Source of the DNA: Planctomycetota bacterium
Lineage (GTDB): Bacteria; Planctomycetota; SZUA-567; H5-PLA8
NCBI GenBank assembly: GCA_015075375.1
Contig: JABTUM010000001.1
Span: 2,289,201 to 2,353,200, forward strand
Direction of reading: 5' to 3'
Length of the DNA: 64,000 nucleotides
Shown: piece after piece, positions 1 to 64,000 of the stretch
Position numbering within the stretch: the stretch's first letter is position 1
Layout of the letters: the number at the start of each line of letters is the position of its first letter
Program-made: the position numbers and the translations under genes
Notes under the pieces: model-generated
The model's input: the letters and a program-made list of their open reading frames with translations, nothing else
The model's database searches: none
What the model was told of the DNA's origin: nothing

Positions 1-36
1 GTCCGGCAGCTTTTCTTGGCACTGTTCGCAATTCAT
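1..36 (-). CDS. Probable anti-sigma factor, zinc-finger type (5' end only)
   Basis: Only the first 12 codons lie in the window; they read MNCEQCQEKLPD. A CxxC at residues 3-6 right after the start is typical of the zf-HC2 zinc finger at the N-terminus of membrane anti-sigma factors. A GGAG ribosome-binding site sits 7 nt upstream of the ATG. The gene lies directly downstream of the ECF sigma factor on the same strand, the usual place for a cognate anti-sigma factor that holds the sigma factor at the inner membrane. The function is inferred from this position and the CxxC; the rest of the protein cannot be seen. Confidence 0.55.
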   Translation of the reverse strand, partial: MNCEQCQEKLPD

Positions 37-159
37 GCTTCAGCTCCGCCGCCCGCCGGGTGCTTCCCGGCCGCGCGGCGCGGCCCCGTAGGACCCCTCC
101 TCCTGGTTATGTACACCCTCGCTGGGACGAGGACGCTGCTTCATCCGGCCTAACTCGGC

Positions 160-1011
160 TCAAATGTAGTCTTTCACCTGTTTTCTAAGCCGTTCCAGCG
201 CCGTGTGAATCCGGCTGCGCACCGTGCCCACCGGCAACCCCACCACCTCCGCGATCTCGCGGTACTTAAGACCCTGGAACCGGTTCAGGATCAGAATTTC
301 GCGCTCCACGTCGGGCAGGCTTTCCAAGCCGTCGCGCAGCTTCGTGACCAGTTCGTCGCCGACGAGTTTCTCGAGCGGGTCCATCGTCTTGGCGCGCAGG
401 TTGTCGCCGATCTGCAGGCCGGTGCCTTCGCCCGATCCGCTGCGGTCCACGTTCTCTTCGATCGAGACCGTGGGATGCCTCGAACGCCAGCGCAGCTCGT
501 TTTTGCAAAGGTTGCGGACGATCGTATAGAACCACGTCGCGAAGCTGCGCGGATGCTGGTAGCTCTTGGCGTCTTTGAAAATGCGCAAGAACGCTTCCTG
601 CCCCAGCGCCTCGGTGCGCGCGCGGTCGCCGATCATGCGGAAGATGAAGGAAAGCGCCGGACCCTGGTAGCGCACGAAGAGTTCGTTGAAAGCCACCTCG
701 TCGCCTTCCTGGCAGAACTTCATCAGTTCCTCGTCGGGCATATCCTTCAGTTCGACTTCTTCGGCCAGCGGCAGGTCGTCCACGGCGGCGAGTACGGCCG
801 AACTGGTGATCTGCACGGGTTCCTGCGGGCGCGCGGGCCGCGGAAGCGGGGACGGCTTACCGCCGTCTTCCGCGTCGATGCCCAGCGGATCGGCGTGATC
901 GTCGGCGTCGTGCGGATTCGGCGCGGGCGCAGCGTCACCCGCCGCATCTCCGGGAGAAGCGGGCTCGGGCTGCAAAGCGGGATCGGACCCCGAATGGGTT
1001 GGCGCGTCCAC
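160..1011 (-). CDS. RNA polymerase sigma factor, ECF/sigma-70 family
   Basis: A protein of 283 residues directing RNA polymerase to an alternative promoter set. Region 2 spans about residues 95-165 (FNELFVRYQGPALSFIFRM, then FATWFYTIVRN) and region 4 about 225-280 (LPDVEREILIL, then GLKYREIAEVVGLPVGTVRS, a helix-turn-helix). The first ~90 residues are acidic and Pro/Ala-rich, probably disordered, and longer than in ordinary ECF factors. The start used is a GTG preceded by GGAG at only 4 nt; a later ATG at MPDEEL is possible and would leave just the conserved domains. A likely anti-sigma factor follows on the same strand, suggesting control by a membrane-held inhibitor. Confidence 0.9.
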   Translation of the reverse strand: MDAPTHSGSDPALQPEPASPGDAAGDAAPAPNPHDADDHADPLGIDAEDGGKPSPLPRPARPQEPVQITSSAVLAAVDDLPLAEEVELKDMPDEELMKFCQEGDEVAFNELFVRYQGPALSFIFRMIGDRARTEALGQEAFLRIFKDAKSYQHPRSFATWFYTIVRNLCKNELRWRSRHPTVSIEENVDRSGSGEGTGLQIGDNLRAKTMDPLEKLVGDELVTKLRDGLESLPDVEREILILNRFQGLKYREIAEVVGLPVGTVRSRIHTALERLRKQVKDYI

Positions 1012-1215
1012 GGCGCTCCACGCTGCTTGGGCAAGCGGCCTGCGCTTAGCTGAAACCGCCTGCCATGATTCGAGTTATGTTCACGCATCGAGCGCACCTC
1101 GTCAAGCGTTCCCGAATAAGACTGGGGCCTTCCCGGCGCGCTTTCCATTCGGAGCCGATTGCGTTACCCTGTGCCCCCTTCGATGCAACCACCGGGAGCG
1201 GATCTAAACGGAGCC

Positions 1216-1905
1216 ATGCACGACCAGATCTCGATGCCCGAACGATTCGCGGACTGGAACGAGCAGATGGTCGCTCGCCACGATCCCGAACGCTTCCACG
1301 ATCATCCCCGCAAGGTGGTGCGCTGGATGGAATCCCGGCGCGTCCGAGCGGTGCTGCGGCTTTTGAAGACCGACCGCGAGCACGCGCTGCTCGATGTCGG
1401 CTGCGGGGCCGGGAATCTGCTCCTTCAGGTGGATGCCGGCACGCGGCACGGCCTGGACATCTCCAAGAAAATGGTCAGCCGGGCCCGCCAACGGTTGGGC
1501 GACCAGGTGCGCATCGTCCATGCCGACGCCGAACAGCTTCCTTACGCCGATGCCACCTTCGACCGCGTGCTCTGCAGCTCGGTCCTCAGCCATGTCCTGC
1601 GTCCCGAGAAGGTGCTCGAAGAATCCTTCCGCGTACTCAAGCCCGGCGGGCGGCTGGTGCTGAGCGTTTCGTACGAAGTGACCATCGAGAGGGGCATCCG
1701 GATCGCCCGCAAGCTGGGCCTCGGCCCGGTCCTGCTCGGCGATGGCTCGCCCGACGAACACGTTTACAACAGCGAGTACCATCTGCATCACTTCGACGCG
1801 AAGCTGCTCCACGAATGCGCCGCGAAGCTGCCCAAGCCGCTGCTGCTGCGCAAGATTCCCTGGTTCTGGCCGACGCATCTGATCGCGGCCTACCAGAAGC
1901 CCTGA
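1216..1905 (+). CDS. Class I SAM-dependent methyltransferase
   Basis: Rossmann-fold methyltransferase. Motif I reads LLDVGCGAGNLLLQ and binds S-adenosylmethionine; the acidic end of strand 2 is HGLDIS; the motif around HADAEQLPYADATFDRVLCSSVLSH and the post-motif RVLKPGGRLVLSV complete the Methyltransf_11 pattern. About 229 residues from the chosen ATG. Start uncertain: this ATG has GGAG only 2 nt away, while an in-frame TTG at 1159 has GGAG at 5 nt and would add 19 residues. The gene is divergent from the sigma factor. The substrate cannot be told; ubiquinone/menaquinone-like, lipid or small-molecule targets are all compatible. Confidence 0.8.
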   Translation: MHDQISMPERFADWNEQMVARHDPERFHDHPRKVVRWMESRRVRAVLRLLKTDREHALLDVGCGAGNLLLQVDAGTRHGLDISKKMVSRARQRLGDQVRIVHADAEQLPYADATFDRVLCSSVLSHVLRPEKVLEESFRVLKPGGRLVLSVSYEVTIERGIRIARKLGLGPVLLGDGSPDEHVYNSEYHLHHFDAKLLHECAAKLPKPLLLRKIPWFWPTHLIAAYQKP

Positions 1906-1938
1906 CCCTGACTTTGCAAACTTTCACAAGCCAAGGCG

Positions 1939-1956
1939 TTACAGTGGTTTCTGTAA
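1939..1956. promoter_or_regulatory. Perfect inverted repeat upstream of superoxide dismutase
   Basis: TTACAG, six spacer bases, CTGTAA: a perfect 6-bp inverted repeat about 110 bp before the sod start codon, in the gap after the methyltransferase. The size and symmetry fit an operator for a dimeric regulator; a redox or metal sensor would make sense for a Mn-type SOD, but no known consensus is matched and the regulator is unknown. Confidence 0.4.
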
Positions 1957-2064
1957 TCTTGAGTTGAACCGGACCCAAGGACCGGTAAGAGTGGACGCAG
2001 AAGGTACGCTTTCGCACTTTCATGAGGTCTTTTGCGCTTAACCCTTTTTAGGAGGTACCTCGTC

Positions 2065-2664
<600 letters not shown>

Positions 2665-2692
2665 ACCCCCCGTTCGCGATGGCAAAGCATTC

Positions 2693-2729
2693 AGCGGCCG
2701 CGCCCTTACCGGGTGCGGCCGCTTTTTTT
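2693..2729 (+). terminator. Rho-independent terminator of sodA
   Basis: Stem AGCGGCCGC/GCGGCCGCT extended inward by a G-T and three G-C pairs (about 13 bp, 5-nt loop), followed directly by seven T. It lies 28 bp after the sodA stop codon. Confidence 0.95.
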
Positions 2730-2747
2730 GCTATCGTCTCCACGCGA

Positions 2748-2951
2748 TTATTGAAGCCGGTTTTGCCAATAACCAGGGGCACGATGCAGATGCATCACGG
2801 CAAGCACCTGAATCGTGTCGTGCTCCATCGCAGAAAGCAAACCGTACGGAAATCGTCTGACCGGCGCCTTGCGAACCCCGCCTTCCCATGTATGCCATTC
2901 TTGCCGTAACGTATGACTTGGCGCCGCCGATTGCGGTAAACTAAAGGCTCC
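2748..2951 (-). pseudogene. Truncated RelE/ParE-family toxin remnant
   Basis: Reading the minus strand from just after an in-frame TGA gives 67 codons ending in TAA with no ATG, GTG or usable start before the conserved core. The peptide carries the C-terminal signature of RelE/ParE toxins: GGVRKAPVRRFPYGLL, then DTIQVLAVMHLHRAPGYWQNR (split here only by one codon run), i.e. the R..RFPY strand, the I.VLAV strand and the final H..R.PGYW. About the first 30-35 residues of a normal ~95-residue toxin are missing, and no antitoxin gene is next to it: sulfatase 1 begins 22 bp beyond. Interpreted as a decayed toxin fragment, not a working gene. Confidence 0.75.
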
Positions 2952-2973
2952 TCACCCACCCGGAGCCCCACGC

Positions 2974-4323
2974 ATGAATGCACCCGCCGCGCGACGCCCC
3001 AACGTCATCTGGGTCTTCGGCGACCAGCACCGCGCCCAATCCCAGGGCCACATGGGCGACCCCAATCTGCGTACGCCCACCTTCGACCGCCTGGCTTCGG
3101 AGGGCCTCGTCGCCACCCAAGCCGTCGCCGGGACGCCGCTGTGCTGCCCGTTTCGCGGATCGCTCCTGAGCAGCCAGTATCCGCACCGTTGCGTGCCGGG
3201 CCACGAAGATCCGATGCCCACCGATCAGCGCACCGTTGCGCACGCCTTCAAGGCCGCGGGGTACCACACCGGGTACTTCGGCAAGTGGCACGTCGACGGC
3301 TACAAGGAGCGCGGCGGTCGCGCCGGGCTGCATATCGTCCCGCCCGAACGCCGCGGCGGATTCGATACCTGGGTGGGCTACGAAAACAACAACAGCCAGT
3401 TCGACTGCTGGGTCCACGGCGGCGAGGGCTCCGGCGCGTTTCAACACCGCCTGCCGGGCTACGAGACCGACGCGCTGACCGATCTGTTCATCGCGCATCT
3501 CAAGGAACGCGCCCAAGGCTGCCGTTCGGGCGCAGGGCAGCCCTTCTTTGCGGCCCTTTCGGTCCAGCCGCCGCACGATCCCTACGTCGCGCCGGAAGAA
3601 TGGATGCGCCGGCACAGCGCCGCGAGCGTCCAGCTTCGGCCCAACGTCCCGGATATCCCGCGCGTCGTTCAGCAGGCCCGGCGCGAATTCGCCGGCTACT
3701 GCGCGATGATCGAGAACCTCGACTGGAACCTCGGGCGCATCCTGGCCGCGCTGGAAGCTGCGGGGCTGGGCGACGACACCCACGTGATCTTTTTCAGCGA
3801 TCACGGCGACATGCACGGCAGCCACGGGATGTTCCGGAAGACGAATCCGTACGAAGAGAGCATCCGCGTCCCGTTCATGATTTCGGGCGTCCGCCCGCGC
3901 TACCGCTTCAATTCCGGCCGCCGCCCGCTCCCGGTGAACCACGTCGATATCGCGCCGACCAGCCTGGGCCTCTGCGGCATCGATCCGCCCGACTGGATGG
4001 CCGGGACCGACTACTCCGGGCATTACATCCGCGGGCGCGAATTGAAGCACGACCCCGATTCGGCTTATCTGCAGCTCTGCCGGCCCACCATGCACGGCAA
4101 CAGCACCGACCGCCCCTGGCGCGGGCTTGTCACCAAAGACGGCTGGAAGTACGTCTGCCTCGAAGGCCAGCCTTGGCTTCTGTTCCATCTCAACGAAGAT
4201 CCGTACGAACTGGTGAATCTGGCGCACAACACCGTCTTCCGCGCCGAACGCAAGCGCCTTCAGGATCGCCTGGCGCAGTGGATCGCCGATACTGGAGACA
4301 GCTTCCGCCTGCCGGAGTTGTAA
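2974..4323 (+). CDS. Sulfatase (arylsulfatase family, formylglycine type)
   Basis: Hydrolyses sulfate esters. 449 residues of alkaline-phosphatase-superfamily fold. The sulfatase signature is C57-C58-P-F-R61-G, a CxPxR motif whose first Cys would be matured to formylglycine. Other conserved parts are NVIWVFGDQHR near the N-terminus (metal-binding D), YFGKWH around residue 108, and FSDHGDMHGSHG around 275 (metal ligands D and H). No clear signal peptide, so the location is uncertain. GGAG lies 8 nt before the ATG. The small membrane-protein gene follows after 5 nt, so they are probably co-transcribed. Substrate unknown; sulfated polysaccharide fragments are the usual targets in this group. Confidence 0.92.
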   Translation: MNAPAARRPNVIWVFGDQHRAQSQGHMGDPNLRTPTFDRLASEGLVATQAVAGTPLCCPFRGSLLSSQYPHRCVPGHEDPMPTDQRTVAHAFKAAGYHTGYFGKWHVDGYKERGGRAGLHIVPPERRGGFDTWVGYENNNSQFDCWVHGGEGSGAFQHRLPGYETDALTDLFIAHLKERAQGCRSGAGQPFFAALSVQPPHDPYVAPEEWMRRHSAASVQLRPNVPDIPRVVQQARREFAGYCAMIENLDWNLGRILAALEAAGLGDDTHVIFFSDHGDMHGSHGMFRKTNPYEESIRVPFMISGVRPRYRFNSGRRPLPVNHVDIAPTSLGLCGIDPPDWMAGTDYSGHYIRGRELKHDPDSAYLQLCRPTMHGNSTDRPWRGLVTKDGWKYVCLEGQPWLLFHLNEDPYELVNLAHNTVFRAERKRLQDRLAQWIADTGDSFRLPEL

Positions 4324-4328
4324 ACGCC

Positions 4329-4739
4329 ATGCCCGTCCCGCGGCTTCAGTATTCGATCTTTCTGCTCTGGGGCTTGGCGGCCGGAGCGGGGCTCGCGACG
4401 CCGATCGTGCTCGTACAGGCCCAGGCTTTCCGCTGGCGTGGAGCGATCGAAGCGGGGGAACCGCTGGCGCTGCTGGGCTTTGGGAGTTACCTGCTGGCGG
4501 TGGCGCTGCTGGGCACGTGGAGCGCCTTGGGCGCATTCGGCGTCTGGGCAGGGCGGACCGGAGGCCGCGGCGCGCGCTTGGCCGTACAAGTCGCCGGGAT
4601 CGTGGCCGTGGCGGCGCTGACCCTGCCGTTTGCGAGTGTCCTGACCCTATACCTGATGGCCTGGAAAGGCCGCGCGGCCCAGGCGCCCGAACCGTCCCCC
4701 TTCACCCAAGCGCTGCGGCGCAAACGGCCCGATGCCTGA
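4329..4739 (+). CDS. Small multi-pass membrane protein of unknown function
   Basis: 136 residues with three or four hydrophobic segments: IFLLWGLAAGAGLATPIVLV near the start, LALLGFGSYLLAVALLGTW plus the following stretch in the middle, and VAGIVAVAALTLPFASVLTLYLM near the end, then a basic Arg/Lys tail. It begins 5 nt after the sulfatase stop codon in a different frame, so the two genes are very likely one transcript. I do not recognise the family. An accessory or sensory role to the sulfatase would be a guess. Confidence 0.65.
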   Translation: MPVPRLQYSIFLLWGLAAGAGLATPIVLVQAQAFRWRGAIEAGEPLALLGFGSYLLAVALLGTWSALGAFGVWAGRTGGRGARLAVQVAGIVAVAALTLPFASVLTLYLMAWKGRAAQAPEPSPFTQALRRKRPDA

Positions 4740-4838
4740 ACGGGCCATTCCCCGGCTTGCGGGCGCTCGAAAGCCTTCTAGAACTATCCTCCATAGAGGG
4801 CCAGCCGACGCGCCAGCGCGCGGCCGAGGAATCCAGCC

Positions 4839-5189
4839 ATGATCGTCGTGAATACCGAAACCCTGCCCGGAATGCGAATCGTGCAGGTGAAGGGCATCGT
4901 GCAAGGCAACACGGTGCGCGCCAAACACCTGGGCCGCGACATCGCCGCGGGCTTCAAGAACCTCGTCGGCGGCGAACTGCACGGCTACACCGAACTGCTT
5001 ACCGAAGCCCGCCGCGAAGCCATGGAGCGGATGCTCGCGCAGGCCCAGCAGCTTCAGGCTAACGCCGTCCTGAACGTGCGCTTCAGCACCAGTTCGGTCA
5101 CGCAGGGCGCGGCCGAGATTTACGCGTACGGCACGGCCGTCTGGGTCGAACCCGAGGCCCCGGCGGTTCCGCCGCCGCCGAGGTTCTGA
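4839..5189 (+). CDS. YbjQ/UPF0145 family protein
   Basis: 116 residues matching the YbjQ (DUF74, heavy-metal-binding domain) family: strand VNTETLPGMRIVQVKGIVQG, then RAKHLGRDIAAGFKNLVGGE, the helix TELLTEARREAMERMLAQAQ, and the closing ANAVLNVRFSTSSV and EIYAYGTAV. The family forms compact pentameric rings and its biochemical role is not settled. A purine-rich site precedes the ATG. No membrane segment, so cytoplasmic. Its stop codon is only 2 nt before a paralogous gene, so the pair is co-translated or at least co-transcribed. Confidence 0.88.
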   Translation: MIVVNTETLPGMRIVQVKGIVQGNTVRAKHLGRDIAAGFKNLVGGELHGYTELLTEARREAMERMLAQAQQLQANAVLNVRFSTSSVTQGAAEIYAYGTAVWVEPEAPAVPPPPRF

Positions 5190-5191
5190 GC

Positions 5192-5674
5192 ATGAACGCA
5201 GACCTGGTCATCTTGCTGATCAGCCTGGGCATCAGCTTCGTACTGCTGGTGCTGGGCTGGATCGTCGGCCGCGCTAGAGAGCAAGCGCACATGCGCGACC
5301 TGGACGCCCGCGAGGCCGCCGCACGCGAGGTGCTCCTGACGGGCTTGCGCAGCTTCCCGCTGGGCGCCGATCCGCGCCACGGCGCGGTGCTCGTCAGCGG
5401 CGAATGCGTGATCGCTACCGATTACTTCAAGACCTTCGCGGCGAGTCTGAAAAAGATTTTCGGCGGCGAACTCACCAGCTTCGAGACGCTCATGGACCGC
5501 GCCCGGCGCGAAGCGACGATGAGGATGGTCGAACAGGCCCGGCAGATGGGCTACGACGCCGTCTGCAACGTGCGATTGGAAGGCGTGGACATCAGCGGAA
5601 CCGGCACCAACCCGCAGGCGCAAGCCATGGCCGCCGCCACCGTCTTCGGCACGGCCTACAAGCGCGCGGTCTGA
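5192..5674 (+). CDS. Membrane-anchored YbjQ/UPF0145 family protein
   Basis: 160 residues: one N-terminal membrane helix (LVILLISLGISFVLLVLGWIVG, about residues 5-26), a short charged linker, then a YbjQ-type domain (RSFPLGADPRHGAVLVSGECV, KKIFGGELTSFETLMDRARR, GYDAVCNVRLEG, ATVFGTAYK). It is a diverged paralogue of the preceding gene, from which it is separated by 2 nt, and the pair looks like a tandem duplication in which one copy gained a membrane anchor. The two may form a mixed ring tethered to the inner membrane; that is an inference. A PrsW-like membrane protease follows 13-27 nt later. Confidence 0.85.
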   Translation: MNADLVILLISLGISFVLLVLGWIVGRAREQAHMRDLDAREAAAREVLLTGLRSFPLGADPRHGAVLVSGECVIATDYFKTFAASLKKIFGGELTSFETLMDRARREATMRMVEQARQMGYDAVCNVRLEGVDISGTGTNPQAQAMAAATVFGTAYKRAV

Positions 5675-5701
5675 TCGTCCGCCGAGGTGCGAGGGCTACG
5701 C

Positions 5702-6457
5702 GTGCCGTCCACCGATCCGTCCGTCTTCGACGAACCGCATTTCCAGAAGCGCGATTTCGTTCCCGATCCCAGCGAAACCGAGGCCGCGCAGCGCGCGCAG
5801 GAGGTTCCGTCTCCGTCCGAGGATCAGGCCGTCGAGCACAGCGTCTTCGACGAACCGGCGCTGGCCGGCATGCGGACGGCCGACCCCGCTCATCCGCTCG
5901 CCTACGCCAACTGGCTGGAGCGCAAGCGCGCGGAAACCACCTTCGCCGGAAGCTGGTGCGTGACCCTGGGCGCGGCCCTGGTGGCCGGACCCTTCGCGGT
6001 CGTCGGCGCGTTCGTCGGACCGCCCGAATCGGCCGGCGGCGTGATCGCGCTCACGATCTTCGGCCCCCTCGCCGAAGAAATGCTCAAAGTCGCCACAGCG
6101 CTCTGGCTCGTCGAGAAGAAACCCTATCTCTTCCGGTCGCCCGCGCAGATACTCGTCTGCGCCGCGGCGTCGGGGTTCGCCTTCGCGGCGCTGGAGAACC
6201 TGCTTTACCTGCACGTGTACGTGCCGCACCCCTCGCCGGATCTGGTGGCTTGGCGCTGGACCGTCTGCGTGGCGCTGCATGTGAGCTGCACGCTGCTCGC
6301 GCACCTCGGCGTCCTGCGCATGTGGCGCGACCTTTGGGCCCGCCGCGCGCGCCCGAACCTGGCCCTCGCCTATCCCTTCCTGCTCGCCGCGTGGGTGCTC
6401 CACGGCCTTTACAACACCTTCGCGCTGCTGCTCGAATTTACGGGCTCGATGTTTTAG
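5702..6457 (+). CDS. PrsW-family intramembrane metalloprotease (putative)
   Basis: Multi-pass membrane protein with the PrsW/CAAX-like pattern: EE..K in PLAEEMLKVATALWLV, FAFAALENLLYL, a histidine in VALHVSCTLLAHL, and HGLYNTFA near the C-terminus. These E and H residues would form the intramembrane active site. The first ~75 residues are soluble and acidic and hold the phrase SVFDEP twice. The start is taken as GTG at 5702 (GAGG 7 nt upstream); an in-frame GTG at 5687 is also possible. Members of this family cleave membrane-bound regulators such as anti-sigma factors. It shares an operon-like arrangement with the two YbjQ genes. The target is unknown. Confidence 0.8.
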   Translation: MPSTDPSVFDEPHFQKRDFVPDPSETEAAQRAQEVPSPSEDQAVEHSVFDEPALAGMRTADPAHPLAYANWLERKRAETTFAGSWCVTLGAALVAGPFAVVGAFVGPPESAGGVIALTIFGPLAEEMLKVATALWLVEKKPYLFRSPAQILVCAAASGFAFAALENLLYLHVYVPHPSPDLVAWRWTVCVALHVSCTLLAHLGVLRMWRDLWARRARPNLALAYPFLLAAWVLHGLYNTFALLLEFTGSMF

Positions 6458-6523
6458 CGCTTGGAGCCGGCCCTGCGCCCCAACGGTAGAGAAAACCAAG
6501 GGCGCCCTCTACAATAGCCGCCC

Positions 6524-7669
6524 ATGCCGCTGCGCATCCTTCAACTCAACAGCGCCCGCAAATACGTCGGCGAAGCCGCGCATACGCTCAACCTGACCGA
6601 AGCCCTCCGCCGCGCCGGGCATTCGGTCTGGCTGGGGCTGCGCGAAGGTTTCGAAACGCACACGCATGCCCAGGCCCGCGCGCTCGATCCGCTCCCGTTC
6701 CGCTTCGAGAGCCGCTGGAACCCGTTGCGCGATTGGGCCGACATGGCGCGCATCGCCGAACTGATCCGCGAACACCGCATCGACGTCGTCCACGCCCACC
6801 GCAGCAAAGAACACTGGCTCGCCGCGCTCGCCCAGCGCCGCCTGAAGCGCAAGATCCCCGTCGTGCGCACACGCCACCTCACGCGCCCGCTCAGCGCGCA
6901 TCTCTTCAACCGCTGGCTCGCGCGGCGCACCGCGCGCATGATCGTCGTCTCGAAGGCCGTCGAAGCCGACGTGCGGAGCACGAAGCTGTACCCCGACGCG
7001 CACGTGGCGCTCATCCCCGGCGGACTGGATCTCGAACGCTACGCGCGTACCGGCCGCCGCGAGGCCGTCCGTGCCGAACTGAAGCTCGATCCGGACGCAC
7101 TCGTCACCGCCTGCGTCGCGCGATTGATGCCCATCAAAGGCCACGACGTCCTGCTGCGGGCGTGGACGACCGTTCACGCGGCGCACCCTTCCGCGGTGCT
7201 GCTCCTCGTCGGCGGCGGCGGGCGCCAGGAAGCATTGGCGGCACAGGCGCGTGCGGCGAAACTGGAAGATCGCGTGCGCTTTCTCGGCCGGCAGGATCCG
7301 CGAGCCGTCGCCGGATTGCTCGAAGCCGCCGACGCCGGCGTGCTGGCGTCGACGGGGAGCGAAGGCTTTTCGCGAGCGGTCCTGGAATACATGGCGCTCG
7401 CGCTCCCGGTGGTCGGCACTACGGTGGGCGCGATTCCCGATCTGGTCGAGCCGGAGATTTCGGGCAAACTGGTGCCCCCGGGCGATGCCGAGGCGCTGGG
7501 CCGCGCGTTGCGGGATCTGCTGGCGCTGCCGGCCGAAGTCCGAGCGGCATGGGGCGCCGCGGGGCGTGCGCGGGCCGAAGCGAACCACGGCTACGCCGCC
7601 TGGGTGCGCGCGCACGAACGAGTGTACGCCGAAGCCGGAGCCACCGGGACGGGATCGACGCCATCATGA
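6524..7669 (+). CDS. Glycosyltransferase, GT4 family
   Basis: 381 residues, GT-B fold. N-terminal acceptor domain begins LRILQLNSARKYVGEAAHTLN; the linker is VVSKAVEADV; the C-terminal nucleotide-sugar domain has ARLMPIKGHDVLLRAW, LLLVGGGG and the E-x7-E motif in SEGFSRAVLEYMA. Such retaining enzymes add sugars to lipopolysaccharide or capsule. The stop codon overlaps the start of the following lipopolysaccharide-kinase gene (ATGA), so translation is coupled, supporting a role in cell-envelope glycan assembly. Sugar donor and acceptor cannot be deduced. Confidence 0.9.
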   Translation: MPLRILQLNSARKYVGEAAHTLNLTEALRRAGHSVWLGLREGFETHTHAQARALDPLPFRFESRWNPLRDWADMARIAELIREHRIDVVHAHRSKEHWLAALAQRRLKRKIPVVRTRHLTRPLSAHLFNRWLARRTARMIVVSKAVEADVRSTKLYPDAHVALIPGGLDLERYARTGRREAVRAELKLDPDALVTACVARLMPIKGHDVLLRAWTTVHAAHPSAVLLLVGGGGRQEALAAQARAAKLEDRVRFLGRQDPRAVAGLLEAADAGVLASTGSEGFSRAVLEYMALALPVVGTTVGAIPDLVEPEISGKLVPPGDAEALGRALRDLLALPAEVRAAWGAAGRARAEANHGYAAWVRAHERVYAEAGATGTGSTPS

Positions 7670-8526
7670 GTTCAGGATTTCGCAGGGGACAGACCGGGGT
7701 GATCACACGCCGTCCCGAAGGCACCGTCGATTGGACGGCCTTCGAGAAGGAAGGCTACAGGATCAAATGCCTCGCGCCGTTCAAACGCTTCCGCGGCACC
7801 CAGATTCCCTGGGAGAGCCCGCTGGAACTGAACACCACCACCGAGTTCGTCGCGAAGGTCAGCCGCAGCCGCCGCGTGGTCAAGCTCAGCGCCGGGCAGT
7901 ACGGCGCGCCGATCGAAGTCTACGTCAAGCGTTACAACTACAAGACGTGGTACGGGCCTTACCTGCGCATCACGCGCCGTTCGCGCGCGCAGCACGAATT
8001 CGATCTGGGCTGGAAGCTCATGGAACTGGGCATCCGCACGCCGCGTCCGGTCTGGCTCGCCGAAGCCGCCGGTGCGCTCTCGCCCTTCAGCCTCCTCGCC
8101 ACCGAAGCGATTCCCGGATCGGAAAACGCGATCCAGCGCTGGCACCGCCTCGATACGGAAGTCGAACGCCGCGATTTGCTCCTCGCCCTGGGCCGCTTCA
8201 TCCTCTCGTTGCACGAACACAAGCTTTACCACGACGACTGCAAGGCCGAACACGTCCTGGTGCTGCCGGGCGCGCCCTCCAGCCCCAGCGAATTTTTCAT
8301 CATCGACCTGCTGGGCTGCGAGTTGCAGCGCCGGCTTTCGAAGCTCGCTCGCGCCAAGAACCTGTACCAGATCCTGCGCTCGTTCCTGCCCAAGAAAGGC
8401 GAGTACGGTTTCACGCCCGACCACCGTGCGATCTTTCTGCAAGCCTACGCCGGATCCCTCGCCGAAGCCGCCGAATGGTCGAAGTGGGTCGACCGCGTCG
8501 GACGCATGAAGGGGCGCGTGGTGTAG
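7666..8526 (+). CDS. Lipopolysaccharide kinase, Kdo/WaaP family
   Basis: 286 residues with a protein-kinase-like fold. Visible parts are the phosphate-binding lysine strand IEVYVKRYNYKTWYGP, the hinge LLATEAIPGSE, the catalytic loop YHDDCKAEHVLV (HxD-type, here HDDCKAEH) and the metal-binding FFIIDLLGC in place of DFG. Family members phosphorylate Kdo or heptose in the lipopolysaccharide core. The start ATG overlaps the stop of the glycosyltransferase by four bases (ATGA). The pair therefore looks like a two-gene core-modifying unit and implies an outer membrane bearing LPS or a similar glycolipid. Confidence 0.85.
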   Translation: MSSGFRRGQTGVITRRPEGTVDWTAFEKEGYRIKCLAPFKRFRGTQIPWESPLELNTTTEFVAKVSRSRRVVKLSAGQYGAPIEVYVKRYNYKTWYGPYLRITRRSRAQHEFDLGWKLMELGIRTPRPVWLAEAAGALSPFSLLATEAIPGSENAIQRWHRLDTEVERRDLLLALGRFILSLHEHKLYHDDCKAEHVLVLPGAPSSPSEFFIIDLLGCELQRRLSKLARAKNLYQILRSFLPKKGEYGFTPDHRAIFLQAYAGSLAEAAEWSKWVDRVGRMKGRVV

Positions 8527-8601
8527 TTCGATTTTGGATGGGAGATTTGGGAGTGAACGGCGGGTGCGTCAAAGGTGAGGCGGCAAGAAGCCCTCTACCG
8601 T

Positions 8602-9873
8602 TTACCGTTCACCTTGCGTCCGTACCGCCATCTCCGCGTAAAACTTCGCCGTCTGCACCTGGCTCGCCAGATTCAGGAACTCCAGGTCGCTGTGTGCGCC
8701 GCCGCCTTGAGCGCCGTAGCCGACGGAAGGAATCTTCCCGTCCCGCGTCAGGAAATGCATGTCGGTGAAGCCGCCGGTCATGCGCAGCTTCGCGCGCTTC
8801 CCGGATACGGCGCGGTACGCCTCGAGCGCCGTCGCGACAACGGGCTCGTCCGGCGCGGTATGCCCGGATTCCACGTAGAGCGGATATTTCACGCTTACCT
8901 TCAAGTCCGGATCTTCGCGTTGCGCGTCCTTGATCGCCTCCGCCAATTCGCGCTTCACGTCGCTCAAGCGGTCTTCCGGAATCAGCCGGCGGTCGATGGA
9001 GAACGTGAACGCGTCGGGGATCGTATTAATCTTCCCGCCGCCGCCGCAGACGCCGCCGATCATCAGCGTGGGCCGCCGAGCGTGCTTGGCTCCCAGGTAT
9101 GCGCTCCTTCGCGATGCGTACGCGCGTTCCAGGCGCTTCAGCCGCCGGATCAGCGGCAGCGCCTTCTCCAGTGCGTTGATCCCGTTCTTCGGATTCGCCG
9201 CGTGCCCGGCTTTCCCGTGCACGGTCACCTCCAGCCACAATACGCCGCGGTGCGCGATCCCGAGGTTCTCGCCGCTCCCGCCTTCCAGCAGCACCGCCCG
9301 GTCGGCCTTCAGCGCGCCGGACTTCACCAGCCAGCCCAGCCCCGCGTAGCCGCCGGTCTCTTCGTCGGCGGTGAAGGCCAGTTCCACGTTCCAAGGCGGC
9401 GTCTGCCCGCTCTCCTGCAACGCCTGTACGGCGAAGATCGCCGCCGCGTCGCAGCCCTTCATGTCGCTCGTCCCGCGCCCGTACAGCTTCTCCTGCTTCA
9501 CGTACGCTTTGAACGGGTCGGTCTTCCAGCCCGACGTGGCCGGCACGACGTCGTAGTGCCCCGTGAAGAGCAGCGTCCGCTTCGCGCCCACGTCCCAGCG
9601 CGCGACAAGGTTGTAGCGCGGATAATCGTCCAGCCCCGGCACCAGCGGCGCCTGATCGTGCGGCGGCACGCGCAAAATCTGCGGCTTCAGGCCCAGGGTT
9701 TTCAGCTTTGCGGCGAGGAACTCGCAGCAAGGCAGATAATTCCGCCCCGGCGGGTTGGTCGTATCGATGGCGACGAACTCGGTCGTGAACTTCAACAGCT
9801 CTTTGCGCAGCGCGTCGAGCCGCGCGTGAGCGGCGGCGGCTTGGGGCAAGCGCTGCGATGGTTTCCGCGGCAT
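8602..9873 (-). CDS. M20-family metallopeptidase/deacylase (DapE/ArgE-like)
   Basis: About 423 residues from the chosen ATG. Di-zinc ligand motifs are in order: FTGHYDVVP (H and D), RGTSDMKG (D), ADEETGG (catalytic E and ligand E), LLEGGS (E or D ligand), and GGGAHSDLE (H). The dimerisation insert holds VHGKAGHAANPKNGINAL. Enzymes of this family release acyl groups from amino acids or split small peptides (ArgE, DapE, carboxypeptidase G2). The reading frame extends 105 bp upstream, but the ATG at 9873 has GGAG about 10 nt away and leaves a normal N-terminus. It lies 109 bp downstream of an ABC-2 permease on the same strand. The substrate is not predictable here. Confidence 0.9.
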   Translation of the reverse strand: MPRKPSQRLPQAAAAHARLDALRKELLKFTTEFVAIDTTNPPGRNYLPCCEFLAAKLKTLGLKPQILRVPPHDQAPLVPGLDDYPRYNLVARWDVGAKRTLLFTGHYDVVPATSGWKTDPFKAYVKQEKLYGRGTSDMKGCDAAAIFAVQALQESGQTPPWNVELAFTADEETGGYAGLGWLVKSGALKADRAVLLEGGSGENLGIAHRGVLWLEVTVHGKAGHAANPKNGINALEKALPLIRRLKRLERAYASRRSAYLGAKHARRPTLMIGGVCGGGGKINTIPDAFTFSIDRRLIPEDRLSDVKRELAEAIKDAQREDPDLKVSVKYPLYVESGHTAPDEPVVATALEAYRAVSGKRAKLRMTGGFTDMHFLTRDGKIPSVGYGAQGGGAHSDLEFLNLASQVQTAKFYAEMAVRTQGER

Positions 9874-9982
9874 GCGTGGCGTGCTCCGATTTTCGGAAGC
9901 GCCCAGCATAGTGCGCGGCCCGATTTTCCGCAGCGCCGCTTCCTGCCCTCGCACCGACCCCTCTCCGCAATCCAACATCCGG

Positions 9983-10828
9983 TCAGCTTCCCGTCGAAAC
10001 GTACCGCCGCACGCCCGCGCGCCACGCCAGAAGGCTTACCCCCAGAAACGCCGCGCAGGCCAGCGGAGCCAGCCAGCCGGCGAGCACGCGCTCCGGCGTC
10101 GCCGCGCCGAAAAGGGCCTGCGCGGGCAGGTAATTCACGCACGCCAGCGGCACGCCGAAGGTGAAGACCGCGCGGAACCACGGGCGGTAAATATCGAGCG
10201 GAAACTGCGCGGTCTCCACGCCGCCGTACGTCAGCACGTTCATCAGCTCCAGGCCTTCGACCGTCCAGAACGCCAGCGTGGCGCTGAAGATCATCAGCGC
10301 GCCGAAGAAGCAGACCCCGCCCAAGATGGCCCAAGCAATCAAAACCGCGTCGCTCCATGCCCACGCGTGCTCCTGCGCGGCGAGGCCCCACACCAGCACG
10401 GCGAGACCCTGAGCCAGCCGGCCGATGCGCATGACCTGGAACTCCGCCGCGAGCACCTGGAACGCCGCGCCGCGCGGGCGGAGCAGGATGCGGTCGAAGC
10501 CGCCTCCGCGAACCAATTCGGGGAAGACATCGAAGCCCCGGCCCAATGCTTCCGCCAGTGCGAACGAAACGTGCACCAGCCCGTACAAAATCGCCACCCG
10601 CGGCAGCGACCAGCCCTCCAGCGCCCCGAAGCGCGCGAAAAGCACCGCGATCGTGAAGAACTCGATCGACGTCACGCCCAACTGCGCCAGCACTTGGAGG
10701 ACGAACGAGACCCGGTACTGCATCTGCGCCCGCAGCGAGACGCCCACATACCGCATATACAGCGCCAGCGATTCACACATACCTTGCCCTTTCGCGGAAA
10801 GTAGCCGTTCAACGATTCCCGATTTCAT
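9983..10828 (-). CDS. ABC-2 type exporter permease, DUF990-like (second permease)
   Basis: 281 residues with six hydrophobic segments. It matches the ABC2_membrane_6 (DUF990) pattern: LRAQMQYRVSFVLQVLAQL, LYGLVHVSFALAEALGRGFD, a cytoplasmic ELVRGGGFDRILLRPRG, then AQFPLDIYRPWFRAVFTFGVPLACVNYLPA. It pairs with the permease gene just upstream (15-nt gap) and the ATPase before that, forming a heterodimeric exporter. The true start may be the ATG at 10780 (MCESLALYMRY), which has a purine-rich AAGG site just ahead. The transported molecule is unknown; relatives are poorly characterised. Confidence 0.85.
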   Translation of the reverse strand: MKSGIVERLLSAKGQGMCESLALYMRYVGVSLRAQMQYRVSFVLQVLAQLGVTSIEFFTIAVLFARFGALEGWSLPRVAILYGLVHVSFALAEALGRGFDVFPELVRGGGFDRILLRPRGAAFQVLAAEFQVMRIGRLAQGLAVLVWGLAAQEHAWAWSDAVLIAWAILGGVCFFGALMIFSATLAFWTVEGLELMNVLTYGGVETAQFPLDIYRPWFRAVFTFGVPLACVNYLPAQALFGAATPERVLAGWLAPLACAAFLGVSLLAWRAGVRRYVSTGS

Positions 10829-10843
10829 CGCACGAATCGCGCG

Positions 10844-11635
10844 CTACCCGCCCTGCACCTCCAACCGCCGCAGCCCCCGGTTCAACAGCCCGCGCCCCAG
10901 CAGCACCAACGCCGCCGTCCACGCCAACTGCTTTCCGATCTGTGCCAGCGCCGCCTCCGGCGGGAGATGCCCGAGGTACAGCCGGAACGGCACGTCGATC
11001 AGCCCCTGAAACGGGAGCCATTCCAGCACGCGCTGCAGCCACTCCGGAAAGAAGGGCAGCGGGAGCACAATCCCGCTGCAGATCCAGATCGTCAGCGGAA
11101 GCAGGCGCGCGACCCCTTCGCCGCTGACGGTCCAGAAGAGCGAGGTCGTGACCAGCGCCGTGAGCGCCGCGGCCAGCAGGAAAGCCGCGGCCAGCGAAGC
11201 CGCGCCTGCCGCGGCCGCAGCCCACGAAGCCGGCGCCTGCAAGCCCAGCCCGCAGGCCGCGATCGCCAGGAGCGGCACGGCGCGCAACAGCGTCGGCGCC
11301 AAGCGCAGCGCCAGCGCGCGGGCGAACCAGAGCCCGTATAAGTCCAACGGACGCGCCAGTTCGTACACCACGCTCCCGTCGCGCACTTTTTGCATCGCTT
11401 CCCCGTCCATGCGGAAGGGAATCAGCATGAGAAACGCCTGGCTCAACCACACGTACGTCACCACCTCCTCGAAGCGCATCGGCTGCGCCGCGCTCAAGAC
11501 GCGGTAAAACGCTTCGAAGATCATGATCCGGATCAGGCCCCAGAAGAGCTGCGTGACGAAGCCCGCGATCGCCGCCGCGCGATACTGAAGCAGCTCCCGG
11601 AAGCGCGCTCCGAACAGCGCGTAGTATGCGTTCAT
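10844..11635 (-). CDS. ABC-2 type exporter permease, DUF990-like (first permease)
   Basis: 263 residues, six hydrophobic segments: AAIAGFVTQLFWGLIRIMIFEAF, YVWLSQAFLMLIPF, then the cytoplasmic VRDGSVVYELARPLDLYGLWFARALA and a C-terminal half ending TIWICSGIVLPLPFFPEWLQRVLEWLPFQG, after which comes a short helix. The VRDGSVVYELARPLDLY segment is the same position as RGGGFDRILLRPRG in the next permease, marking them as paralogous halves of one transporter. The ATG overlaps the stop codon of the ATPase gene (ATGA), so translation is coupled. Confidence 0.87.
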   Translation of the reverse strand: MNAYYALFGARFRELLQYRAAAIAGFVTQLFWGLIRIMIFEAFYRVLSAAQPMRFEEVVTYVWLSQAFLMLIPFRMDGEAMQKVRDGSVVYELARPLDLYGLWFARALALRLAPTLLRAVPLLAIAACGLGLQAPASWAAAAAGAASLAAAFLLAAALTALVTTSLFWTVSGEGVARLLPLTIWICSGIVLPLPFFPEWLQRVLEWLPFQGLIDVPFRLYLGHLPPEAALAQIGKQLAWTAALVLLGRGLLNRGLRRLEVQGG

Positions 11636-12615
11636 GCGCGCGCCTCCCGGTACAGCCGCGCGATCCACTCCTCGATCGGCGGATGCTCCACGAACAAGTC
11701 GCGCAGCGCGTGACGGGCGGCGATGCGGGCGATCAGGTGCGCCGTCGGCACGCGGCGTGGATCGTAGTGCAGCGTCACGCGGTGCCCGTCGCGAGCCACG
11801 ACGCGCGCGTCGGCGTCGGCCACCTCGGTCTGTTCGTCTTCCAGGTCCACCACCAGCCGCCGTTCGCCCTGCCCTTCCTCGCGCAGCGCCGCCATCGAGC
11901 CGTCGCGGAGCATCCGCCCGCGGTCGATCAGCATCACGCGCGAACAGAGCGCTTCGATGTCGTCCATGTCGTGCGTGGTCAGGATCACCGTGACGCCGCG
12001 TTCGCGGTTGAGGCGCTTGACGAAATCGCGCACCGCCAGCTTCGCCGACGCGTCCAGCCCGATGGTGGGCTCGTCGAGGAACAGGATCGACGGCGCGTGC
12101 AGCAGCGAAGCCGCCAGATCGCAGCGCATGCGCTGCCCCAGGCTCAACTGCCGCACCGGCGTATCCAGCAGCGCGCCCAGTTCCAGACGCTCGGTGAGTT
12201 CCGCCTGCCGCCGCAGGCGCTCGGCCTCCGGCACGCGGTAAATCGCGCCCAGCAACTCGAAGCTCTCGACGACCGGCAGATCCCACCACAGTTGCGTGCG
12301 CTGCCCGAAGACCACGCCGATCCCCGCCACGTGCGCCGCGCGCTCGAGCCACGGCACGCGCCCGGCCACCTCCACCCGCCCCGCGTCCGGCGTCAGAATC
12401 CCGCTCAGCACCTTCACCGTCGACGACTTCCCCGCGCCGTTGGGCCCGATGTAGCCCACGATCTCGCCGGCCTCGATCGAGAACGAGACCCCGTCCAGCG
12501 CTCGGACTTCGCGGTACGCGCGGCGCACCAAGCCGTGCAACGCGCCCCATACGCCGGGCCGGCGCTCGGCCACGCGGTACGTTTTGACGAGCCCTTCGAC
12601 GAGAATCTGCGGCAT
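11632..12615 (-). CDS. ABC transporter ATP-binding protein (ABC-2/NatA type)
   Basis: 327 residues. Walker A is GYIGPNGAGKSSTVKVL, the signature is LSLGQRMRCDLAASLL, Walker B ILFLDEPTIGLDASAK, and the switch histidine TTHDMDDIE. The extra segment VWGALHGLVRRAYREVRAL before the core is typical of ATPases that pair with DUF990 permeases. The ATG at 12615 (MPQILVEGLVK) is preferred over an in-frame one 27 bp upstream. It drives export through the two permeases encoded directly downstream; its stop codon overlaps the first of them. The substrate is unknown. Confidence 0.92.
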   Translation of the reverse strand: MPQILVEGLVKTYRVAERRPGVWGALHGLVRRAYREVRALDGVSFSIEAGEIVGYIGPNGAGKSSTVKVLSGILTPDAGRVEVAGRVPWLERAAHVAGIGVVFGQRTQLWWDLPVVESFELLGAIYRVPEAERLRRQAELTERLELGALLDTPVRQLSLGQRMRCDLAASLLHAPSILFLDEPTIGLDASAKLAVRDFVKRLNRERGVTVILTTHDMDDIEALCSRVMLIDRGRMLRDGSMAALREEGQGERRLVVDLEDEQTEVADADARVVARDGHRVTLHYDPRRVPTAHLIARIAARHALRDLFVEHPPIEEWIARLYREARA

Positions 12616-12855
12616 GAGCGAGCTCTCCCGAGGTCCAGACACGGCGGCGCCGGCCCGACTCTACCGAGTGGGCGGCAAACGGCGCGGCACGGACAGACCT
12701 GCCCCTGAGCGGACAGCGGAGGTCGCCCCATGACGCCTGGGTTGTCGCGCGCGGACGATCCGGCCGCCGAGCGGCCCCCGTCGATTCAGCGGAACAGGGG
12801 AGCCTTCAATTAACGCCACGCGGGAAGGAAAAGCAAACCGGAGGGAGGCTACGCC

Positions 12856-13908
12856 CTACGCAAACTCGTGCGTCTGCTCCAGCACGTGCCAGAACGTCTC
12901 GAGCTGTTCGAGCACCATGCCCACGCCGCGGGCGACGGCGGTGAGCGGATCGTCGGCGCGGCGCACGGGCAGCCCCGTTTCGCGCGCGATCAGGCGGTCG
13001 AGGCCGCGGATCAGCGCACCGCCGCCCGCCAGCGTGATCCCCGTCTCGTACAGATCGTCGTGAAGTTCCGGCGTCAGCTTCTCCAGCGTCGCCTGGATGC
13101 CCTTCACCACCTGTTCGAGCACCGGCATCAGCGCCTCGCGCACTTCTTCGCTGCGCAGCAGCACCGACCGCGGCAGTCCGGCCACCGTGTCCTTGCCGCG
13201 GACCTCGCGCGTCAGTTCTTCTTCCAGGCGGTATGCGCTGCCCACTTCGATCTTGATTCGTTCGGCCGCGTGTTCGCCGATAGCGAGGTTGTAAACCTGA
13301 CGCAGATAGTCCTGAATCGCGCGGTTCATGTCGTCGCCAGCCACGCGCAGACTGTTGGAAAGCACCAGGTCGTCGAGCGAGAGGATCGCGCACTCGCTGG
13401 TGCCGCCGCCGATGTCCACGATCATGCTGCCGCGCGGCTCGCGCACCGGAAGCCCGCAGCCGATCGCCGCCGCCATCGGTTCGCGGATCAGCCGCACTTC
13501 CCGAGCTCCGGCGCGTTCGGCGCTGTTGATCACCGCCCGCTTCTCGACCGTCGTGATCCCCGAAGGCACCGCGATGATCACCCGCGGCCGAGCCAGCCCG
13601 CGCCGGCCGTGCGCCTTCTGGATGAAGTACGTCAGCATCGCCTGGCAGATCTCGAAATCGGCGATCACCCCGTGCCGCAGCGGGCGGATCGCCTGGATAC
13701 TGTCCGGCGTCTTGCCCAGCATCTGCCGCGCGCGCTCGCCCACCGCCGGACCCTGCGCGCTCACCACGATCTTGTTCGTGCCCTTGTACACCGCCACCAC
13801 CGTGGGCTCGGAGATGACGATCCCCTCGCCCCGCGCCACGACCAGCGTGTTCGCGGTGCCCAGGTCGATGCCCAGGTCCTTGGAAAAGAAGCCCAGTACG
13901 GATTCCAA
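12856..13908 (-). CDS. mreB: Rod-shape-determining protein MreB
   Basis: 350-residue bacterial actin. Nucleotide-binding motifs are GIDLGTANTLV (phosphate 1), VDIGGGTSECAIL (phosphate 2) and GITLAGGGALIRGLDRLI (adenosine), with REPMAAAIG between. It polymerises under the inner membrane and guides cell-wall synthesis. N-terminal MESVLGFFSKD is a short amphipathic membrane-binding start as in Gram-negative MreB. No mreC/mreD follow; a coiled-coil envelope gene with MreC-like topology lies upstream on the same strand but is separated by a terminator, so mreB is its own transcript. Presence of MreB argues for a peptidoglycan-building cell. Confidence 0.96.
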   Translation of the reverse strand: MESVLGFFSKDLGIDLGTANTLVVARGEGIVISEPTVVAVYKGTNKIVVSAQGPAVGERARQMLGKTPDSIQAIRPLRHGVIADFEICQAMLTYFIQKAHGRRGLARPRVIIAVPSGITTVEKRAVINSAERAGAREVRLIREPMAAAIGCGLPVREPRGSMIVDIGGGTSECAILSLDDLVLSNSLRVAGDDMNRAIQDYLRQVYNLAIGEHAAERIKIEVGSAYRLEEELTREVRGKDTVAGLPRSVLLRSEEVREALMPVLEQVVKGIQATLEKLTPELHDDLYETGITLAGGGALIRGLDRLIARETGLPVRRADDPLTAVARGVGMVLEQLETFWHVLEQTHEFA

Positions 13909-14195
13909 GTGCGTGGAAGCTCCGTGGCAAAACGCGCCGTCGCCTGCGGCCGGACACGATCCGGCCCCTATCGGTATCGGCCTGCAAGCGCCCTAAGCTA
14001 AGGTAAACGTTCAGGTCTGCGGATGACCGGCCGAACCCCACGGCGCCCGCAATCGTTGCCCCGAAGTTGCCCTAGTTCCCGACCTTGCCATTCAGCCATT
14101 CTCCCCCTCGTATAACGGGGGCTAGGGCTGCCGTTCCCTGTTCATCTAAACTACGTCATGCGATCTATTTAACGAGACCGAAAACTTTCCCCAAA
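13909..14195. other. Intergenic region upstream of mreB
   Basis: Between mreB (which starts at 13908) and the terminator at 14196-14229. No convincing reading frame on either strand. A short hairpin CCCCC/GGGGG around 14103-14121 is visible without a T run. The promoter of mreB must lie here, but I see no clear -35/-10 pair. Confidence 0.5.
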
Positions 14196-14229
14196 CAAAA
14201 AACGCGGCGCTCTTTCGAGCGCCGCGTTT
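14196..14229 (-). terminator. Rho-independent terminator after the 14.3-14.8 kb envelope gene
   Basis: Perfect 13-bp stem, AAACGCGGCGCTC with GAGCGCCGCGTTT, and a four-base loop. On the minus strand it is followed by a run of T (the A run at 14196-14202). It lies 27 bp past the stop codon of the membrane protein ending at 14256 and separates it from mreB. Confidence 0.93.
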
Positions 14230-14255
14230 GTACTTCAAGAGGTACCGTTCGAAGC

Positions 14256-14825
14256 TTATTTCTTTTCTTCAGGTGCTGGCGCCGCACCACCATCAGGCGC
14301 AGGGGCCGGGGCCGGGGCCGGCGCCGGAGCTTCCGCGCCACCAGCCGCAGGAGCCGCCGCGCCGCCGCCTTCGTCCGGGCCGAGCGTCGGGTCGACGTAC
14401 TTCGCCGCTTCCGGCTGCCAGACTTCGTCGGGAATCTTGTCTGCGCCCAGGTTCACCGCATCGGGGCTCGGATCGTACTTATGCTTGATCGGCTCGCCCC
14501 ACGCCGGCCATTCTTCGTGGCTCGGGATATCCGCTTCGCCCGTCAGGATCTCCCATTCCTTCTTGTCCGTATCGGTGACGATCGGGACTTCCACCGGGCT
14601 CTGGCCGGGTTCCACCGGAGCGTCGTTGAAGGTGGTCAGGTGCACCGCGAATTCGCGCACCGGCTGGCCCTGCTCGTTCACCTGCACGTCGGCGTACCAG
14701 TGCGTGTGCAGTTCGTCGTGCAGGAACGCGATCGACCCGGCCGTGGCCAGGAACCCCAGGATCAGCATCATTCCGTAGACGTCGAACGGAATCTTCTCCG
14801 GGAGCTTTTCTTCGGCTGGAGGCAT
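14256..14825 (-). CDS. Single-pass membrane protein with Ala/Pro-rich tail, unknown function
   Basis: 189 residues. A short cytoplasmic start (MPPAEEKLPEKIPFDVY) leads to one membrane helix (GMMLILGFLATAGSIAFLH, about 18-36). A soluble domain of about 100 residues rich in W, E and P follows, then a low-complexity tail of Ala-Pro repeats with Glu/Lys end. I do not recognise the family. It follows the coiled-coil envelope gene by 56 bp on the same strand and is closed by a strong terminator, so the two form a likely operon under the promoter at 15.9 kb. The Pro/Ala tail may act as a spacer in the periplasm. Confidence 0.7.
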   Translation of the reverse strand: MPPAEEKLPEKIPFDVYGMMLILGFLATAGSIAFLHDELHTHWYADVQVNEQGQPVREFAVHLTTFNDAPVEPGQSPVEVPIVTDTDKKEWEILTGEADIPSHEEWPAWGEPIKHKYDPSPDAVNLGADKIPDEVWQPEAAKYVDPTLGPDEGGGAAAPAAGGAEAPAPAPAPAPAPDGGAAPAPEEKK

Positions 14826-14881
14826 ATCCTGTTTCCTTTAGCGACCGGCAACCCGCTCCAAAGCTACTTTACCACGCCGTC

Positions 14882-15757
14882 TTACTGGCCGCTCATCACC
14901 CGGCTGCGGACTTCGTCGTGGACTTTCACTTCGTCCTTCTTGAGCATCAGGCGAGCCGAGCACATATCCTTATAGACCTTCTCGACCTGCGCCTTGGCCA
15001 CGTAGTCCTGGCCGCGGCTGATCGTGAAGCGGAAGCCCGGCTTCACACCGTGCTCGGCGCCCACGCTGATCATGACCAGATCGAGGTCAGGCTTGACGGC
15101 CAGCACCAGGGCGTCCGGCACGTACGGCTGCGTGGCTTCCGAATCCATGCCCAGCAGGCTCGGGATATCGACGCCGCGTTCCAGCAGACCCTGGATCTTG
15201 TTCGTCTGCTCCGCCAGATCCGATTCCACCTGCCGCTTGTCGCGCATCACCTGCGAGAGCATCTGCTTCGTGCTGTTCAGCTCGTTCTCGAACTCGGCCT
15301 TCTCGTTGCGCGCCTTGATCTCGTTGTCGCGGGCGACCTGCACGGCCTGCTGCTGCTTCAGGAGCACGCCCTTCAGCTTCAGCAGTTCGTCGGCGCGGCG
15401 GCCCAGTTCGCGGGTCAGTTCTTCGTTCAGCGCCTGCTGCATGTTCGCTTCGCTCTTGAAGCGGGCCAGCTCGCCCGACTTCTGCAGGATCTCGTCGCGC
15501 AGCCGGTTGATCTCCAGGCGCAGCTCCGTGATCTTCTGCAGGCGCAGGCGGATCACGCCTTCCTTCTGCACGTTCCCGCGCGTCAGATCGATCTGTTCCT
15601 TCTGATGCGAAGCCTTCAGCGCGATATTGATCTCGCGCTCGCGCTCGTACATCTTCTGCCACTTCGTCTTCGCCGTCCAAATCTGCATCGCATAGATCAG
15701 GAAGCAGATCGAGAGGATGAGGTTAAGAACAACGAAAACGCGCGCGACAATGCTCAC
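14882..15757 (-). CDS. Membrane-anchored coiled-coil protein with MreC-like topology
   Basis: 291 residues from a GTG with GGAGGAG 7-8 nt upstream; an ATG 60 bp earlier lacks a site. One N-terminal membrane helix (VFVVLNLILSICFLIYAM), a long coiled coil (about residues 35-205, e.g. RLRLQKITELRLEINRLRDE), then a beta-rich C-terminal domain (DALVLAVKPDLDLVMISVG, GVKPGFRFTISRGQ, YVAKAQVEKVYKDMCSARLM). This order resembles MreC, though the coiled coil is longer and sequence likeness is not obvious. It is upstream of mreB on the same strand, with one gene and a terminator between. A role in envelope organisation is an inference. Confidence 0.75.
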   Translation of the reverse strand: MSIVARVFVVLNLILSICFLIYAMQIWTAKTKWQKMYEREREINIALKASHQKEQIDLTRGNVQKEGVIRLRLQKITELRLEINRLRDEILQKSGELARFKSEANMQQALNEELTRELGRRADELLKLKGVLLKQQQAVQVARDNEIKARNEKAEFENELNSTKQMLSQVMRDKRQVESDLAEQTNKIQGLLERGVDIPSLLGMDSEATQPYVPDALVLAVKPDLDLVMISVGAEHGVKPGFRFTISRGQDYVAKAQVEKVYKDMCSARLMLKKDEVKVHDEVRSRVMSGQ

Positions 15758-15903
15758 TGTTTCGCTCCTCCGCTTGACTCGTGCCTTCGAAAAAGCACGA
15801 GCAGCGCTACGCGGCATGAACCCGGCTTAAAACACCGCCCGGGCGTCCCCAAGGTGCGGCTGCCGAGTCGCTACTATTCCGTTAAGTGCTAAATGCAGCG
15901 CGA

Positions 15904-15931
15904 ATTATGTGGGTGCGACCAAGAGTGTCAA
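15904..15931 (-). promoter_or_regulatory. Sigma-70-type promoter for the coiled-coil envelope operon
   Basis: On the minus strand TTGACA is followed after 16 bases by CATAAT (a full match at -35 and five of six at -10). It points at the GTG start at 15757, giving a leader of about 140 nt. Confidence 0.7.
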
Positions 15932-16041
15932 GTATTTTTCGCCAAGCCGCTTCCAGCATGAAATCGGGTCGCGAGCACCATCCAACCCCAAAGCCGCTTT
16001 TCCACAGCCATTCACCCGCTTTCCCCCGGAATGCATGCTCC

Positions 16042-16092
16042 TGCACCGGTGCAAACAAACCGGTTGACTTGATTTGATGCCTAAAATTTAGG
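16042..16092. promoter_or_regulatory. Cluster of three palindromes (possible operators)
   Basis: TGCACCGGTGCA (16042-16053), AACCGGTT (16058-16065) and CCTAAAATTTAGG (16080-16092) are perfect or single-centre palindromes within 51 bp. They lie behind the PHP gene and about 110 bp upstream of the promoter at 15.9 kb. No consensus is recognised. Confidence 0.35.
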
Positions 16093-16122
16093 TAAAATCG
16101 AGCCGCGCAGAAAGTTAAAATT

Positions 16123-16971
16123 TCACGCCGGAGCCGCAGGCGGATTCCACCAATCGGCCTCTGTGAGCCCGCTCGCGGCGATCAATTCGTACACCCACTC
16201 GTAGCGCCCGACGTCGTCCGTCCGGTGCGCGTCGCTGCCGAGCGAGAACTGGACGCCGAACGACCGTGCGTGCTTGATCAAATCCGGGTAGCTCTCGCGA
16301 TACGCCGGACCGATCTTGCGCTGCAAAAGCTCGTTCAGTTCGAAAGCCACGCCCTGATCGGCCATCGCCTCGAAGACGGGATCGAAGAAGCCGGCGATCT
16401 CCGGCGCGTTGAACGGTGGAATAAGCTGCCGCGCGCCCAGCAGGTCGCCGGGATGCGCGAGCACGTGAATCTGTCCGGCCCGGATGAAGCGCACGACCCA
16501 CTCGCGCCACTGGTGCGCCACCCGCAAGCCCGCGTCCGGCGGCAAGCGCACGCGGTCGAACCAAAACGCTTCCCCGCCCGGGAAGACATGCGTGCTGCCC
16601 ACCACCACATCGATCCCGGAAAAATCGTCCAGCATCGCCGAACCGTCCAGGTTGAACGGGTCGGCGTCCACTTCCACCCCGCGCAGGATCTGGATCTGCG
16701 GGAAGTTGCTCCGGTGGATCTCCAGGTCGGCGGCGATGGCGTCGAGCTGGTCGCGTTCGTTCCGCCCGTGCTTCCAGAACTGCATCGTGGCGCGGCGCGT
16801 ACTGATCTCGGGAACGTGCTCGAGGATCACGTAGCGCTTCATCCCCGCCGCCGCGGCCGCGCGCAAGCTGCCCAGCACCGACATGTCCGGGTGCGCGTGC
16901 CGCGAATACACGGTATGCGTGTGGAAATCCCAATCGAGAAGCGGCTTGGCCCGCTCGCCGGCCTCGCTCAT
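16123..16971 (-). CDS. PHP-domain phosphoesterase
   Basis: 282 residues. Metal-binding motifs of the PHP (polymerase and histidinol phosphatase) superfamily: DFHTHTVYSRHAHPDMSV, ILEHVPE, the second-shell GVEVDADPF, STHVFPGG, HVLAHPGD and SLGSDAHRTDDVG. It would cleave a phosphoester with a two- or three-metal site; histidinol phosphatase is one known activity, but the context does not support histidine synthesis. The ATG overlaps the stop codon of the ABC ATPase (ATGA), so the two are translationally coupled, and the substrate may be a phosphorylated compound imported by that system. This link is inferred. Confidence 0.85.
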   Translation of the reverse strand: MSEAGERAKPLLDWDFHTHTVYSRHAHPDMSVLGSLRAAAAAGMKRYVILEHVPEISTRRATMQFWKHGRNERDQLDAIAADLEIHRSNFPQIQILRGVEVDADPFNLDGSAMLDDFSGIDVVVGSTHVFPGGEAFWFDRVRLPPDAGLRVAHQWREWVVRFIRAGQIHVLAHPGDLLGARQLIPPFNAPEIAGFFDPVFEAMADQGVAFELNELLQRKIGPAYRESYPDLIKHARSFGVQFSLGSDAHRTDDVGRYEWVYELIAASGLTEADWWNPPAAPA

Positions 16972-18065
16972 TGCCAAAGTCTCCACGCCGGCGGCGCGAC
17001 CGCCACCGTCACCTCGGCGCCTTCGGCGAAGCCCGCCGCGTCCTGTTCGTGCCGCAGCGCGTGCCAGATCGCCGCATTCTGGTGCGGCAGCGCCAGCTCG
17101 TACAGCGTCGAGGCGCCCAGGAAAGCCGCGGAGGCCACTTTCGCCTGGCCCGTCAGCACCACCGCGCCCGCCGGAGGCTCGGACCCCGCCGCGCCCAGCC
17201 AGACCGATTCGGGGCGGCAGAAGACTTCCGCCTTCCCTACCTGCAAGCCCGCCGGCCAATGCTTCTCGCCCGGCAGCGCAATCTCCCCCAGCGCCGTGCG
17301 CACGCGCCCCGGAGCGCTCCCCGTCGCCGGCGCCGCCACCGCCCCCTCCAGCACGTTGCAATCGCCCAGGAACTGCGCGCAGAACCGGTTCGGCGGATGA
17401 TCGTACAGCTCGCGCGGCGCGCCCAGCGCCTCCAGCTTGCCGTCTTTCAAGATGGCCATCCGGTCGGCCATCGAGAGCGCTTCCTTCTGGTCGTGCGTCA
17501 CGTACAGCGTCGTCAGCTTCGTCGCCGCGTGAATCCGCTTGATCTCGCTGCGCATGTCCCAGCGCAGCTTTGCGTCCAGGTTCGAGAGCGGTTCGTCCAG
17601 CAGCAGCACCCGCGGACGGATCACCAGCGCGCGCGCCAGCGCCACCCGCTGCTGCTGCCCGCCCGACAACTCGCCCGGCCGCCGCGTCTCGTAGCCCGAC
17701 AGGCCCACCAGACCCAGCGCCTCGGCCACGCGCGTCCTGATCTCCGCCGCCGCGACCGCACGCGCCTCCAGCCCGAACGCGACGTTCCCCAGCACCGTCA
17801 GATGCGGGAAGAGCGCGTAGTTCTGGAAGACCATCCCGAAGTCGCGCCGGTGCGCCGGCACACCTTTAAGGGAGCCGCCCTCCAGCGCCAGTCCGCCCTC
17901 GTAGTCTTCGATGAAGCCCGCCACCGTCCGCAACAGGGTGGACTTTCCGCAGCCCGATGGACCCAGCAGGAAGAACATCTCGCCGGGCTTGAGGGCCAGA
18001 CTGACTTGATGCAGCGCCGTGACGTCGCCGTAGCGGACGGTCAACTTGTCGAGGGTGAGGCTCAC
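16968..18065 (-). CDS. ABC transporter ATP-binding protein (PotA/FbpC-type importer)
   Basis: 365 residues from GTG (GGAG 7 nt upstream). Walker A LLGPSGCGKSTLLRTVAG, signature LSGGQQQRVALARAL, Walker B LLLDEPLSNLDAKLR and H-loop LYVTHDQKEALSMAD. The last ~110 residues form the regulatory TOBE-like domain (EVFCRPESVWLG). Such ATPases power uptake of Fe3+, polyamines, thiamine or 2-aminoethylphosphonate. A binding-protein gene lies upstream, and the stop codon overlaps a PHP phosphoesterase. A permease gene, normally between the two, is absent. Confidence 0.92.
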   Translation of the reverse strand: MSLTLDKLTVRYGDVTALHQVSLALKPGEMFFLLGPSGCGKSTLLRTVAGFIEDYEGGLALEGGSLKGVPAHRRDFGMVFQNYALFPHLTVLGNVAFGLEARAVAAAEIRTRVAEALGLVGLSGYETRRPGELSGGQQQRVALARALVIRPRVLLLDEPLSNLDAKLRWDMRSEIKRIHAATKLTTLYVTHDQKEALSMADRMAILKDGKLEALGAPRELYDHPPNRFCAQFLGDCNVLEGAVAAPATGSAPGRVRTALGEIALPGEKHWPAGLQVGKAEVFCRPESVWLGAAGSEPPAGAVVLTGQAKVASAAFLGASTLYELALPHQNAAIWHALRHEQDAAGFAEGAEVTVAVAPPAWRLWQ

Positions 18066-18138
18066 GCGGGAACTCCGGCGGATTCGAATCCTTAAAGGTA
18101 GTGAGCCGCGCACGGAACGCAACGGACCGAACGTAAAC

Positions 18139-18163
18139 CGCCCGGCTCTGCACAGGCCGGGCG
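18139..18163 (-). terminator. Intercistronic stem-loop between binding protein and ATPase genes
   Basis: An 8-bp stem CGCCCGGC/GCCGGGCG with a 9-nt loop, 7 bp after the stop of the binding-protein gene. Only three T follow on the minus strand, so it is more likely a partial terminator or 3'-end stabiliser that raises binding protein over ATPase than a full stop. Confidence 0.5.
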
Positions 18164-18170
18164 CAACGCG

Positions 18171-19562
18171 CTAACGCCCCTGCGCTTTCGCACGCACTTC
18201 GGCGTAGTGCCGCCGCGCCAAGCCGGTCCACTCCGTACGCAGCGCGTTCAGGTCCTTGGGGTTCGTCGCCTTCTGAGCGGCCTGTAAAAGTTCGTCCTCG
18301 CTCAGCAGCGGCCGGCCCAGCTCCGCGCCCAGGTCCTCCACGCGCCCCGCGGCGATCGCCGCCGCCCACGCGGCTTTCAGGTCTTCGTGCACATCGCAGA
18401 TCGTGGAGCGCAAAAAGTCCTCCAGGATGCTCCAGCGCCGCCCGCCCTTCTTCCCGTCGTACGCGAAGGCCTGCCCTTCCTCGAACGGGCGCGCCACCGC
18501 ATGCGTCGGCAACCCGCGCGTGTACAACGCCGGATGCACCGGCAGCCGCTCCAGGTCGAAATCCCGCGGGCCGCCCTCGCTCCCCCGCGTCTGATACCAC
18601 AAACGCTGCCCCGCTTCGCCCAGCACGAAGTCCACGAAGCCGCGCGCCAGATCGGGCTGCGGCGCGTTCTTGAAGTACCCGATGGCGTCCGGCGTAATCA
18701 CGCTCAACCCTTCGGGAAAGACGAACGCCACATGCGTCGCGCCCTGCCGGCGTACCGGAGCCGCGGCGTAAAAATCGATGCACGGTCCCGCCGCCGCCTG
18801 CCCCAGCGCCACGTCGCGCGGCACGCTCGCACCGCCTTCGTTGAACGAAGTCGTATTCGCGCACATCTTCGCCAGCGCCGCCCAGCCCTGCTCCCAGCCG
18901 TACGCCTGCAAAACCACCTCAAACGCCATATGCACCGAACCGGATTTGGTCGGATCGCCGCAGCTCACCCAGCCGTACAACTCCGGCTGCCCCAGATCGG
19001 CCCAGGTCCGGACGTCGGGCAACTTCGCGCGTTCGAGCACCAAGGTGTTCTTCACGATCCCGAAGCCGCTGAGACACGCCGCGTGCCAGCGGCCGTCCTT
19101 GTCGCGCAGCGGCTGCCCGCCCACCTGCTCGGGAATCGAACCGTCCTTCGCCGCCTCCGGCACGTACGGCTCCAGCACCCCGCCCGGAGCGGCGACGCCT
19201 TGCCGGGCCAGCTTGTCCTCGCGCGTGAAATACGTCTCGTAGTCGAAGGTGCCGCCGCCGAAGAGCACGTCCACGCCGATCCCTTCGCCGCCTTTCCAAT
19301 TCGCCTGCCGCGCGCGCTCGGTCACGTAGCGCCGGATCTCGCCCGTACCGCCCACGTCCCAAAACTCCACACGGATCGTCTCGCCCGTCCGCGCCAGCCA
19401 GTCCGCCTCGAATGCGCGCCGGAACTCCTGCTTGATCCCGTCCCAATGCGGCGAAAGGATCACCAGCGTCCGCGCCGCGGGCGGCGCGGAACCGAAGAGC
19501 AGCGGCCCGAAAGCCACCCCCAGGATCGCCAGCAGCAAGAACACCGGAGCCCATACGCGCAT
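18171..19562 (-). CDS. ABC transporter extracellular substrate-binding protein
   Basis: 463 residues. N-terminal hydrophobic signal (VWAPVFLLLAILGVAFGPLLF) exports or anchors it. The mature part follows the family-1 (Fe3+/polyamine-like) binding protein plan: TLVILSPHWDGIKQEFRRAF, VDVLFGGGTFDYE, LSGFGIVKNTLVL, DLGQPELYGWVSCGDPTKSG, and VITPDAIGYFKNAPQPDLAR near the hinge. The C-terminal ~120 residues are longer than in simple members. It is upstream of its likely ATPase. No gene for the membrane channel is present. Ligand not predictable from sequence. Confidence 0.85.
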   Translation of the reverse strand: MRVWAPVFLLLAILGVAFGPLLFGSAPPAARTLVILSPHWDGIKQEFRRAFEADWLARTGETIRVEFWDVGGTGEIRRYVTERARQANWKGGEGIGVDVLFGGGTFDYETYFTREDKLARQGVAAPGGVLEPYVPEAAKDGSIPEQVGGQPLRDKDGRWHAACLSGFGIVKNTLVLERAKLPDVRTWADLGQPELYGWVSCGDPTKSGSVHMAFEVVLQAYGWEQGWAALAKMCANTTSFNEGGASVPRDVALGQAAAGPCIDFYAAAPVRRQGATHVAFVFPEGLSVITPDAIGYFKNAPQPDLARGFVDFVLGEAGQRLWYQTRGSEGGPRDFDLERLPVHPALYTRGLPTHAVARPFEEGQAFAYDGKKGGRRWSILEDFLRSTICDVHEDLKAAWAAAIAAGRVEDLGAELGRPLLSEDELLQAAQKATNPKDLNALRTEWTGLARRHYAEVRAKAQGR

Positions 19563-19661
19563 GTGCTTAATCTAGGCGCGCGCCACCGGCCCGCGCCAGT
19601 GGATTCCAGCGTCCCTAAATGGCCGCGGCGGCCCCGTTCCGGGGAACGCGGGAAGGCTTAT

Positions 19662-19689
19662 TTGACATATCTGGAGTTAAAGGTATAGT
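19662..19689 (+). promoter_or_regulatory. Sigma-70-type promoter of the protoglobin gene
   Basis: TTGACA, 16 bases, TATAGT: full match at -35 and five of six at -10. Expected transcription start near 19696, about 33 nt ahead of the ATG. It excludes an earlier in-frame TTG at 19699 as a practical start. Confidence 0.8.
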
Positions 19690-19728
19690 TATAAAAGATT
19701 GAAGGCAACCCAACGGAGGCCGCACCCC

Positions 19729-20304
19729 ATGAAGCGCATCGACGAAGCCCGCCTGGAAACCGACCTGCCTTACCGCTTCCAGTACATCACCGAATTCATG
19801 GGCCTGAACGCGCAAGACATCGAGACGATCCTTGGCGCCGCGCCGCTCTTAGCCCCGCTGGTGCCCGGGTTGGTCGACGCGATCTACGTTCAGCTTTTCA
19901 ACTACGATTGCACCAAGCGCCACTTCGTGCCGCGCCAGTTCGGCTACGAAGGCGCCGTTCCCGAATCGCTGGAAACCCTGACGCTCGACCATCCCCAGAT
20001 CGCCTTCCGCAAAGCGCACCTGGGTTCGTACCTGAAGCGCCTGGTCACCGGACCCTACGACGGAAAGATGATCGAGTTCCTGGATCTGGTCGGCAAAATC
20101 CACACGCGCGACTTCGGCAACAAGAACATCGACGTGCCGCTGGTGCAGATGAACGCGCTGATGGGCTTCGTCTCCGACGCCTTGGTTAACGCGATCCTGG
20201 ACCTGAACCTGCCTCCGGACGCGCAGCGCAAAGCGTTACGCGCCTTCAACAAACTCCTGTGGGTGCAGAACGATCTGATCGTGCGGCACTACGCTCGGCA
20301 TTGA
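19729..20304 (+). CDS. Protoglobin-family heme protein
   Basis: 191 residues of globin-like helices matching the protoglobin family (single-domain, 20-residue N-terminal extension). Recognisable parts: PYRFQYITEFMGL (pre-A), DAIYVQLFNYDCTKRHF (B/E region), FRKAHLGSYLKRLVTGPYD and VGKIHTRDFG, whose H125 should be the proximal heme ligand. Protoglobins bind O2, CO and NO and can serve as sensors, but no signalling domain is fused here. GGAGG lies 9 nt before the ATG. Own promoter; a hairpin closes it against the convergent ankyrin gene. Possible NO or O2 handling in the cytoplasm. Confidence 0.88.
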   Translation: MKRIDEARLETDLPYRFQYITEFMGLNAQDIETILGAAPLLAPLVPGLVDAIYVQLFNYDCTKRHFVPRQFGYEGAVPESLETLTLDHPQIAFRKAHLGSYLKRLVTGPYDGKMIEFLDLVGKIHTRDFGNKNIDVPLVQMNALMGFVSDALVNAILDLNLPPDAQRKALRAFNKLLWVQNDLIVRHYARH

Positions 20305-20326
20305 GAGCCGCGCCAAACGGGCGCTT

Positions 20327-20353
20327 GCGCGGAGGCTCGCGGCGCCTCCGCGC
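20327..20353. terminator. Shared hairpin between convergent protoglobin and ankyrin genes
   Basis: Perfect 10-bp stem GCGCGGAGGC/GCCTCCGCGC with a 7-nt loop lying midway between two convergent genes. It lacks a T run on either side, so it may act as a weak bidirectional terminator or with Rho. Confidence 0.5.
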
Positions 20354-20391
20354 GGCTGGCTTTGCGACCTCCTTAAAACCGCTCCTGCGGG

Positions 20392-21630
20392 CTACTCCAA
20401 CAGCGCCAGCACCGGAGTATTGACCCATCTCGGCACGTGGAACGCGCGCGCGTATTCCTGCGCCGTGACCTCGCGCCACTCGCGCGGCTTCTCGAGTTCC
20501 GGATCGCCCATATCCCGGAGCGCCTTGCGCACCGACGCGCGCAGCTTCGGATCGGCCCCATGCGCCAACAGCAGCTTGGCCAGGTCCGGCGTATGCGCGC
20601 CCAGCGTCACCACCGTGTGGTACAGCGGCGTGTGCCCGCCGAAGCCGACGGCATCCACGGCCCCCCGGACGTTCGGATCGGCGCCGTGTTCCAGCAACCA
20701 TGCCGTCATCGCCGCGTCGTGAAACTCCACCGCCGCATGCAACAGCGTCGTATCCGCCACCGGCGTGACGCACAGGCCGTCGCCGGGTTTGAGGCCCAGT
20801 TCGGGCGGAGACATCTCGGCCTCGCTGAAGCGCCGCGCCAGCAGCCCCGGATCGCGCTTCAGGTGCGCTTCCAGCAGGTCGCCGCGCCCGCGATGCAGAG
20901 CCAGCATCGGCGTATCGGGCATCTCGACCCCGTGCGCCGACAGCGCCGCCAGACAGGCCTGCTTGCCCGGCGCGTTCCGCGCGTAGGTTCCCAACAGCAT
21001 CGCCAGCGGCCGGCCGTACTGAGGCGATGCCACGTTCACGTCGGCGCCGTGATCGAGCAGCCACGCCAGCGCCTTCGGCGCCAGCGCCTCGCAACTTGCC
21101 AACAAGATCGGATAGGTGCCGTTCCAGCGCGCGTTCACGTCCGCGCCGTGCGCCACCAGCAGCTCCAGCATCGGAATACGCGTATCGTTCAGCGCCGCGC
21201 GCATCAGCGGACCGTCGCCGCCTTGATGCACGTCGCTGCCGTGTTCGATCATCCAGCGCGCCATGGCCAGCCGCGCCGCGCTGGGCCCGGGCTTGCCCCG
21301 GCATTCGGCCACCCACGTCAGCGGGCCATTCTTCGCGTAACCCAGCGGCGCGCGGTGCAGTTCGGGGTCTTCCGTCATCAACGCCTGCACCGCCGCGAAA
21401 TCTTCGGCGTCGATGGCTTCCTTCAGTTGTCCGGAACGCCGCAGCGATTCGACGTGCCGCTTCAGCTTCGGCCAGCTCGCGAAACCGTACTCGCGCGCCA
21501 GTTGAAACTGAGCCTGGGCTAGGGTCGGAGCCGCGCCTGCGCGCAGCAGATCCTTGGCCTGGTCCTTGAGCTGCTTCAGGTCCGGACGGTCCGGCAAGGG
21601 GCGTGGCGCCCCCGTGGGCGGGGTGGTCAT
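20392..21630 (-). CDS. Ankyrin-repeat protein
   Basis: 412 residues. The first ~60 residues carry a short domain often found ahead of bacterial ankyrin arrays (RPDLKQLKDQAKDLLRA, then LAREYGFASWPKLKRHVE). Ankyrin repeats follow: LARWMIEHGSDVHQGG-like, LELLVAHGADVNARWNGTYP, LAWLLDHGADVNVASPQYG, TAWLLEHGADPNVRG, LAKLLLAHGADPKLRAS. About six to eight repeats in total, imperfect in the middle. No signal or membrane segment; a protein-binding scaffold in the cytoplasm. AGGAGGT lies 4 nt before the ATG. The partner is unknown. Confidence 0.88.
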   Translation of the reverse strand: MTTPPTGAPRPLPDRPDLKQLKDQAKDLLRAGAAPTLAQAQFQLAREYGFASWPKLKRHVESLRRSGQLKEAIDAEDFAAVQALMTEDPELHRAPLGYAKNGPLTWVAECRGKPGPSAARLAMARWMIEHGSDVHQGGDGPLMRAALNDTRIPMLELLVAHGADVNARWNGTYPILLASCEALAPKALAWLLDHGADVNVASPQYGRPLAMLLGTYARNAPGKQACLAALSAHGVEMPDTPMLALHRGRGDLLEAHLKRDPGLLARRFSEAEMSPPELGLKPGDGLCVTPVADTTLLHAAVEFHDAAMTAWLLEHGADPNVRGAVDAVGFGGHTPLYHTVVTLGAHTPDLAKLLLAHGADPKLRASVRKALRDMGDPELEKPREWREVTAQEYARAFHVPRWVNTPVLALLE

Positions 21631-21804
21631 GGCGACCTCCTTTCGAGTGCCTGCCCGTGATCCGCTTGCGCCGGGCTGAAAGGGAGTCGCTTCAATTGGG
21701 GTCAGGCACAGGCGAGCTTCTGCTCTTTCCGCGGACGGGAGGCGCCCTGCGCGCCGCCGGAAAGACTAGCCCTGCGCACGCCGCGAGCAACGCTCTTTTT
21801 TAGC

Positions 21805-21844
21805 ACAAAAAAAGCCGCTGCGAGCCATACGCTCACAGCGGCTT
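21805..21844 (-). terminator. Rho-independent terminator of the zinc-ribbon gene
   Basis: Stem AAGCCGCTG/CAGCGGCTT with an inner GAGC/GCTC pair, followed on the minus strand by seven T. It starts 27 bp past the stop at 21871. Confidence 0.92.
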
Positions 21845-21870
21845 CTCGAATGCAGCGTACGGCCGGCGGC

Positions 21871-22083
21871 TTATTGAATCTCGAGCGACTCCACGACCGG
21901 CTCGGCATCCACCGCTTCCGGCGCGGGCGTCAGCGTCGCGGCCACCTTGCGCCGGCGCTCGCTCTTCATCTTCATGTGCTTCACCGCACAGTTCGGGCAG
22001 ACCGACGAAACCGTCCGCGTACCCACCGGCCGCCAGTTGCGCGGCAACGGCTGATGGCACTCGTTACACGTGTGTTTGACCAT
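21871..22083 (-). CDS. Small zinc-ribbon protein of unknown function
   Basis: 70 residues. Two CxxC pairs 25 residues apart (HTCNECHQPLPRNWRPV, then SVCPNCAVKHMKMKSERRRK) form a zinc ribbon followed by a basic stretch and an acidic tail. The basic part suggests nucleic-acid contact. The ATG at 22083 has GGAG 7 nt upstream; an ATG 27 bp earlier is less likely. It is monocistronic with its own terminator. I know no precise family; its compact form is like small ribosome- or RNA-associated zinc proteins, but that is only a resemblance. Confidence 0.7.
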   Translation of the reverse strand: MVKHTCNECHQPLPRNWRPVGTRTVSSVCPNCAVKHMKMKSERRRKVAATLTPAPEAVDAEPVVESLEIQ

Positions 22084-22478
22084 GATTCGACTCCCCCGCA
22101 GAAGCCTCACGTTGGCCGCTAACCGGCCGTTCTTCGCAACGCTCAGGTGCGCTAACGCGCGTGTGCTTCGATAAGGGAACGCCGTATCCGGTCCAAAATA
22201 GGAAGGCGCTTACTTGTAGATGGGATGAATGTACAGGCCGGGAAGTCACCTGTGAACTGTAATTTTTTGCAGAAGTTGCGAGAAAATTCACACGTGCTTT
22301 GCACGAGTGCACTCGCTGCCCGGTATGGGGCTTACCGTTCTTTTCAAACTCCAGTCCCGTGCTAATTATCCCGCCGGACGCCACGCGCGTTCCGCCGCGG
22401 TGTAGGAAGTTCGGGACGCGGAAGCAGTTAGCACACCCGTCTACTCGATAGATCACCGCAACCGGGAGCCGCACTCGC
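22084..22478. other. Divergent intergenic region before the GH5 gene
   Basis: No coding signal. It should hold promoters for the zinc-ribbon gene (minus) and the GH5 gene (plus). The only clear structure is a pair of overlapping palindromes at 22293-22315. No strong -35/-10 pair was found. Confidence 0.5.
22293..22315. promoter_or_regulatory. Overlapping palindromes upstream of GH5
   Basis: CGTGC-TTT-GCACG (22293-22305) overlaps CGAGTGCACTCG (22304-22315), both perfect. Placement about 165 bp before the cellulase start suggests an operator, possibly for the XylR-type regulator at the end of the block. No consensus known to me. Confidence 0.3.
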
Positions 22479-23588
22479 ATGACCGTCCGTAACCTGATGC
22501 TGACGGCTTGGGTCTTCCTGGCCGCCGTTGCCGCTTTCAGCGCCGAAACGCCCGCCGAGCCGGCCTATCGCCGCGGCGTCAACTTGGCCGGACCCGAGTT
22601 CGGCAAAGGCCGCGGCACGCTCCACAAGGACTACACGTTCAACAACGAAGCGACGTTCAAGTACTTCGCCGAACAGGGCTTCGACGTCTTCCGCGTACCG
22701 GTGAAGTGGGGCCGCCTGCAGCCCGAACTCGGCGGCGAACTCGACGCCGGCTACTTCGGGATGCTCAAGCAGAACATCGCCTGGGCCAAAGCCCACGGCG
22801 CGATGGTGCTGATCGACCTCCACGACTACGGCCGGCGCGGCATGATCGTCGACGGCCAGCCCAAGAGCTGCATCGTCGACCATCCGTACGACGGCAAGAT
22901 CCTCGTCAAAGCCTCCGACCTCGCGGAACTCTGGGTCCGCCTCTCGTCGGCCTTCAAGGACGAACCGGCCGTCTACGGCTACGGCCTGATGAACGAACCG
23001 CACGGGATGGGCGAGGCCGACTGGAAGGTCATCTCCAACGTGGTCGTCAAAGCGATCCGCGCCAACGCCGACAAGAAGCTGATCCTCGTCGCGGGAAACC
23101 ATTGGTCCAACGCAGGCAATTGGGAAAAGCACAACGGTCCCGAGAGCTGGGTCGAGGATCCCGATAGCAATTTCATGTACGAAGCGCACTGCTATTTCGA
23201 CCAGGACATGAGCGGTCAATACAAGAAGACCTATGCCGAAGAACTGGAGAAGAACAAGGACATGGCTATGGTCGGCGCGAAGCGCGTCGGCGATTTCATC
23301 GCCTGGTGCAAAAAGAATAACGTCCGCGGATTCATCGGCGAATTCGGCGTCCCGGATAGCGACCCGCGCTGGTACGAAGAGACGCTGGAACACTTCATGC
23401 GCGCCTTGGACGAAGCCGGCATGGGCGGCACCTATTGGGCCGGGGGCACCTATTGGGGCAAGTATCCCATGTCGATTCAGCCCACCGAAAAGTTCACCGT
23501 GCACCGCCCGCAGATGGCCGTCCTGCGCAAGCACCTCACGCCAAAGGCCGAGGCCGCTGCGCAACCCGAGCCCGAAGCGGCGAAGTAG
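22479..23588 (+). CDS. Secreted glycoside hydrolase family 5 (cellulase-like)
   Basis: 369 residues. Signal peptide MTVRNLMLTAWVFLAAVAAFSA, then a (beta/alpha)8 barrel. GH5 landmarks: FRVPVKWGRLQP, LIDLHDY, GYGLMNEPHG with acid/base E173, and GFIGEFGVP with nucleophile E288. It would cleave beta-1,4-glucan, mannan or related links outside the cytoplasm. The Ala/Glu/Pro-rich end is short and holds no carbohydrate-binding module. First gene of a polysaccharide block with an Asp-box protein, a GH9 enzyme and a XylR-type regulator downstream, though two unrelated genes sit between. Confidence 0.92.
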   Translation: MTVRNLMLTAWVFLAAVAAFSAETPAEPAYRRGVNLAGPEFGKGRGTLHKDYTFNNEATFKYFAEQGFDVFRVPVKWGRLQPELGGELDAGYFGMLKQNIAWAKAHGAMVLIDLHDYGRRGMIVDGQPKSCIVDHPYDGKILVKASDLAELWVRLSSAFKDEPAVYGYGLMNEPHGMGEADWKVISNVVVKAIRANADKKLILVAGNHWSNAGNWEKHNGPESWVEDPDSNFMYEAHCYFDQDMSGQYKKTYAEELEKNKDMAMVGAKRVGDFIAWCKKNNVRGFIGEFGVPDSDPRWYEETLEHFMRALDEAGMGGTYWAGGTYWGKYPMSIQPTEKFTVHRPQMAVLRKHLTPKAEAAAQPEPEAAK

Positions 23589-23642
23589 CCCGCTCCAACC
23601 TTAGAAGCGTGGAGCATAGCGACGCCAGCTATTGCGAGCGTC

Positions 23643-23670
23643 TTGATTCTCCCGAACGTTTCTGCATAAA
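23643..23670 (+). promoter_or_regulatory. Possible promoter for the FmdB-like/ispF genes
   Basis: TTGATT, 16 bases, CATAAA, 34 bp before the GTG start of the FmdB-like gene. Matches are partial at both hexamers, so the call is tentative. Confidence 0.4.
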
Positions 23671-23703
23671 TAGAAGGAGGAGCTACGTACAGGAGCCCAG
23701 CCC

Positions 23704-24000
23704 GTGCCGACGTACACCTACCAGCGCGTCCCGGAGGCCGCCGAGCACGGTTGCGAACATTGCGTGGCGGGGTTCGAAGAAGTGCAGCCCATGAAGGCCG
23801 CGCCGCTCGCCGCCTGCCCGAAATGCGGCGCCCCCGTCCAGCGCGTCATCCACGCTCCGATGCTCGGCAACATCGGCGGGAAGCTCAAAGGCCCCAGCGC
23901 CAGCTCCATGGAAGCCGCCGGCTTCACCCGCTTCAGCCGCAGCGGCAAAGGCACCTACCGCAAAGACTTCGGCACCGGCCCCAAAGAGCTGGGCTTCTAA
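23704..24000 (+). CDS. FmdB-type zinc-ribbon protein
   Basis: 98 residues, starting at GTG with GGAG 8 nt upstream. It opens with MPTYTYQR, the near-universal start of FmdB-like ribbons (PTY.Y.C..C), then CEHCVAGFEEVQPM and CPKCGAPVQRVIH, two CxxC pairs that bind zinc. The tail is Gly/Ser-rich and less conserved. The family is named for a putative formamidase regulator, but its function is not known. It lies 113 bp upstream of ispF on the same strand. Confidence 0.85.
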   Translation: MPTYTYQRVPEAAEHGCEHCVAGFEEVQPMKAAPLAACPKCGAPVQRVIHAPMLGNIGGKLKGPSASSMEAAGFTRFSRSGKGTYRKDFGTGPKELGF

Positions 24001-24113
24001 GCGCGCAGGTCTGAACGCTCCGCGCACCCCTAAGCCCCCCCTTCCCTACCCTCGACTTTTGCCCCCGCATCCCTTAAGTGTAGACCTTCGCACGGAAGCG
24101 GGAGAATCGGCCG

Positions 24114-24641
24114 ATGAATCGCGTGGGACTCGGGACGGACCGGCATCGCCTGGCCTTCGGGAAGAAGCTCATTCTCGGCGGCGTCAAAGTCGAATCGCCC
24201 AAAGGCGCCGTCGGCCACTCCGACGCCGACGCGCTCACCCACGCCGTCATCGACGCCGTCCTCGGAGCCGCCGGCATGGGCGACATCGGGCATCACTTCC
24301 CCGACACCGATCCGCAGTGGAAAGACGCCAACTCCATCGAACTCCTCAAGAAGTGCGTCGAGCTCCTCAAAACCACCGGCTACCGCCCCACCAACGTCGA
24401 TGCCGTCGTCCACCTCGAACAGCCCAAGCTCGGACGTCTCAAGCAGGAAATGGCCGCCAACATCGCCGACGCCCTACAGCTCCCGCGCCATATGGTCAAC
24501 GTGAAGGCCAAGACCGGCGAAGGCCTCGGACCCGTCGGAACCGGCGATGCCGTCGAAGCGCTCGCCGTCGCCAGTATCGAGAAAATGTCCACTATGGTCG
24601 TCCGCACCAGCAGCACCAGCTTGCCGGTCATCAAGCCGTAA
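24114..24641 (+). CDS. ispF: 2-C-methyl-D-erythritol 2,4-cyclodiphosphate synthase
   Basis: Fifth enzyme of the MEP isoprenoid pathway, releasing CMP from CDP-methylerythritol phosphate to form the cyclodiphosphate. 175 residues. Zinc ligands D9, H11 and H43 are in GTDRHRL and GHSDADALTHAVIDAVLGA; the CMP pocket is in NVDAVVHLEQPKLG and the conserved KAKTGEGLGPVGTGDAVEALAV closes the site. The C-terminus is about 15 residues longer than usual. GGGAG lies 9 nt before the ATG. No other MEP gene is nearby. Confidence 0.96.
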   Translation: MNRVGLGTDRHRLAFGKKLILGGVKVESPKGAVGHSDADALTHAVIDAVLGAAGMGDIGHHFPDTDPQWKDANSIELLKKCVELLKTTGYRPTNVDAVVHLEQPKLGRLKQEMAANIADALQLPRHMVNVKAKTGEGLGPVGTGDAVEALAVASIEKMSTMVVRTSSTSLPVIKP

Positions 24642-24778
24642 GCGTCTGCCTCCCAGTCGGGTCGTGATGCATCGCTTGGCGCAGGGATCGCATCCTCTAC
24701 TCAAGGCGAACGCTCGCTTCGCGAGTGTGGCGCAAAATAACAAATAAATTGCGTATTTGAGCATGCCTTGCCGGGTAT

Positions 24779-24799
24779 GAAGCGTTGCATCGACGCTTC
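24779..24799 (+). promoter_or_regulatory. Inverted repeat in the leader of the Asp-box gene
   Basis: GAAGCGT and ACGCTTC, 7 bp each, separated by 7 bases, 28 bp before the ATG at 24828. Could be an operator or a leader hairpin. Low certainty. Confidence 0.3.
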
Positions 24800-24827
24800 G
24801 GCTAACCCTTCTTCGGACGCATAACCT

Positions 24828-25862
24828 ATGAACTGCAAAACGCTTATCCCTCTGCTGTTGCTCCTGACCAGTGCGCAGGTACGAGGCGCCGAACCATCCG
24901 AAGAGACTTGGAGGAACATCACCCAGCAGGTGGGCGGCGAACGCTGGGGTTATGCGGGCGTCACCTACGTGACCGCGGCCCCGGACGGCTCCTCCTTGCT
25001 GGCCGGAGTCAGCGCGGCGGGGCTTTGGCGGAGTACCGATACGGGCGGCACGTGGAAGCGCTTGGGTGCGGCCGGGCCTGAAGCCGGAAGCATCGGACAC
25101 CGCACCTACTCGATTCGATTCGATCCGCGGGACGCGAAGCGATTCTGGGTGAGCGGGAATTACGGTCCGGGGTTATTCGAAACCCGCGACGACGGGCAGA
25201 CCTTCCGGCGCCTCGGTAATCTGCAACACCTGGATCTGGTCGCGATCGACTTTACCGATCCGGAGCGCAAGACGTTCCTGGCGGGACAGCACGAGCAAGC
25301 CCGCAGTCTGATGCGTTCGAAGGACGGCGGTGTGACTTGGGACTGCCTGGGCCTTGCTTTGCCCGAGCAAACGAATTTCAGCACCGATCCGCTGGTGCTG
25401 GACGGGCAAACGTACCTGATCAACTGCGCGGGCTGGAAGCGCGGACTCGCCTGGGGCTTGTACCGGACGGCCGACGGCGGCTCGAGTTGGACCAAGGTCG
25501 CTTCGGAAGGCCCTTTCGGTCCGGCGCTGGTTCATCCCGACGGCACGCTGTATTGGGCGATCACCTGGACGTACGGAATGCTGAAAAGCACGGACCGGGG
25601 CCTGACTTGGAAGAAACTTCCCGGACCCGTTACCTCGCCGCCGCAAGCGTTGCCGGACGGCACGCTGGGCAGCCTGGGTGACGAGCGGCTGTATATTTCC
25701 AAAGACGGCGCACAGTCCTGGCAACCCCTGGGGCCGAAGCTGCCCTACAAGAAAATGACCGGCTGGACGTACCTGTCCGCATCGAAAACGTTCGTGGTCT
25801 GGCGCATGAGCGGCAAACGGGTGGAAGATGCGATCTTCGCCTGGACCGCGGACGCGCCCTAA
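24828..25862 (+). CDS. Secreted Asp-box (BNR) beta-propeller protein
   Basis: 344 residues with signal peptide MNCKTLIPLLLLLTSAQVRGA. Six Asp boxes (SxDxGxTW) recur: STDTGGTWKRL, TRDDGQTFRRL, SKDGGVTWDCL, TADGGSSWTKV, STDRGLTWKKL, SKDGAQSWQPL, so it should fold as a six- or seven-bladed propeller like sialidases, sortilin-like domains or GH74 enzymes. Catalytic residues of those families are not evident, so an enzymatic role is unproven. It is 26 bp upstream of a GH9 gene in the same direction and probably acts on or binds the same polysaccharide outside the cytoplasm. Confidence 0.82.
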   Translation: MNCKTLIPLLLLLTSAQVRGAEPSEETWRNITQQVGGERWGYAGVTYVTAAPDGSSLLAGVSAAGLWRSTDTGGTWKRLGAAGPEAGSIGHRTYSIRFDPRDAKRFWVSGNYGPGLFETRDDGQTFRRLGNLQHLDLVAIDFTDPERKTFLAGQHEQARSLMRSKDGGVTWDCLGLALPEQTNFSTDPLVLDGQTYLINCAGWKRGLAWGLYRTADGGSSWTKVASEGPFGPALVHPDGTLYWAITWTYGMLKSTDRGLTWKKLPGPVTSPPQALPDGTLGSLGDERLYISKDGAQSWQPLGPKLPYKKMTGWTYLSASKTFVVWRMSGKRVEDAIFAWTADAP

Positions 25863-25888
25863 GAATCGTCCGAATGGAGAAGCGGTAT

Positions 25889-27736
25889 ATGCGCAAGGCT
25901 CTGGTCGTTCCCATGGTGCTGGCTTGGAACCTGCTCGCCGCCTCCGAACCGCCTCCGCTCGTCACGCCGAAGACCCCAATCCGCGTCTGGGTCGATCAGA
26001 TCGGCTTCCGCCCCGGCGCAAGGAAACTCCTGGTCGTCGCCAGCGACGCGGCGCTCCCCGCCGGCCAGGCGTTCGAACTCTGCGACGCCGAAAGCGGGAA
26101 AACCGTCCTGGCCGCGGACGAACTCGCTAAGCGCCTCAAGGTCTGCAACGGCGGCCAGAAAGACGGAGCGTCCGGGGACTTCGTCACCCACGTGGACCTC
26201 ACCGACTTCCAGACGCCCGGCCGCTATTACGTGAAATACCAGGCCGGCGGCGGCGCGGTCCGCTCCTGCGCCTTCAACATCGCGCCCGATGTGTACACAG
26301 CCACCGGCCTCGCGGCGTGGAAGTCGATCTACTGGCAGCGCGCCGATTGCGAAAAGCCGGCCCCTTACGCCGAAGAATGGACCCACGGTCCGGCTTTCCT
26401 CGGCCCGAAGCAGTCCAAGGAAGCGCAGCGCTACGTCTGGAAGGGCGCGCGGCATTTCGAACCCGTCGGCGACACGCCCGCGGGCGAACAGACCTACGAC
26501 GTCAGCGGCGGCTGGTGGGACGCCGGCGACTTCAGCAAGTACACTGGCAACACCGTTCGCTTCCACAACGATCTGCTTCTGGCCGCGCAGCTCCTGAAAG
26601 ATCAACTCACCGACAAGCAGCTCACCATTCCCGAAGCCGGCAACGGCGTCCCCGATTTCCTCGACGAGATCCGCTACGGCACCGAATACCTGATCCGCCT
26701 CCACGACGGAACCGGAGCGGCCTTCGGGCGCGTCTACGAACAAGGCGGCTGCCCGCCCGACAGCGTCAAGAGTCCCGTGCAGCTTACCGAAGTCACCAGC
26801 AGCGCCACCATGGCCCGCGCCGCGGCGCTGGCTTACGCCGCGGCGGTCTGGAACGAATTCAAGCTGGACGAGCCCTTCGCGGCGAAGTGCCTCGCCGAAG
26901 CCAAGCGCTCGTGGAATCTCCTCCAGACCAAGCCCCATCCCTGGCCGGCCGATCCCAAAAAGCCCGGACACGGGCAGTACACCGGCGACTGGTTCGCCCT
27001 CGACTACGGCCAGATGCGCGCGCTCTACGCCGCCAGCCTCTTCCGCATCGAGCAAGGCTCGGCCTGGGAACAGCTCTTGCGCGAAGAAGCGGCGAAATGG
27101 CCGGCCTTCGAGCCCGCCGGGCACCACGACGTCTGGCCCGCGATCTGGCTCCATGCGCACAGTGCGGGCGCCGATCCGGCGTTCGTCGATGCCCTGAAGA
27201 AGAAGATCCTCGATTCGGCGCGGACCGTCGTCCAGTGGACCGGCCCCGGGCACGGTTACGCCATGAAAGTCAAAGGCTACTGGTGGGGCAGCAACGCGCT
27301 CGTCGGCCGCACCGGCTCCCACGCGATCCTCGCCGCCGAACTCAGCGCCGGCGCGAACGAGAAAGCGAAATTCCTCGAAGCCGCGGAAGAATACGTCCAC
27401 TACCTCTTGGGCCGCAACGCCATCGGCGCCTGCTTCCTCACCAACATGAAGCGTTACGGCGCCGAGCAATCGGCCATGGTCATGTTCCACGCGTGGGTCG
27501 GTGCCGACGGGAAACCCGAGAGTGCGAAGTTCATCGGCGAAGGCCCCGGCAAAGTCGGACCCTTCCCGGGAACCGTCGTCGGCGGCGTCAACGGAAGCAT
27601 GAAGCGCTACACCACCGAACTGCACTGGACCAAGAACCCGTGGGAGTTCACCGAGAACGATATCACCTACCAATCGCCCTGCGCGATGCTGCTCGCCTAT
27701 TTCGGACTGAAGATGAAGGGCGCGGAAAGCCGGTAG
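25889..27736 (+). CDS. Secreted glycoside hydrolase family 9 (endoglucanase-like)
   Basis: 615 residues. After a signal peptide (RKALVVPMVLAWNLLAAS) comes a CelD-type Ig-like domain (IRVWVDQIGFRPGARKLLVVAS) and the (alpha/alpha)6 catalytic domain: DVSGGWWDAGDFSKYT (catalytic Asp pair), IPEAGNGVPDFLDEI, YVHYLLGRNAIGACF, and at the end HWTKNPWEFTENDITYQ with the acid Glu. It cleaves beta-1,4-glucan or related links. The ATG at 25889 is used since GGAG lies 9 nt upstream; another ATG 15 bp before contains that site. Likely co-transcribed with the Asp-box gene. Confidence 0.93.
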   Translation: MRKALVVPMVLAWNLLAASEPPPLVTPKTPIRVWVDQIGFRPGARKLLVVASDAALPAGQAFELCDAESGKTVLAADELAKRLKVCNGGQKDGASGDFVTHVDLTDFQTPGRYYVKYQAGGGAVRSCAFNIAPDVYTATGLAAWKSIYWQRADCEKPAPYAEEWTHGPAFLGPKQSKEAQRYVWKGARHFEPVGDTPAGEQTYDVSGGWWDAGDFSKYTGNTVRFHNDLLLAAQLLKDQLTDKQLTIPEAGNGVPDFLDEIRYGTEYLIRLHDGTGAAFGRVYEQGGCPPDSVKSPVQLTEVTSSATMARAAALAYAAAVWNEFKLDEPFAAKCLAEAKRSWNLLQTKPHPWPADPKKPGHGQYTGDWFALDYGQMRALYAASLFRIEQGSAWEQLLREEAAKWPAFEPAGHHDVWPAIWLHAHSAGADPAFVDALKKKILDSARTVVQWTGPGHGYAMKVKGYWWGSNALVGRTGSHAILAAELSAGANEKAKFLEAAEEYVHYLLGRNAIGACFLTNMKRYGAEQSAMVMFHAWVGADGKPESAKFIGEGPGKVGPFPGTVVGGVNGSMKRYTTELHWTKNPWEFTENDITYQSPCAMLLAYFGLKMKGAESR

Positions 27737-27860
27737 GAAATACAAGCAAATCATCGCGTGCAGACGCGGGCCTCCGCGGCCGGCGCGCGGATATTCGTGC
27801 TGACAGCCGTGCTCCGGCGCATAGGATGGGTGCGCGGCATTCGGCGGCGAGGGCGTCTGC

Positions 27861-29210
27861 GTGAAGTTCTTCTTCTGCGAAACCTGCGGCAAACGCCTGA
27901 CCGATGCGGATCTCGCCGCCGGCCAGGCCCGCGATAAGCAGGTGAAAGGCATCTACTGCGCGGATTGCGCGCAGAGCGTCATGACCATGGAGTTCGGCGC
28001 GCTCAAGGAAGAACAGGCCCGCGCGCTCTTGAAAGATCCGCCCGGCACGAACGCGGGACCGGCCCCGGAACTCCCGCAGCACGCCCCGCCCAACACCGTC
28101 CCGGTGACGACCCGACGCGGCGCGCGCAACAGTTCCACCGAACGCCTGGTGCCCCACTGCGCGCAGCACAAAGCCGCGGCCGAAGCTGCCACCGGCATCT
28201 GGATCACCTTCGTCGCCGGCGGCGCGGTGCTCGCCTTGGGCTTGGTCCTGTACTTCGCCAAGGCCAGCAACTCGCCATCGGCTCCGAAGAACGCTCCGGT
28301 CCTGCCCGTGCCGGTTGTGGAGTCCACTCCCGCGCCAGCCGCACTGCCCGAGCGTACCTCCATCCCCGTACCCGGGCCGCAGGCGGTGGCCCAGGCCGCA
28401 CCCGCGTCCAATGATGCGCCGCCGGAAAATGCGGCATCGAACGACGCCGACGCGCGTGCACGGGCCGACTTCGAGGCGTTGAACCGCAAGCTCGCCGAAC
28501 TCCCCGCCGCCGCCTTGGAACAAAAGAAGGAACTCGCCGAAGCGTTCCTGAAGGCCCATGGCGAGAGCCTGCTCGCTTCGCGCGTGCGCGTGACGATGCG
28601 CGGCTGGGAAACGCCGCCGCCGGATCCCGCGCGAAAGGAACCGGCCCCAAGGGAATCGCCTCCGGCCAAGCCCCAGCCGCAACCCGACACGCCGCTCCCG
28701 CCCGCGACCAACGCGCGGATCGTCGTTTGGGACGGCAAAGGCATCCGCGGCGGCGCGACTTGGGGCGCGCAGCAAGAGGGCGCCGCCGAGGTTCTGAAAG
28801 CGGAACATCCCGACGGAACCAATCGCCAGGCACTGAAGCTCACCAGCGCCAAGCCCGGCTACTGCGCGCTGGGCTTCAACTGGCACTCCTGGAATCCCAG
28901 CGCCAAGGGCACCGACCTGAGCGCCGCGAGTCAAATGCGCTTGCGGATCAAGATCGAATCCGCGTCCAAACCATTGGCCGCGAACGTGTACCTCAAGGCC
29001 ATCGGCTCCGACATCTATTTCAAAGCGCCGTTCGATAATCCCGCCGCCTTTACCGACGGCGAATGGCACGATCTGGTAATTCCGTTCGAGCGCTTCGCCG
29101 ACGAAGGCGGCGCGGTCCTGGACCGTACGAAAGCCACCGAATTGAAGTTCGACCTCTACCGCGAAGGGCAGCCGACGACCGTCTGGATCGCCCGCATCGC
29201 CTTCGAGTAA
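27861..29210 (+). CDS. Zinc-ribbon membrane protein with C-terminal galactose-binding-like domain
   Basis: 449 residues, GTG start. An N-terminal zinc ribbon (C6-ETC9 and C33-ADC36) and a Pro/Arg-rich linker face the cytoplasm. One membrane helix (IWITFVAGGAVLALGLVLYF, about 113-132) is followed by a Pro/Ala-rich stretch and a helical segment. The last ~160 residues form a beta-sandwich like carbohydrate-binding or CIA30-like modules (ARIVVWDGKGIRGGATWG, ALKLTSAKPGYCALGFNWHSW, MRLRIKIESASKPLAANVYLK). The order suggests an envelope protein binding sugar outside and another partner inside. It sits 124 bp after the GH9 gene. Precise role unknown. Confidence 0.7.
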   Translation: MKFFFCETCGKRLTDADLAAGQARDKQVKGIYCADCAQSVMTMEFGALKEEQARALLKDPPGTNAGPAPELPQHAPPNTVPVTTRRGARNSSTERLVPHCAQHKAAAEAATGIWITFVAGGAVLALGLVLYFAKASNSPSAPKNAPVLPVPVVESTPAPAALPERTSIPVPGPQAVAQAAPASNDAPPENAASNDADARARADFEALNRKLAELPAAALEQKKELAEAFLKAHGESLLASRVRVTMRGWETPPPDPARKEPAPRESPPAKPQPQPDTPLPPATNARIVVWDGKGIRGGATWGAQQEGAAEVLKAEHPDGTNRQALKLTSAKPGYCALGFNWHSWNPSAKGTDLSAASQMRLRIKIESASKPLAANVYLKAIGSDIYFKAPFDNPAAFTDGEWHDLVIPFERFADEGGAVLDRTKATELKFDLYREGQPTTVWIARIAFE

Positions 29211-29237
29211 CCGCGCCGCTCGACCGCCCGTCTTCGC

Positions 29238-30389
29238 TTAGCGTTCCGGGCCGCGCTGGAAGCGCTGCCGGTACGCCGACGGCGTCTGGCTCAGCTCGCG
29301 CCGGAAGACCACGCTCAGCCGCTCCGGCCGCGCGAAGCCGCACAGCCGCGCGATCTCGGCCAGCGGCCGGTCGCTCCCGCGCAGCAGATCCTGCGCGCGT
29401 TCCAACCGCACGCGCGTCAGTTCTTCCAACGGCGTGCGCCCCAGGCGCTCGCGGAAGCGCCGTTCCAAACTGCGCCGCGCCACCGCCGCCGCGCGCGCCA
29501 GTTCGTCGATGCTCAGGTCGCGCGCCGCGTGCGCGCGCAGGTAAGCCAGCGCGGCCGCCAGCGCCGGATCGTCCACCGCGAGCACGTCCGAAGACTGCCG
29601 CGTATGCACCCCCGCCGGTGCAAAGCGCTCGCACGCGTCCGAACGCGCGCCGCGCATTTCGGCGTCAAGCAGCTCCGCGGCGCGCCAGCCCATCTGCCGC
29701 GCCGGAATCTCGACGCTCGATAGCGGCGGATGACCCGACGCGCACCACATCTCGTCGTCGTCCACGCCCAGCACCGCGAGGTCTTCCGGACTGCGCAGGC
29801 CCAGCTCGTGCACGTGCTCCAGCACGCGCCAAGCCGTCACGTCCTCCGCGCCCAGCACCGCCGCCGGGCGCGGCAGCGCCGCCAGCCATGCGCGCATCTC
29901 GCGGTCCAACGCCACGTCGGCACGGCCCTGGGTGCCCCAGCGATGGCGGTACACGCGGCACGCGCCGCCGGCCGCTTCCACCGCCGAACGAAAACTCGCC
30001 TCGCGCTCCAGCGACCAGCGCACCTCGCCCGAACCGACATAGCCGAACTGCCGGAAACCGCGGTCCAGAAAATAGCGCGCCGCCAGCGCGCCCACCGCCA
30101 CGTTGTCCACGTCCACCACCGGACCGGGCACCCCCGAAAGACCGAAGACGTTCACGCACGGCAGGCGCCGCCGCTCCAACCACGCGCGCACCTCCGGCGG
30201 ATCCATCGTGGCCAGCACGCCCGACGGCTCCCAGTCCAGGCTCTCCAAGGGCGTCAGGTAATGCAGGAAATAGACTCGCCAGTTCGGACGCGTCGCGGCA
30301 TACGCGAGCAGCCCGCGCCAGAGCTCGCGGCTGAGCTGCGAGTCCATGGCCACCAGACCCAGGACGCGAAGAGGTGCGCTCGGAGGCAT
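29238..30389 (-). CDS. XylR-type transcriptional regulator (LacI-like sensor plus AraC HTH)
   Basis: 383 residues. Residues ~8-270 form a periplasmic-binding-protein-like sugar sensor: VLGLVAMDSQLSRELWRGLLAY, VDNVAVGALAARYFLDRGFRQ, FGYVGSGEVRWSLEREASF and VLGVDDDEMWCASGHPPLSS. The last ~100 hold two AraC helix-turn-helix units (LSIDELARAAAVARRSLERRF and LAEIARLCGFARPERLSVVFRRE). This design matches E. coli XylR, common in Planctomycetota. It is convergent with the zinc-ribbon/sugar-binding gene and at the edge of the GH5/GH9 block, so it may control that block in response to a sugar. Confidence 0.9.
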   Translation of the reverse strand: MPPSAPLRVLGLVAMDSQLSRELWRGLLAYAATRPNWRVYFLHYLTPLESLDWEPSGVLATMDPPEVRAWLERRRLPCVNVFGLSGVPGPVVDVDNVAVGALAARYFLDRGFRQFGYVGSGEVRWSLEREASFRSAVEAAGGACRVYRHRWGTQGRADVALDREMRAWLAALPRPAAVLGAEDVTAWRVLEHVHELGLRSPEDLAVLGVDDDEMWCASGHPPLSSVEIPARQMGWRAAELLDAEMRGARSDACERFAPAGVHTRQSSDVLAVDDPALAAALAYLRAHAARDLSIDELARAAAVARRSLERRFRERLGRTPLEELTRVRLERAQDLLRGSDRPLAEIARLCGFARPERLSVVFRRELSQTPSAYRQRFQRGPER

Positions 30390-30423
30390 AGCCGCACGCT
30401 ACCGAAGCCCGCGCCAAACGCAA

Positions 30424-30454
30424 AACGGGAAACCCCGCACGGGGATTTCCGTTT
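30424..30454 (+). terminator. Imperfect hairpin upstream of hisS
   Basis: CCCC-GCAC-GGGG core extended by an imperfect AACGGGAAA/ATTTCCGTTT stem. It lies in the divergent gap between the regulator and hisS, about 87 bp before the hisS start. It could be an attenuator hairpin or a leftover terminator; no T-box features are visible. Confidence 0.35.
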
Positions 30455-30540
30455 CACGTTTCCACGGCCTGCCTATACAGTCTGACGCGCTTCGCGCTCC
30501 CGTGATGCCCCTGCGCCGCCGTTTTAAGGATGCCGTGCCC

Positions 30541-31917
30541 ATGGCCAAGATGAAAGCCCCCAGCGGCTTCCGCGATTTCCTCCCCGACGCCTGCCGCAAA
30601 CGCGGCGAACTGATGCGCCGCATCCGCGCCGTCTACGAACGCTTCGGCTACGAACCGATCGAAACCCCGGCCATGGAAAACCTCGCCGTCTTTCTCGGCA
30701 AGGGCGGCGGCGAAAACGAAAAGCTGATGTTCAAGCTGCTCAACCGCGGCGAAAAGCTCGCCCGCGCGCTCGAAGGCAAAATCAAGGACGAGAACGAACT
30801 GGCCGACATGGGCCTGCGCTTCGATCTGACCGTCCCCCTCGCGCGCTTCTTCGCCGAACACCGCGCGAACCTGCCCACCCCGTTCAAGCGCTACCACATC
30901 GGACCCGTCTGGCGCGCCGAACGCGCGCAGCACGGCCGCTTCCGCGAATTCGTTCAGTGCGACGTCGACGTCTTGGCCAGCTCCTCGCTGATGGTCGAAG
31001 CCGACGTGCTCCTGGCCACCACCACCGCGCTCAACGAGCTGGGTTTCTCCGACCTCGAAGTCCGCCTCAATTCGCGCAAGCTCCTCACCGCGCTCGTCCT
31101 CGGCTCCGGCGTTACCGCCGACCTGGCCCCAACCGCCATCACCGCGCTCGACAAGCTGGAGAAGATCGGCGTCGAAGGCGTGCGCACCGAACTGACCGAG
31201 CGCGCCGTCTCCGCCGAAGCCGCCGCGCGCCTGCTCGAATGCTTCGCCGCCGCGCGCACGCTGGCCGGCGACGCGCTCCTGGCCGAAATCGAAAAGCGCC
31301 TCGTGGCCGACTGGAAAGCCCTGGACGCGCAAGCCGCCGCCGCGCTCACCGCCGAAATCCGCCAGGTCCTCGCGCTCACCCCCGACCTGCCCGCCGGGAA
31401 GCTTGTCTTCGATCCCTTCCTCGCGCGCGGGCTGGACTACTACACCGGGCCGATCTTCGAGATCGCCGCGGCCGGCGTCCCCTTTAGCCTCGCCGGCGGC
31501 GGGCGCTACGACGAGATGGTCGGCGCCTTCTGCGGGCAGCCCGTCCCCGCCTGCGGCTTCTCCATCGGCTTCGAACGCATCTACACGCTGATGGAAGAAC
31601 GCGGGATGTTCGGCGCCGCGCAACGCGCCGCCGATGTCCTCGTCGCCGCCACCGCGCCCGAAGCCGAACGCGCCGCCGTCGAAACCGCGCAGCTCTTCCG
31701 CGCCGCGCTCCTGCGCGCCGATTGCTTCCCCGGCCAGGCCAAGCTCCCGCGCATCTTCGAACTCGCCGAGAAGAAAGCCATCCCCGTCGTCGCCCTCGTC
31801 GGACCGGCCGAACTCGCTTCCGGAACCGTGGGCTTGCGCGAACTCGCCACCCGCCAGACGCACCCCGTCCCCCGCGCCGAAGCCGCCGCCAAACTCAAAA
31901 GCCTGCTCGGAAGCTGA
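30541..31917 (+). CDS. hisS: Histidyl-tRNA synthetase
   Basis: Charges tRNA-His. 458 residues from the ATG MAKMKAPSGFRDFLP. Class II motif 1 lies around FGYEPIETPAMENLAVFLG; motif 2 is KRYHIGPVWRAERAQHGRFREFVQCDVDV (shown in part: YHIGPVWRAERAQ, then FVQCDVDV); the histidine A-signature is ARGLDYYTGPIFE; motif 3 is AGGGRYDEMV and ACGFSIGFERI. The C-terminal ~95 residues are the anticodon-binding domain. An in-frame ATG 36 bp upstream is also possible. Divergent from the XylR-type regulator. Confidence 0.96.
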   Translation: MAKMKAPSGFRDFLPDACRKRGELMRRIRAVYERFGYEPIETPAMENLAVFLGKGGGENEKLMFKLLNRGEKLARALEGKIKDENELADMGLRFDLTVPLARFFAEHRANLPTPFKRYHIGPVWRAERAQHGRFREFVQCDVDVLASSSLMVEADVLLATTTALNELGFSDLEVRLNSRKLLTALVLGSGVTADLAPTAITALDKLEKIGVEGVRTELTERAVSAEAAARLLECFAAARTLAGDALLAEIEKRLVADWKALDAQAAAALTAEIRQVLALTPDLPAGKLVFDPFLARGLDYYTGPIFEIAAAGVPFSLAGGGRYDEMVGAFCGQPVPACGFSIGFERIYTLMEERGMFGAAQRAADVLVAATAPEAERAAVETAQLFRAALLRADCFPGQAKLPRIFELAEKKAIPVVALVGPAELASGTVGLRELATRQTHPVPRAEAAAKLKSLLGS

Positions 31918-31979
31918 TTGCGCCGGTCCCTGCTGAATGGCTGCCGCGTGTCCCGCCGGAGTCAAGCCGACTGATTTCT

Positions 31980-32022
31980 ATACCTTGTATATTAGTGATA
32001 GTATCACTAGAATACAAGGTAT
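31980..32022. promoter_or_regulatory. Large palindrome overlapping the start codon of the AAA/DUF4143 gene
   Basis: A 43-bp near-perfect palindrome centred on G32001. The outer arms are ATACCTTGTAT and ATACAAGGTAT (the right arm contains the AAGG ribosome-binding site and the AT of the ATG), the inner arms TAGTGATA and TATCACTA; only two pairs mismatch. As DNA it could be an operator blocking transcription; as RNA it would hide the ribosome-binding site. It is far more AT-rich than the surrounding sequence. Confidence 0.7.
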
Positions 32023-33265
32023 GTATATCTCCCGAATCCAGACCGATCATCTCCATGACTTGGCTCGCACCTTTCCGGTGGTGGTCGTTACCGGTGCGCG
32101 GCAGGTAGGCAAGACGACCTTGCTCCGGAAGGTCTTTGGGAAAAAGGCCGACCTGATCGTCTTCGATCCCGTCGAAGACGTCGAAAACGCCCGGCGCGAT
32201 CCGGAACTGTTTCTCGATAACCGTAAGACTCCGCTGATCCTGGACGAGATCCAGTACGCGCCGGAACTCGTAGCCGCGATCAAGCGCCGCGTCGATAGAA
32301 ATCGGAAGCCAGGGCAATTCCTTTTGACCGGCTCCCAGCAATGGGGCGTGCTGAAGACGCTCGCGGAAAGCTTGGCTGGGCGGGCCGTCTTTCTCGATCT
32401 TGAGGGATTCTGCCTGGCCGAGACAACCCGCGCACGCTGGCCGAAAAGCTGGCTTGCGGCATGGCTGAGCGATCCCGGCCGATTCGTAAAGCGTGCGCCG
32501 CGTCGGCTGGCCATGAAAAGGACGCTCTACGAACAGCTCTGGCGCGGCTGGCTGCCGGAAGCCCAATTCCTTCCGCTCAAGGCCGTCCCCGACTTCCAAG
32601 CCGCCTATCAGCGCACCTACGTCGAACGAGACGTGAGGCTGCTCGCCGACGTATCTGACACGCAACTCTTTGGGCGTTTCGTGCGCCTCGCCGCGGCGCT
32701 CACCGCGCAGGAGATCAACCACAGCCAGTTCGGAAGGGAATTGGGCATCACGCCGCAGACCGCGAAGCGCTGGCTGGATATTCTAGTCGCCACCTTTCAG
32801 TGGTTCGAAGTTTCCGCATTCCACGGCAATGCCATCAAGCGTCTGAGCGGTAAGCCCAAAGGGTACATCGCCGACACGGGTGCGGCATGCGCTCTGCAAG
32901 CCATTTCGAACCCGACAGTGATCGGCGGCCACCCGCTCTGGGGACCGCTCTTCGAAACGGCCGTCATGAGCGATATTCGTAAGCAACTCTCCATCCTGTC
33001 CCCGAAGCCCAACCTTTACCATTGGCGAACGTTGGCCGGCGCGGAAGTAGACATACTGCTGGAGCACAACGGAGTCTTCTTTCCGATCGAAGTTAAAGGC
33101 GCCAGCCGCCCCCAGAGGCATGACGTCAGTGGGATCAAAGCCTTCCGTGAAACCTACCCGCATCTGAAGATTGAAAGGGGTCTGGTGATCGCGCCCTGTG
33201 AACGCATGCTTCAAATCACGGAACAAGATTATGCGTTGCCGTGGGATACCGGCGGAACCAAGTGA
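32021..33265 (+). CDS. AAA-family ATPase with C-terminal DUF4143 domain
   Basis: 414 residues from MYISRIQTDHLHDLA; the ATG sits at the edge of a large palindrome and has AAGG 4-5 nt upstream. N-terminal AAA_14 ATPase: Walker A VVTGARQVGKTTLLRKVF, Walker B PLILDEIQYAPEL, sensor FLLTGSQQW. A middle winged-helix-like stretch (FGRELGITPQTAKRWLDIL) leads to DUF4143, a nuclease-like fold with NLYHWRTLAGAEVDILLE and FFPIEVKG (D...EVK core). Such genes are widespread, mobile and uncharacterised. Lower GC than its neighbours suggests transfer. The palindrome hints at autoregulation. Confidence 0.9.
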   Translation: MYISRIQTDHLHDLARTFPVVVVTGARQVGKTTLLRKVFGKKADLIVFDPVEDVENARRDPELFLDNRKTPLILDEIQYAPELVAAIKRRVDRNRKPGQFLLTGSQQWGVLKTLAESLAGRAVFLDLEGFCLAETTRARWPKSWLAAWLSDPGRFVKRAPRRLAMKRTLYEQLWRGWLPEAQFLPLKAVPDFQAAYQRTYVERDVRLLADVSDTQLFGRFVRLAAALTAQEINHSQFGRELGITPQTAKRWLDILVATFQWFEVSAFHGNAIKRLSGKPKGYIADTGAACALQAISNPTVIGGHPLWGPLFETAVMSDIRKQLSILSPKPNLYHWRTLAGAEVDILLEHNGVFFPIEVKGASRPQRHDVSGIKAFRETYPHLKIERGLVIAPCERMLQITEQDYALPWDTGGTK

Positions 33266-33380
33266 GCCGCCAGCTGAACAGGACGGAAGCTGATCGCCTC
33301 CGCGCAACCCTCGCCGCTGTTGGCCGTTTGCCTGTAGAGGTCGGTCGGGTGTTTGCCGTTTGAAGTTTGAAAGCTGCCGC

Positions 33381-34547
33381 CTAACGCCTGCCGCCCGCCG
33401 CCCACCACGCCTCCGCGCGCGCCTCGGCCAGCCGCTCCAGCCACCGCGCCCCGTCGCGCAGCGCCGCCTCCCGGCTCCCCGCGAAACGGATCAGACTCTC
33501 CAGCGCCACGAACCGCCGCGCCAGCGCCGCCCGCGCATCGGCTTCGATCGCGCCGCCCACCGCCACGCACGCCACGCCCGCTGCCTTCGCGCGCCGCGCC
33601 ACCCCCGCCGGCGCCTTGCCCATCAGCGTCTGCCGGTCCAGCCGGCCTTCGCCCGTCAGCGCCAGGCCCGCGCCGCGCAGCCTTTGGTCGAAGCCGATCG
33701 CGTCCAGCGCCAGCTCGATCCCCGGCTTCAGCTCCGCGTTCAAAAACGCCACGCAGCCCGCGCCCAGCCCGCCCGCCGCGCCCGCTCCGCGCATGCGCCG
33801 CACGTCGCGCCCCAAATCGCGCGCGGCGATCTTCGCAAAGCGCGAAAGCGCGCGGTCCAGCAGCGCCACGTCGCGCGGCGACGCACCCTTCTGCGGGCCG
33901 TACACGGCGCTTGCGCCGCGCGTCCCCGTCAGCGGATTCGTCACGTCGCACGCCACCGTCACCGGCACGCGCTTCAAGCGCGCGTCGAAGCCGGACAGAT
34001 CGATCCGGTCGAGCGCCAGCAGCGCCGCGCCGCCCGCGGGCAGTTCGCGTCCGGCCGCATCGAGCAGCCGCGCGCCCAGCGCCTGCGCCATCCCCGCGCC
34101 GCCGTCGTTCGTCGCGCTCCCGCCGATCCCCAGCAAGATCCGCCCCGCCCCGGCATCCAGCGCCGCGCGAATCTGATCGCCCACGCCCCAGGTCGATGTG
34201 ATGTTCGGATCGCGCTTCGTTTCGGGAACCAGCGGCAAGCCCGACGACGCGGCCATCTCCAGCACCGCCGTGGGACGTTTCGAACCGCGCGGAGGAGGCA
34301 GGAGCGCGAAGCGCGCCGAACGCTTTTCCAGCAGCGGGCCGCGTACGCGCGCCGTTGCCATCCGCGCGCCCGGCACCGCGCGATGCAGCGCTTCGACCAG
34401 GCCCTCGCCGCCGTCGGCCAGCGCCACCACGTCCGCCGCGAAGCCCGCCCGGCGCAGTCCGCGCGCCAGGGCCTGGCCCGCCTGAGCCGAACTCAGCGTG
34501 CCCTTGAACGACGCGCACGCCACCAGCACCCGGCGCGCCGCGCTCAC
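33381..34547 (-). CDS. Glycerate kinase (GarK/GlxK-like, glycerate 2-kinase)
   Basis: 388 residues. Recognised parts are LVACASFKGTLSSAQAGQALA, VALADGGEGLVEAL, LGIGGSATNDGGAGMAQALGA (a hallmark loop), VACDVTNPLTGTRGASAVYGPQKGAS (given in two parts: ACDVTNPLTG, VYGPQKG), RMRGAGAAGGLGAGCVAFL and LTGEGRLDRQTLMGKAP. It phosphorylates D-glycerate for entry to glycolysis. It starts at GTG, which overlaps the stop codon of the preceding zinc-ribbon membrane gene by four bases (GTGA); otherwise no functional link between the two is clear. Confidence 0.93.
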   Translation of the reverse strand: MSAARRVLVACASFKGTLSSAQAGQALARGLRRAGFAADVVALADGGEGLVEALHRAVPGARMATARVRGPLLEKRSARFALLPPPRGSKRPTAVLEMAASSGLPLVPETKRDPNITSTWGVGDQIRAALDAGAGRILLGIGGSATNDGGAGMAQALGARLLDAAGRELPAGGAALLALDRIDLSGFDARLKRVPVTVACDVTNPLTGTRGASAVYGPQKGASPRDVALLDRALSRFAKIAARDLGRDVRRMRGAGAAGGLGAGCVAFLNAELKPGIELALDAIGFDQRLRGAGLALTGEGRLDRQTLMGKAPAGVARRAKAAGVACVAVGGAIEADARAALARRFVALESLIRFAGSREAALRDGARWLERLAEARAEAWWAAGGRR

Positions 34548-35899
34548 GAACTGGCCTTGAAGCGATGCGAACGCCGCGGCTTCTTGCCGTCCTCCGCGTC
34601 GTCCTCTTCTTCTTCGTCGTCGTCCGCTTCGTCCGGGTCCTTGCGGCGCTTGGCTGGCGCCGGCTTCGCGGCCGCGCCGGGCTTCGCCGCCCGCGTGCTC
34701 TCGTCCTTCCCCTTCGCGCCGTTCTTCTTGCCCCGGAACACGAAGAAGTATGTGTACGCGACCCAGGCCAGGAAGAACGAAAGCCCCCCGCCCAGGACGC
34801 CGGCCACCCACACCCACGGATTCCCGCCGTCGATCGTCACGCCGAAGAACTGGTATTTCTTCAACTGGTAGTCGCCGATCGACACCTTCCAGGCGAGGTA
34901 AATCCCGAATGCGATGGCGCTCGCCGGAACCGCCGCGACGAAAACCCAGAACATCGCCTTCTCGACGTTGAACGGAGGCGGAGGCTGCGGCTCGTCGGCG
35001 TACTTCGTCGTGCGTCCTTTGCGGCTCGCGTCGGGAGCCGCACCGAGCGGCCGGCTCGGCGCGATCGTCTGCGCCAGCGCCGCCGCCTCGCGCGCCTTCA
35101 GCTTGCGCGTGTTGTTGTCGAAATCGACCTCGTCGCCTTCCAGCGAATAGCTCGACTCGCTCGGACCGCCCGGCTTCGGAGCGCCGATCTCCACCAGCTC
35201 GTCCAGCATCGCCGCGTGCACCGACGCCTGCACTTCCTCCGCCGTCTCCACCGGCTTCGTTTCGCCGCCGTCGGCATCGGAGCCAGCGCCGTCCAATACG
35301 TCCGCCGCCGGCTTCTTCTTTTTCTTCTTCTTCTTTTTCTTGGACCGCTTCGACGGAGTCGCGGCTTCCACTTCTTCCTTCATCCGCTCCAGATCCGCCG
35401 TCGAAACCGGCTGCGTCTCGCCGCCCGGATCGTCGCTCTCTTCGTCGTCGTCAAGGGCCGCCGGCTTGGACACGGCCTTCGGCGCGGGCTTCGGCTCCAC
35501 CTTCGCGGGAATTTTCGGCGCGGCGGCCGGCTTCGCGTTCGGCTCGGCCTTCGCGCTCCCCTCGGCCTTCGGCTTCGCGGCGGGCTTGGGCTTGTCCGGA
35601 GCCGCTTCCGCTTTGCGTGCAACCGCGCCGGGCTTCGCGGCGGGCGTGGCCGGAGCGATCTTCGCCTCGGATTTCGCCGCCTTCGCGCGCGCCAGCGCCG
35701 CCGCCATGCGCCCGCTGCTCGCGCCCGCTTTCGGAGCGTTCGCAGGAGCGGACGTGGGCGTGAGCTTAAAAGCGTCGTCGAGCTGGTAGTGCCGGTTGCA
35801 CCACGGACAGCTCAGCACCTGCCCCGGTTTCTTCTTGGAAAGGTCGAAGACTACTTCACCGCAGGTACACGGAGCGGATGAACTGGAGGAGGCATTCAT
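34544..35899 (-). CDS. Zinc-ribbon membrane protein with low-complexity Lys/Ala linker
   Basis: 451 residues from MNASSSSSAP. N-terminal zinc ribbon C11-TC13 and C31-PWC34. Then about 270 residues of Ala/Lys/Pro-rich and acidic low complexity, including a run of ten lysines after KRS, and two membrane helices (KAMFWVFVAAVPASAIAFGIYLA and WVWVAGVLGGGLSFFLAWVAYTY, first written here only in part as motif text) near residues 310-332 and 360-382, ending in a charged tail. No known enzyme domain. Its stop codon overlaps the GTG of glycerate kinase. The same ribbon-linker-membrane plan appears in two other genes of this window. Confidence 0.68.
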   Translation of the reverse strand: MNASSSSSAPCTCGEVVFDLSKKKPGQVLSCPWCNRHYQLDDAFKLTPTSAPANAPKAGASSGRMAAALARAKAAKSEAKIAPATPAAKPGAVARKAEAAPDKPKPAAKPKAEGSAKAEPNAKPAAAPKIPAKVEPKPAPKAVSKPAALDDDEESDDPGGETQPVSTADLERMKEEVEAATPSKRSKKKKKKKKKKPAADVLDGAGSDADGGETKPVETAEEVQASVHAAMLDELVEIGAPKPGGPSESSYSLEGDEVDFDNNTRKLKAREAAALAQTIAPSRPLGAAPDASRKGRTTKYADEPQPPPPFNVEKAMFWVFVAAVPASAIAFGIYLAWKVSIGDYQLKKYQFFGVTIDGGNPWVWVAGVLGGGLSFFLAWVAYTYFFVFRGKKNGAKGKDESTRAAKPGAAAKPAPAKRRKDPDEADDDEEEEDDAEDGKKPRRSHRFKASS

Positions 35900-36045
35900 G
35901 GACGGTGAACATCTGCCCCGGCTGGTCGAGCGGGCCTCCGCGCGCGGCGCTTGGCCAAGAGCGCACACTATAGCCGCTCAAGCCGGATTTACACCGCCAA
36001 TTTGTCCGCTCGCCGCAACGCCTGAGGAAAGAGCCGTGGTGTTTT

Positions 36046-36079
36046 CCCTCTCCCTCTGGGAGGGGTAGGGTGAGGGAGG
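36046..36079. repeat. REP-like palindromic element
   Basis: CCCTCtCCCTC followed by TG and GGAGGGG, then GGTGAGGG: a C-rich then G-rich hairpin, 15 bp past the gatA stop codon. Elements of this wording are scattered through many GC-rich genomes. It might also slow transcription past gatA. Confidence 0.5.
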
Positions 36080-36093
36080 TTTTTCAACAACCG

Positions 36094-37575
36094 CTACAGC
36101 GCCGGGTGCTTCCGGTGGTGCGCCGTCTTCGCCTCGTACGCCGCCGCCGTCCGCAGCAGCCCCGCCTCGTCGAACGCGCGCCCCATCAACTGCATCCCGA
36201 TGGGCAAGCCCGACGAGGTCTGCCCGCAGGGCAGCGATAACGCGGGAATCGCCGCCAGGTTCACCGTCACGGTGAAGATATCCGACAGGTACATCGCCAG
36301 CGGATCGTCCGCTTTCTCGCCAATCTTGAACGCCGGCGTCGGCGTCGTCGGGCAAACGATCACGTCCGCCTTCTGGAAGGCTTCGTCGAAGTCGCGCTTC
36401 AAGAGCGCCCGGACCTGCTGCGCCTTCAGGTAGTACTTGCTCGCGTAGCCCGCTGAAAGAGCGTACGTCCCGAGCATGATGCGGCGTTTCACTTCCGCGC
36501 CGAACCCTTCGCCGCGGCTGCGCGCGTACAGATCCACCAGCCCGCCCGGCTCGCTCGTGCGATGACCGTAATGCACGCCGTCGAAGCGCGCCAGATTGCT
36601 CGACGCCTCCGCCGTCGCGATCAGATAGTACACCGCGATGCCGTGCGAACTGTGCGGCAGCGAAACCTCCACCGCCTTCGCGCCCAGCGCCTCCAGGTCC
36701 GCGATCCCCCGCCGCACCGCGGCCTCGACCTCCGGATCGGTCCCCTTGACGAAGTATTCCTTCGGCACGCCCAGGCGCAGACCTTTCAAATCGCCCGGCG
36801 CCTTCAGCGCGCGCAGCTCGTCCGGCGCCGCCATCGCGGCGCTCGTCGCATCGCGCTCGTCATGCCCCGAAATCGCAGCGCATAAAAGCGCCGCGTCCGC
36901 GGCATCCCGAGCGAACGGGCCGATCTGGTCCAGCGAACTCGCGAACGCCACCAGCCCGTAGCGCGAAATCCGCCCGTACGTCGGCTTCAAGCCCAAGCAG
37001 CCGCACAACGCCGCCGGCTGCCGGATCGAGCCGCCCGTGTCGCTGCCCAGCGCCAGCGGCACGATGCCCGCCGCCACCGCCACCGCCGAACCGCCCGAAC
37101 TTCCGCCCGGCACCCGCGAAACATCCCACGGGTTGCGCGTCGTACCGTAGGCGCTGTTCTCCGTCGAACTGCCCATCGCGAACTCGTCGAGGTTCGTCTT
37201 GCCGACAATCGTCGCGCCCGCATCCAGCAGCCGCTGCACCGCCGTGGCCGTATAGGGCGGCACGTAACCGTCCAGAATCTTCGAAGCGCAAGTCGTGCGC
37301 GTGCCCTTCAAACACAGGTTGTCCTTGATCGCCACCGGCACACCGGCCAGCAACCCCGGATCCCCGCCCGCCGCGATCTTTGCGTCGGTCGCGCGCGCCT
37401 GCGTCAGCGCCGCGTCTTCCAGCAGCGTGAGGAACACCTTCAGCGTGGGGTCCAGCGCCTTCGCGCGAGCCAGCGCGGCGCGGGCGACCTCTTCGGCCGA
37501 ATACGTCTTCGCGCGCACGCCCGCCGCGATCTCGCGAGCGCTCAGCCACGCGTACGCCTGCAGATCCAAAGCCAT
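36094..37575 (-). CDS. gatA: Aspartyl/glutamyl-tRNA(Asn/Gln) amidotransferase subunit A
   Basis: 493 residues of the amidase-signature family. Catalytic Lys84 in [11 protein letters not shown], cis-Ser159 in PGGSSGGSA and nucleophile Ser183 in [12 protein letters not shown] have the spacing of GatA. The long C-terminal half ([19 protein letters not shown], then [15 protein letters not shown]) is also GatA-like. It releases ammonia from glutamine for amidation of Glu-tRNA(Gln) or Asp-tRNA(Asn). gatB and gatC are not next to it, so the complex is encoded at split loci; a stand-alone amidase is the less likely alternative. Divergent from an oxidoreductase gene. Confidence 0.92.
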
Positions 37576-37717
37576 CCGTCGCTCCCACGCTTGAGTTCGT
37601 TAGCGAGATCAGTCTACGGTCCGCGCCCCCCCAAGCAAGTTGAGGCCGCACGCGCTTGCTCCCAAGCCCCTTTGGCTCTATGCCAATGGGATACGTCACA
37701 CCCAGGAGAATCCATTC

Positions 37718-38773
37718 ATGTCCGGCACCCCCGTTCGATTCGGTCTGATCGGCTGCGGCGAGATCGCGATGCAGTCGCTCAAGGCGCTGCAAGCCGCCGA
37801 AGGATGCGCCGTCACCGCCGTGCAGGATGTCGTCGCCGACCTTGCGCGAGACACCGGAGCGAAGCTGGGCGTCGCGCACTTCACGAACGTCGATGACCTC
37901 CTCGCCCGCAGCGACGTGGACGCGGTGGTGCTCAGCACGCCGCACTTCCTGCACGCGCCGCTGGCGATACAAGCCGCGCGAGCCGGGAAGCATATCGCCT
38001 GCGAGAAGCCCATCGCCTGCACGCTGGCGCAAGCCGACGAGATGATCGCTGTCTGCCGCGACGCGAAGGTGAAGCTTTCGGTGAATTACATTTCGCGCTA
38101 TTCGCCGATGGTGCTTAAGACCAAGGCGCTGCTCGAAGCCGGGGCCATCGGGAAGATCATCCGCTACCAGATTCACATTGCCGCGGATAAGCCGGAGAGT
38201 TACTGGAGCGGCGGGTATACGGGGCGGGCCAAGAGCGATTGGCGGCAGAGCAAAGAAAAATCCGGCGGCGGCGTGCTGGTCATGAACCTCAGCCACGATA
38301 TCGACCGCGTGATGTGGATTGCCGGGCTGGTGCCCGAGCGCGTTTTTGCAGAAGCGGCGACGCATTCGACGCCCGTGGAAGTGGAAGACAACATTTCCGC
38401 CGTGGTGCGCTTCACCAACGGAGCCATCGGGAGCATCGATGCGATGAGTTGTGCGCGCGGCAAGGAAGGGTTTGGCAACCGCCTGTACGGCACCGAAGGC
38501 CAGATCGAGATGGCCCATCCGCTGCGCGTGTTTACCACTCGCGAGGACGTGCCGGGCTGCAAGCCCAAGGAATGGTCGACGCTGGAAGTGGGCGGCGCGT
38601 TGTGGAGCACCGACGAGCGGACGGCCTATTTTGTCGATTTGGCTAAAGCCATTCAGGAAGATCGGACGCCGCTGATTAGCGGGGAAGAAGCCCGCAAAGT
38701 GTTGGCGCTGTGTGTGGCGATTTACGAGAGTGCCGCGACGAACCGAGCGCAGAGCGTGGATTGGCGGCAGTGA
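37718..38773 (+). CDS. Gfo/Idh/MocA-family oxidoreductase (first copy)
   Basis: 351 residues; AGGAG 9 nt before the ATG. Rossmann NAD(P)-binding start VRFGLIGCGEIAMQSLKAL, VVLSTPHFLHAPLAI, and the hallmark catalytic Lys in HIACEKPIACTLAQADEMI. The C-terminal sheet domain includes GGGVLVMNLSHDIDRVMWIAG with the active-site H/D pair. Such enzymes oxidise or reduce sugars, inositol or sugar-like compounds. Monocistronic as far as visible; repeats fill the gap downstream. The second family member at 42.3 kb is only distantly alike. Confidence 0.9.
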   Translation: MSGTPVRFGLIGCGEIAMQSLKALQAAEGCAVTAVQDVVADLARDTGAKLGVAHFTNVDDLLARSDVDAVVLSTPHFLHAPLAIQAARAGKHIACEKPIACTLAQADEMIAVCRDAKVKLSVNYISRYSPMVLKTKALLEAGAIGKIIRYQIHIAADKPESYWSGGYTGRAKSDWRQSKEKSGGGVLVMNLSHDIDRVMWIAGLVPERVFAEAATHSTPVEVEDNISAVVRFTNGAIGSIDAMSCARGKEGFGNRLYGTEGQIEMAHPLRVFTTREDVPGCKPKEWSTLEVGGALWSTDERTAYFVDLAKAIQEDRTPLISGEEARKVLALCVAIYESAATNRAQSVDWRQ

Positions 38774-38817
38774 CGGTGCCGGTCAGGGTGTTGGAAAGCG
38801 CAGCGCACAGCGCAGCA

Positions 38818-38887
38818 TGATGGTGTTGGCCGTAGCAGCGCGAAGCGCAGAGTGATGGTGTTCGCCGTAGCAGCGCGCAGCGCAATG
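38818..38887 (+). repeat. Two tandem copies of a 35-bp unit
   Basis: TGATGGTGTT(G/C)GCCGTAGC then AGCGCG(A/C)AGCGCA recurs at a 35-bp step with only a few changes, and a partial third copy precedes it near 38780-38817. Non-coding, behind the oxidoreductase gene. Confidence 0.6.
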
Positions 38888-38932
38888 AGAAGTGGGAAGT
38901 AGCCCTTCAAGGCGCGCAGCGCCGTTATGAAA

Positions 38933-38955
38933 CCTTCCCCCCTGCGGGGGGAAGG
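38933..38955. repeat. Palindromic dispersed element (C/G-run hairpin)
   Basis: CCTTCCCCCC-TGC-GGGGGGAAGG, a perfect 10-bp stem, followed by CCGGATGGGGGG. Similar elements are scattered through GC-rich bacterial genomes. It may act as a terminator-like or REP-type element; no T run follows. Confidence 0.6.
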
Positions 38956-39061
38956 CCGGATGGGGGGCGGCCTGAAGAACTCGCGCAGCGATCCCTAGAG
39001 CCGTAGCCCTGCCCTTACCGTTTATCGTTTACCGCTCCCCGCTTCCCATTACACTCCCCGC

Positions 39062-39508
39062 ATGAACGCCGAAGAACTCCAACGCTACATCCACGCCAAC
39101 CTCCCGCTCACCAAAGCCATGGGCGTGACCGTCCAGGAACTGGCCGAGACGCACATCAGGCTGGGCGCGCCGCTGCTCCCGAACCTGAACCACAAGAAGA
39201 CCGCGTTCGGCGGAAGTCTCGAATCGCTCGCCACCGTCACCGCGTGGTCGACGCTGCATGTGGATTTATGCCGGCAAGGGCTGCGCGCCGAACTGGTGAT
39301 CCGGCACTGCGAGATGTCGTTCCTGCATCCGATCGACTGCGATTTTTCGGCGCGAGCGGAGTTTCCGGCGGCGGAAGACCGTGCGCGCTTCCGAAAGATG
39401 TACGACCGGCGCGGGATGGGGAGTTTCACGATGGCCTGCCAAGTCGAAGCCGCCGGTCAGATCAGCGCCCGCTTCGTGGGCCAGTTCGTGGCCGTGAAAG
39501 TCCCGTAG
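39062..39508 (+). CDS. Hotdog-fold thioesterase, YiiD C-terminal type
   Basis: 148 residues. Matches the putative thioesterase domain found at the C-terminus of YiiD: LPLTKAMGVTVQELAETHIRLGAPLLPN, then KKTAFGGSLESLATVTAWSTL (the hotdog helix), LVIRHCEMSFLHPIDCDFSARAEFP and SFTMACQVEAAGQISARFVGQFV. Substrate is presumably an acyl-CoA or acyl-ACP, but nothing in the context tells which. No signal or membrane segment. Convergent with the AT-rich MORN-type lipoprotein gene. Motifs are long here and given piecewise; the fold assignment is fairly safe. Confidence 0.8.
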   Translation: MNAEELQRYIHANLPLTKAMGVTVQELAETHIRLGAPLLPNLNHKKTAFGGSLESLATVTAWSTLHVDLCRQGLRAELVIRHCEMSFLHPIDCDFSARAEFPAAEDRARFRKMYDRRGMGSFTMACQVEAAGQISARFVGQFVAVKVP

Positions 39509-39682
39509 CGCCGGCGTCCGTGCGTCCTTTGCCCCGGAGGAGCGCCAGCATTTAGCTCAAGATGTGAACCCATGAAATCCTGGTCATACGCACTACGTAA
39601 TACGATTCCACCCCAACCTGCTCCGTGGAATTCCAGAATCTTCAAAAACTCGCCTTCGGGCGGACAACAAAGCCACCAGAGC

Positions 39683-40405
39683 CTATGGAGGCTGTCGCTG
39701 GCCCAAATGGTACCGTTCATATTTCACGAGGCCCGCCCAACTTCCGGCATCACCGGCTAATGGAACGCCGCATTCGCCTTCCCACGGCAGTCCGTCTTTC
39801 CATTCGCCTTGATGCTGAATACTCCCGTCTTTGTTCCAGACTGTCCAAATACCGTGCTTCTTACCGCCTCTAAAAGTTCCGAACTGCTCTTTCGCACCAC
39901 TGGAATGCCATTGAGTAACCGAAATGAGTTCACCCACTTTATCGTACATCTCCTCCACGCTTACTTTTCCATCACGCCAATAGGTTTTCTTCCCCTGTAT
40001 CCGCCCCTCGACATACTCCGCTTCCCAATACTTTGCTCCCGTGGGCTGCCATGCCGTCCAGGTCCCTGTTTCCTTTCCTGCTCGAAATGCTCCAGCTCTT
40101 GCCTTTTGACCATCCATGAACCATTCCGTCAGAGGACCATCGAGCTTTCCATTCGCATACTGAGTTTCGAGTCGCTTCTGACCATTCTCAAACCATTCCG
40201 TTTGGGTACCGTGACGAACCGATTCCCCAGAAGCGAATTTCAGGAAAATCTGTCGAGATTTTGGTTTCCCGTTTTCCCACACGTCCTCGTCAACACTCTC
40301 GGAACCAACTTCGTTAACGTCTGTTTGCTTCGCATTCCCGCATCCGGAAAGGGACAGAATCCAAGCGATGACGCATAGGCTGGGTACGAAACTTTCACGC
40401 AGCAT
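39683..40405 (-). CDS. Lipoprotein with MORN-variant (YwqK-like) repeats
   Basis: 240 residues from MLRESFVPSLCVIAWILSLSGCGN, a lipoprotein signal with lipobox LSGC. The mature part is made of MORN-like repeats with G.....W...G: EWFENGQKRLETQYANGKLDG, EWFMDGQKARAGAFRAGKETG, AWQPTGAKYWEAEYVEGRIQG, WHSSGAKEQFGTFRGGKKHG, VWNKDGSIQHQGEWKDG (each within limits), about six copies. AGAGGT lies about 7 nt upstream of the ATG. Family names such as YwqK antitoxin are annotation habits; no toxin gene is adjacent. GC is markedly lower than the window average, suggesting recent transfer. Confidence 0.82.
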   Translation of the reverse strand: MLRESFVPSLCVIAWILSLSGCGNAKQTDVNEVGSESVDEDVWENGKPKSRQIFLKFASGESVRHGTQTEWFENGQKRLETQYANGKLDGPLTEWFMDGQKARAGAFRAGKETGTWTAWQPTGAKYWEAEYVEGRIQGKKTYWRDGKVSVEEMYDKVGELISVTQWHSSGAKEQFGTFRGGKKHGIWTVWNKDGSIQHQGEWKDGLPWEGECGVPLAGDAGSWAGLVKYERYHLGQRQPP

Positions 40406-41005
40406 ACAGCCACCTCTACTCACCAAGGTCCGTTTATGCGAGTTTCGTAAGCGCAAGCCACACGGCCACGTGATGCTACAATTCTAACCAATCACTTCAC
40501 ATTTCTTTCGTTTCGAATTTGCTCAACAAATTCTTCAAATTGCATTTTACCTGCCGCTTACGCTTATGGCCTGAGACAATCCACGGGGTTCCAGAAGTTG
40601 CTAGCACCCTACTTCAGGAGAGTGATGGCCATTATGCGTAAGCCCCGGAGGGGCGAAAGAGTTTAGCCCACGGCGTGAGCCGTGGGGCCGAGCAACGCGA
40701 AGCGCGAAAGCCCCGGCAGGGGCGAAAGAAAACTCGCCCCCGAATACCTCCCCATTCGCCTTAACCCCCGCCACACTTTTCCGCCGTCTTGACCCATCCC
40801 GCCTTTGAACTCTGAACTTAGAATTTTGACCTCCTCCGCACCTGTTCAGCCCCACGCGCATAGCCCCGCCAAGCGCTACGAACCTCGGTGCAAAAACTAC
40901 GCTTTGCGTGCGCTAAAAATAGCAGTTTTATGGCAGAATCAAACTTTTGCTCCACGTGCACCCTTTTTAACCGACCAAATGGGTATGCGAATAGAACGGC
41001 CGGCC
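40406..41005. other. 600-bp non-coding region with repeats
   Basis: Between the MORN lipoprotein (reading left) and the MFS transporter (ending at 41006). The part up to 40600 is AT-rich and should hold the lipoprotein promoter. 40641-40729 holds a repeat element. The rest to 41005 has no credible gene; small frames across the repeat are low-complexity translations. Confidence 0.55.
40641..40729. repeat. Composite repeat: direct repeats flanking a palindrome
   Basis: AGCCCCGGAGGGGCGAAAGA (40641-40660) recurs as AGCCCCGGCAGGGGCGAAAG (40709-40728). Between them lies the hairpin CCCACGGC-GTGA-GCCGTGGG (40667-40686). Each direct repeat itself holds a CCCC/GGGG palindrome. This kind of element is dispersed in Planctomycetota-like genomes. 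Confidence 0.65.
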
Positions 41006-42289
41006 TCAAACTCCGCCACCGCCGCCGACCGGGTTCTCCGCCCGCGCCCGGTTCGCGCGCTCCTCCGCCTGCATCCGCCGCCCCAGCGCCAGAAGCGGCA
41101 GCAGCAGCACGCACGAACCCGCGATCATTCCGAAGCAGATCAGCGTAATCGTCCGCAGACCAAGCGGTTGCAGCAACGCGTACACCACCAGCGGCGCCGC
41201 GATCCCGCGCAGCCCCGTCAGGAAAACATGCACGCTCATGTACTCCGCCGTCCGCTCCGGCGGCGCGAACTTCGTCACCCACAGGCTCCAGGCAATCTCC
41301 CCGCCGCCCTCGCCCAGTCCAAAGCAAATACTCGCCAGCACTTGCACCCATACCTGATCGTGGAAAAACAGCAGCATGTTGAAGCCAAAGAACATATTCA
41401 GCAGGATCCGCAGCACGATGAAGTTGGTCGAATCGAAGAGCCGCCCCCAGAAATGCGCCGAGACAAAGCGCGCGATGCCCGGAATGATCTGCACCAGACA
41501 CAGCACCAGCCACGCATCGTAATGCAAGCCCAGCTCGGCACTTGCGACGTACTCCACGCGCAGCGGCAAGATCGCCAGATTCGCGACGCCCATGATCATC
41601 CACGTCGCGCAGACATACCCAAAGCGTTTGTCCTTCCACAGCCAAGCCAGGATGCTCGCGAAGTGCTTCGTCGGCTTCTCCAAAGGCTTGCTGGGAATAC
41701 GGAAGCAGCAATACGCCGCGAAGCCCAGGCAACCGGCCAGCACCGCGAAGACCGGCCGGTAACGCGCCAGTTCGTCGCCGATCCAGAGCGCCAACACGAT
41801 CGAGGCCACCAGCCCGCCCAGACTTCCGCGTTCGCTCACGTTGCTAAACAGATACCCGCGCTGGAGATCCGGAATGTTCTGGCGCCATAACGCGGTCACC
41901 AGCGGCGCGCAGACCGAGACCAGCGGCACGCCGAACAATAAGCCCGCGAAATAGAAGCGGAAATCCTCGACGCTCGCCGCCACGCCAATCCCGGCGGCCG
42001 CGCCCGCCAGGAGCAACCCCATCGCACGCGCGACGGGAAGCCCAAGCCGCGCAATCAGATGCACAAACAGCAGCGAACTCAACTGGCCCACCGATCCCGC
42101 CGCCGCCAGCCACGCTTTGCTCGTATCGCCCGCGTCGAAGTACTGGATCGCGACCAGCAGCACCAACCCTTCCAACCCGCGCCGGACGATCCCGAGGCTC
42201 GCGCCGCGGTGCTTCTCCCAGCGCGTGGTGACCGCCTGGTGCGGGTACTCCGGATCGGTTTGCGGCGGATGCTCGGCAGATGGATTCAA
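41006..42289 (-). CDS. Major facilitator superfamily transporter
   Basis: 427 residues with 11-12 hydrophobic helices, e.g. AWLAAAGSVGQLSSLLFVHLIA, ARAMGLLLAGAAAGIGVA, FYFAGLLFGVPLVSVCAPLV, FAVLAGCLGFAAYCCF, ASICFGLGEGGGEIAWSLWV and TLICFGMIAGSCVLLLPLLAL. The loop between helices 2 and 3 and the central charged loop (FRIPSKPLEKPTKHF) fit the MFS plan. An Arg/Asn-rich tail ends in five glycines and a valine. The transported solute is not evident. It lies 40 bp downstream of an oxidoreductase on the same strand, so both may handle the same sugar-like compound. Confidence 0.85.
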   Translation of the reverse strand: MNPSAEHPPQTDPEYPHQAVTTRWEKHRGASLGIVRRGLEGLVLLVAIQYFDAGDTSKAWLAAAGSVGQLSSLLFVHLIARLGLPVARAMGLLLAGAAAGIGVAASVEDFRFYFAGLLFGVPLVSVCAPLVTALWRQNIPDLQRGYLFSNVSERGSLGGLVASIVLALWIGDELARYRPVFAVLAGCLGFAAYCCFRIPSKPLEKPTKHFASILAWLWKDKRFGYVCATWMIMGVANLAILPLRVEYVASAELGLHYDAWLVLCLVQIIPGIARFVSAHFWGRLFDSTNFIVLRILLNMFFGFNMLLFFHDQVWVQVLASICFGLGEGGGEIAWSLWVTKFAPPERTAEYMSVHVFLTGLRGIAAPLVVYALLQPLGLRTITLICFGMIAGSCVLLLPLLALGRRMQAEERANRARAENPVGGGGGV

Positions 42290-42329
42290 CGTGAAGTCCA
42301 GACTAGAGATACAGGATCATGGTATGCGC

Positions 42330-43334
42330 TCAACCCAGCTTGACGTTCTGCCCCGTCCGCGCGGCGCGGTACAAAGCATCGATCACGCGCATGTTGCGCA
42401 CGCCATCTTCGGGCGGCAAAGGCAAAGGCCCTTGCCCGCGGATCGCCGCCGCAAAGCGTTCGAACTCCAGCGCGTACGTATTCCCGCCGTGGTCCGTCGT
42501 CACCGTCCGAACGTCCGAACCGGTCTGGACTTGGAAGGCTGCGCTCTTCACGTCCGGAAACCACGGGCGCTCGATGCGCAGCTTGCCTTTCGAACCCACC
42601 ACTTCGGCCTGCGTGTCGCCCGAGACGCGGAAATTCACGTGGAACTGAGCCACGATGCCGCGCGGAAAATGAAGCGTCCCCGCGAAGACTTCGTCGACTT
42701 TGCTCTGCGCGCCAAACTCCGCCACCGCCGCCACTTCCAGGGGTTCGGCTTGAGCCATGAAGCGCGAGAAGTTGATGCAGTAGCAGCCCACGTCCATCAA
42801 GGCGCCGCCCGCCAGCGATGCGCTAAGCCGCACGTTGGCCAGATCTTCCATGATGAAGCAGAAAGCCGAACGGATAAAGCGCAACTCGCCGATCGCGCCG
42901 CTTTGGACTTCGCTCAACAGCTTCGCCGATTGCGGATGCAGGCGGTACATGAACGCTTCCATCAGCAACAAACCGGCCTTCTTGCAGCCGTCGGCCATCT
43001 CCTGCGCCTCGCTGGCGTTAGAAGCCAGCGGCTTCTCGCAAAGCGTATGCTTCCCCGCGCGCGCCGCCTTCAGCGTCCACTCCAGATGCATCCCGTTGGG
43101 CAGCACGTTGAAGATCGCCTCGACCTTCGGATCGGCGATCAGCGCTTCGTAGCTTCCGTAAGCGCTTGCGCCTTCGAGACCTACCTCGCGCACGAACGCT
43201 TCGGCCTTGGTCTTGTCCCGGCTCGCCACCGCCACGATCGCGCCCGGATGCGCTGCCTGGACCGCCAACGCGACCTTCCGCGCATGTTTGCCCGTGCTCA
43301 AGATGCCCCAGCCCACCGGCTTGCTCGCCGCCAT
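42330..43334 (-). CDS. Gfo/Idh/MocA-family oxidoreductase (second copy)
   Basis: 334 residues from MAASKPVGWGILSTGKHARKV; AGGAG lies 8 nt before the ATG, so an earlier in-frame start 102 bp upstream is rejected. Dinucleotide-binding start GWGILSTGKHARK, FNVLPNGMHLEWTLKA, catalytic Lys motif HTLCEKPLASNASEAQEM, and MEAFMYRLHPQS followed by GGALMDVGCYCIN in the second domain, which is the glucose-fructose oxidoreductase/dihydrodiol dehydrogenase subgroup pattern. Followed at 40 bp by the MFS transporter, a plausible two-gene unit for uptake and oxidation of a sugar. Confidence 0.9.
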   Translation of the reverse strand: MAASKPVGWGILSTGKHARKVALAVQAAHPGAIVAVASRDKTKAEAFVREVGLEGASAYGSYEALIADPKVEAIFNVLPNGMHLEWTLKAARAGKHTLCEKPLASNASEAQEMADGCKKAGLLLMEAFMYRLHPQSAKLLSEVQSGAIGELRFIRSAFCFIMEDLANVRLSASLAGGALMDVGCYCINFSRFMAQAEPLEVAAVAEFGAQSKVDEVFAGTLHFPRGIVAQFHVNFRVSGDTQAEVVGSKGKLRIERPWFPDVKSAAFQVQTGSDVRTVTTDHGGNTYALEFERFAAAIRGQGPLPLPPEDGVRNMRVIDALYRAARTGQNVKLG

Positions 43335-43622
43335 GATTCGAACTCCTAAAGGTGTTGGAAGCTCCAGGAACCAGTGTACCTCACTCCGAGGCGGCGACCC
43401 AGACCGGTGCGATTTGGCGCCCCGGTGCGGCTTCATTCCCGCAACCTGCCCAAGTGCAACGGCTTAGCTTGTGGAAGAAGCCCACAATGGGGGAAGAATC
43501 GGCACCGCCGCCGATTACGCACTAGTTCACAAATCGTTTATAAGTAACGGTTTATAAATTTGCATCAATGGTCCAAGATGTTCTATAAGGTTCCTGCGTA
43601 AGGCGGGGGAGGAACTCGAACC

Positions 43623-44300
43623 ATGCATCGTTTCATCGTAGTGCTGAGTCTGGGACTGCTGCTGAGCGCGTTTCACGCGCGTGCCGAGATGGCGGCCGAA
43701 GGCACCGAATTTCGGCCCGAGGTCGATGCGCAAGCGTTGAGCGAACTGGAGGCGCGGCTGCAGAAAGAGTACGACGAAGCCGCACGGACCGGACAGCTCA
43801 GCGGAAACCAGGACGGCGGCAAGGTTAGGGGTGAGAAGGGCGACGGGAACAGGATGGCCGAGAAGCTCAAGGAGTTCGACGCCAACGGCGACGGGCAGCT
43901 CAGCGAGAAAGAGAAACAAGGCTTGCGCGTGGCCTTCGCCCAGCGCATTCGCAAAGATCCCGAGCTGCAAGCTAAAGTGCTGGAGAAGTACGACTTAAAC
44001 AAAAACGAAAAGCTCGACGACGACGAACAAGCGGCTATGGAAGGCGAAATGAAGGCCCACGTGGAAGGCATGAAGAAGCTCAACGAGCACCTGCTCAAGC
44101 GCTTCGATGCCGACGGCGACGGGAAACTGAACGAAGCCGAACGCGCCCAGGCCGAAGCGGGACGGAAGCAGTTCGAGGGCCGCATGCGCGAAGCGGCGCT
44201 GAAGCGCTACGACGCGGACGGCGACGGGAAGCTGAGCGCCGCCGAAGAAGCCAAAGCGCGCGAAGATTGGCAACAGCGCCGCCGCCAAGGCAACAAGTAA
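43623..44300 (+). CDS. Secreted EF-hand calcium-binding protein
   Basis: 225 residues with signal peptide MHRFIVVLSLGLLLSAFHARA. Four EF-hand loops at D86-E97 (DANGDGQLSEKE), D124-E135 (DLNKNEKLDDDE), D162-E173 (DADGDGKLNEAE) and D197-E208 (DADGDGKLSAAE). The second loop has Asn/Lys at inner ligand positions and may be weak. Long charged helices join the loops. Exported to the periplasm. First gene of a cluster with a redoxin (19 bp downstream) and a cytochrome c/PHM protein that also has EF-hands. GAGG lies 10 nt before the ATG. Confidence 0.88.
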   Translation: MHRFIVVLSLGLLLSAFHARAEMAAEGTEFRPEVDAQALSELEARLQKEYDEAARTGQLSGNQDGGKVRGEKGDGNRMAEKLKEFDANGDGQLSEKEKQGLRVAFAQRIRKDPELQAKVLEKYDLNKNEKLDDDEQAAMEGEMKAHVEGMKKLNEHLLKRFDADGDGKLNEAERAQAEAGRKQFEGRMREAALKRYDADGDGKLSAAEEAKAREDWQQRRRQGNK

Positions 44301-44319
44301 CCCTCGCTGCGATAAGACC

Positions 44320-44910
44320 ATGCGCAACTTCACCTGCTTGCTTGGGCTGATGCTCTGTGCCGCCGCAGGCGCCTCCGACGCCGGCCCCGCGTACACCGAT
44401 CTCGCCGGCCGCGAACAGCGCCCGCTCGCGTGCGCCGAACACAAAGCCACCGTGCTCGTCTTCATCGCGCTCGACTGCCCCATCGCCAATCGCTTCGCGC
44501 CCGAACTGAATCGGATAACCGAAGCGTATGCCGCGCGCGGAGTTGCGGTCTTTCTCGTGCACGCCGATCCGGACGTCTCCGCGGAAGCCGCGAAGCAGCA
44601 CGCCGCCGAATTCAAGCTCGCCGCCCCGGTGCTCCTCGATCCAGAACAGAAACTCGCCCAACACGTCGGCGCGACGGTGACGCCGGAGGCTGCGGTGTTG
44701 GATGCCACGGGCGCGCGCCGCTACCGCGGGCGGATCGACGACACCTATGAGAGCTTCGGCGACAAGCCGCGCAAAGAGCCGACGCGCCGGGACTTGCGCG
44801 AAGCGCTCGATGCGGTGCTGGCCGGCCAGGCGGTCAAGCACTCCGAGACCAAAGCCATCGGCTGCTTCCTGCCCAAACTCAAGCCGCCCGCCGAGGAGCA
44901 GCGCCCATGA
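44320..44910 (+). CDS. Secreted redoxin (AhpC/TSA-like thioredoxin fold)
   Basis: 196 residues. Signal peptide MRNFTCLLGLMLCAAAGASDA, then a thioredoxin fold: TVLVFIALDCPIANRFAPEL with single Cys C53 in the CPIAN motif (no CxxC), VAVFLVHADPDVS, and VTPEAAVLDATGARRYRGRIDD. A second conserved Cys, C182 in KAIGCFLP, may resolve C53. This form regularly accompanies copper-monooxygenase-like proteins. The stop codon overlaps the ATG of the next gene (ATGA), so the two are translationally coupled. It probably maintains thiols or copper redox state in the periplasm. Confidence 0.87.
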   Translation: MRNFTCLLGLMLCAAAGASDAGPAYTDLAGREQRPLACAEHKATVLVFIALDCPIANRFAPELNRITEAYAARGVAVFLVHADPDVSAEAAKQHAAEFKLAAPVLLDPEQKLAQHVGATVTPEAAVLDATGARRYRGRIDDTYESFGDKPRKEPTRRDLREALDAVLAGQAVKHSETKAIGCFLPKLKPPAEEQRP

Positions 44911-46502
44911 CGCGCGTGCTGGTTCTAACCGCTTGCTTGATGCTGACTTGCGCAGCGTTGCACGCGGCGACGCCCGAAGCGGCGTACACTCCGCGCCCGA
45001 AGGACACGCTCACCTACACGAAAGACATCGCGCCGATCATGAATCAGCAATGCGTAAGCTGCCACCGTCCAGGCGAAGTCGCCCCGTTTCCGCTGCAGAC
45101 GTATAAGGAAGTGGCCAAACGAGATGTACAGATCGCCATGGTCGCCGAAACACGCCTGATGCCGCCGTGGAAGCCCGTGGAAGGACACGGCCAGTTCCAC
45201 GACGAACGCCGCCTCAGCGCCGACGAAATCGGGATGCTCCAGCAGTGGGTCGACGAAGGCTCTAAGGAAGGCGATCCCAAAGACTTGCCGCCCGCGCCGA
45301 AGTTCACCGACGGCTGGCACTTGGGTGAGCCGGACCTGATCGTCGAGATGCCCGAGTGCTACACGGTCCCCGCCGAAGGGCGCGATATCTATCGCTGCTT
45401 CGTGGTGCCGTTGAACCTAAAGGAAGAGCGGTTTGTTAAAGCCGTCGAGTTTCGCCCCGGGAATCGCTCGGTCGTACACCACGCGATTCTGTACCTCGAC
45501 GATTCCGGCTGGGCGCGTAAGCGCGACGAAATGGACCCGCTCCCGGGCTACTCCAGCCTTGGCGGTCCCGGCGTGATTCCCAGCGGCGGCTTGGGCGGAT
45601 GGACGCCCGGCGCGACGCCCTACCCGTTCCCCGAAGGCGTTTCCAAAAGCCTTAAACCCAGCACCGATGTAGTGATGCAGCTTCATCTGCATCCCACCGG
45701 AAAGCCCGAGACCGAACGCTCCAAGCTGGGCCTCTACTTCGCCAAAGAAAAGCCCACACGCACCATGGCCGCGCTGACACTCGTCTCGCGCCGCCTCGTA
45801 ATCCCCGCCGGCGAAAAAGCTTACCTCGCCGCCGCGCGCGCCACCGTGCCCGTGGACGTCGAAGCCGTCGGCATCATTCCGCACGCGCATCTGCTCGCCA
45901 AAGACATCCGCGCCACCGCCTTCCTGCCCGACGGCTCGCAGCTACCGCTGCTCTGGATCGACGACTGGGACTTCAACTGGCAAGGTTCGTACCGCTACCG
46001 CGCCCCGGTTAAGTTGCCCAAGGGCACGGAGATCGAAGCGCGCTTCGTCTTCGACAACAGCGCCGAGAACCGCAACAACCCCAGCCATCCGCCCAAGCGC
46101 GTGACTTGGGGCGAGCAAACCACCGACGAAATGGCGCTCTTGTGGGTGCAGGTGCTCCCCGTTCAGGAGAGCGACGCGGCGGCGCTGCTGCGTTCGCCGG
46201 CGAACAAGTTCCTCGGCGCCTTTGCCGGCGGCGAAACCACGGCCACCGGCGCAAAGCCAGGCTCGGGCGCGGTTTCCTTCGCCGATAACGTCGTCAAACG
46301 CTTCGACGCCAACAGCGACGGGAAGCTCGACGCCGGCGAAGAAGCCAAGCTGGTCGAGACCTTCGACAAGCTGGTGGCGAAGGCCGGCCCGCGCATGAAA
46401 GACTTCCTGAAGCAGTACGACAACGACGGCGATGGCAAACTCAGCGACGCCGAGCGCGAATCGATCCGCAAACGCGTGGCTCAGGCCGCGTCCAAACCGT
46501 AA
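44907..46502 (+). CDS. Cytochrome c / copper type II (PHM-like) monooxygenase with EF-hands
   Basis: 531 residues. Signal peptide MTRVLVLTACLMLTCAALHA. A heme c site C49-VS-C52-H53 (QQCVSCHRPGEVAPF) is followed by a two-lobed PHM-like region: H191-H192 in RSVVHHAILYLD, H260-L-H262 in QLHLHPTG, H326-A-H328 in IIPHAHLLAKDI and M409 in TTDEMALLW, a set resembling the two copper sites of peptidylglycine monooxygenase. Two EF-hands end the protein (D467-E478 and D505-E516). Its ATG overlaps the redoxin stop. A periplasmic oxidase or monooxygenase with electrons entering through heme c is the natural reading; the substrate is unknown. Confidence 0.85.
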   Translation: MTRVLVLTACLMLTCAALHAATPEAAYTPRPKDTLTYTKDIAPIMNQQCVSCHRPGEVAPFPLQTYKEVAKRDVQIAMVAETRLMPPWKPVEGHGQFHDERRLSADEIGMLQQWVDEGSKEGDPKDLPPAPKFTDGWHLGEPDLIVEMPECYTVPAEGRDIYRCFVVPLNLKEERFVKAVEFRPGNRSVVHHAILYLDDSGWARKRDEMDPLPGYSSLGGPGVIPSGGLGGWTPGATPYPFPEGVSKSLKPSTDVVMQLHLHPTGKPETERSKLGLYFAKEKPTRTMAALTLVSRRLVIPAGEKAYLAAARATVPVDVEAVGIIPHAHLLAKDIRATAFLPDGSQLPLLWIDDWDFNWQGSYRYRAPVKLPKGTEIEARFVFDNSAENRNNPSHPPKRVTWGEQTTDEMALLWVQVLPVQESDAAALLRSPANKFLGAFAGGETTATGAKPGSGAVSFADNVVKRFDANSDGKLDAGEEAKLVETFDKLVAKAGPRMKDFLKQYDNDGDGKLSDAERESIRKRVAQAASKP

Positions 46503-46577
46503 CTCGTTTCCATTGTTTGCTTTGCTCATGCATGAATAGAGGGCGCCGCCCGCCCGAAACCGCGCTATATTAAAGGC

Positions 46578-48131
46578 ATGTCCACGCGCCCCAATCTGCT
46601 CCTGATCACCACCGACCAGCAGCGCTGGGATACGCTAAGTCTTTACGGCCAGCCCGGCTACCGCACGCCGGTGCTGGACCGCTTGGCCGCTAACGGGCGC
46701 TGCTTCGACCGCGCGTACTGTCCTTCGCCGATCTGCACGCCCAGCCGCGTGGCGATGCTGACCGGGCAGTATCCTTCGCGCAACGGCGCGCACACCATCG
46801 GCGTAACGCCCGCGTTTCGCGATCCCACGCTGCCGCAACTCCTTTCCGCGCATGGTTATGCTTCGGCCATGATCGGCAAGACGCACTTCGCTTCGCGCGG
46901 CATCGAAGCCAAGCACACCGCCGGGCGCTACGCGCCCGATCCCGCACAAGCCGATCCGCCCGATGCGTTCTGGCACAGCTACGACGGACCGTATCTGGGC
47001 TTCGATTTCGTCCGCGTCGGCTGGGGCCATACGAACGAGCGGATTCCCGGCGAGCACTACCGCGCGTGGTTGCAGCGGCAAGGCGTGAACTTCGACCGGG
47101 TGCATCGCGTGCATCCTATGGAGCCGCACCGCAAACTCCCTGGCGGAGAAGACGTTATCGAAACGGGCCTGTGGTCCAACCTGCCCGAGCGCTACCACAA
47201 GACGGCGTGGATCACGGAAGAGACGATCGGCTTCGCCGAGCGCCAGCAGGTCGCGGGCAAGCCGTGGTTCTGCTGGACGAGCTTCGAAGATCCGCATTTC
47301 CCGTTCGTCTGCCCCGATCCGTATTTCAGCGCAGTGGACATGAGCGCCGTCCGGCTGCATCGGCATACGCCGGGCGAGTTCGACGACCGGCCGCCCTTCT
47401 ATAAGCGCTACTACGAGACCGGCCAGTGGCACGACGGCGCGCGCGATTTCTTCGACGGCATCTCGGTGCCGGCCTGCCGTCGAAATCAATGGGTCGAAGC
47501 CCGCAGCGACACGCAGGCGTACATCGGCATGTGCAACATGCTGGACGTGTACGTGGGGCGCATCGTCGAACGGCTCGAGCGGATCGGCGCTCTCGAGAAT
47601 ACGCTGCTGATCTTCACCTCGGATCACGGCGAGTACCTCGGCCACCACGGGTTCTGGGGCAAGGGCCTGCCGGCGTACGAGGACGTGCACCGCGTGCCGT
47701 GCGTGGCGCACTGGCCGGCGGGCATGGCTAACGCACCCAAGGGCCGCACGGAGGCGCTTTTCAGCCTCGTCGATATCCCGCAGACCTTCCTCGACGCCGC
47801 CGGCGTGCCTGCGGCCGTGGGGATGCAGGGCGTTTCGCAGCTTCCGGTGCTGCGCGGCGAAAGCTCTGGCGCGCGGGACTGGGCGCTGATCGAGAACCAC
47901 GCTACGCCGCGCGTGTACCAGCAATCGTTCGTGACCCGCACGCACAAGCTGGTTGTGTACCGCGATGCGGAGTACGGCGAACTGTACGACCTGAGCGCCG
48001 ATCCGGAGCAGACGGCCAACCTCTGGTCCCGCGCCGAGCACGCGGCGCTGCGCGAGCAGCTGCTGCGGCGCTTCCTGCAGGCCAACATGGCCAAAGACGG
48101 GATCCAACCCAAACGCCTGTACGGCGCCTAA
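46578..48131 (+). CDS. Sulfatase (arylsulfatase/heparan-sulfatase-like, formylglycine type)
   Basis: 517 residues. N-terminal NLLLITTDQQRWDTL (metal-binding DQ), the classic signature C53-TPSR57 in SPICTPSRVAMLTGQYPSR, whose Cys53 is the formylglycine site, MIGKTHFAS with catalytic Lys near 97, and FTSDHGEYLGHHGFWGKG near 345. The C-terminal subdomain ends ELYDLSADPEQTANLW. No convincing signal peptide. It shares little beyond family motifs with sulfatase 1, so the two likely differ in substrate. Stands alone upstream of the hsp20-lon pair. Confidence 0.93.
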   Translation: MSTRPNLLLITTDQQRWDTLSLYGQPGYRTPVLDRLAANGRCFDRAYCPSPICTPSRVAMLTGQYPSRNGAHTIGVTPAFRDPTLPQLLSAHGYASAMIGKTHFASRGIEAKHTAGRYAPDPAQADPPDAFWHSYDGPYLGFDFVRVGWGHTNERIPGEHYRAWLQRQGVNFDRVHRVHPMEPHRKLPGGEDVIETGLWSNLPERYHKTAWITEETIGFAERQQVAGKPWFCWTSFEDPHFPFVCPDPYFSAVDMSAVRLHRHTPGEFDDRPPFYKRYYETGQWHDGARDFFDGISVPACRRNQWVEARSDTQAYIGMCNMLDVYVGRIVERLERIGALENTLLIFTSDHGEYLGHHGFWGKGLPAYEDVHRVPCVAHWPAGMANAPKGRTEALFSLVDIPQTFLDAAGVPAAVGMQGVSQLPVLRGESSGARDWALIENHATPRVYQQSFVTRTHKLVVYRDAEYGELYDLSADPEQTANLWSRAEHAALREQLLRRFLQANMAKDGIQPKRLYGA

Positions 48132-48194
48132 CTCGCTCTGGCAAGTCCAACGGGATTAACGATACTGGAAAGCGTAAGGCCGAGGGACCGACAC

Positions 48195-48563
48195 ATGGCC
48201 GACACGGGCGAAACGAAGAGCGGGCGCTTCTTGCCGCCGTTGCGCGAAAGCTTCCAGCGCGCGGCATGGGTGCCCAGCGCCGATCTGTACCGGACGGCGG
48301 ACGGCTGGCTGGTGAAGTTCGACCTGGCCGGCGTGCGCGAACAGGATCTGCAACTCAGCTTCGAAGGGCGCAAGCTGACGGTCAGCGGCTGCCGGCGCGA
48401 TCTGGTGGCGGAGCGCGGCGTGCAGCACATCCAGATGGAGATTTCGTACAGCCGCTTCGAGCGCTCGGTGGAATTCCCCGAGCCGGTGCGCGGCGCGAAA
48501 TGCGAACTGCAACACGACGCGGGCATGTTGCTGGTCTGGATCCGCTCGGAGGGCCGACGTTGA
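48195..48563 (+). CDS. Small heat-shock protein, Hsp20/alpha-crystallin
   Basis: 122 residues. Alpha-crystallin domain from about residue 26: WVPSADLYRTADGWLVKFDLAGVRE, QLSFEGRKLTVSGCRRD (first A/G..L.V.G strands), FERSVEFPEPVRGAKCELQHDAGMLLVWI. The usual A.L.NGVL.I ending is altered to CELQHDAGMLLVWI and the C-terminal IxI tail is missing, so oligomer form may differ. ATP-independent holdase. The last bases overlap the TTG start of lon (TTGA), linking holdase and protease translation, a sensible protein-quality pair. Confidence 0.88.
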   Translation: MADTGETKSGRFLPPLRESFQRAAWVPSADLYRTADGWLVKFDLAGVREQDLQLSFEGRKLTVSGCRRDLVAERGVQHIQMEISYSRFERSVEFPEPVRGAKCELQHDAGMLLVWIRSEGRR

Positions 48564-51007
48564 GCAAGACGACTCGCCGCATCCTGAAGCCCGCACCCGC
48601 GCCCGCGCCGGTCGTCGCAAGCGTCGGCCTGCTTCCCCTGTTGCCGGTGAAGAACACGGTCCTGTTTCCCCACATGGTCCTGCCCTTCACGGTGGGCCGC
48701 TCGATCTCCATCGAAGCCGTGAAAGCCGCCGCGAACACGGAAGAGAAGACGCTGGTGGTCGTCGCGCAGCGCGACGATACAGTCGAGAAGCCGAAGCTCG
48801 AGCAGCTTTACGCCGTCGGCACGAAAGCCGTCATCAAGCGCATGGAGCAGGGCTCGGATCAGGTTGAACTGCTCCTGCACGGTTTGGAGCGCGTAAAGCT
48901 GGAGGCGCTTGAGCAGACCGAGCCGTACCTGATCGTGCGCACCACCACGCTCCCGATGCCCCTGGACGACGGCCCTGAAGTCGAAGCGCTGTACCGTTCG
49001 GTGCTGGAGCAGGCGCAGCGCGCGCTGCAGATCGTCCAGCCGCAAGCGACATCCCAGGTCGCCGCGATGTTCGAGAAAGACCGCGACCCGCTGGGCCTGG
49101 CGTATTTCGTGGCTTCGATGATCAGCCTCGATTTGCCCAAGCAACAGACGCTGCTGGAGACGGCCACGCGCCTGGATGCGTTGCAGCAGGTGCACGGCTA
49201 CCTGAGCCACGAGCTGCAAGTGCTGGAGGTGCGCCAGAAGATCGCCCAGAAGGCGGCGAACGAGATGAGCGAGGAGCAGCGCAAGTTCATGCTGCGCCAG
49301 CAGCTTCGCGCCATTCAAGACGAATTGGGCGAAAAGAGCGCCGAAGAATCGGATGCCGATGCCCTGAAGCAACGTTTGGCCGAAGCCGACCTTCCCGACG
49401 AGGTGCGCGCGGAGACCGACCGGGAACTGAAGCGGCTCGCGCGGCTGCCGGCCGCCGCGCCCGACTACCAGCTCGCCCGCGCCTACCTCGAATTGATCCT
49501 CGAACTGCCCTGGAAAAAGGCCACCACCGACGCCATCGATCTGCGTAAGGCGCGGCGGATCCTGGACGAGGATCATTTCGGCCTGCAGGACGTAAAGGAC
49601 CGCATCCTCGAATTCCTGGCGGTGATGAAGCTGAATCCGAAATCGCACGCGCCGATCCTGTGCTTCGTAGGACCTCCCGGCGTGGGCAAGACCTCGCTGG
49701 GCCAGTCGATCGCGCGGGCGATCGGGCGGACGTTCGAGCGCCTGAGCCTGGGCGGCATGCACGACGAAGCCGAACTGCGCGGGCACCGGCGCACGTACAT
49801 CGGCGCGATGCCCGGCCGGATCATTCAATCCGTGCGCCGGGCGAAGGTACGCAACCCGTTGCTGATGCTCGACGAGATCGACAAGCTGGGACGCGATTTC
49901 CGAGGCGATCCCAGCAGCGCGCTGCTGGAGATTCTCGACCCGGCCCAGAACGGAACATTCCGCGACAACTACCTCGACTTGCCGTTCGATCTGTCCAAGG
50001 TCTTCTTCATCGCCACGGCGAATACGCTGGATACGATCCCGCGCCCGTTGCTGGACCGCATGGAGTTGCTGCGCCTTTCGGGCTATGCGCCCGACGAAAA
50101 GCGGGCCATCGCCAGGCGCTACCTCGTTCCGCGGCGCGTGAAGGAGGCCGGGCTGACGAGTTCGCAAATGCAGCTCCCCGACGAGACGCTGGAACGGATC
50201 ATCGACCGCTACACGCGTGAAGCGGGCGTGCGCGAACTGGAGCGCCAGATCGGACGCTTGGCGCGCAAGTCCGCGCGCCGCATCGCGGAAGGCAAGACCA
50301 AGCGCATGATCGTGAAGCCGGACGATCTGCCCAAACTCCTGGGCGCCGAACGCTATCTGCCCGAACAGGCGCGCGTCGCGCAGCCGCCGGGCATCGTCGC
50401 CGGGTTGGCCTGGACCGAGACGGGGGGCGAAGTCCTGTACATCGAAGCGCTGCCGCTGCCCGAGAGCAAAGAATTGAAGCTGACGGGATCGCTGGGCGAC
50501 GTGATGCGCGAGTCGGCGGTGGCGGCGTTGAGCTGGGTGCAGGCGCACGCGAAGGCCGCGGGGATCGACGCCGAACGGCTCAAGATGCCGGGGCTGCACA
50601 TTCACGTGCCGGCCGGCGCGGTGCCGAAAGACGGGCCTTCGGCCGGCGTGGCGATGGCCACCGCGATCGCATCGGCGTTGAGCGGCCGGACCGTCACGCG
50701 CGGCGTCGCGATGACCGGCGAGATCGCGTTGAGCGGACTGGTGCTGCCCATCGGCGGACTCAAAGAGAAGGTACTGGCCGCGCACCGCGCGGGGCTGCAG
50801 CGCGTGATTCTGCCGAAGGGGAACGAACAGGATCTGCGCGAAGTTCCGGCCAACGTACGCAAGGCGCTGAAGTTCACGCTGGCCACGACAATCGAAGATG
50901 TCCTGCGCGTGGCGCTGCCCAAACAAGCCGCGGCGAAAGATTCGTCCGGAGCCAAACTTCCGGTCAAGAAGCCGGCCGACCGAGCCGCCGCGCGCGCGCG
51001 AAGCTAA
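48560..51007 (+). CDS. lon: ATP-dependent Lon protease
   Basis: 815 residues, starting at TTG with GGAGG 7 nt upstream and overlapping the hsp20 stop. N-terminal substrate-binding LAN domain (LLPLLPVKNTVLFPHMVLPF), AAA domain with Walker A VGPPGVGKTSLGQSIA near 370 and Walker B LLMLDEIDKLG, and C-terminal protease domain with catalytic Ser694 in KDGPSAGVAMAT and Lys737 in GGLKEKVLAAHRAG (spacing 43 as in E. coli S679/K722). The Lys-rich tail is short. Degrades damaged and regulatory proteins in the cytoplasm. A start before the overlap is ruled out by the hsp20 coding sequence. Confidence 0.96.
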   Translation: MSKTTRRILKPAPAPAPVVASVGLLPLLPVKNTVLFPHMVLPFTVGRSISIEAVKAAANTEEKTLVVVAQRDDTVEKPKLEQLYAVGTKAVIKRMEQGSDQVELLLHGLERVKLEALEQTEPYLIVRTTTLPMPLDDGPEVEALYRSVLEQAQRALQIVQPQATSQVAAMFEKDRDPLGLAYFVASMISLDLPKQQTLLETATRLDALQQVHGYLSHELQVLEVRQKIAQKAANEMSEEQRKFMLRQQLRAIQDELGEKSAEESDADALKQRLAEADLPDEVRAETDRELKRLARLPAAAPDYQLARAYLELILELPWKKATTDAIDLRKARRILDEDHFGLQDVKDRILEFLAVMKLNPKSHAPILCFVGPPGVGKTSLGQSIARAIGRTFERLSLGGMHDEAELRGHRRTYIGAMPGRIIQSVRRAKVRNPLLMLDEIDKLGRDFRGDPSSALLEILDPAQNGTFRDNYLDLPFDLSKVFFIATANTLDTIPRPLLDRMELLRLSGYAPDEKRAIARRYLVPRRVKEAGLTSSQMQLPDETLERIIDRYTREAGVRELERQIGRLARKSARRIAEGKTKRMIVKPDDLPKLLGAERYLPEQARVAQPPGIVAGLAWTETGGEVLYIEALPLPESKELKLTGSLGDVMRESAVAALSWVQAHAKAAGIDAERLKMPGLHIHVPAGAVPKDGPSAGVAMATAIASALSGRTVTRGVAMTGEIALSGLVLPIGGLKEKVLAAHRAGLQRVILPKGNEQDLREVPANVRKALKFTLATTIEDVLRVALPKQAAAKDSSGAKLPVKKPADRAAARARS

Positions 51008-51018
51008 ACAAAGCGCTT

Positions 51019-52086
51019 TTACCGCTCCACGCCGCGCACGAGCCGGTCGATCCGCTCGCTCAAGCTTTCCAATTTCTCGCGCAGCGCCTCGGCGTCAAAG
51101 GCCGCGGGCTGGAAATCTTTCAACGAAGGCATGCCGGCGGGCACGGGCACTTCCGAGCGGACGGGGATCTGCCGCGCGCCTTGCTCGGCCAGCCACGCTT
51201 CGGTTTCCGGATCGAGCAGGAAATCGACGAAGCGCCGCGCGGCCTCTTGGTGCAGCGTCCCTTTCAGCACCGCGACGGTATTGGGAATCAGGTACACGCC
51301 CGGCCAATCGGCCGTCTGCTGAAGCGGGATCAGATCCACGTCCTGCCCGTTGCGCTGTCCGGCGAAGACGTCGTCGGTATCGGTAAGCCCCGCATCGAAG
51401 GTTCCGTCGGCGACGCGATCGCGCACGTGGCTGTTGCCGGGCATGATCCATTCCTTCGTGCCGCCGGCGCTGGCGTTTTCGCGGAGCTTACGGAGCAGTT
51501 CGAAGCCGCGCTCTTCGCCCAAGGCGAGGACAAGCGAGACCAGGTGGCTGCGCGTGGTCCCAAAGAGCGGCCGGGCCATGCAGAAACGCCCGCGCCAGGC
51601 CGGTTCGCACAGCACCTCCAGCGAAGCGGGCGCATCCTCCTTCTTCACGCGACGGGTGTTGAAGACGAGCACGCGCGCGCGGCAGCCGAAGCCCGTCCAG
51701 AGCGCGCCGGCATCCTTGAACGCCGCCGGAATGCCCGCCGCTTGCGGTGATGCGTAAGGTTCGAAAAGGCCTTCTTTCGCGAGCACCAGCGTGCCGGAGA
51801 GTTCGCTGTTCCAGAAAACATCGCCGTCGGGCCGGTCCTTGCGCTGGCGCAGGACGTTCAGCATGCCTGTGGTCTTGGTCTCTTCGCTGTCGGTGCGCAG
51901 CGCAACGGCCAAGCCGGTGCGGGCTTCGAAGCGCCGTGCCAAGGCTTCGGCGTACTCGGGATCGACGCTGGTGTAGACGACCAGCTCGCGCGAACCCGGC
52001 GCGCTGGAGCCGACGTACATCAGGCCTGCGGCCGCGAGCAGCACGAGCGCCACGGCCACGAGAAAGAGTTTGGGCGCGACATGCAT
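51019..52086 (-). CDS. Extracellular solute-binding protein, family 1 (Fe3+-like)
   Basis: 355 residues from MHVAPKLFLVAVALVLLAAAG, an uncleaved or cleaved N-terminal signal. Mature domain matches Fe3+/thiamine-like binding proteins: LVVYTSVDPEYAEALARRFE, GDVFWNSELSGTLVLAKEGLF, VLVFNTRRVKKEDAP, DAGLTDTDDVFAGQRNG, IPNTVAVLKGTLHQEAARRFVDF and AEQGARQIPVRSEV. Neither a permease nor an ATPase gene is adjacent; lon ends 11 bp away in convergent orientation. It may supply the ATPase at 17 kb. An in-frame GTG at 52143 is an alternative start. Confidence 0.87.
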   Translation of the reverse strand: MHVAPKLFLVAVALVLLAAAGLMYVGSSAPGSRELVVYTSVDPEYAEALARRFEARTGLAVALRTDSEETKTTGMLNVLRQRKDRPDGDVFWNSELSGTLVLAKEGLFEPYASPQAAGIPAAFKDAGALWTGFGCRARVLVFNTRRVKKEDAPASLEVLCEPAWRGRFCMARPLFGTTRSHLVSLVLALGEERGFELLRKLRENASAGGTKEWIMPGNSHVRDRVADGTFDAGLTDTDDVFAGQRNGQDVDLIPLQQTADWPGVYLIPNTVAVLKGTLHQEAARRFVDFLLDPETEAWLAEQGARQIPVRSEVPVPAGMPSLKDFQPAAFDAEALREKLESLSERIDRLVRGVER

Positions 52087-52159
52087 GCCGTGCAGCCTAT
52101 TCGGAAAAAGCTCCGCGCGGCTTGGCTCGGAGCGTGCATTCACGAGGTCGAAGGCGAAG

Positions 52160-54160
52160 TTATTCCTTCAGCTCTTCGCCACCGGTCGCCGCGGGTGCGG
52201 GTGCGGGCGGAGCCACGGGGCGGACGATGCCGGCGTCCTGCTTGAGGTTCAGGAAGTAGTCTTTGACCATCTCCTGCGCATCGGCGGGTACACGGTCCAT
52301 TTCGAGGCTGCTGGCCATCTCTTGTTCGGCGGTGGTGAGCGCCTGGACGTACGCTTCGGGGACTTCGCCTTTCGCCCCCTGGCCGCGGAAGTGCGACAGT
52401 CCGGTGATCGCGCCGGCCTGGAGTTTTCCTTTCACTTTGGATTCTTCGAACCACGCATCGCCTTCGCGATACGCGCGTCGCCCGCTGCCTTGGCCGCCCT
52501 GGTTGGGGCCGCTGAAAGACGGCTGCTGCCCGCCCTGCCCTTTCTCGCCGTTCCCGTTGCCTTGATTGTTGCCGCCCTGATTCGATTCCTGGCCGCCGTT
52601 CTGCCCGGCTTGGTTTCCCTGTTGGCCATCCTGACCTTCTTGGCCGCCGCCCTTGCCGGCTCGCTTGCCGCCTTCGCGGCCCTGTTTGCCTTGGCCGCTT
52701 TTGCTAGCACTCTTGCCGCTGCTCGCCCCGGATTTCTCGCCGCCGCCTTGGCAGTTGCCGCCCTCGCACGCACCCACCAGGCTCTCCATCGCTTCGTCCA
52801 CGCCTTCTTCCAGACTCTCCATCTCTTCCATAGCCTGCTGTTCGTCGTCGGCTAGCTGCTCGTCGTTGGCGTCGCCGGCCTTTTCCATATCGCCGGCCAG
52901 TTGGTCGAGCGATTCCTGCAGCTGCTCCGCCAACTCGCTCTGCATGCCTCCGTCTTGGTTGCCGTCCTGCTGGTCCTGGTTCTTCTTTTCCTGCTGTTGC
53001 TGTTGATGCTTCTCGATCTCTTTTTGCAGCGCGTCGTAGTCGGACGCTTTCATGCTTTGCTGGGTGACTTCCTGAAGCCCTTCGCGCAGCGCTTCCTCCT
53101 CGGCCAGCGCGCCGGCGAGTTTTTCCATTTCGCGCTGCAACTGCTTCATGGCCTCGGCCTTCTGTTCCGCCGAAAGCTTCTCGTTTTCGAGGATGTCCTG
53201 CTTGAGCTTGCGCCCGAGCCGTCGCATCTGCTGCGCCGCAAGCGCCGCGTCGCCCTGCTGCAACGCCTCGCTGACTTCCTTCGTCAGCGCGCCGTCCTCC
53301 ATGCTGAGGTCCTTTTCGGCCAGCTTCTTGAGCCGGTCGCCGAAGTCCTTGCCTTCCTTGATCTCTTCCTTTTGCTCCTCGATGGCGCGCTTCAGTTCGG
53401 CCAGCGCCACGATGCCCTCTTCGGCGGACTTCTCGCCTTCTTCGATCTGCTTGGCGATATCCTTGGCCTGCTGGATCAACTGCTTGGATTTGTACTCGGC
53501 GCTGTTTTCCTTGACCTGGGTCTGGTCCTTGGCCTGCAAGTCCTCGAGCTTGCCGAGTTGCTTCTTCAGGTCTTCGACCGTCTCGCGCTTGGCGCGGTCG
53601 CGGCGTTCGGCTTCGGCGCGTTGTTCGACCAGGCCCAACAGGTCTTTCTGCGGCATGAACTTCCAGAGGCCCCCGGCGATGAGCAGGGGAAGCGGGAGCA
53701 CCGCCAGGAAGCGCGGAGCGTTCAACGGCACGGCCTGCGTGGCATCCAGCGCCGCCAGTCGTTCGGAAGCTTCGGCAAAAAAAGCCTCGCCGAAACCCGT
53801 GGCTTCGTCGGCGCGAAGCGTCAGCGCCGTGCAAAGCCGCGCGTGCAGCCCCAGGCGTTCGTCGGCCAGCGTCGCGGCCAGCGCTTCGTGGATCCGGTTT
53901 GAAAAGCAGCGCAGCAGAACGTACGGAATGCACAGCGCCGCCAGCGCCGCCCAGACGATGTAGACGCTGATCCCAATGGCGCTGAGGTAGAGGAGCTTAT
54001 CGACGAAGATCAGCGGAATGCCCAGAAACGCGACGACGGTGAGCGAAAAGACCCCGCTGCGCAGCGCCTCCTGCACCCGCAAGCGCCAGAGCACGCGGTC
54101 GATCTCGTTCAGCAAGCGCTGGCGCGCGCGGGGCAGTGCGACGGAGAGCGAGGCGCTCAT
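52160..54160 (-). CDS. Large membrane protein with coiled coil and Gly/Asn/Gln-rich region
   Basis: 666 residues; GGAG 6 nt before the ATG. Two or three membrane helices lie at about 36-85 (VFSLTVVAFLGIPLIFVDKLL, then AIGISVYIVWAALAALCIPYV) and one near 150 (FLAVLPLPLLIAGGLW). Next come about 260 residues of charged coiled coil, then a region very rich in Gly, Asn, Gln and Ser (about 470-575), and an acidic to Pro/Ala end. The plan resembles TIGR02302/DUF4175-like proteins found beside BatA/MoxR genes, though none are here. The 3' neighbour is the binding protein gene. Function unknown. Confidence 0.7.
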   Translation of the reverse strand: MSASLSVALPRARQRLLNEIDRVLWRLRVQEALRSGVFSLTVVAFLGIPLIFVDKLLYLSAIGISVYIVWAALAALCIPYVLLRCFSNRIHEALAATLADERLGLHARLCTALTLRADEATGFGEAFFAEASERLAALDATQAVPLNAPRFLAVLPLPLLIAGGLWKFMPQKDLLGLVEQRAEAERRDRAKRETVEDLKKQLGKLEDLQAKDQTQVKENSAEYKSKQLIQQAKDIAKQIEEGEKSAEEGIVALAELKRAIEEQKEEIKEGKDFGDRLKKLAEKDLSMEDGALTKEVSEALQQGDAALAAQQMRRLGRKLKQDILENEKLSAEQKAEAMKQLQREMEKLAGALAEEEALREGLQEVTQQSMKASDYDALQKEIEKHQQQQQEKKNQDQQDGNQDGGMQSELAEQLQESLDQLAGDMEKAGDANDEQLADDEQQAMEEMESLEEGVDEAMESLVGACEGGNCQGGGEKSGASSGKSASKSGQGKQGREGGKRAGKGGGQEGQDGQQGNQAGQNGGQESNQGGNNQGNGNGEKGQGGQQPSFSGPNQGGQGSGRRAYREGDAWFEESKVKGKLQAGAITGLSHFRGQGAKGEVPEAYVQALTTAEQEMASSLEMDRVPADAQEMVKDYFLNLKQDAGIVRPVAPPAPAPAATGGEELKE

Positions 54161-54340
54161 GTCCGGCTCCTGAGTTCGAAATGTCGTTCTACCGGATGGG
54201 CCGCCCCAGCGGAAGGGCGAGCCCGGCGGACTCCTTTAAGGCTACATCAGTAAAATCCGGCCCGTCTTTCCGATATATCCAACCAATTCGGACCTATAAG
54301 TGATTTACAGGGAACATCTTACGAATACTTGTCGGATCCA

Positions 54341-54370
54341 AGGAAAACGGGGCCGCACGGCGCGGCCCCG
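54341..54370 (-). terminator. Rho-independent terminator of the 54.4-58.7 kb gene
   Basis: Stem CGGGGCCGC/GCGGCCCCG with loop ACGGC; on the minus strand it is followed by TTTT. It lies 28 bp past the stop codon at 54399 and separates the giant gene from the next. Confidence 0.85.
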
Positions 54371-54398
54371 CTGGGAACTTCGGCCCACTTCGGTTCGC

Positions 54399-57300
54399 CT
54401 ACTTCTTAGACGCGGCTACTTTCTTGCGTTGCTCGACCAGCTGCTCGAGGAACTTCACTTCACGCTCCCCGTTCTCGCGCATCAGCGGGTCGTGCTTCCA
54501 GTGTTCCAGCGCGATCTTCGCCGTCAGTCGCGCATGCTCGAAGGCGCCGCTGCGATAGGCTTCGTAAACCGCGTTGAAGAACGGCGGGCGCTCCTTGATA
54601 TGCTGGCAGAAGACCTTGTACTGCGCCACGAATTCTTCCGGCGTGACAAAGCGCGCGGCCTGCCCGAAGGACTCGGCGACGGTGGCCGTCAGCCGGGCGA
54701 AGTCTTTCTGCTCGGTCACCTGCAAGACCTCCTTCACTTCGTTCCAGTCCTTGGTCAGGAAGCCGTGCGTGAGCCGTGCGGTAAGCAGGTAGTACTCGCC
54801 GGAGGCCAGCGAGCCGCGCTTCCGCGCGTGTTCGGCGCCGCGCAGCATGGCCTTGGTGAGCGCGATCGCGTCGTCCTTGCGCCATTCGGACGGATCCTTA
54901 TCCGGATCGAGCGCCTGCCCGATCTCGAAAATGTAGGACCACATCGAGACGCGAATCCACTTCCAGTCTTCTTCCGGATTGGGTTGCCTCGATCGGCCGG
55001 CCGGATCGGGATCCCCTTCGGGCCAAGGGCCGTCCTTGAGCAGTTCCTCGCGCAGCTTCTCGTGCCCCTGCTTGGCCGCGTAGTACAGGCCGATGTACGC
55101 GTAATTGCGCTGCTGGTCGCCGAAGTCGTCTTCCTTGCGGAAGACCATATAGCGGTAGAAAGCGTTGAGCAGGTTGTCGAGCTCGTCGGTGAGGCGCTTC
55201 TCGCGGTCGGTAAGCTGCTTTCCGTTGCGGATCTGCTTGTACATTTCGTCGAGGATATTGGTCAGCGCGCCGGCGTGATCGAGGCGCATGCGCTGGCTGC
55301 GCATGAAGACGTTGGCATCGGTCTGGAGCAGTTCGTAGGCTTCCCACGGCCGTCCGATGCTGTCGAGGAGCCCGGCGAGCGAGAGGCGCGACGAGATCGT
55401 GCGCATCCACTCTTCGGTCCCGAACTTGTATCGCTTCAGTTCCTCCACGCTGTTCTTGATCGTATCGAAGGACTTATCGTCCTGTTTGGCCTCGTGCAGG
55501 TTCAGGGCGATGCGGAACTCTTCGTTGAACTTGGTCAAGACCTCGTCGGCCTTGAGTTGTTCGAGCGCTTTGCGCGTCCAGCCGTTGGCTTTTTCGAATT
55601 CGTGCACCCGGCCGTAGAGCCCGGCCAGCTCCGTGCAGTTTTCGGGTACGGCATCGCCCTTGGCGATGCGTTCTTCCATCGTCTGGATGCCCAGCGCGTA
55701 GAAGTGGAAGTGCCAGTAGCTCTGCACACGCTCCATCACCTCGGCATACTCGCGGTCGGTGAACATGCGCGTGGAGAGGTAGTACGGCGTGCGCGTGGGT
55801 TCGCCGGCAAAGCGGAAAAGATAGCCCAAGCTCTTCGGATCGAAACGCATGGTCTTGTCGCGGTCGTAAGTGCGCGAGCCGAGTTCGACGACCTGGTCCA
55901 GCGTATCGGCTTCGATGTAGCGCGGCGGGCCCGTGTCGAGGAACTGCATCACGTAGCCGTTGCCGGCGGCCTTGGGTTCCACCCATCCGCACGTGGCGTG
56001 GCCCGGCACGGCCATGACGAAGCTGAGTTTGCCCTGGCGGCGGGTCAGGTTCACATACATCTCGGCCAAGTCGTCGCAGTCGCCCAGGAAGCGCCCGCCC
56101 ATCTCGCGGTTAAGCGACTGGTACACGTCCTGGTGAATGTCGCCGCAGTGCGCGCTGCAACCCAGCAGGCCGGTGGCTTCTTCAAGCGGGCTGTCGAGGA
56201 CGTACTGGTGGAAGTACAGGAAGTACAGATGGAGGTGGCCGGTGGTGTAGAGGACCTTGGCCAACTGGTCGAGGTACGCTTCCTGGGCCTTTTTGCGTTC
56301 GTCGGCCTGCACGATCTTCGAGAAGCTGGGCAGATCGACGCGCCCCTTCTCGGTGCCGATGGCGCGCGAGCGGCCTACGGCATCGACGAAGACCACGTGC
56401 GGCGGGAAGGCCCAATCGGGCTGGCCCATCCAATCGGGGGCGTTGGGGTACGTGGTCATCGCCGCCGCCTGCGCCCAGCGCGGCTTATCGTAGGCCAGCG
56501 TGCCGGCCTTGACGTCGAAGGTCGCAACCACGCCCAGCGCCGGATGCGTCATGCTCACCTTAACCGGATCGACCCCGGCGGGCACGGTCTCGTGAATCCC
56601 TTCGTACTCCGAGACTACGAAGAGCAGAGGACGTTCCTCGGTGGACGGATTCTTGACCGCGAAACTGGTCCGGTCGGGATTCTTGTACTGGCGGCGGAAG
56701 ACGAGGTGATCGTCGTAGTTGAGCTTGAAGAGGAGCGATTCCCCGGTGGCGCCGACGCCCTCGAAACCCGTGCGCATCCGAACGTATTCGTCGTACGCCT
56801 TGCGGTAGGCGGCCAGTTCGTTCTTATAGCGCTGCTCGCTCCCCGCAATGTTCGATTCCACGTATCCGTCGTAGACCACCTGGCGGCAGAATTCGCTGGG
56901 AAGGTAGTCGTTCTGCTTCAGTTCCTTGTAGGTGCCGTTGAGCAGGTAGGCGACCACGCGGCGCTGTTCTTCCGAAACCTGCGCGTCGTTTTCGACGGCC
57001 TTGGTCAGCGCTTCGCCGGCTTGTTCGAGCGCGCGGGTCGCTTCGTCGTCGGCCTTGGCGTGTTCGTGGCCGGTTCCGGTGTAAACGCGGTCTTCGCAGA
57101 AGATCTGGACCTTGTCATCGGCCTTGCGCTTCGCGCTGGCCAACGGCGCTTCGGAAATCACTTCCCAGCTCGAGCCCGGCGGGACGCCCGCCTTTTGCAT
57201 GGCGTCGCCCAGCGTCTGGACCATGCGTATGGCCGCGCCGGGGCGCTTGGTGAGCAGATCCTCGGCGACGGTGAAACGCTCGCCGCCCGCCTCCAGGACC

Positions 57301-58748
57301 ATCTGTTCCTTGCCCTCGGTGCGTTCAAGACCGAGGGTCATGCTCGCGCCGTTGTATTGAAGGCTTACGCCGCCAGCCGGATTCTTGGCCCCCACGGCAA
57401 TGCCCGGATCGCGCCGCGCGAGGTTCTGAGCGGCCCGGTTGAGCTTGTCCAAGTCTTCCGGGTTCAGGCGCTTGAACTTCTTCTTCTCGTCTTCGATCTG
57501 CGCCTTGAGCTTCGTCAACTGCGCCAGGATCGGCTTATGGTCGGCGCTCGCCACATCGAGCCCCTGGGCGAATTCGTCGAGCTTCTGCAAGGCCGCGTCG
57601 AAATCGCCCTTCGCGCGCTGCGCCACGCGCTTGGCTTCTTCGTATTTCCCGCCCAGCAGGCGCAGCGCCGTGATGCGCTGCTCAAGGGCGTCGTCCTTCA
57701 GCTTGTCGTTCGCCGCGAGCTTGGTGCGGATGTCGTTGGCTTTCTGGATCGCCGCGTCGATCTCGCCACCGCGGTAGATCTGATTGGCCTCATCCATCTC
57801 CTTGCGCAGCGCGGCCAGCAGCGCTTGGCGTTCCAGTTCGGATACCTGCACCAGCGCTTCGTCGATCTTGCGCTGCAACGCCATCGATGCGCCGCTCTCG
57901 TCGGCGAGGAGCATACGCTTGCGTTCGAGCTGCTCGCGGATCTGCCCGGGCTTGACCTTCGACTGCTCCATCAGCTCGTCGATTTCGTCGAAACGCGCCT
58001 TCTGATCGGCGACCTTCTTGAGCGCTTCGCGCCAAGCCGTCAGCTTGGCGGCTTCGGCATCCTGGGTGAGCGAGTTGACGAGTTGTTCGGCGGCCTTCGC
58101 CTTCTTCGCCGCTTCCTCGATTTCCCCCTCGTCCATCTTCGCGGCGGCCTGCTGCACCAAGCCGTCGGTCTGCTTAATCTGAGCGGCCACCTCCATCTGC
58201 TTGGAAATCGTCAGGAAGACGAAGAAGCCGATCGCCAGCACAATGCCCGCGGCGCCGACGAGGATGGGAACCTTGGAACTGGCCTTGGGCGCGCGGCGCT
58301 CTTGAAAGCGGCCTTCGCCGGTGGCGCGCTGGCGCGGCGAACTGGCCGCGGGCCGGCGCGTTCCGCTGATGCCCGGCCGGCGAACTTCTCCGGCCGGCAG
58401 AGCCGAGGGTGCCTGGACCTCTTCCTGCCCGGCCTCCGCCTCATGCGCCTGCGGCGAAGCCGGCGGGGCAGCCTGAGTGCGCATGGCGCTGGCGGACGGA
58501 TGAACCACCTGCGCCCCCGATCCGCTCGCCCCGGGCGCCGGCGCTACCTTGGGTTGTGAAAATCCGGACTGGGAAGCCGCGCGAACCGCCGGAGCCTGCT
58601 GCTCGCCGCCGGCCGCGGGTACCATCAAGACCGTCTGGCAATCGGGGCAACGAACCTTGCGGCCTACATTGGCCGCCGAAGCGGCCAACGCCTTGCCGCA
58701 TTCGGAGCACTTAAAGTGGACTTTCGGGGTTTCGGATCCTGGCTCCAT
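54399..58748 (-). CDS. Giant zinc-ribbon/coiled-coil protein with transglutaminase-like domain
   Basis: 1449 residues from MEPGSETPKV; AGGGAGGT lies about 4 nt upstream. N-terminal MJ0042-like ribbon C14-SEC17 and C34-PDC37, a Pro/Ala-rich linker, one membrane helix (160-182, KVPILVGAAGIVLAIGFFVFLT), then long coiled-coil repeats to about 450. A globular half holds a transglutaminase-like triad: C891 in GDCDDLAEMYVNL, H917 in PGHATCGW and D938 in FLDTGPP. The last 400 residues are helical, TPR-like. The ribbon faces the cytoplasm and the rest the periplasm. A protein-crosslinking or cysteine-protease role is inferred from the triad. Own terminator; divergent from the DUF4388 gene. Confidence 0.75.
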   Translation of the reverse strand: MEPGSETPKVHFKCSECGKALAASAANVGRKVRCPDCQTVLMVPAAGGEQQAPAVRAASQSGFSQPKVAPAPGASGSGAQVVHPSASAMRTQAAPPASPQAHEAEAGQEEVQAPSALPAGEVRRPGISGTRRPAASSPRQRATGEGRFQERRAPKASSKVPILVGAAGIVLAIGFFVFLTISKQMEVAAQIKQTDGLVQQAAAKMDEGEIEEAAKKAKAAEQLVNSLTQDAEAAKLTAWREALKKVADQKARFDEIDELMEQSKVKPGQIREQLERKRMLLADESGASMALQRKIDEALVQVSELERQALLAALRKEMDEANQIYRGGEIDAAIQKANDIRTKLAANDKLKDDALEQRITALRLLGGKYEEAKRVAQRAKGDFDAALQKLDEFAQGLDVASADHKPILAQLTKLKAQIEDEKKKFKRLNPEDLDKLNRAAQNLARRDPGIAVGAKNPAGGVSLQYNGASMTLGLERTEGKEQMVLEAGGERFTVAEDLLTKRPGAAIRMVQTLGDAMQKAGVPPGSSWEVISEAPLASAKRKADDKVQIFCEDRVYTGTGHEHAKADDEATRALEQAGEALTKAVENDAQVSEEQRRVVAYLLNGTYKELKQNDYLPSEFCRQVVYDGYVESNIAGSEQRYKNELAAYRKAYDEYVRMRTGFEGVGATGESLLFKLNYDDHLVFRRQYKNPDRTSFAVKNPSTEERPLLFVVSEYEGIHETVPAGVDPVKVSMTHPALGVVATFDVKAGTLAYDKPRWAQAAAMTTYPNAPDWMGQPDWAFPPHVVFVDAVGRSRAIGTEKGRVDLPSFSKIVQADERKKAQEAYLDQLAKVLYTTGHLHLYFLYFHQYVLDSPLEEATGLLGCSAHCGDIHQDVYQSLNREMGGRFLGDCDDLAEMYVNLTRRQGKLSFVMAVPGHATCGWVEPKAAGNGYVMQFLDTGPPRYIEADTLDQVVELGSRTYDRDKTMRFDPKSLGYLFRFAGEPTRTPYYLSTRMFTDREYAEVMERVQSYWHFHFYALGIQTMEERIAKGDAVPENCTELAGLYGRVHEFEKANGWTRKALEQLKADEVLTKFNEEFRIALNLHEAKQDDKSFDTIKNSVEELKRYKFGTEEWMRTISSRLSLAGLLDSIGRPWEAYELLQTDANVFMRSQRMRLDHAGALTNILDEMYKQIRNGKQLTDREKRLTDELDNLLNAFYRYMVFRKEDDFGDQQRNYAYIGLYYAAKQGHEKLREELLKDGPWPEGDPDPAGRSRQPNPEEDWKWIRVSMWSYIFEIGQALDPDKDPSEWRKDDAIALTKAMLRGAEHARKRGSLASGEYYLLTARLTHGFLTKDWNEVKEVLQVTEQKDFARLTATVAESFGQAARFVTPEEFVAQYKVFCQHIKERPPFFNAVYEAYRSGAFEHARLTAKIALEHWKHDPLMRENGEREVKFLEQLVEQRKKVAASKK

Positions 58749-58808
58749 GCAACCTCCCTGGTACCGGAAGAACGGACCACCAATGATCAGACGCGCCAAA
58801 ACGCGCAG

Positions 58809-58828
58809 AGTTCGATCTATCCCGAACT
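58809..58828. promoter_or_regulatory. Inverted repeat upstream of the giant zinc-ribbon gene
   Basis: AGTTCG, eight bases, CGAACT: a perfect inverted repeat 61 bp before the ATG at 58748, close to a TATAC-like minus-strand hexamer. A candidate operator; the binding protein is unknown. Confidence 0.35.
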
Positions 58829-59026
58829 TGTATAAAAACACCTGGGTCTTCTGACAGGCTACCCAAAACATTCTTAACCTGGAGCGGTCGCACGTCGAGA
58901 CCTATTCAAAGCTCGGCGGTTTCAGGGCCGTCTAGAGGAACGGGGCTCCGGCAGCCGCGAAACGCATCAAGGCTTGTGTCCGGACCGGCTTGGAGCGCGA
59001 TTTGCGCTTCGTGCAGGGGCTTCGCC

Positions 59027-59056
59027 TTGACATGGGAGAATCGTTCCATGTATCCT
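59027..59056 (+). promoter_or_regulatory. Sigma-70-type promoter for the DUF4388/PEGA gene
   Basis: TTGACA, 18 bases, TATCCT: full match at -35, four of six at -10. The transcript would have a leader of about 170 nt before the start codon. Confidence 0.55.
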
Positions 59057-59235
59057 AGCCTTCAGGCTTTAGCTGGATGAACCGGTAAGTGCATAGGGGT
59101 CGGTTCGGCGCTGGCCGCAGCGGAACCGGGCCCAATCGTACTCCGTCGCCCCTCCCGGCTTCGGCGGGCGCAACCTCGGATTTTGCGGGCTGAGTCGTTT
59201 GGCGTGGCCGCAGCCGTGTGGAGAAGCAGGGCTAC

Positions 59236-62200
59236 ATGGGTCTAAAAGGCAACCTGGCCACGGTCAGCCTCGCCGACGTATTTCAGGCGCTGTCGCACGG
59301 CCATTCCACGGGTCTGCTGCGGATCCAGACGCCGGAAGGCACGCGTTTTGTCGAAATCCAGGACGGCGCGGTCACCATCGTCAGCGGCGCGGGGAACCGA
59401 ATTCTGATCGGCGACTTGCTGATCGCCCGCGGCCTGCTGAACCAGGACCAACTCCAGGAAGCGCTCAAACGGCAAAAAGAGTCCGGCAACCTGCTCGGGC
59501 AAGTGATGGTCGAACTGGGTCTGGTCACGATGGACGACCTGGAGGCCGCGCTGCGCTTCCAGGTCGAAGAAGAGATCTGCGACCTGTTCCTGCTCAAAGA
59601 AGCCGAATTCGACTTCCTGGCCAACGCCAGCCTGGACGCCAAGATGGCTCTGGGCGGCGGGTTTCTACGCCTGAAGATCGACCCTAACTCGCTGCTGCTG
59701 GAAGCCGCCCGGCGCGTGGACGAATGGAAGGAACTGGAGAAGCGCGTCCGCAACCAGGCCAGCCTTTGGCGGCTGACCGATTCGGGCCGCGAGATGCTGA
59801 CCAACAGCCACGGCTTGTCGCCGGAAGGGCTGGTGCTCCTGCAATTGACCGACGAACTGCGCACGGTCGAGTCGATGGTGCAGAAGGCCTGCCTAGGCCG
59901 GATGAACACCAACCTGCTGCTGGTGGAACTGTGGGACGCCGAACTGATCCAGCCCTTGCCGCCGGCCGAATACCTCAACGCGGCCAAAGCGCACCACGAT
60001 GCCGGCCGTCTGGACGAGGCCGAGCGGATCGCGCGCTGCGCGCTGGAACTGGAAGGCGATGCCGGGCGCAAAGAGGCTCTGCAAAAGCTGCTGAAAGACC
60101 TGGAACGCAAGCGCAACCTGGTATCGGGTGCGACGGCGGCCGCCGATTCGGTCCGCGTACGTTCCGAGGTCATCCGCCGGCCCAACCCCGCTCTGATCAT
60201 CCAGAAAAAAGGGTCCGGGAAGACGCTGGCCATCGCCTCGGTCTTTCTGGTGATCCTGGCCGGGGGCGGCGGCTGGACGTACTACAAGCATTTCCGGCAG
60301 GCCGAAATTCCAGATGACGTGCGCCGCCAGTTCGACGCGTGGATGCTGCGCGTGGACGAAGCCATCGCCAAACGCGCGTACGACGAAGCCTTCGATCTGC
60401 TGCAGGTCGTTCCGCGCGACGAGGCCATACGCAAGAAGTCGGCCGAGAAATATTCCGAAGTGCTCAAAATCATAGGCGACGAATTGACGCAGTGCCTCAA
60501 CCAGACCAAGTCGGCGCTGGACGCGGGCGACCCCAAGGCTCTGGACGACGCGGCCAAGGAATTGAAACGCTTTACGAATCTGCTGCCCAAACTGGAAGGA
60601 CCGGTACGCGACGAGTTCGCGGTCGTACAGAAGCGGTTCGACGAGTGGCGCCAAGCGCAGGCGGCGAAGGCCTTCCGCGGTCGCCTGGCCGAAGCCGAGA
60701 AACTGGAAGGCGACGCGCGAGCCGAAGCCATGCGCGCCATGCTGGCCGAAGGACCGCCCGAAGAGATTGCCTGCAAATTGCGCGCGCAGGTCTCCGCGCT
60801 CGACCAGAACCGCGCCGCGGCCCAGGCGGTGCTGGAACTGGGCAAGCGCGACGAGACGCTCGGCGACTTGACCTCGGCGCGGCTGCGCTACCAGTCGGTG
60901 ATCAGCGGCCACCCCGGCTCGGCGCAGGCTCAGGAGGCGCAGCAGCGCCAGACGGCGCTCGACGAACACCTCAAGACCGTCGGCCAGACCCTCGAGAAGG
61001 TGAACCGGTTGATGGTTCAGCGCGACTTCAAGACCGCGCAGCAGGAATTGGAAGCGTTCTTCAAGCTCGACCCCGACATCTACCTGGCCAAGCGTGCCCG
61101 GGAACTGCTTTCCACGGTAAACGCCAGCATCGCTCCGGAAGCCGAAGTCTCCGCCGAGAATTTGTGGAAGGAAATCCAGCGCCTCGAGCTACGCGGGCAG
61201 CTCGACGAAGCCATGAAAAAGAAGAGCGAACTCGTCGATACGCATCCTCTTTCGCAGGCCGCCTCCAAGGCCACCTTGCGTCTGAAAATCACCAGCCAGC
61301 CAGCTGGCGCGAAAATCACGCTCAATGGGGTGCTGACCGCACAGCCGACGCCAACCGAGCTGATCGTGCCGATGCAAGGGCTCGTCCGCGTAGACCTGCA
61401 GAAGGAAGGCTTCGAAGCCTACACCTATGCGGCGAAGAACCTGCGCGAATCGTCAATCGACGTGGTTTTGAACCGCCTGCCCGCACAGGCGCCTCGACTG
61501 CTGCCGGGAGCCGTAACGGGGGGCCTGTCGCGCCGTGAGCACTGGCTGGTCTGGCTGCAAGGACCCGACGTCTGGCTGCTCAACGGTAAACTCAAGCCCG
61601 AAGAGCCGCTGCTAAAAGTGACGCCGGAAGCGAGTACCGAGGCGCTGCGCCATATCCGCTTCGTGCAGGGCAGCGACCTGGAAGCGCTGGTGTGCGGCTC
61701 GGCCGCGTCGTCCCGGATCTACCGGATCGATCCGACCACCCTCCGTTCGCGGGTGCTGGAGCTCAAATCGCCTGCGCTTGCGGCCCCCGTCAGCATGGCC
61801 CATCGGCTGATGCCCAATCGACCATTCCTGGGCGTGACCACCGTAGCGGGCTTTGAATGCTTTAATTTAGTCGACGGAGGAGCGCGCTTCGCCGCGAAGA
61901 CGCTGCCGGGCGGAGCCCCGCCGGCAGGCTGCGGGCTGGACCACGACGACCTGAATTTCTATTTTGCCCGCGGCGACGGGAAGCTCTACGCCATCGCCCA
62001 CGAGTCCGGTGAGGAGCGCCAGGCCTCCTTGCCTCCCGAACCGTGCGGGGGACCGGCTGTGCATGCCGATTCCAAGTCCGTCGTCGTCTTGGCCCGCGAG
62101 GGCACGCTGCAGGGCTGGAGCACCGCGACGCTGCAACAGACCTTCACGCACAAACTGGGCGCTGCGCCGCGCTTCGGTCCGCTGAGTTTGAAAAACGGAT

Positions 62201-62487
62201 TTCTGGCGGTCACCGGCGCCCAGACGCTGGAACTGGCCGCGCCCGACCGAGCGCAGACGCTTTGGACAACCAACTTGGATGCCGAACCCGTGCTGCCGCC
62301 CGTGGCCGTGGGTACGGATTACATCGCAATCGCCACCGCCAGCCACCTCGTGCTGAAGGAAGCGGCCACCGGCCATACGCTTTGGATGGCACGCCTGCCG
62401 CAAAAGCCGACCGCGCTTCTGGGCTCCGGCGATCAGGCGGTGCTGGTCACCGAAGACGGCTATCTGCGCGTCTACGACGGCCAATAA
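59236..62487 (+). CDS. DUF4388/GspE_N–PEGA–beta-propeller membrane protein
   Basis: 1083 residues from MGLKGNLATVSLADVFQALSH, a DUF4388 (PATAN-like) domain. Next is a GspE N-terminal-like unit (ILIGDLLIARGLLNQDQLQEAL, LGQVMVELGLVTMDDLEAALRF, given in part) to about 145, a helical region, and a membrane helix (331-352, LAIASVFLVILAGGGGWTYY). After it come TPR/coiled-coil helices, a PEGA domain (LKITSQPAGAKITLNGVLTA, 682-733) and a PQQ-like propeller ending TEDGYLRVYDGQ. Alternative start GTG at 59218. Stop codon sits inside the terminator hairpin of topA. Looks like a cytoplasmic-input, periplasmic-output scaffold; function unknown. Confidence 0.82.
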   Translation: MGLKGNLATVSLADVFQALSHGHSTGLLRIQTPEGTRFVEIQDGAVTIVSGAGNRILIGDLLIARGLLNQDQLQEALKRQKESGNLLGQVMVELGLVTMDDLEAALRFQVEEEICDLFLLKEAEFDFLANASLDAKMALGGGFLRLKIDPNSLLLEAARRVDEWKELEKRVRNQASLWRLTDSGREMLTNSHGLSPEGLVLLQLTDELRTVESMVQKACLGRMNTNLLLVELWDAELIQPLPPAEYLNAAKAHHDAGRLDEAERIARCALELEGDAGRKEALQKLLKDLERKRNLVSGATAAADSVRVRSEVIRRPNPALIIQKKGSGKTLAIASVFLVILAGGGGWTYYKHFRQAEIPDDVRRQFDAWMLRVDEAIAKRAYDEAFDLLQVVPRDEAIRKKSAEKYSEVLKIIGDELTQCLNQTKSALDAGDPKALDDAAKELKRFTNLLPKLEGPVRDEFAVVQKRFDEWRQAQAAKAFRGRLAEAEKLEGDARAEAMRAMLAEGPPEEIACKLRAQVSALDQNRAAAQAVLELGKRDETLGDLTSARLRYQSVISGHPGSAQAQEAQQRQTALDEHLKTVGQTLEKVNRLMVQRDFKTAQQELEAFFKLDPDIYLAKRARELLSTVNASIAPEAEVSAENLWKEIQRLELRGQLDEAMKKKSELVDTHPLSQAASKATLRLKITSQPAGAKITLNGVLTAQPTPTELIVPMQGLVRVDLQKEGFEAYTYAAKNLRESSIDVVLNRLPAQAPRLLPGAVTGGLSRREHWLVWLQGPDVWLLNGKLKPEEPLLKVTPEASTEALRHIRFVQGSDLEALVCGSAASSRIYRIDPTTLRSRVLELKSPALAAPVSMAHRLMPNRPFLGVTTVAGFECFNLVDGGARFAAKTLPGGAPPAGCGLDHDDLNFYFARGDGKLYAIAHESGEERQASLPPEPCGGPAVHADSKSVVVLAREGTLQGWSTATLQQTFTHKLGAAPRFGPLSLKNGFLAVTGAQTLELAAPDRAQTLWTTNLDAEPVLPPVAVGTDYIAIATASHLVLKEAATGHTLWMARLPQKPTALLGSGDQAVLVTEDGYLRVYDGQ

Positions 62488-62512
62488 AAAAAGCCGCCCT
62501 CAACGGGCGGCT
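62485..62512 (-). terminator. Rho-independent terminator of topA (shared with convergent gene)
   Basis: Stem AGCCGCCC/GGGCGGCT with loop TCAAC. On the minus strand it runs into seven or eight T (the A run at 62485-62492, which contains the stop codon of the plus-strand gene). Lies 37 bp past the topA stop. Confidence 0.9.
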
Positions 62513-62548
62513 GGTCAAACTCCCAAACTTCAACGGGCAGGGCCGCCG

Positions 62549-64000
62549 TTATTCGGCGCCGGCATCACCCACGCCCGCCGGTTCGGCTACCTGTTCAAGC
62601 TGAGCCAGCGTCGCCAGCATCGTTTTGGTATCGGTTTCGTCCTTCGCGCGAAGCACGTCGAACTTCGCGATGGCCTGTTCGCCCAAGGCGTTCAACGTTT
62701 CGGGCAACGGCTGAGTGCCCCGGCACTTGGGGAAACGTGAACAGCTCAAGAACGCGCGCTTGGTTTTCCCGCGCGCCGAGACACGCACGACCATCGGCCC
62801 CTGGCACTTTTCGCACTTTACGTCGGTGGGCAGCGGATCGAACTTGCGCCGCGGCAGACCGTCTTTGGTCACCTTCATGGTGAAGGTGCACTGCTTCTCG
62901 GCATAGCGCGTGCAGGCCAAGTACGGCCCGAAGCGGCCCACCGTCTTGACCACCGGCGAACCGCACAGATCGCACTTGATGCCGGTCGAGAGCGGCTCTT
63001 CCTTCTTCTTGACGTTCCCGTCCTTGTCGAGCCGCAGGGTGCCTTTGCAGTCGGGGGATTTGCTGCAGCGCAGGTAATACCCATAGCGGCTGAAGCGCTT
63101 GTCCATCGGCGTGCCGCATTCGGGGCACGGCACGTCGGTCTTCTCGGCCTGGCCCTTGGTGCTCTTCATCTCCACCGCCGCTTTGGTCAGATCGGTGGTG
63201 AACGGATCGTAGAACTCGGTCAGTACACGCTTCCAGTCGAGATGCGCTTCCTCGATCTTATCCAGCTCCTCTTCCATCTTGCGCGTGAAACCCAAGTCCA
63301 TGATCGAATGGGCGAAGTGGTCCTCGAGCCGGTCGTTGACCTGCACGCCCAGCGGCGTGGGCATGAACGCTCCGCGCCCGCCGGTACCGGACTTCTCGAC
63401 GTATCCACGCTCCTGGATCGTGGAAATGATCGTCGCGTAGGTGCTAGGCCGGCCGACGCCTTCGCGTTCCAGCGTCTTGACCAGCCCGGCTTCCGTGTAG
63501 CGCGGCGGCGGCTGGGTGAAGTGCTGAACCGGTTCGAGATCCTTCAGGTTCGGCGCGTCCCCGGTCTTCATCTCGGGCAGGACCTGAGTCTTGCGCTTCT
63601 TGGGCTTGGCCTTGCCTTTGGCGGCGTCGCCCTCTTCGGCGTCGTCTTCTGTGGTTTCGTCGCCCTTCTCGCGGTCGGCGGCGGAGGCGTCGAGGTGCGC
63701 GCTCTCTTCGGCTTTCTCACCGTGCACGGCCAGCCAGCCGTCAAACTTGAGCACGCGGCCGGTGGCGCGGAAGACGGCGTTGCGGGCGGCATCCCCTTGC
63801 GCAGCGATGTCGCAGGTGGCCGCGTCGAAGACAGCCGGGCGCATCTGGCAGGCGACGAAGCGCTCCCAGATCAGCTTATAAAGCTTGAACTGGTCGGTGG
63901 TCAGGAAGGTGCGGACGTCATCGGGCGACTTTTCCACGTGCGTGGGGCGGATACATTCGTGGGCGTCCTGCGTGCCTTTCCTCGACTTATAAAAGTTGGG
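62549..64000 (-). CDS. topA: DNA topoisomerase I, C-terminal part (5' end outside window)
   Basis: 483 residues are visible and the frame runs off the right edge. The edge reads YKSRKGTQDAHECIRPTH, matching the conserved QDAHEAIRPT after the active-site Tyr, which lies just outside. Then come the domain IV/II parts (ERFVACQMRPAVFDA, TLEREGVGRPSTYATIISTI, EKSGTGGRGAFMPTPLG) and three C-terminal zinc ribbons (CPECGTPM...CSKSPDC, CDLCGSPV...CTRYAEKQC, CEKCQGPM...CSRFPKC). An acidic/Lys insert of ~45 residues near 105-145 is unusual. Relaxes negative supercoils. Convergent with the giant DUF4388 gene. Confidence 0.96.
   Translation of the reverse strand, partial: PNFYKSRKGTQDAHECIRPTHVEKSPDDVRTFLTTDQFKLYKLIWERFVACQMRPAVFDAATCDIAAQGDAARNAVFRATGRVLKFDGWLAVHGEKAEESAHLDASAADREKGDETTEDDAEEGDAAKGKAKPKKRKTQVLPEMKTGDAPNLKDLEPVQHFTQPPPRYTEAGLVKTLEREGVGRPSTYATIISTIQERGYVEKSGTGGRGAFMPTPLGVQVNDRLEDHFAHSIMDLGFTRKMEEELDKIEEAHLDWKRVLTEFYDPFTTDLTKAAVEMKSTKGQAEKTDVPCPECGTPMDKRFSRYGYYLRCSKSPDCKGTLRLDKDGNVKKKEEPLSTGIKCDLCGSPVVKTVGRFGPYLACTRYAEKQCTFTMKVTKDGLPRRKFDPLPTDVKCEKCQGPMVVRVSARGKTKRAFLSCSRFPKCRGTQPLPETLNALGEQAIAKFDVLRAKDETDTKTMLATLAQLEQVAEPAGVGDAGAE

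Follow-up and report, generated by a model that had tools for sequence, protein, structure and literature searches.

A cytochrome c–PHM-like–EF-hand protein encoded next to a redoxin: a bacterial member of the PHM/DBH superfamily

In animals, the textbook two-copper enzymes that depend on ascorbate are PHM and DBH, and hydroxylases of this kind serve to finish hormones. In PHM, H242 and H244 are ligands of the CuM site, and R240, N316, and Y318 anchor the peptide carboxylate. The CuH ligands and the CuM ligand M314 have been named in earlier work, and Q170 and Q272 have been described as holding an interdomain water network between the two copper sites (PMC6123673). For another group of copper enzymes, the bacterial LPMOs, it is known that a c-type cytochrome domain can reduce their copper and drive them (PMC8981238). 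In a literature search of incomplete coverage, neither a heme c-PHM family nor bacterial PHM-like heme proteins were found to have been described; names based on Pfam domains may already be attached to these proteins in public databases.

The protein described here (ORF3) is encoded in a stretch of 64,000 nucleotides from a Planctomycetota bacterium, the whole of which is referred to below as the window. It is similar to rat PHM (1phm/1opm/3mll) in its double jelly-roll, its three-His CuH site, its CuM site of His-x-His plus Met, and its counterparts of Q170 and Q272, but it is bacterial, a heme c domain lies in front of the copper domains and an EF-hand tail behind them (TPR in some relatives), the R240/N316/Y318 anchors are not conserved, and no PAL partner is encoded among the neighbours scanned. 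With DBH (4zel) it shares the same two-copper fold, as matched by profile and by fold, whereas no DOMON domain was recognised in ORF3, which has heme c instead. The likeness to the Cbp2D CjX183 cytochrome with AA10 LPMOs would lie in a small c-type cytochrome that serves a secreted copper monooxygenase; however, the LPMO is an unrelated copper enzyme and the cytochrome is there located on another protein (PMC8981238).

Gene order at the locus

The three genes form a row on the + strand (Table 1), with 19 nt between ORF1 and ORF2 and an overlap between ORF2 and ORF3. The original prediction had described this row as encoding an EF-hand protein followed by a CPIAN redoxin and a single polypeptide that combines heme c, PHM-like domains, and EF-hands, and all of these ORFs and motifs are present. 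The translational coupling that it also proposed is likely, as the redoxin stop and the ORF3 start have an ATGA in common. Four EF-hand loops were found in ORF1, as claimed, and its match to Pfam EF-hand_1 is over the cut-off (E 1.4e-12). The presence of heme c, PHM-like domains, and two EF-hands on the single ORF3 chain is borne out by the CVSCH motif, the family profile, the fold, and the two loops.

Table 1. Features of the locus, with positions in the window. Invariance refers to 78 aligned sequences drawn from the best 80 of at least 589 confirmed loci plus the window, the rows having been chosen to hold CXXCH and PPW.
Feature	Position	Strand	Remarks
Secreted-looking EF-hand protein (ORF1)	43623..44300	+	225 aa, signal-peptide-like start, four loops
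ORF1 EF-hand loops	DANGDGQLSEKE 43878, DLNKNEKLDDDE 43992, DADGDGKLNEAE 44106, DADGDGKLSAAE 44211	+	
Redoxin gene (ORF2)	44320..44910	+	196 aa, thioredoxin fold, signal-peptide-like start
ATGA overlap, redoxin stop/ORF3 start	44907..44910	+	
Cytochrome c–PHM-like–EF-hand protein (ORF3)	44907..46502	+	531 aa, signal-peptide-like start
CVSCH heme c attachment motif (C49, C52, H53)	45051..45065	+	invariant 78/78
MPPW, M85 probable distal heme ligand	45159..45170	+	invariant 78/78
H191-H192, predicted CuH ligands (PHM H107/H108)	45477..45482	+	profile alignment, 78/78
H260, predicted third CuH ligand (PHM H172)	45684..45686	+	profile alignment, 78/78
H326-A-H328, predicted CuM ligands (PHM H242/H244)	45882..45890	+	profile alignment, 78/78
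Q359 (PHM Q272), in WDFNWQxxY motif	45981..45983	+	invariant 78/78
M409, predicted third CuM ligand (PHM M314)	46131..46133	+	DEM motif; profile alignment, 78/78
ORF3 EF-hand loop DANSDGKLDAGE	46305..46340	+	residues 467-478
ORF3 EF-hand loop DNDGDGKLSDAE	46419..46454	+	residues 505-516

Upstream of the operon lies a divergent Gfo/Idh oxidoreductase, and a sulfatase with a CTPSR signature (46578-48131) is located 75 nt downstream. A sulfatase also adjoins the operon in a genome of the same genus (G001); in G002 and G006 no such neighbour was found. No promoter or terminator signal above shuffles was obtained at the operon, and no PAL domain or partner was detected in a scan of the neighbouring genes at 39-51 kb. 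Among 101 adjoining ORFs that were scanned, no family occurred in more than three cases, and no recurrent metabolic neighbour points to a substrate. The ORF3 protein is present in a single copy in the source genome. In the nearest relative, G001, two apparent frameshifts distribute the PHM-like gene (L113 5579-7181) over three frames; they may reflect decay or long-read indels.

Superfamily membership and conserved residues of ORF3

When ORF3 alone was compared with Pfam, its matches to Cu2_monoox_C (E 0.0046), Cu2_monooxygen (E 0.18), CBB3 (E 0.006), and EF-hand_5 (E 4.3e-5) were all under the cut-off. The PF03712 and PF01082 models gave 16.9 and 12.4 bits, versus curated cut-offs of 23 and 30, and at E <= 0.01 they matched 35/58 and 15/58 relatives, respectively. 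These scores reflect the limited sensitivity of the models and are not a defining biochemical feature. A family profile built from 58 sequences (the window and 57 relatives) matched PHM among the PDB sequences with an E of 1.1e-10, with all six ligands aligned, and DBH with an E of 0.00077. The AF2 model of ORF3 (mean pLDDT 87.4, core about 95) contains the two tandem jelly-roll domains of the PHM fold, and the top 31 PDB matches in a fold search with this model were all PHM or DBH, the best of them being PHM 3mll (E 2.6e-15; target TM about 0.6), with DBH 4zel matched at E 4.8e-13. As the profile, the fold match, and ligands conserved in 78/78 sequences agree, the doubt left by the single-sequence Pfam scores is removed, and ORF3 is a true member of the PHM/DBH superfamily.

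The alignment used for the ligands omitted 3 of the 80 loci, which did not hold the CXXCH and PPW by which rows were chosen. Of its 384 core columns, 23 are invariant across the 78 sequences (from the best 80 of at least 589 loci), and these include C49, C52, H53, M85, H191, H192, H260, H326, H328, M409, and Q359. Additionally, Q258, two residues before H260, corresponds to PHM Q170 and is kept in 67/78. The copper ligands originally proposed are thus retained as H191/H192/H260 for CuH and H326/H328/M409 for CuM, but H262, which had been listed with them, was rejected, since it is His in only 46/78. With regard to the heme, both features expected of a c-type cytochrome, CXXCH and a candidate distal ligand, are present and invariant among rows that were selected for CXXCH/PPW; this probable distal ligand, M85, is not mentioned in the original prediction. 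In an independent sample of 30 loci of the phylum that were found by the PHM domain alone, the heme motif was located in front of PHM in 27 of the 29 scorable cases.

The residues corresponding to PHM R240, N316, and Y318 are I324, L411, and W413, and they vary freely across the 78 sequences. Because these anchors are not conserved, ORF3 is probably not a peptide amidator and its substrate probably no peptidyl-glycine, and the chemistry of PHM is not transferable to it. With the catalytic residues of PHM kept and its substrate pocket not, the protein is therefore best regarded as a putative non-amidating enzyme of the PHM/DBH type. The previous description of a periplasmic copper oxidase stands insofar as signal peptides and CXXCH point to a periplasmic PHM-type copper enzyme with heme c; however, the conserved sites being those of a monooxygenase, an oxygenase or hydroxylase fits better than an oxidase. 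These same sites bear upon the direction of electron flow. Periplasmic dehydrogenases usually release their electrons through a covalently attached cytochrome c, and ORF3, whose cytochrome is tethered in this manner and near which no source of reductant is encoded, could be a copper dehydrogenase in which a substrate is oxidised at the two-copper site and heme c passes the electrons to the respiratory chain. We consider this unlikely, as the conserved sites are exactly those that activate O2 in a monooxygenase, including a CuM with Met and the Q170/Q272 pair.

The relatives were drawn from genomes of the same phylum and from GTDB representatives, the latter by a pattern scan that confirmed at least 589 loci; the analysis used the best 80 of these. 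The matches listed come from Planctomycetota, Acidobacteriota, Verrucomicrobiota, Armatimonadota, Rokuibacteriota, Bacteroidota (Kapaibacterium), Ignavibacteriota, Latescibacterota, Myxococcota, and others, amounting to at least about ten phyla. Within the same phylum, the family is carried by 83 of the 199 sampled genomes (about 40%). The maximum of 14 PHM-like copies in one genome is reached in G185; G142, of the same genus, contains 11, and several of the copies lie in tandem (e.g., G185:C46:37960-42290 and G142:C233:133-4514). In L010/L136 (G031), the redoxin start leads almost directly into the PHM domain and the heme domain is missing, due to either deletion or an assembly fault. A further alternative is that these are non-catalytic copper-heme proteins for the storage, delivery, or sensing of copper. 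Thioredoxin-like proteins, such as the partner encoded here, often serve in the assembly of copper sites; nevertheless, the strict conservation over many phyla of two distinct mononuclear sites and of an active-site Gln is better accounted for by catalysis, and the expansion of paralogues in some genomes, to 11-14 copies, resembles that of enzymes diverging in substrate. A non-catalytic role is thus very unlikely.

The redoxin partner

The ORF2 protein matched Pfam Redoxin/AhpC-TSA over the cut-off (E 1.8e-10), and its model (pLDDT 92.8) is closest to the thioredoxin-like structures 3u5r, 2ywi, and 2cvb, followed by ResA. With the first three it shares the fold (TM about 0.72-0.77), a Cys equivalent to C53, and a C-terminal Gly-Cys, but it differs from them in being secreted-looking, in its CPIAN motif, and in being tied to a PHM-like partner. 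ResA and CcmG have the same thioredoxin fold with an active-site Cys at the same place; however, their CxxC is absent from the redoxin of the window, where Ala takes the place of the second Cys (CPIA). The protein contains a single N-terminal active-site Cys, C53, and a C-terminal C182, each of which is present in 41/42 sequences. The Gly-Cys that includes C182 (44863-44865) is nearly invariant together with C53 and occurs also in 2ywi and 3u5r. From their co-conservation, C53 and C182 could possibly form a disulfide or a Cu(I) pair.

The redoxin partner identified in the original prediction proved to recur, fused or adjacent, across many phyla; a fused form is found, for instance, in Rhodopirellula, at the R. 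europaea locus L100. Among 90 loci, including the best 80 of at least 589, it was N-fused in 16, C-fused in 2, upstream in 22, and downstream in 13; it was not seen in 35, and 2 were unscorable. It is thus fused or adjacent in 53 of the 88 scorable loci of this set, and its arrangement has changed at least 28 times on the tree. As this association has been re-established repeatedly in every possible order, there is strong evidence for a joint function of the redoxin and the PHM-like protein. The redoxin is not strictly needed, however, since about 40% of the relatives have none nearby.

A recurrent partner of the AhpC/TSA clan, the only one that recurs, could also indicate that the protein is a periplasmic copper-heme oxidase or peroxygenase that forms or uses H2O2, with the redoxin removing peroxide, and in PHM H2O2 can substitute for O2 plus reductant (PMC6123673). 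The features of the redoxin itself speak against this. The peroxiredoxin motif PxxxTxxC is absent, C53 being preceded by L46 and A50, and the closest structural matches are the thioredoxin-like ones listed above and then ResA, rather than peroxidases. Peroxiredoxin activity of the redoxin was rejected due to the absence of this motif, and we view a peroxide-linked enzyme as improbable.

EF-hands and the proposed reaction

The EF-hand tail of ORF3 scored 23.2 bits with Pfam, just under the cut-off of 25.9, and contains two canonical 12-residue loops. A second match of ORF1, to the type III effector XopAW (NCBIfam, E 6e-14), was rejected, as its 52 bits, versus a cut-off of 120, derive from the EF-hand repeats only. 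About 78 kb upstream of the operon, the gene of another EF-hand protein, with at least four loops, lies close to a sulfatase (L118 5102-5911, G000:C1:2255101-2255910). A DNA pattern for D-x-[ND]-G-D-G gave 32 sites in the genome versus 0 in the control, a number that probably includes repeats other than EF-hands.

These loops had suggested a calcium-tuned enzyme, in which Ca2+ bound by the tail and by the EF-hand protein would switch the activity. In favour of this, the loops are canonical in both proteins, the gene order is kept in G001, G002, and G006 (the separate EF-hand gene, at the same position in these genomes, is missing in G005), and EF tails have been gained or lost about six times on the tree. 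However, most relatives lack the tail or have TPR in its place: among 90 sequences, including the best 80 of at least 589 loci, 18 have an EF tail, 29 other long tails, and 43 a short tail or none, and Pfam recognised TPR repeats in 13 of 58 cases. Furthermore, the linker preceding the tail (residues 441-457) has a pLDDT < 50 in the ORF3 model, and the separate EF-hand gene was found only in operons of the window's own taxonomic family; at the best 80 of at least 589 loci, the operons yielded no more than three candidate ORFs, all of them doubtful or distant. EF tails and the redoxin did appear to be associated (17/18 vs 36/70; Fisher p 0.0008), but the association is not significant once kinship is considered, and joint evolution was not accepted because the tree contains only about two informative independent pairs. 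The calcium-tuned description was therefore not upheld; control of catalysis by calcium is highly unlikely, and an exchangeable module for docking or stability fits the EF-hands better.

The reading that we favour, and hold to be reasonably probable, is that ORF3 acts in the periplasm as a two-copper oxygenase of the PHM/DBH type, which has its own heme c as electron donor and is served by a dedicated thiol-redox partner. The N-terminal heme c would accept electrons from the respiratory cytochrome c pool and pass them to CuH and CuM, thereby taking the place of ascorbate; such a feed from heme to copper can reasonably be inferred by analogy with the cytochrome-driven LPMOs. O2 would be activated at CuM and a substrate, probably no peptidyl-glycine, would be hydroxylated. 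The co-translated redoxin would most likely keep heme attachment (CXXCH thiols) or copper-site assembly (copper loading) in order, or act as a redox partner that supplies or removes redox equivalents, and the EF-hand tail and EF-hand protein would be peripheral modules for docking or stabilisation outside the active site. More tentatively, a broad bacterial PHM/DBH branch in which a covalently joined cytochrome c replaces ascorbate, and which has a dedicated redoxin with one active-site Cys as partner, might hydroxylate small molecules in the periplasm, with Ca2+-dependent docking of the EF-hand protein to the complex in the bacterial family of the window.

A bacterial branch in which all catalytic ligands are intact, and which is equipped with a heme c of its own as well as a redox partner that recurs, would constitute a large pool of enzymes. 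How the two coppers come to be reduced is an old question, for the study of which proteins of the ORF3 type would offer a built-in one-electron donor.

Follow-up and report, generated by a model that had tools for sequence, protein, structure and literature searches.

A single minus-strand gene in the window, a 64,000-nucleotide stretch of a Planctomycetota genome (GCA_015075375.1, contig JABTUM010000001.1), encodes a 1449-residue protein. Its sequence points to an uncatalogued Planctomycetota family within the transglutaminase/papain-like superfamily, made up of exported Cys-His enzymes that would carry out calcium-gated bond cleavage in the envelope (rough probability 0.55). Planctomycetota have an unusual cell envelope, and its processing enzymes are poorly known. 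The family is defined and conserved, and its active site can be predicted precisely, as C891, H917 and their acidic flanks. The transglutaminase-like Cys-His site in a predicted exported protein is well supported, because conservation, Cys-His spacing, profile register and the joint loss of Cys, His and an accompanying motif in two degenerate paralogues all point to it. By spacing and profile the nearest relative appears to be Transglut_core2 (PF13369), a SirB1-like domain. The family would be an exported relative of that domain, the function of which is itself given as unknown in PMC10318531.

The gene is an open frame of the length and position proposed by the sequence-only reading, and C891, H917 and D938 lie exactly where that reading placed them, in GDCDDLAE (889-896), PGHATC (915-920) and FLDTG (936-940). 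The features are listed in Table 1. By the positive-inside rule, the N-terminus would lie inside and the remainder of the protein outside the membrane. N-termini vary within the family: some members have the ribbon and transmembrane segment and other, shorter forms have a signal-peptide-like start, which agrees with export; the enzyme part is constant. The catalytic domain is 56-70% identical to that of four relatives. The C-terminal region has a near-constant length in both N-terminal architectures, and weak TPR-like matches are found in it in 3 of 10 relatives. The proposed zinc ribbon survives as a four-cysteine motif followed by one hydrophobic segment, the motif scoring below curated cut-offs. 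A long coiled coil had also been proposed. Residues 182-460 are predicted to be helical, and a continuous coiled coil is not supported: by a rough heuristic, none of 251 segments of 28 residues has L, I, V or M at six or more of its eight a/d positions, and the four TPR-like turns interrupt the region. The picture of a protein spanning from the membrane far into the periplasm is likewise not supported.

Table 1. Features of the gene and its product (positions in the window).
Feature	Position	Strand	Remark
Whole gene, 1449 aa	54399..58748	-	Start codon ATG, 58748; stop codon, 54399-54401
Ribosome-binding-site-like GGGAGG, 4 bases ahead of ATG	58753..58758	-	Read from sequence
C4 zinc-ribbon-like motif C-x2-C...C-x2-C, residues 14-37 (C14, C17, C34, C37)	58638..58709	-	Below curated cut-offs
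Single hydrophobic segment, residues 161-181, basic residues ahead of it	58206..58268	-	
Helical region, residues 182-460, four TPR-like turns	57369..58205	-	
Predicted mostly-strand domain ahead of catalytic domain, about residues 684-805	56334..56699	-	AlphaFold model 1, moderate confidence in parts
Predicted catalytic domain, residues 805-1000	55749..56336	-	Best conserved segment
D852-S-P motif	56187..56195	-	D in 43/43 homologues
H872-Q873 motif	56130..56135	-	43/43; H replaced in deviant paralogues
G889-D-C891-D-D893, predicted nucleophile and acidic flanks	56070..56084	-	C, D890, D892, D893 in 43/43
P915-x-H917, predicted catalytic histidine	55998..56006	-	43/43
L937-[D/Q/H]938-T-G940, third-position site (side chain of 938 or backbone of 937)	55929..55940	-	
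C-terminal helical region, residues 1001-1449	54402..55748	-	

GDCDD, H917, H872-Q873 and D852 are identical in 26/26 homologues. In a deeper set C891 and H917 are invariant (43/43), so that the conserved Cys and His of the superfamily are present throughout, and both are kept down to about 28% domain identity. Given this conservation, the pattern is more than chance. Flanking regions diverge while the two residues stay fixed. A C/H/D triad had been claimed, and loss of its members in homologues named as evidence against it; the Cys and His stand, whereas an essential Asp is not supported, position 938 being Q in 33 homologues, D in 7 and H in 3. Two tandem paralogues in one genome have lost C, H and H872 together, and a third copy there is intact. 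Two further paralogues retain both C and H, and D892 is replaced by A in two paralogues.

The triad was thought to be spaced as in Transglut_core (PF01841). It is not: C and H are 26 residues apart in 43/43 members of the family but 34-45 apart in 35/35 Transglut_core domains of this phylum, and the distance from the His to the third residue is 19-21 against mostly 14-17 in those 35. The proposed profile check found no Transglut_core match above cut-off in the window protein, its domain, or sets of 25 and 37 members. The window's genome has 14 other Transglut_core matches, 13 of them above cut-off; the window protein is not among them. An hhalign score of 21.1 resembles that of the top decoys (20.4-21.7), with a probability of 3% (8-10% in reciprocal comparisons), and D-C-[DE]-[DE] occurs in 0/35 of the domains. 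The likeness consists of G-x-C at a helix start and the profile register at the Cys helix. Profile and spacing both speak against membership of Transglut_core, which was rejected.

The spacing fits Transglut_core2, in which nucleophile and His are 26 apart in 28 of 30 members, in the same PxH context. Against 13 Cys-bearing core2 sequences, hhalign scores 31.6 (reciprocal 31.9) over 104-105 columns, and the Cys residues and PxH motifs of the two sets fall in the same columns; the best of 32 real decoys reaches 20.4 and the best of 50 shuffles 20.7, although the probability is only 31-39% (reciprocals 9-33%). The G-x-C...R-x-G...PxH block aligns ungapped, and the preceding helices are shared. 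The two differ at the third residue, which is E in Cys-bearing core2 and D, Q or H here; it lies one column off the core2 acid in the alignment, and 14-19 residues from the His in core2 compared with 19-21 here. The acidic Cys flanks, the mostly-strand domain ahead and the predicted export are features of this family and not of core2; D-C-[DE]-[DE] is found in 0/13 Cys-bearing core2 sequences. No Transglut_core2 profile match above cut-off occurs in 37 members, and the window protein is absent from the three such matches of its own genome.

The Cys lies in an invariant D-C-D-D (C and all three D in 43/43), so that D890, D892 and D893 supply the acidic flanks that mark Peptidase_C93/LapG. The BTLCP/LapG/DvhG enzymes (PF06035) are likewise exported Cys-His enzymes with acids adjoining the Cys. 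D316-C317-E318 of DvhG parallels D890/D892 around C891; according to PMC13090378, a D316/E318 double mutant and C317A are both inactive. D139 of LapG lies two after C137, as D893 lies two after C891, and so does E171 of VASH1, a predicted calcium residue which aligns with LapG D139. Vasohibins and CPR-C4 also have a non-canonical third position, a site at which the superfamily accepts variation, but their C-H spacing is 35 (VASH2, C158 and H193) and 32 (CPR-C4, C61 and H93) rather than 26. The fixed C-H-D triad of LapG-type enzymes is not shared by the family. The PF06035 profile has no match in the window protein, and no Lap-type adhesin or receptor operon was noticed around the gene. PF06035 is found in 0/294 genomes searched, the window's genome included, in the same phylum where a survey that had been suggested as a check found the family in 53/392 sampled genomes at E <= 0.01 (one of them, with E 0.009, is likely a chance match).

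Pfam and NCBIfam sequence searches gave no match naming the catalytic region, and no Pfam match to such families in 37 members. A PDB sequence search gave no meaningful match; with the catalytic half it returned only chance EF-hand matches (best E 0.11), none over the active site. Among the papers listed by literature searches on Planctomycetota transglutaminase-like proteins, cysteine proteases or LapG, none describes the family in its title or abstract opening. Fold prediction, another suggested check, gave a mixed result. The two AlphaFold models (5 sequences) are weak, with mean pLDDT of 56.2 and 54.7, and without a convincing structural match; they suggest a helix starting at the Cys, then strands with the His on the second, which is the papain/transglutaminase order of elements. 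The best Foldseek E values are 0.10 and 0.14, to unrelated proteins. In the VIA structural comparison, the top match of model 1 is vasohibin-2 (Z 4.4); vasohibins are absent from the list for model 2, where small alpha-beta domains of unrelated proteins are best.

In the proposed mechanism, the N-terminus would be cytoplasmic, one helix would cross the membrane, and the catalytic domain and C-terminal helical repeats would lie outside. H917 would activate C891 at the helix start. Either position 938, where D, Q or H occurs, or the main-chain carbonyl of L937 would orient the histidine. The three invariant acids D890, D892 and D893 are probably ligands of a metal, with calcium the likeliest candidate, and this metal would gate the enzyme as it does in LapG/DvhG. 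The enzyme most likely cuts a peptide or isopeptide bond of an envelope protein, which the C-terminal repeats would bring in as substrate. It is doubtful, but conceivable, that the family consists of calcium-gated exported cysteine proteases filling the role of LapG in Planctomycetota, with core2 spacing, an acid-flanked Cys and a D/Q/H third residue; in some genomes catalytically dead paralogues would accompany them and may regulate them.

The sequence-only reading left both crosslinking and cutting of envelope proteins open. A hydrolase or peptidase is more likely than a crosslinker, and nothing favours crosslinking. A true transglutaminase would pass an acyl-thioester on C891 to a lysine, joining envelope proteins. 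The superfamily is the same, its members catalyse several acyl-transfer reactions according to PMC4866520, and the genome has those 14 other Transglut_core matches; however, spacing and profile are unlike Transglut_core, no acceptor-site feature was identified, and the gene neighbourhood holds no hint of a crosslinked polymer, all of which makes this unlikely. It is equally improbable that the domain is a non-catalytic Cys-His fold for binding or scaffolding, conserved for structure or metal binding. Pro occupies the nucleophile site in 17/30 core2 members, the third residue varies here, and two paralogues lack C and H. Yet C and H are invariant in 43/43 and kept in two further paralogues while flanks diverge, and the two fully degenerate copies have lost H872 along with C and H.

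The third residue of NlpC/P60 enzymes is a polar one, which the D/Q/H site resembles. Together with the weak fold models, this speaks for another thiol-hydrolase fold, such as an NlpC/P60-like amidase or peptidoglycan enzyme, its core2 spacing being accidental. Profile register and spacing favour core2, and such a fold is slightly less probable still than the two alternatives above. NlpC/P60 and papain are absent among the structural matches listed, an absence which excludes neither; NlpC/P60 sequences for a profile comparison came from 1/40 genomes, which is too few.

A search for viral, plasmid and phage homologues found none. Assigning a function from the operon was dropped, as neighbours are not conserved past close relatives. 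A divergent DUF4388 gene recurs at three loci of the window's own family, and SecA also recurs at three loci. A MoxR-type gene lies directly upstream in three genomes of one genus.

The enzyme gene is an open frame preceded at its ATG by GGGAGG, which resembles a ribosome binding site. The long frame on the opposite strand is read as an antisense shadow because homologues match the protein of the minus strand. C891, H917 and D938 lie where the sequence-only reading had placed them. The whole protein matches no Pfam or NCBIfam model at its cut-off, and the profile search for Transglut_core (PF01841) came up empty: the catalytic domain alone (residues 805-1000) matches nothing in Pfam.

Features of the window and of locus L100, which carries two tandem paralogues
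Feature	Coordinates	Strand	Description
Enzyme gene	54399-58748	minus	open frame, 1449 residues
Long opposite frame	54300-58559	plus	antisense shadow
Downstream co-directional gene	52160-54160	minus	666-residue membrane protein, Q/G-rich tail
Divergent neighbour	59218-62487	plus	1089 residues; DUF4388, PEGA, BamB-like propeller
Tandem paralogue	L100:3515-6718	minus	C, H and H872 all lost
Tandem paralogue	L100:7131-10316	minus	C, H and H872 all lost

In a first alignment, GDCDD, H872-Q873, D852-S-P, P915 and H917-A918 are identical in all 26 sequences. For a deeper set, 83 frames were matched, of which 80 span the domain; these were collapsed to 44 via a shared 40-residue core. One of these, a fragment, lacks the site, which leaves 43, and further matches from a 392-genome search lie outside this alignment. 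C891, H917, D852, H872, Q873, D890, D892 and D893 are kept in 43/43. At position 938, 33 members have Q, seven have D and three have H. Of the proposed triad, the cysteine and histidine are invariant and the aspartate is not. Four paralogues were read separately. Two (L111 and L113) retain C and H and carry D892 to A, H872 to Q and D852 to P, showing that C and H can persist after H872 and D852 are gone. The tandem L100 frames are candidate pseudoenzymes; their genome, G045, also has an intact copy (L080/L099). The joint loss in these frames suggests that the Cys, His and H872 motifs serve one site.

The triad had been described as spaced like that of transglutaminase-core domains. This is contradicted by the C-H spacing, which is 26 in 43/43 members versus 34-45 in 35 Transglut_core domains of the phylum; the third position follows H by 19-21 residues in the family and mostly by 14-17 in Transglut_core. 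Among 30 Transglut_core2 proteins (PF13369; L149-L178), the nucleophile site lies 26 residues before the His in 28, and 31 and 34 in the other two. This site is Cys in 13 and Pro in 17. Pro pairs with a third-residue Asp (17/17) and Cys with Glu (13/13), in what look like two separate functional groups. Elsewhere, the window's own genome has 14 Transglut_core and three Transglut_core2 matches.

Comparison by hhalign of the family with the 13 Cys-bearing Transglut_core2 domains aligns 104-105 columns at a score of 31.6 (31.9 for the reciprocal), pairing Cys with Cys and PxH with PxH. Decoys reach at most 20.4 (32 unrelated real-family windows) and 20.7 (50 shuffles), and with Transglut_core2 as query one decoy, BipA, scored 28.2. 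Probabilities are only 31-39% when the family profiles serve as query and 9-33% in the reverse direction; the E-values refer to single comparisons and not to searches of a database. The family scores 21.1 against the profile of Transglut_core, like the top decoys, and the positive control, Transglut_core versus Transglut_core2, scores 50.7 (probability 93%). The third acid of Transglut_core2 aligns with L937, one column before D/Q/H938; the histidine may therefore be held by either the side chain of 938 or the backbone of 937. The latter, if so, would be like vasohibins and CPR-C4, the second of which has a Cys-His-Leu carbonyl arrangement (passages of PMC9108980).

Two AlphaFold models, with five sequences each in the alignment, cover the site (model 1, 391 residues, mean pLDDT 56.2; model 2, 223 residues, 54.7). 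Both of these low-pLDDT models have a helix from Cys, then strands, the second bearing His, an order that matches the superfamily's. Neither model had a Foldseek match at E <= 0.001. VIA-align with model 1 places vasohibin-2 top (Z 4.4, 115 aligned, rmsd 4.5) and several more vasohibin rows below, and unrelated rows at 3.8 amount to a tie; with model 2, vasohibins are absent among the matches listed. A transglutaminase/papain-like fold is the supported prediction for the catalytic domain.

D-C-D-D is kept in all 43 family members; D-C-[DE]-[DE] occurs in 0/35 Transglut_core and 0/13 Cys-bearing Transglut_core2 domains. Excerpted reports on the LapG/DvhG family (PF06035) describe calcium-dependent cleavage by DvhG, a LapG homologue, abolished by D316A/E318A and by C317A (PMC13090378), and a calcium ligand in LapG, D139 (PMC4866520), two residues after C137 (PMC6642083). 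PF06035 itself is found in 0/294 genomes of the phylum searched. From the acidic motif and this role of calcium we infer that the enzyme would be a calcium-gated exported peptidase; a crosslinking or a binding role is possible instead.

The best evidence for the predicted export is the N-termini, since two different kinds both lead out of the cytoplasm. Proteins of the window's class open with a ribbon-like motif, followed by a linker, a single TM segment and a helical region; one Cys pair of the motif is incomplete in some members (e.g. L055, L056, L064). In other families the protein begins with an N-terminal TM or with a stretch that resembles a signal peptide. Every complete motif-bearing frame retains the catalytic domain and the 552-611 residues that run from DCDD to the C-terminus, and identity in four comparisons is 56-70% in the catalytic part versus 23-44% in the parts before it. 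Weak C-terminal TPR matches, below cut-offs, occur in 3/10 relatives. The ribbon-linker stretch is common to two other proteins of the same genome (L002 and L003; E 4.4e-5 and 0.002).

The domain is present in 22/41 genomes of relatives, the window's included, and in 30/199 sampled across the phylum. With the catalytic half as query, 53/392 genomes match (E <= 0.01); the weakest, G036 (E 0.009), contains stops and is probably a chance match. Four named records with the domain are Planctomycetota MAGs, and the viral, plasmid and phage collections searched gave no homologues. Excerpts of a 2023 survey of papain-like proteinases state that Transglut_core2 function remains unknown; its main text has no word beginning with 'Planctomyc' (PMC10318531). 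A literature search gave, among the titles and abstract starts listed, no paper on this Planctomycetota Cys-His family.

The downstream membrane protein has no Pfam match and was not found adjoining the enzyme gene at other loci. The divergent neighbour has an MshE-related c-di-GMP-binding match (E 8e-16), and DUF4388 neighbours also adjoin the enzyme gene at L049 and L068. In three genomes of one genus (L106, L107 and L118), a same-strand frame precedes the enzyme gene by about 4-55 bases; these frames cluster together, and that of L107 is a MoxR-type ATPase.
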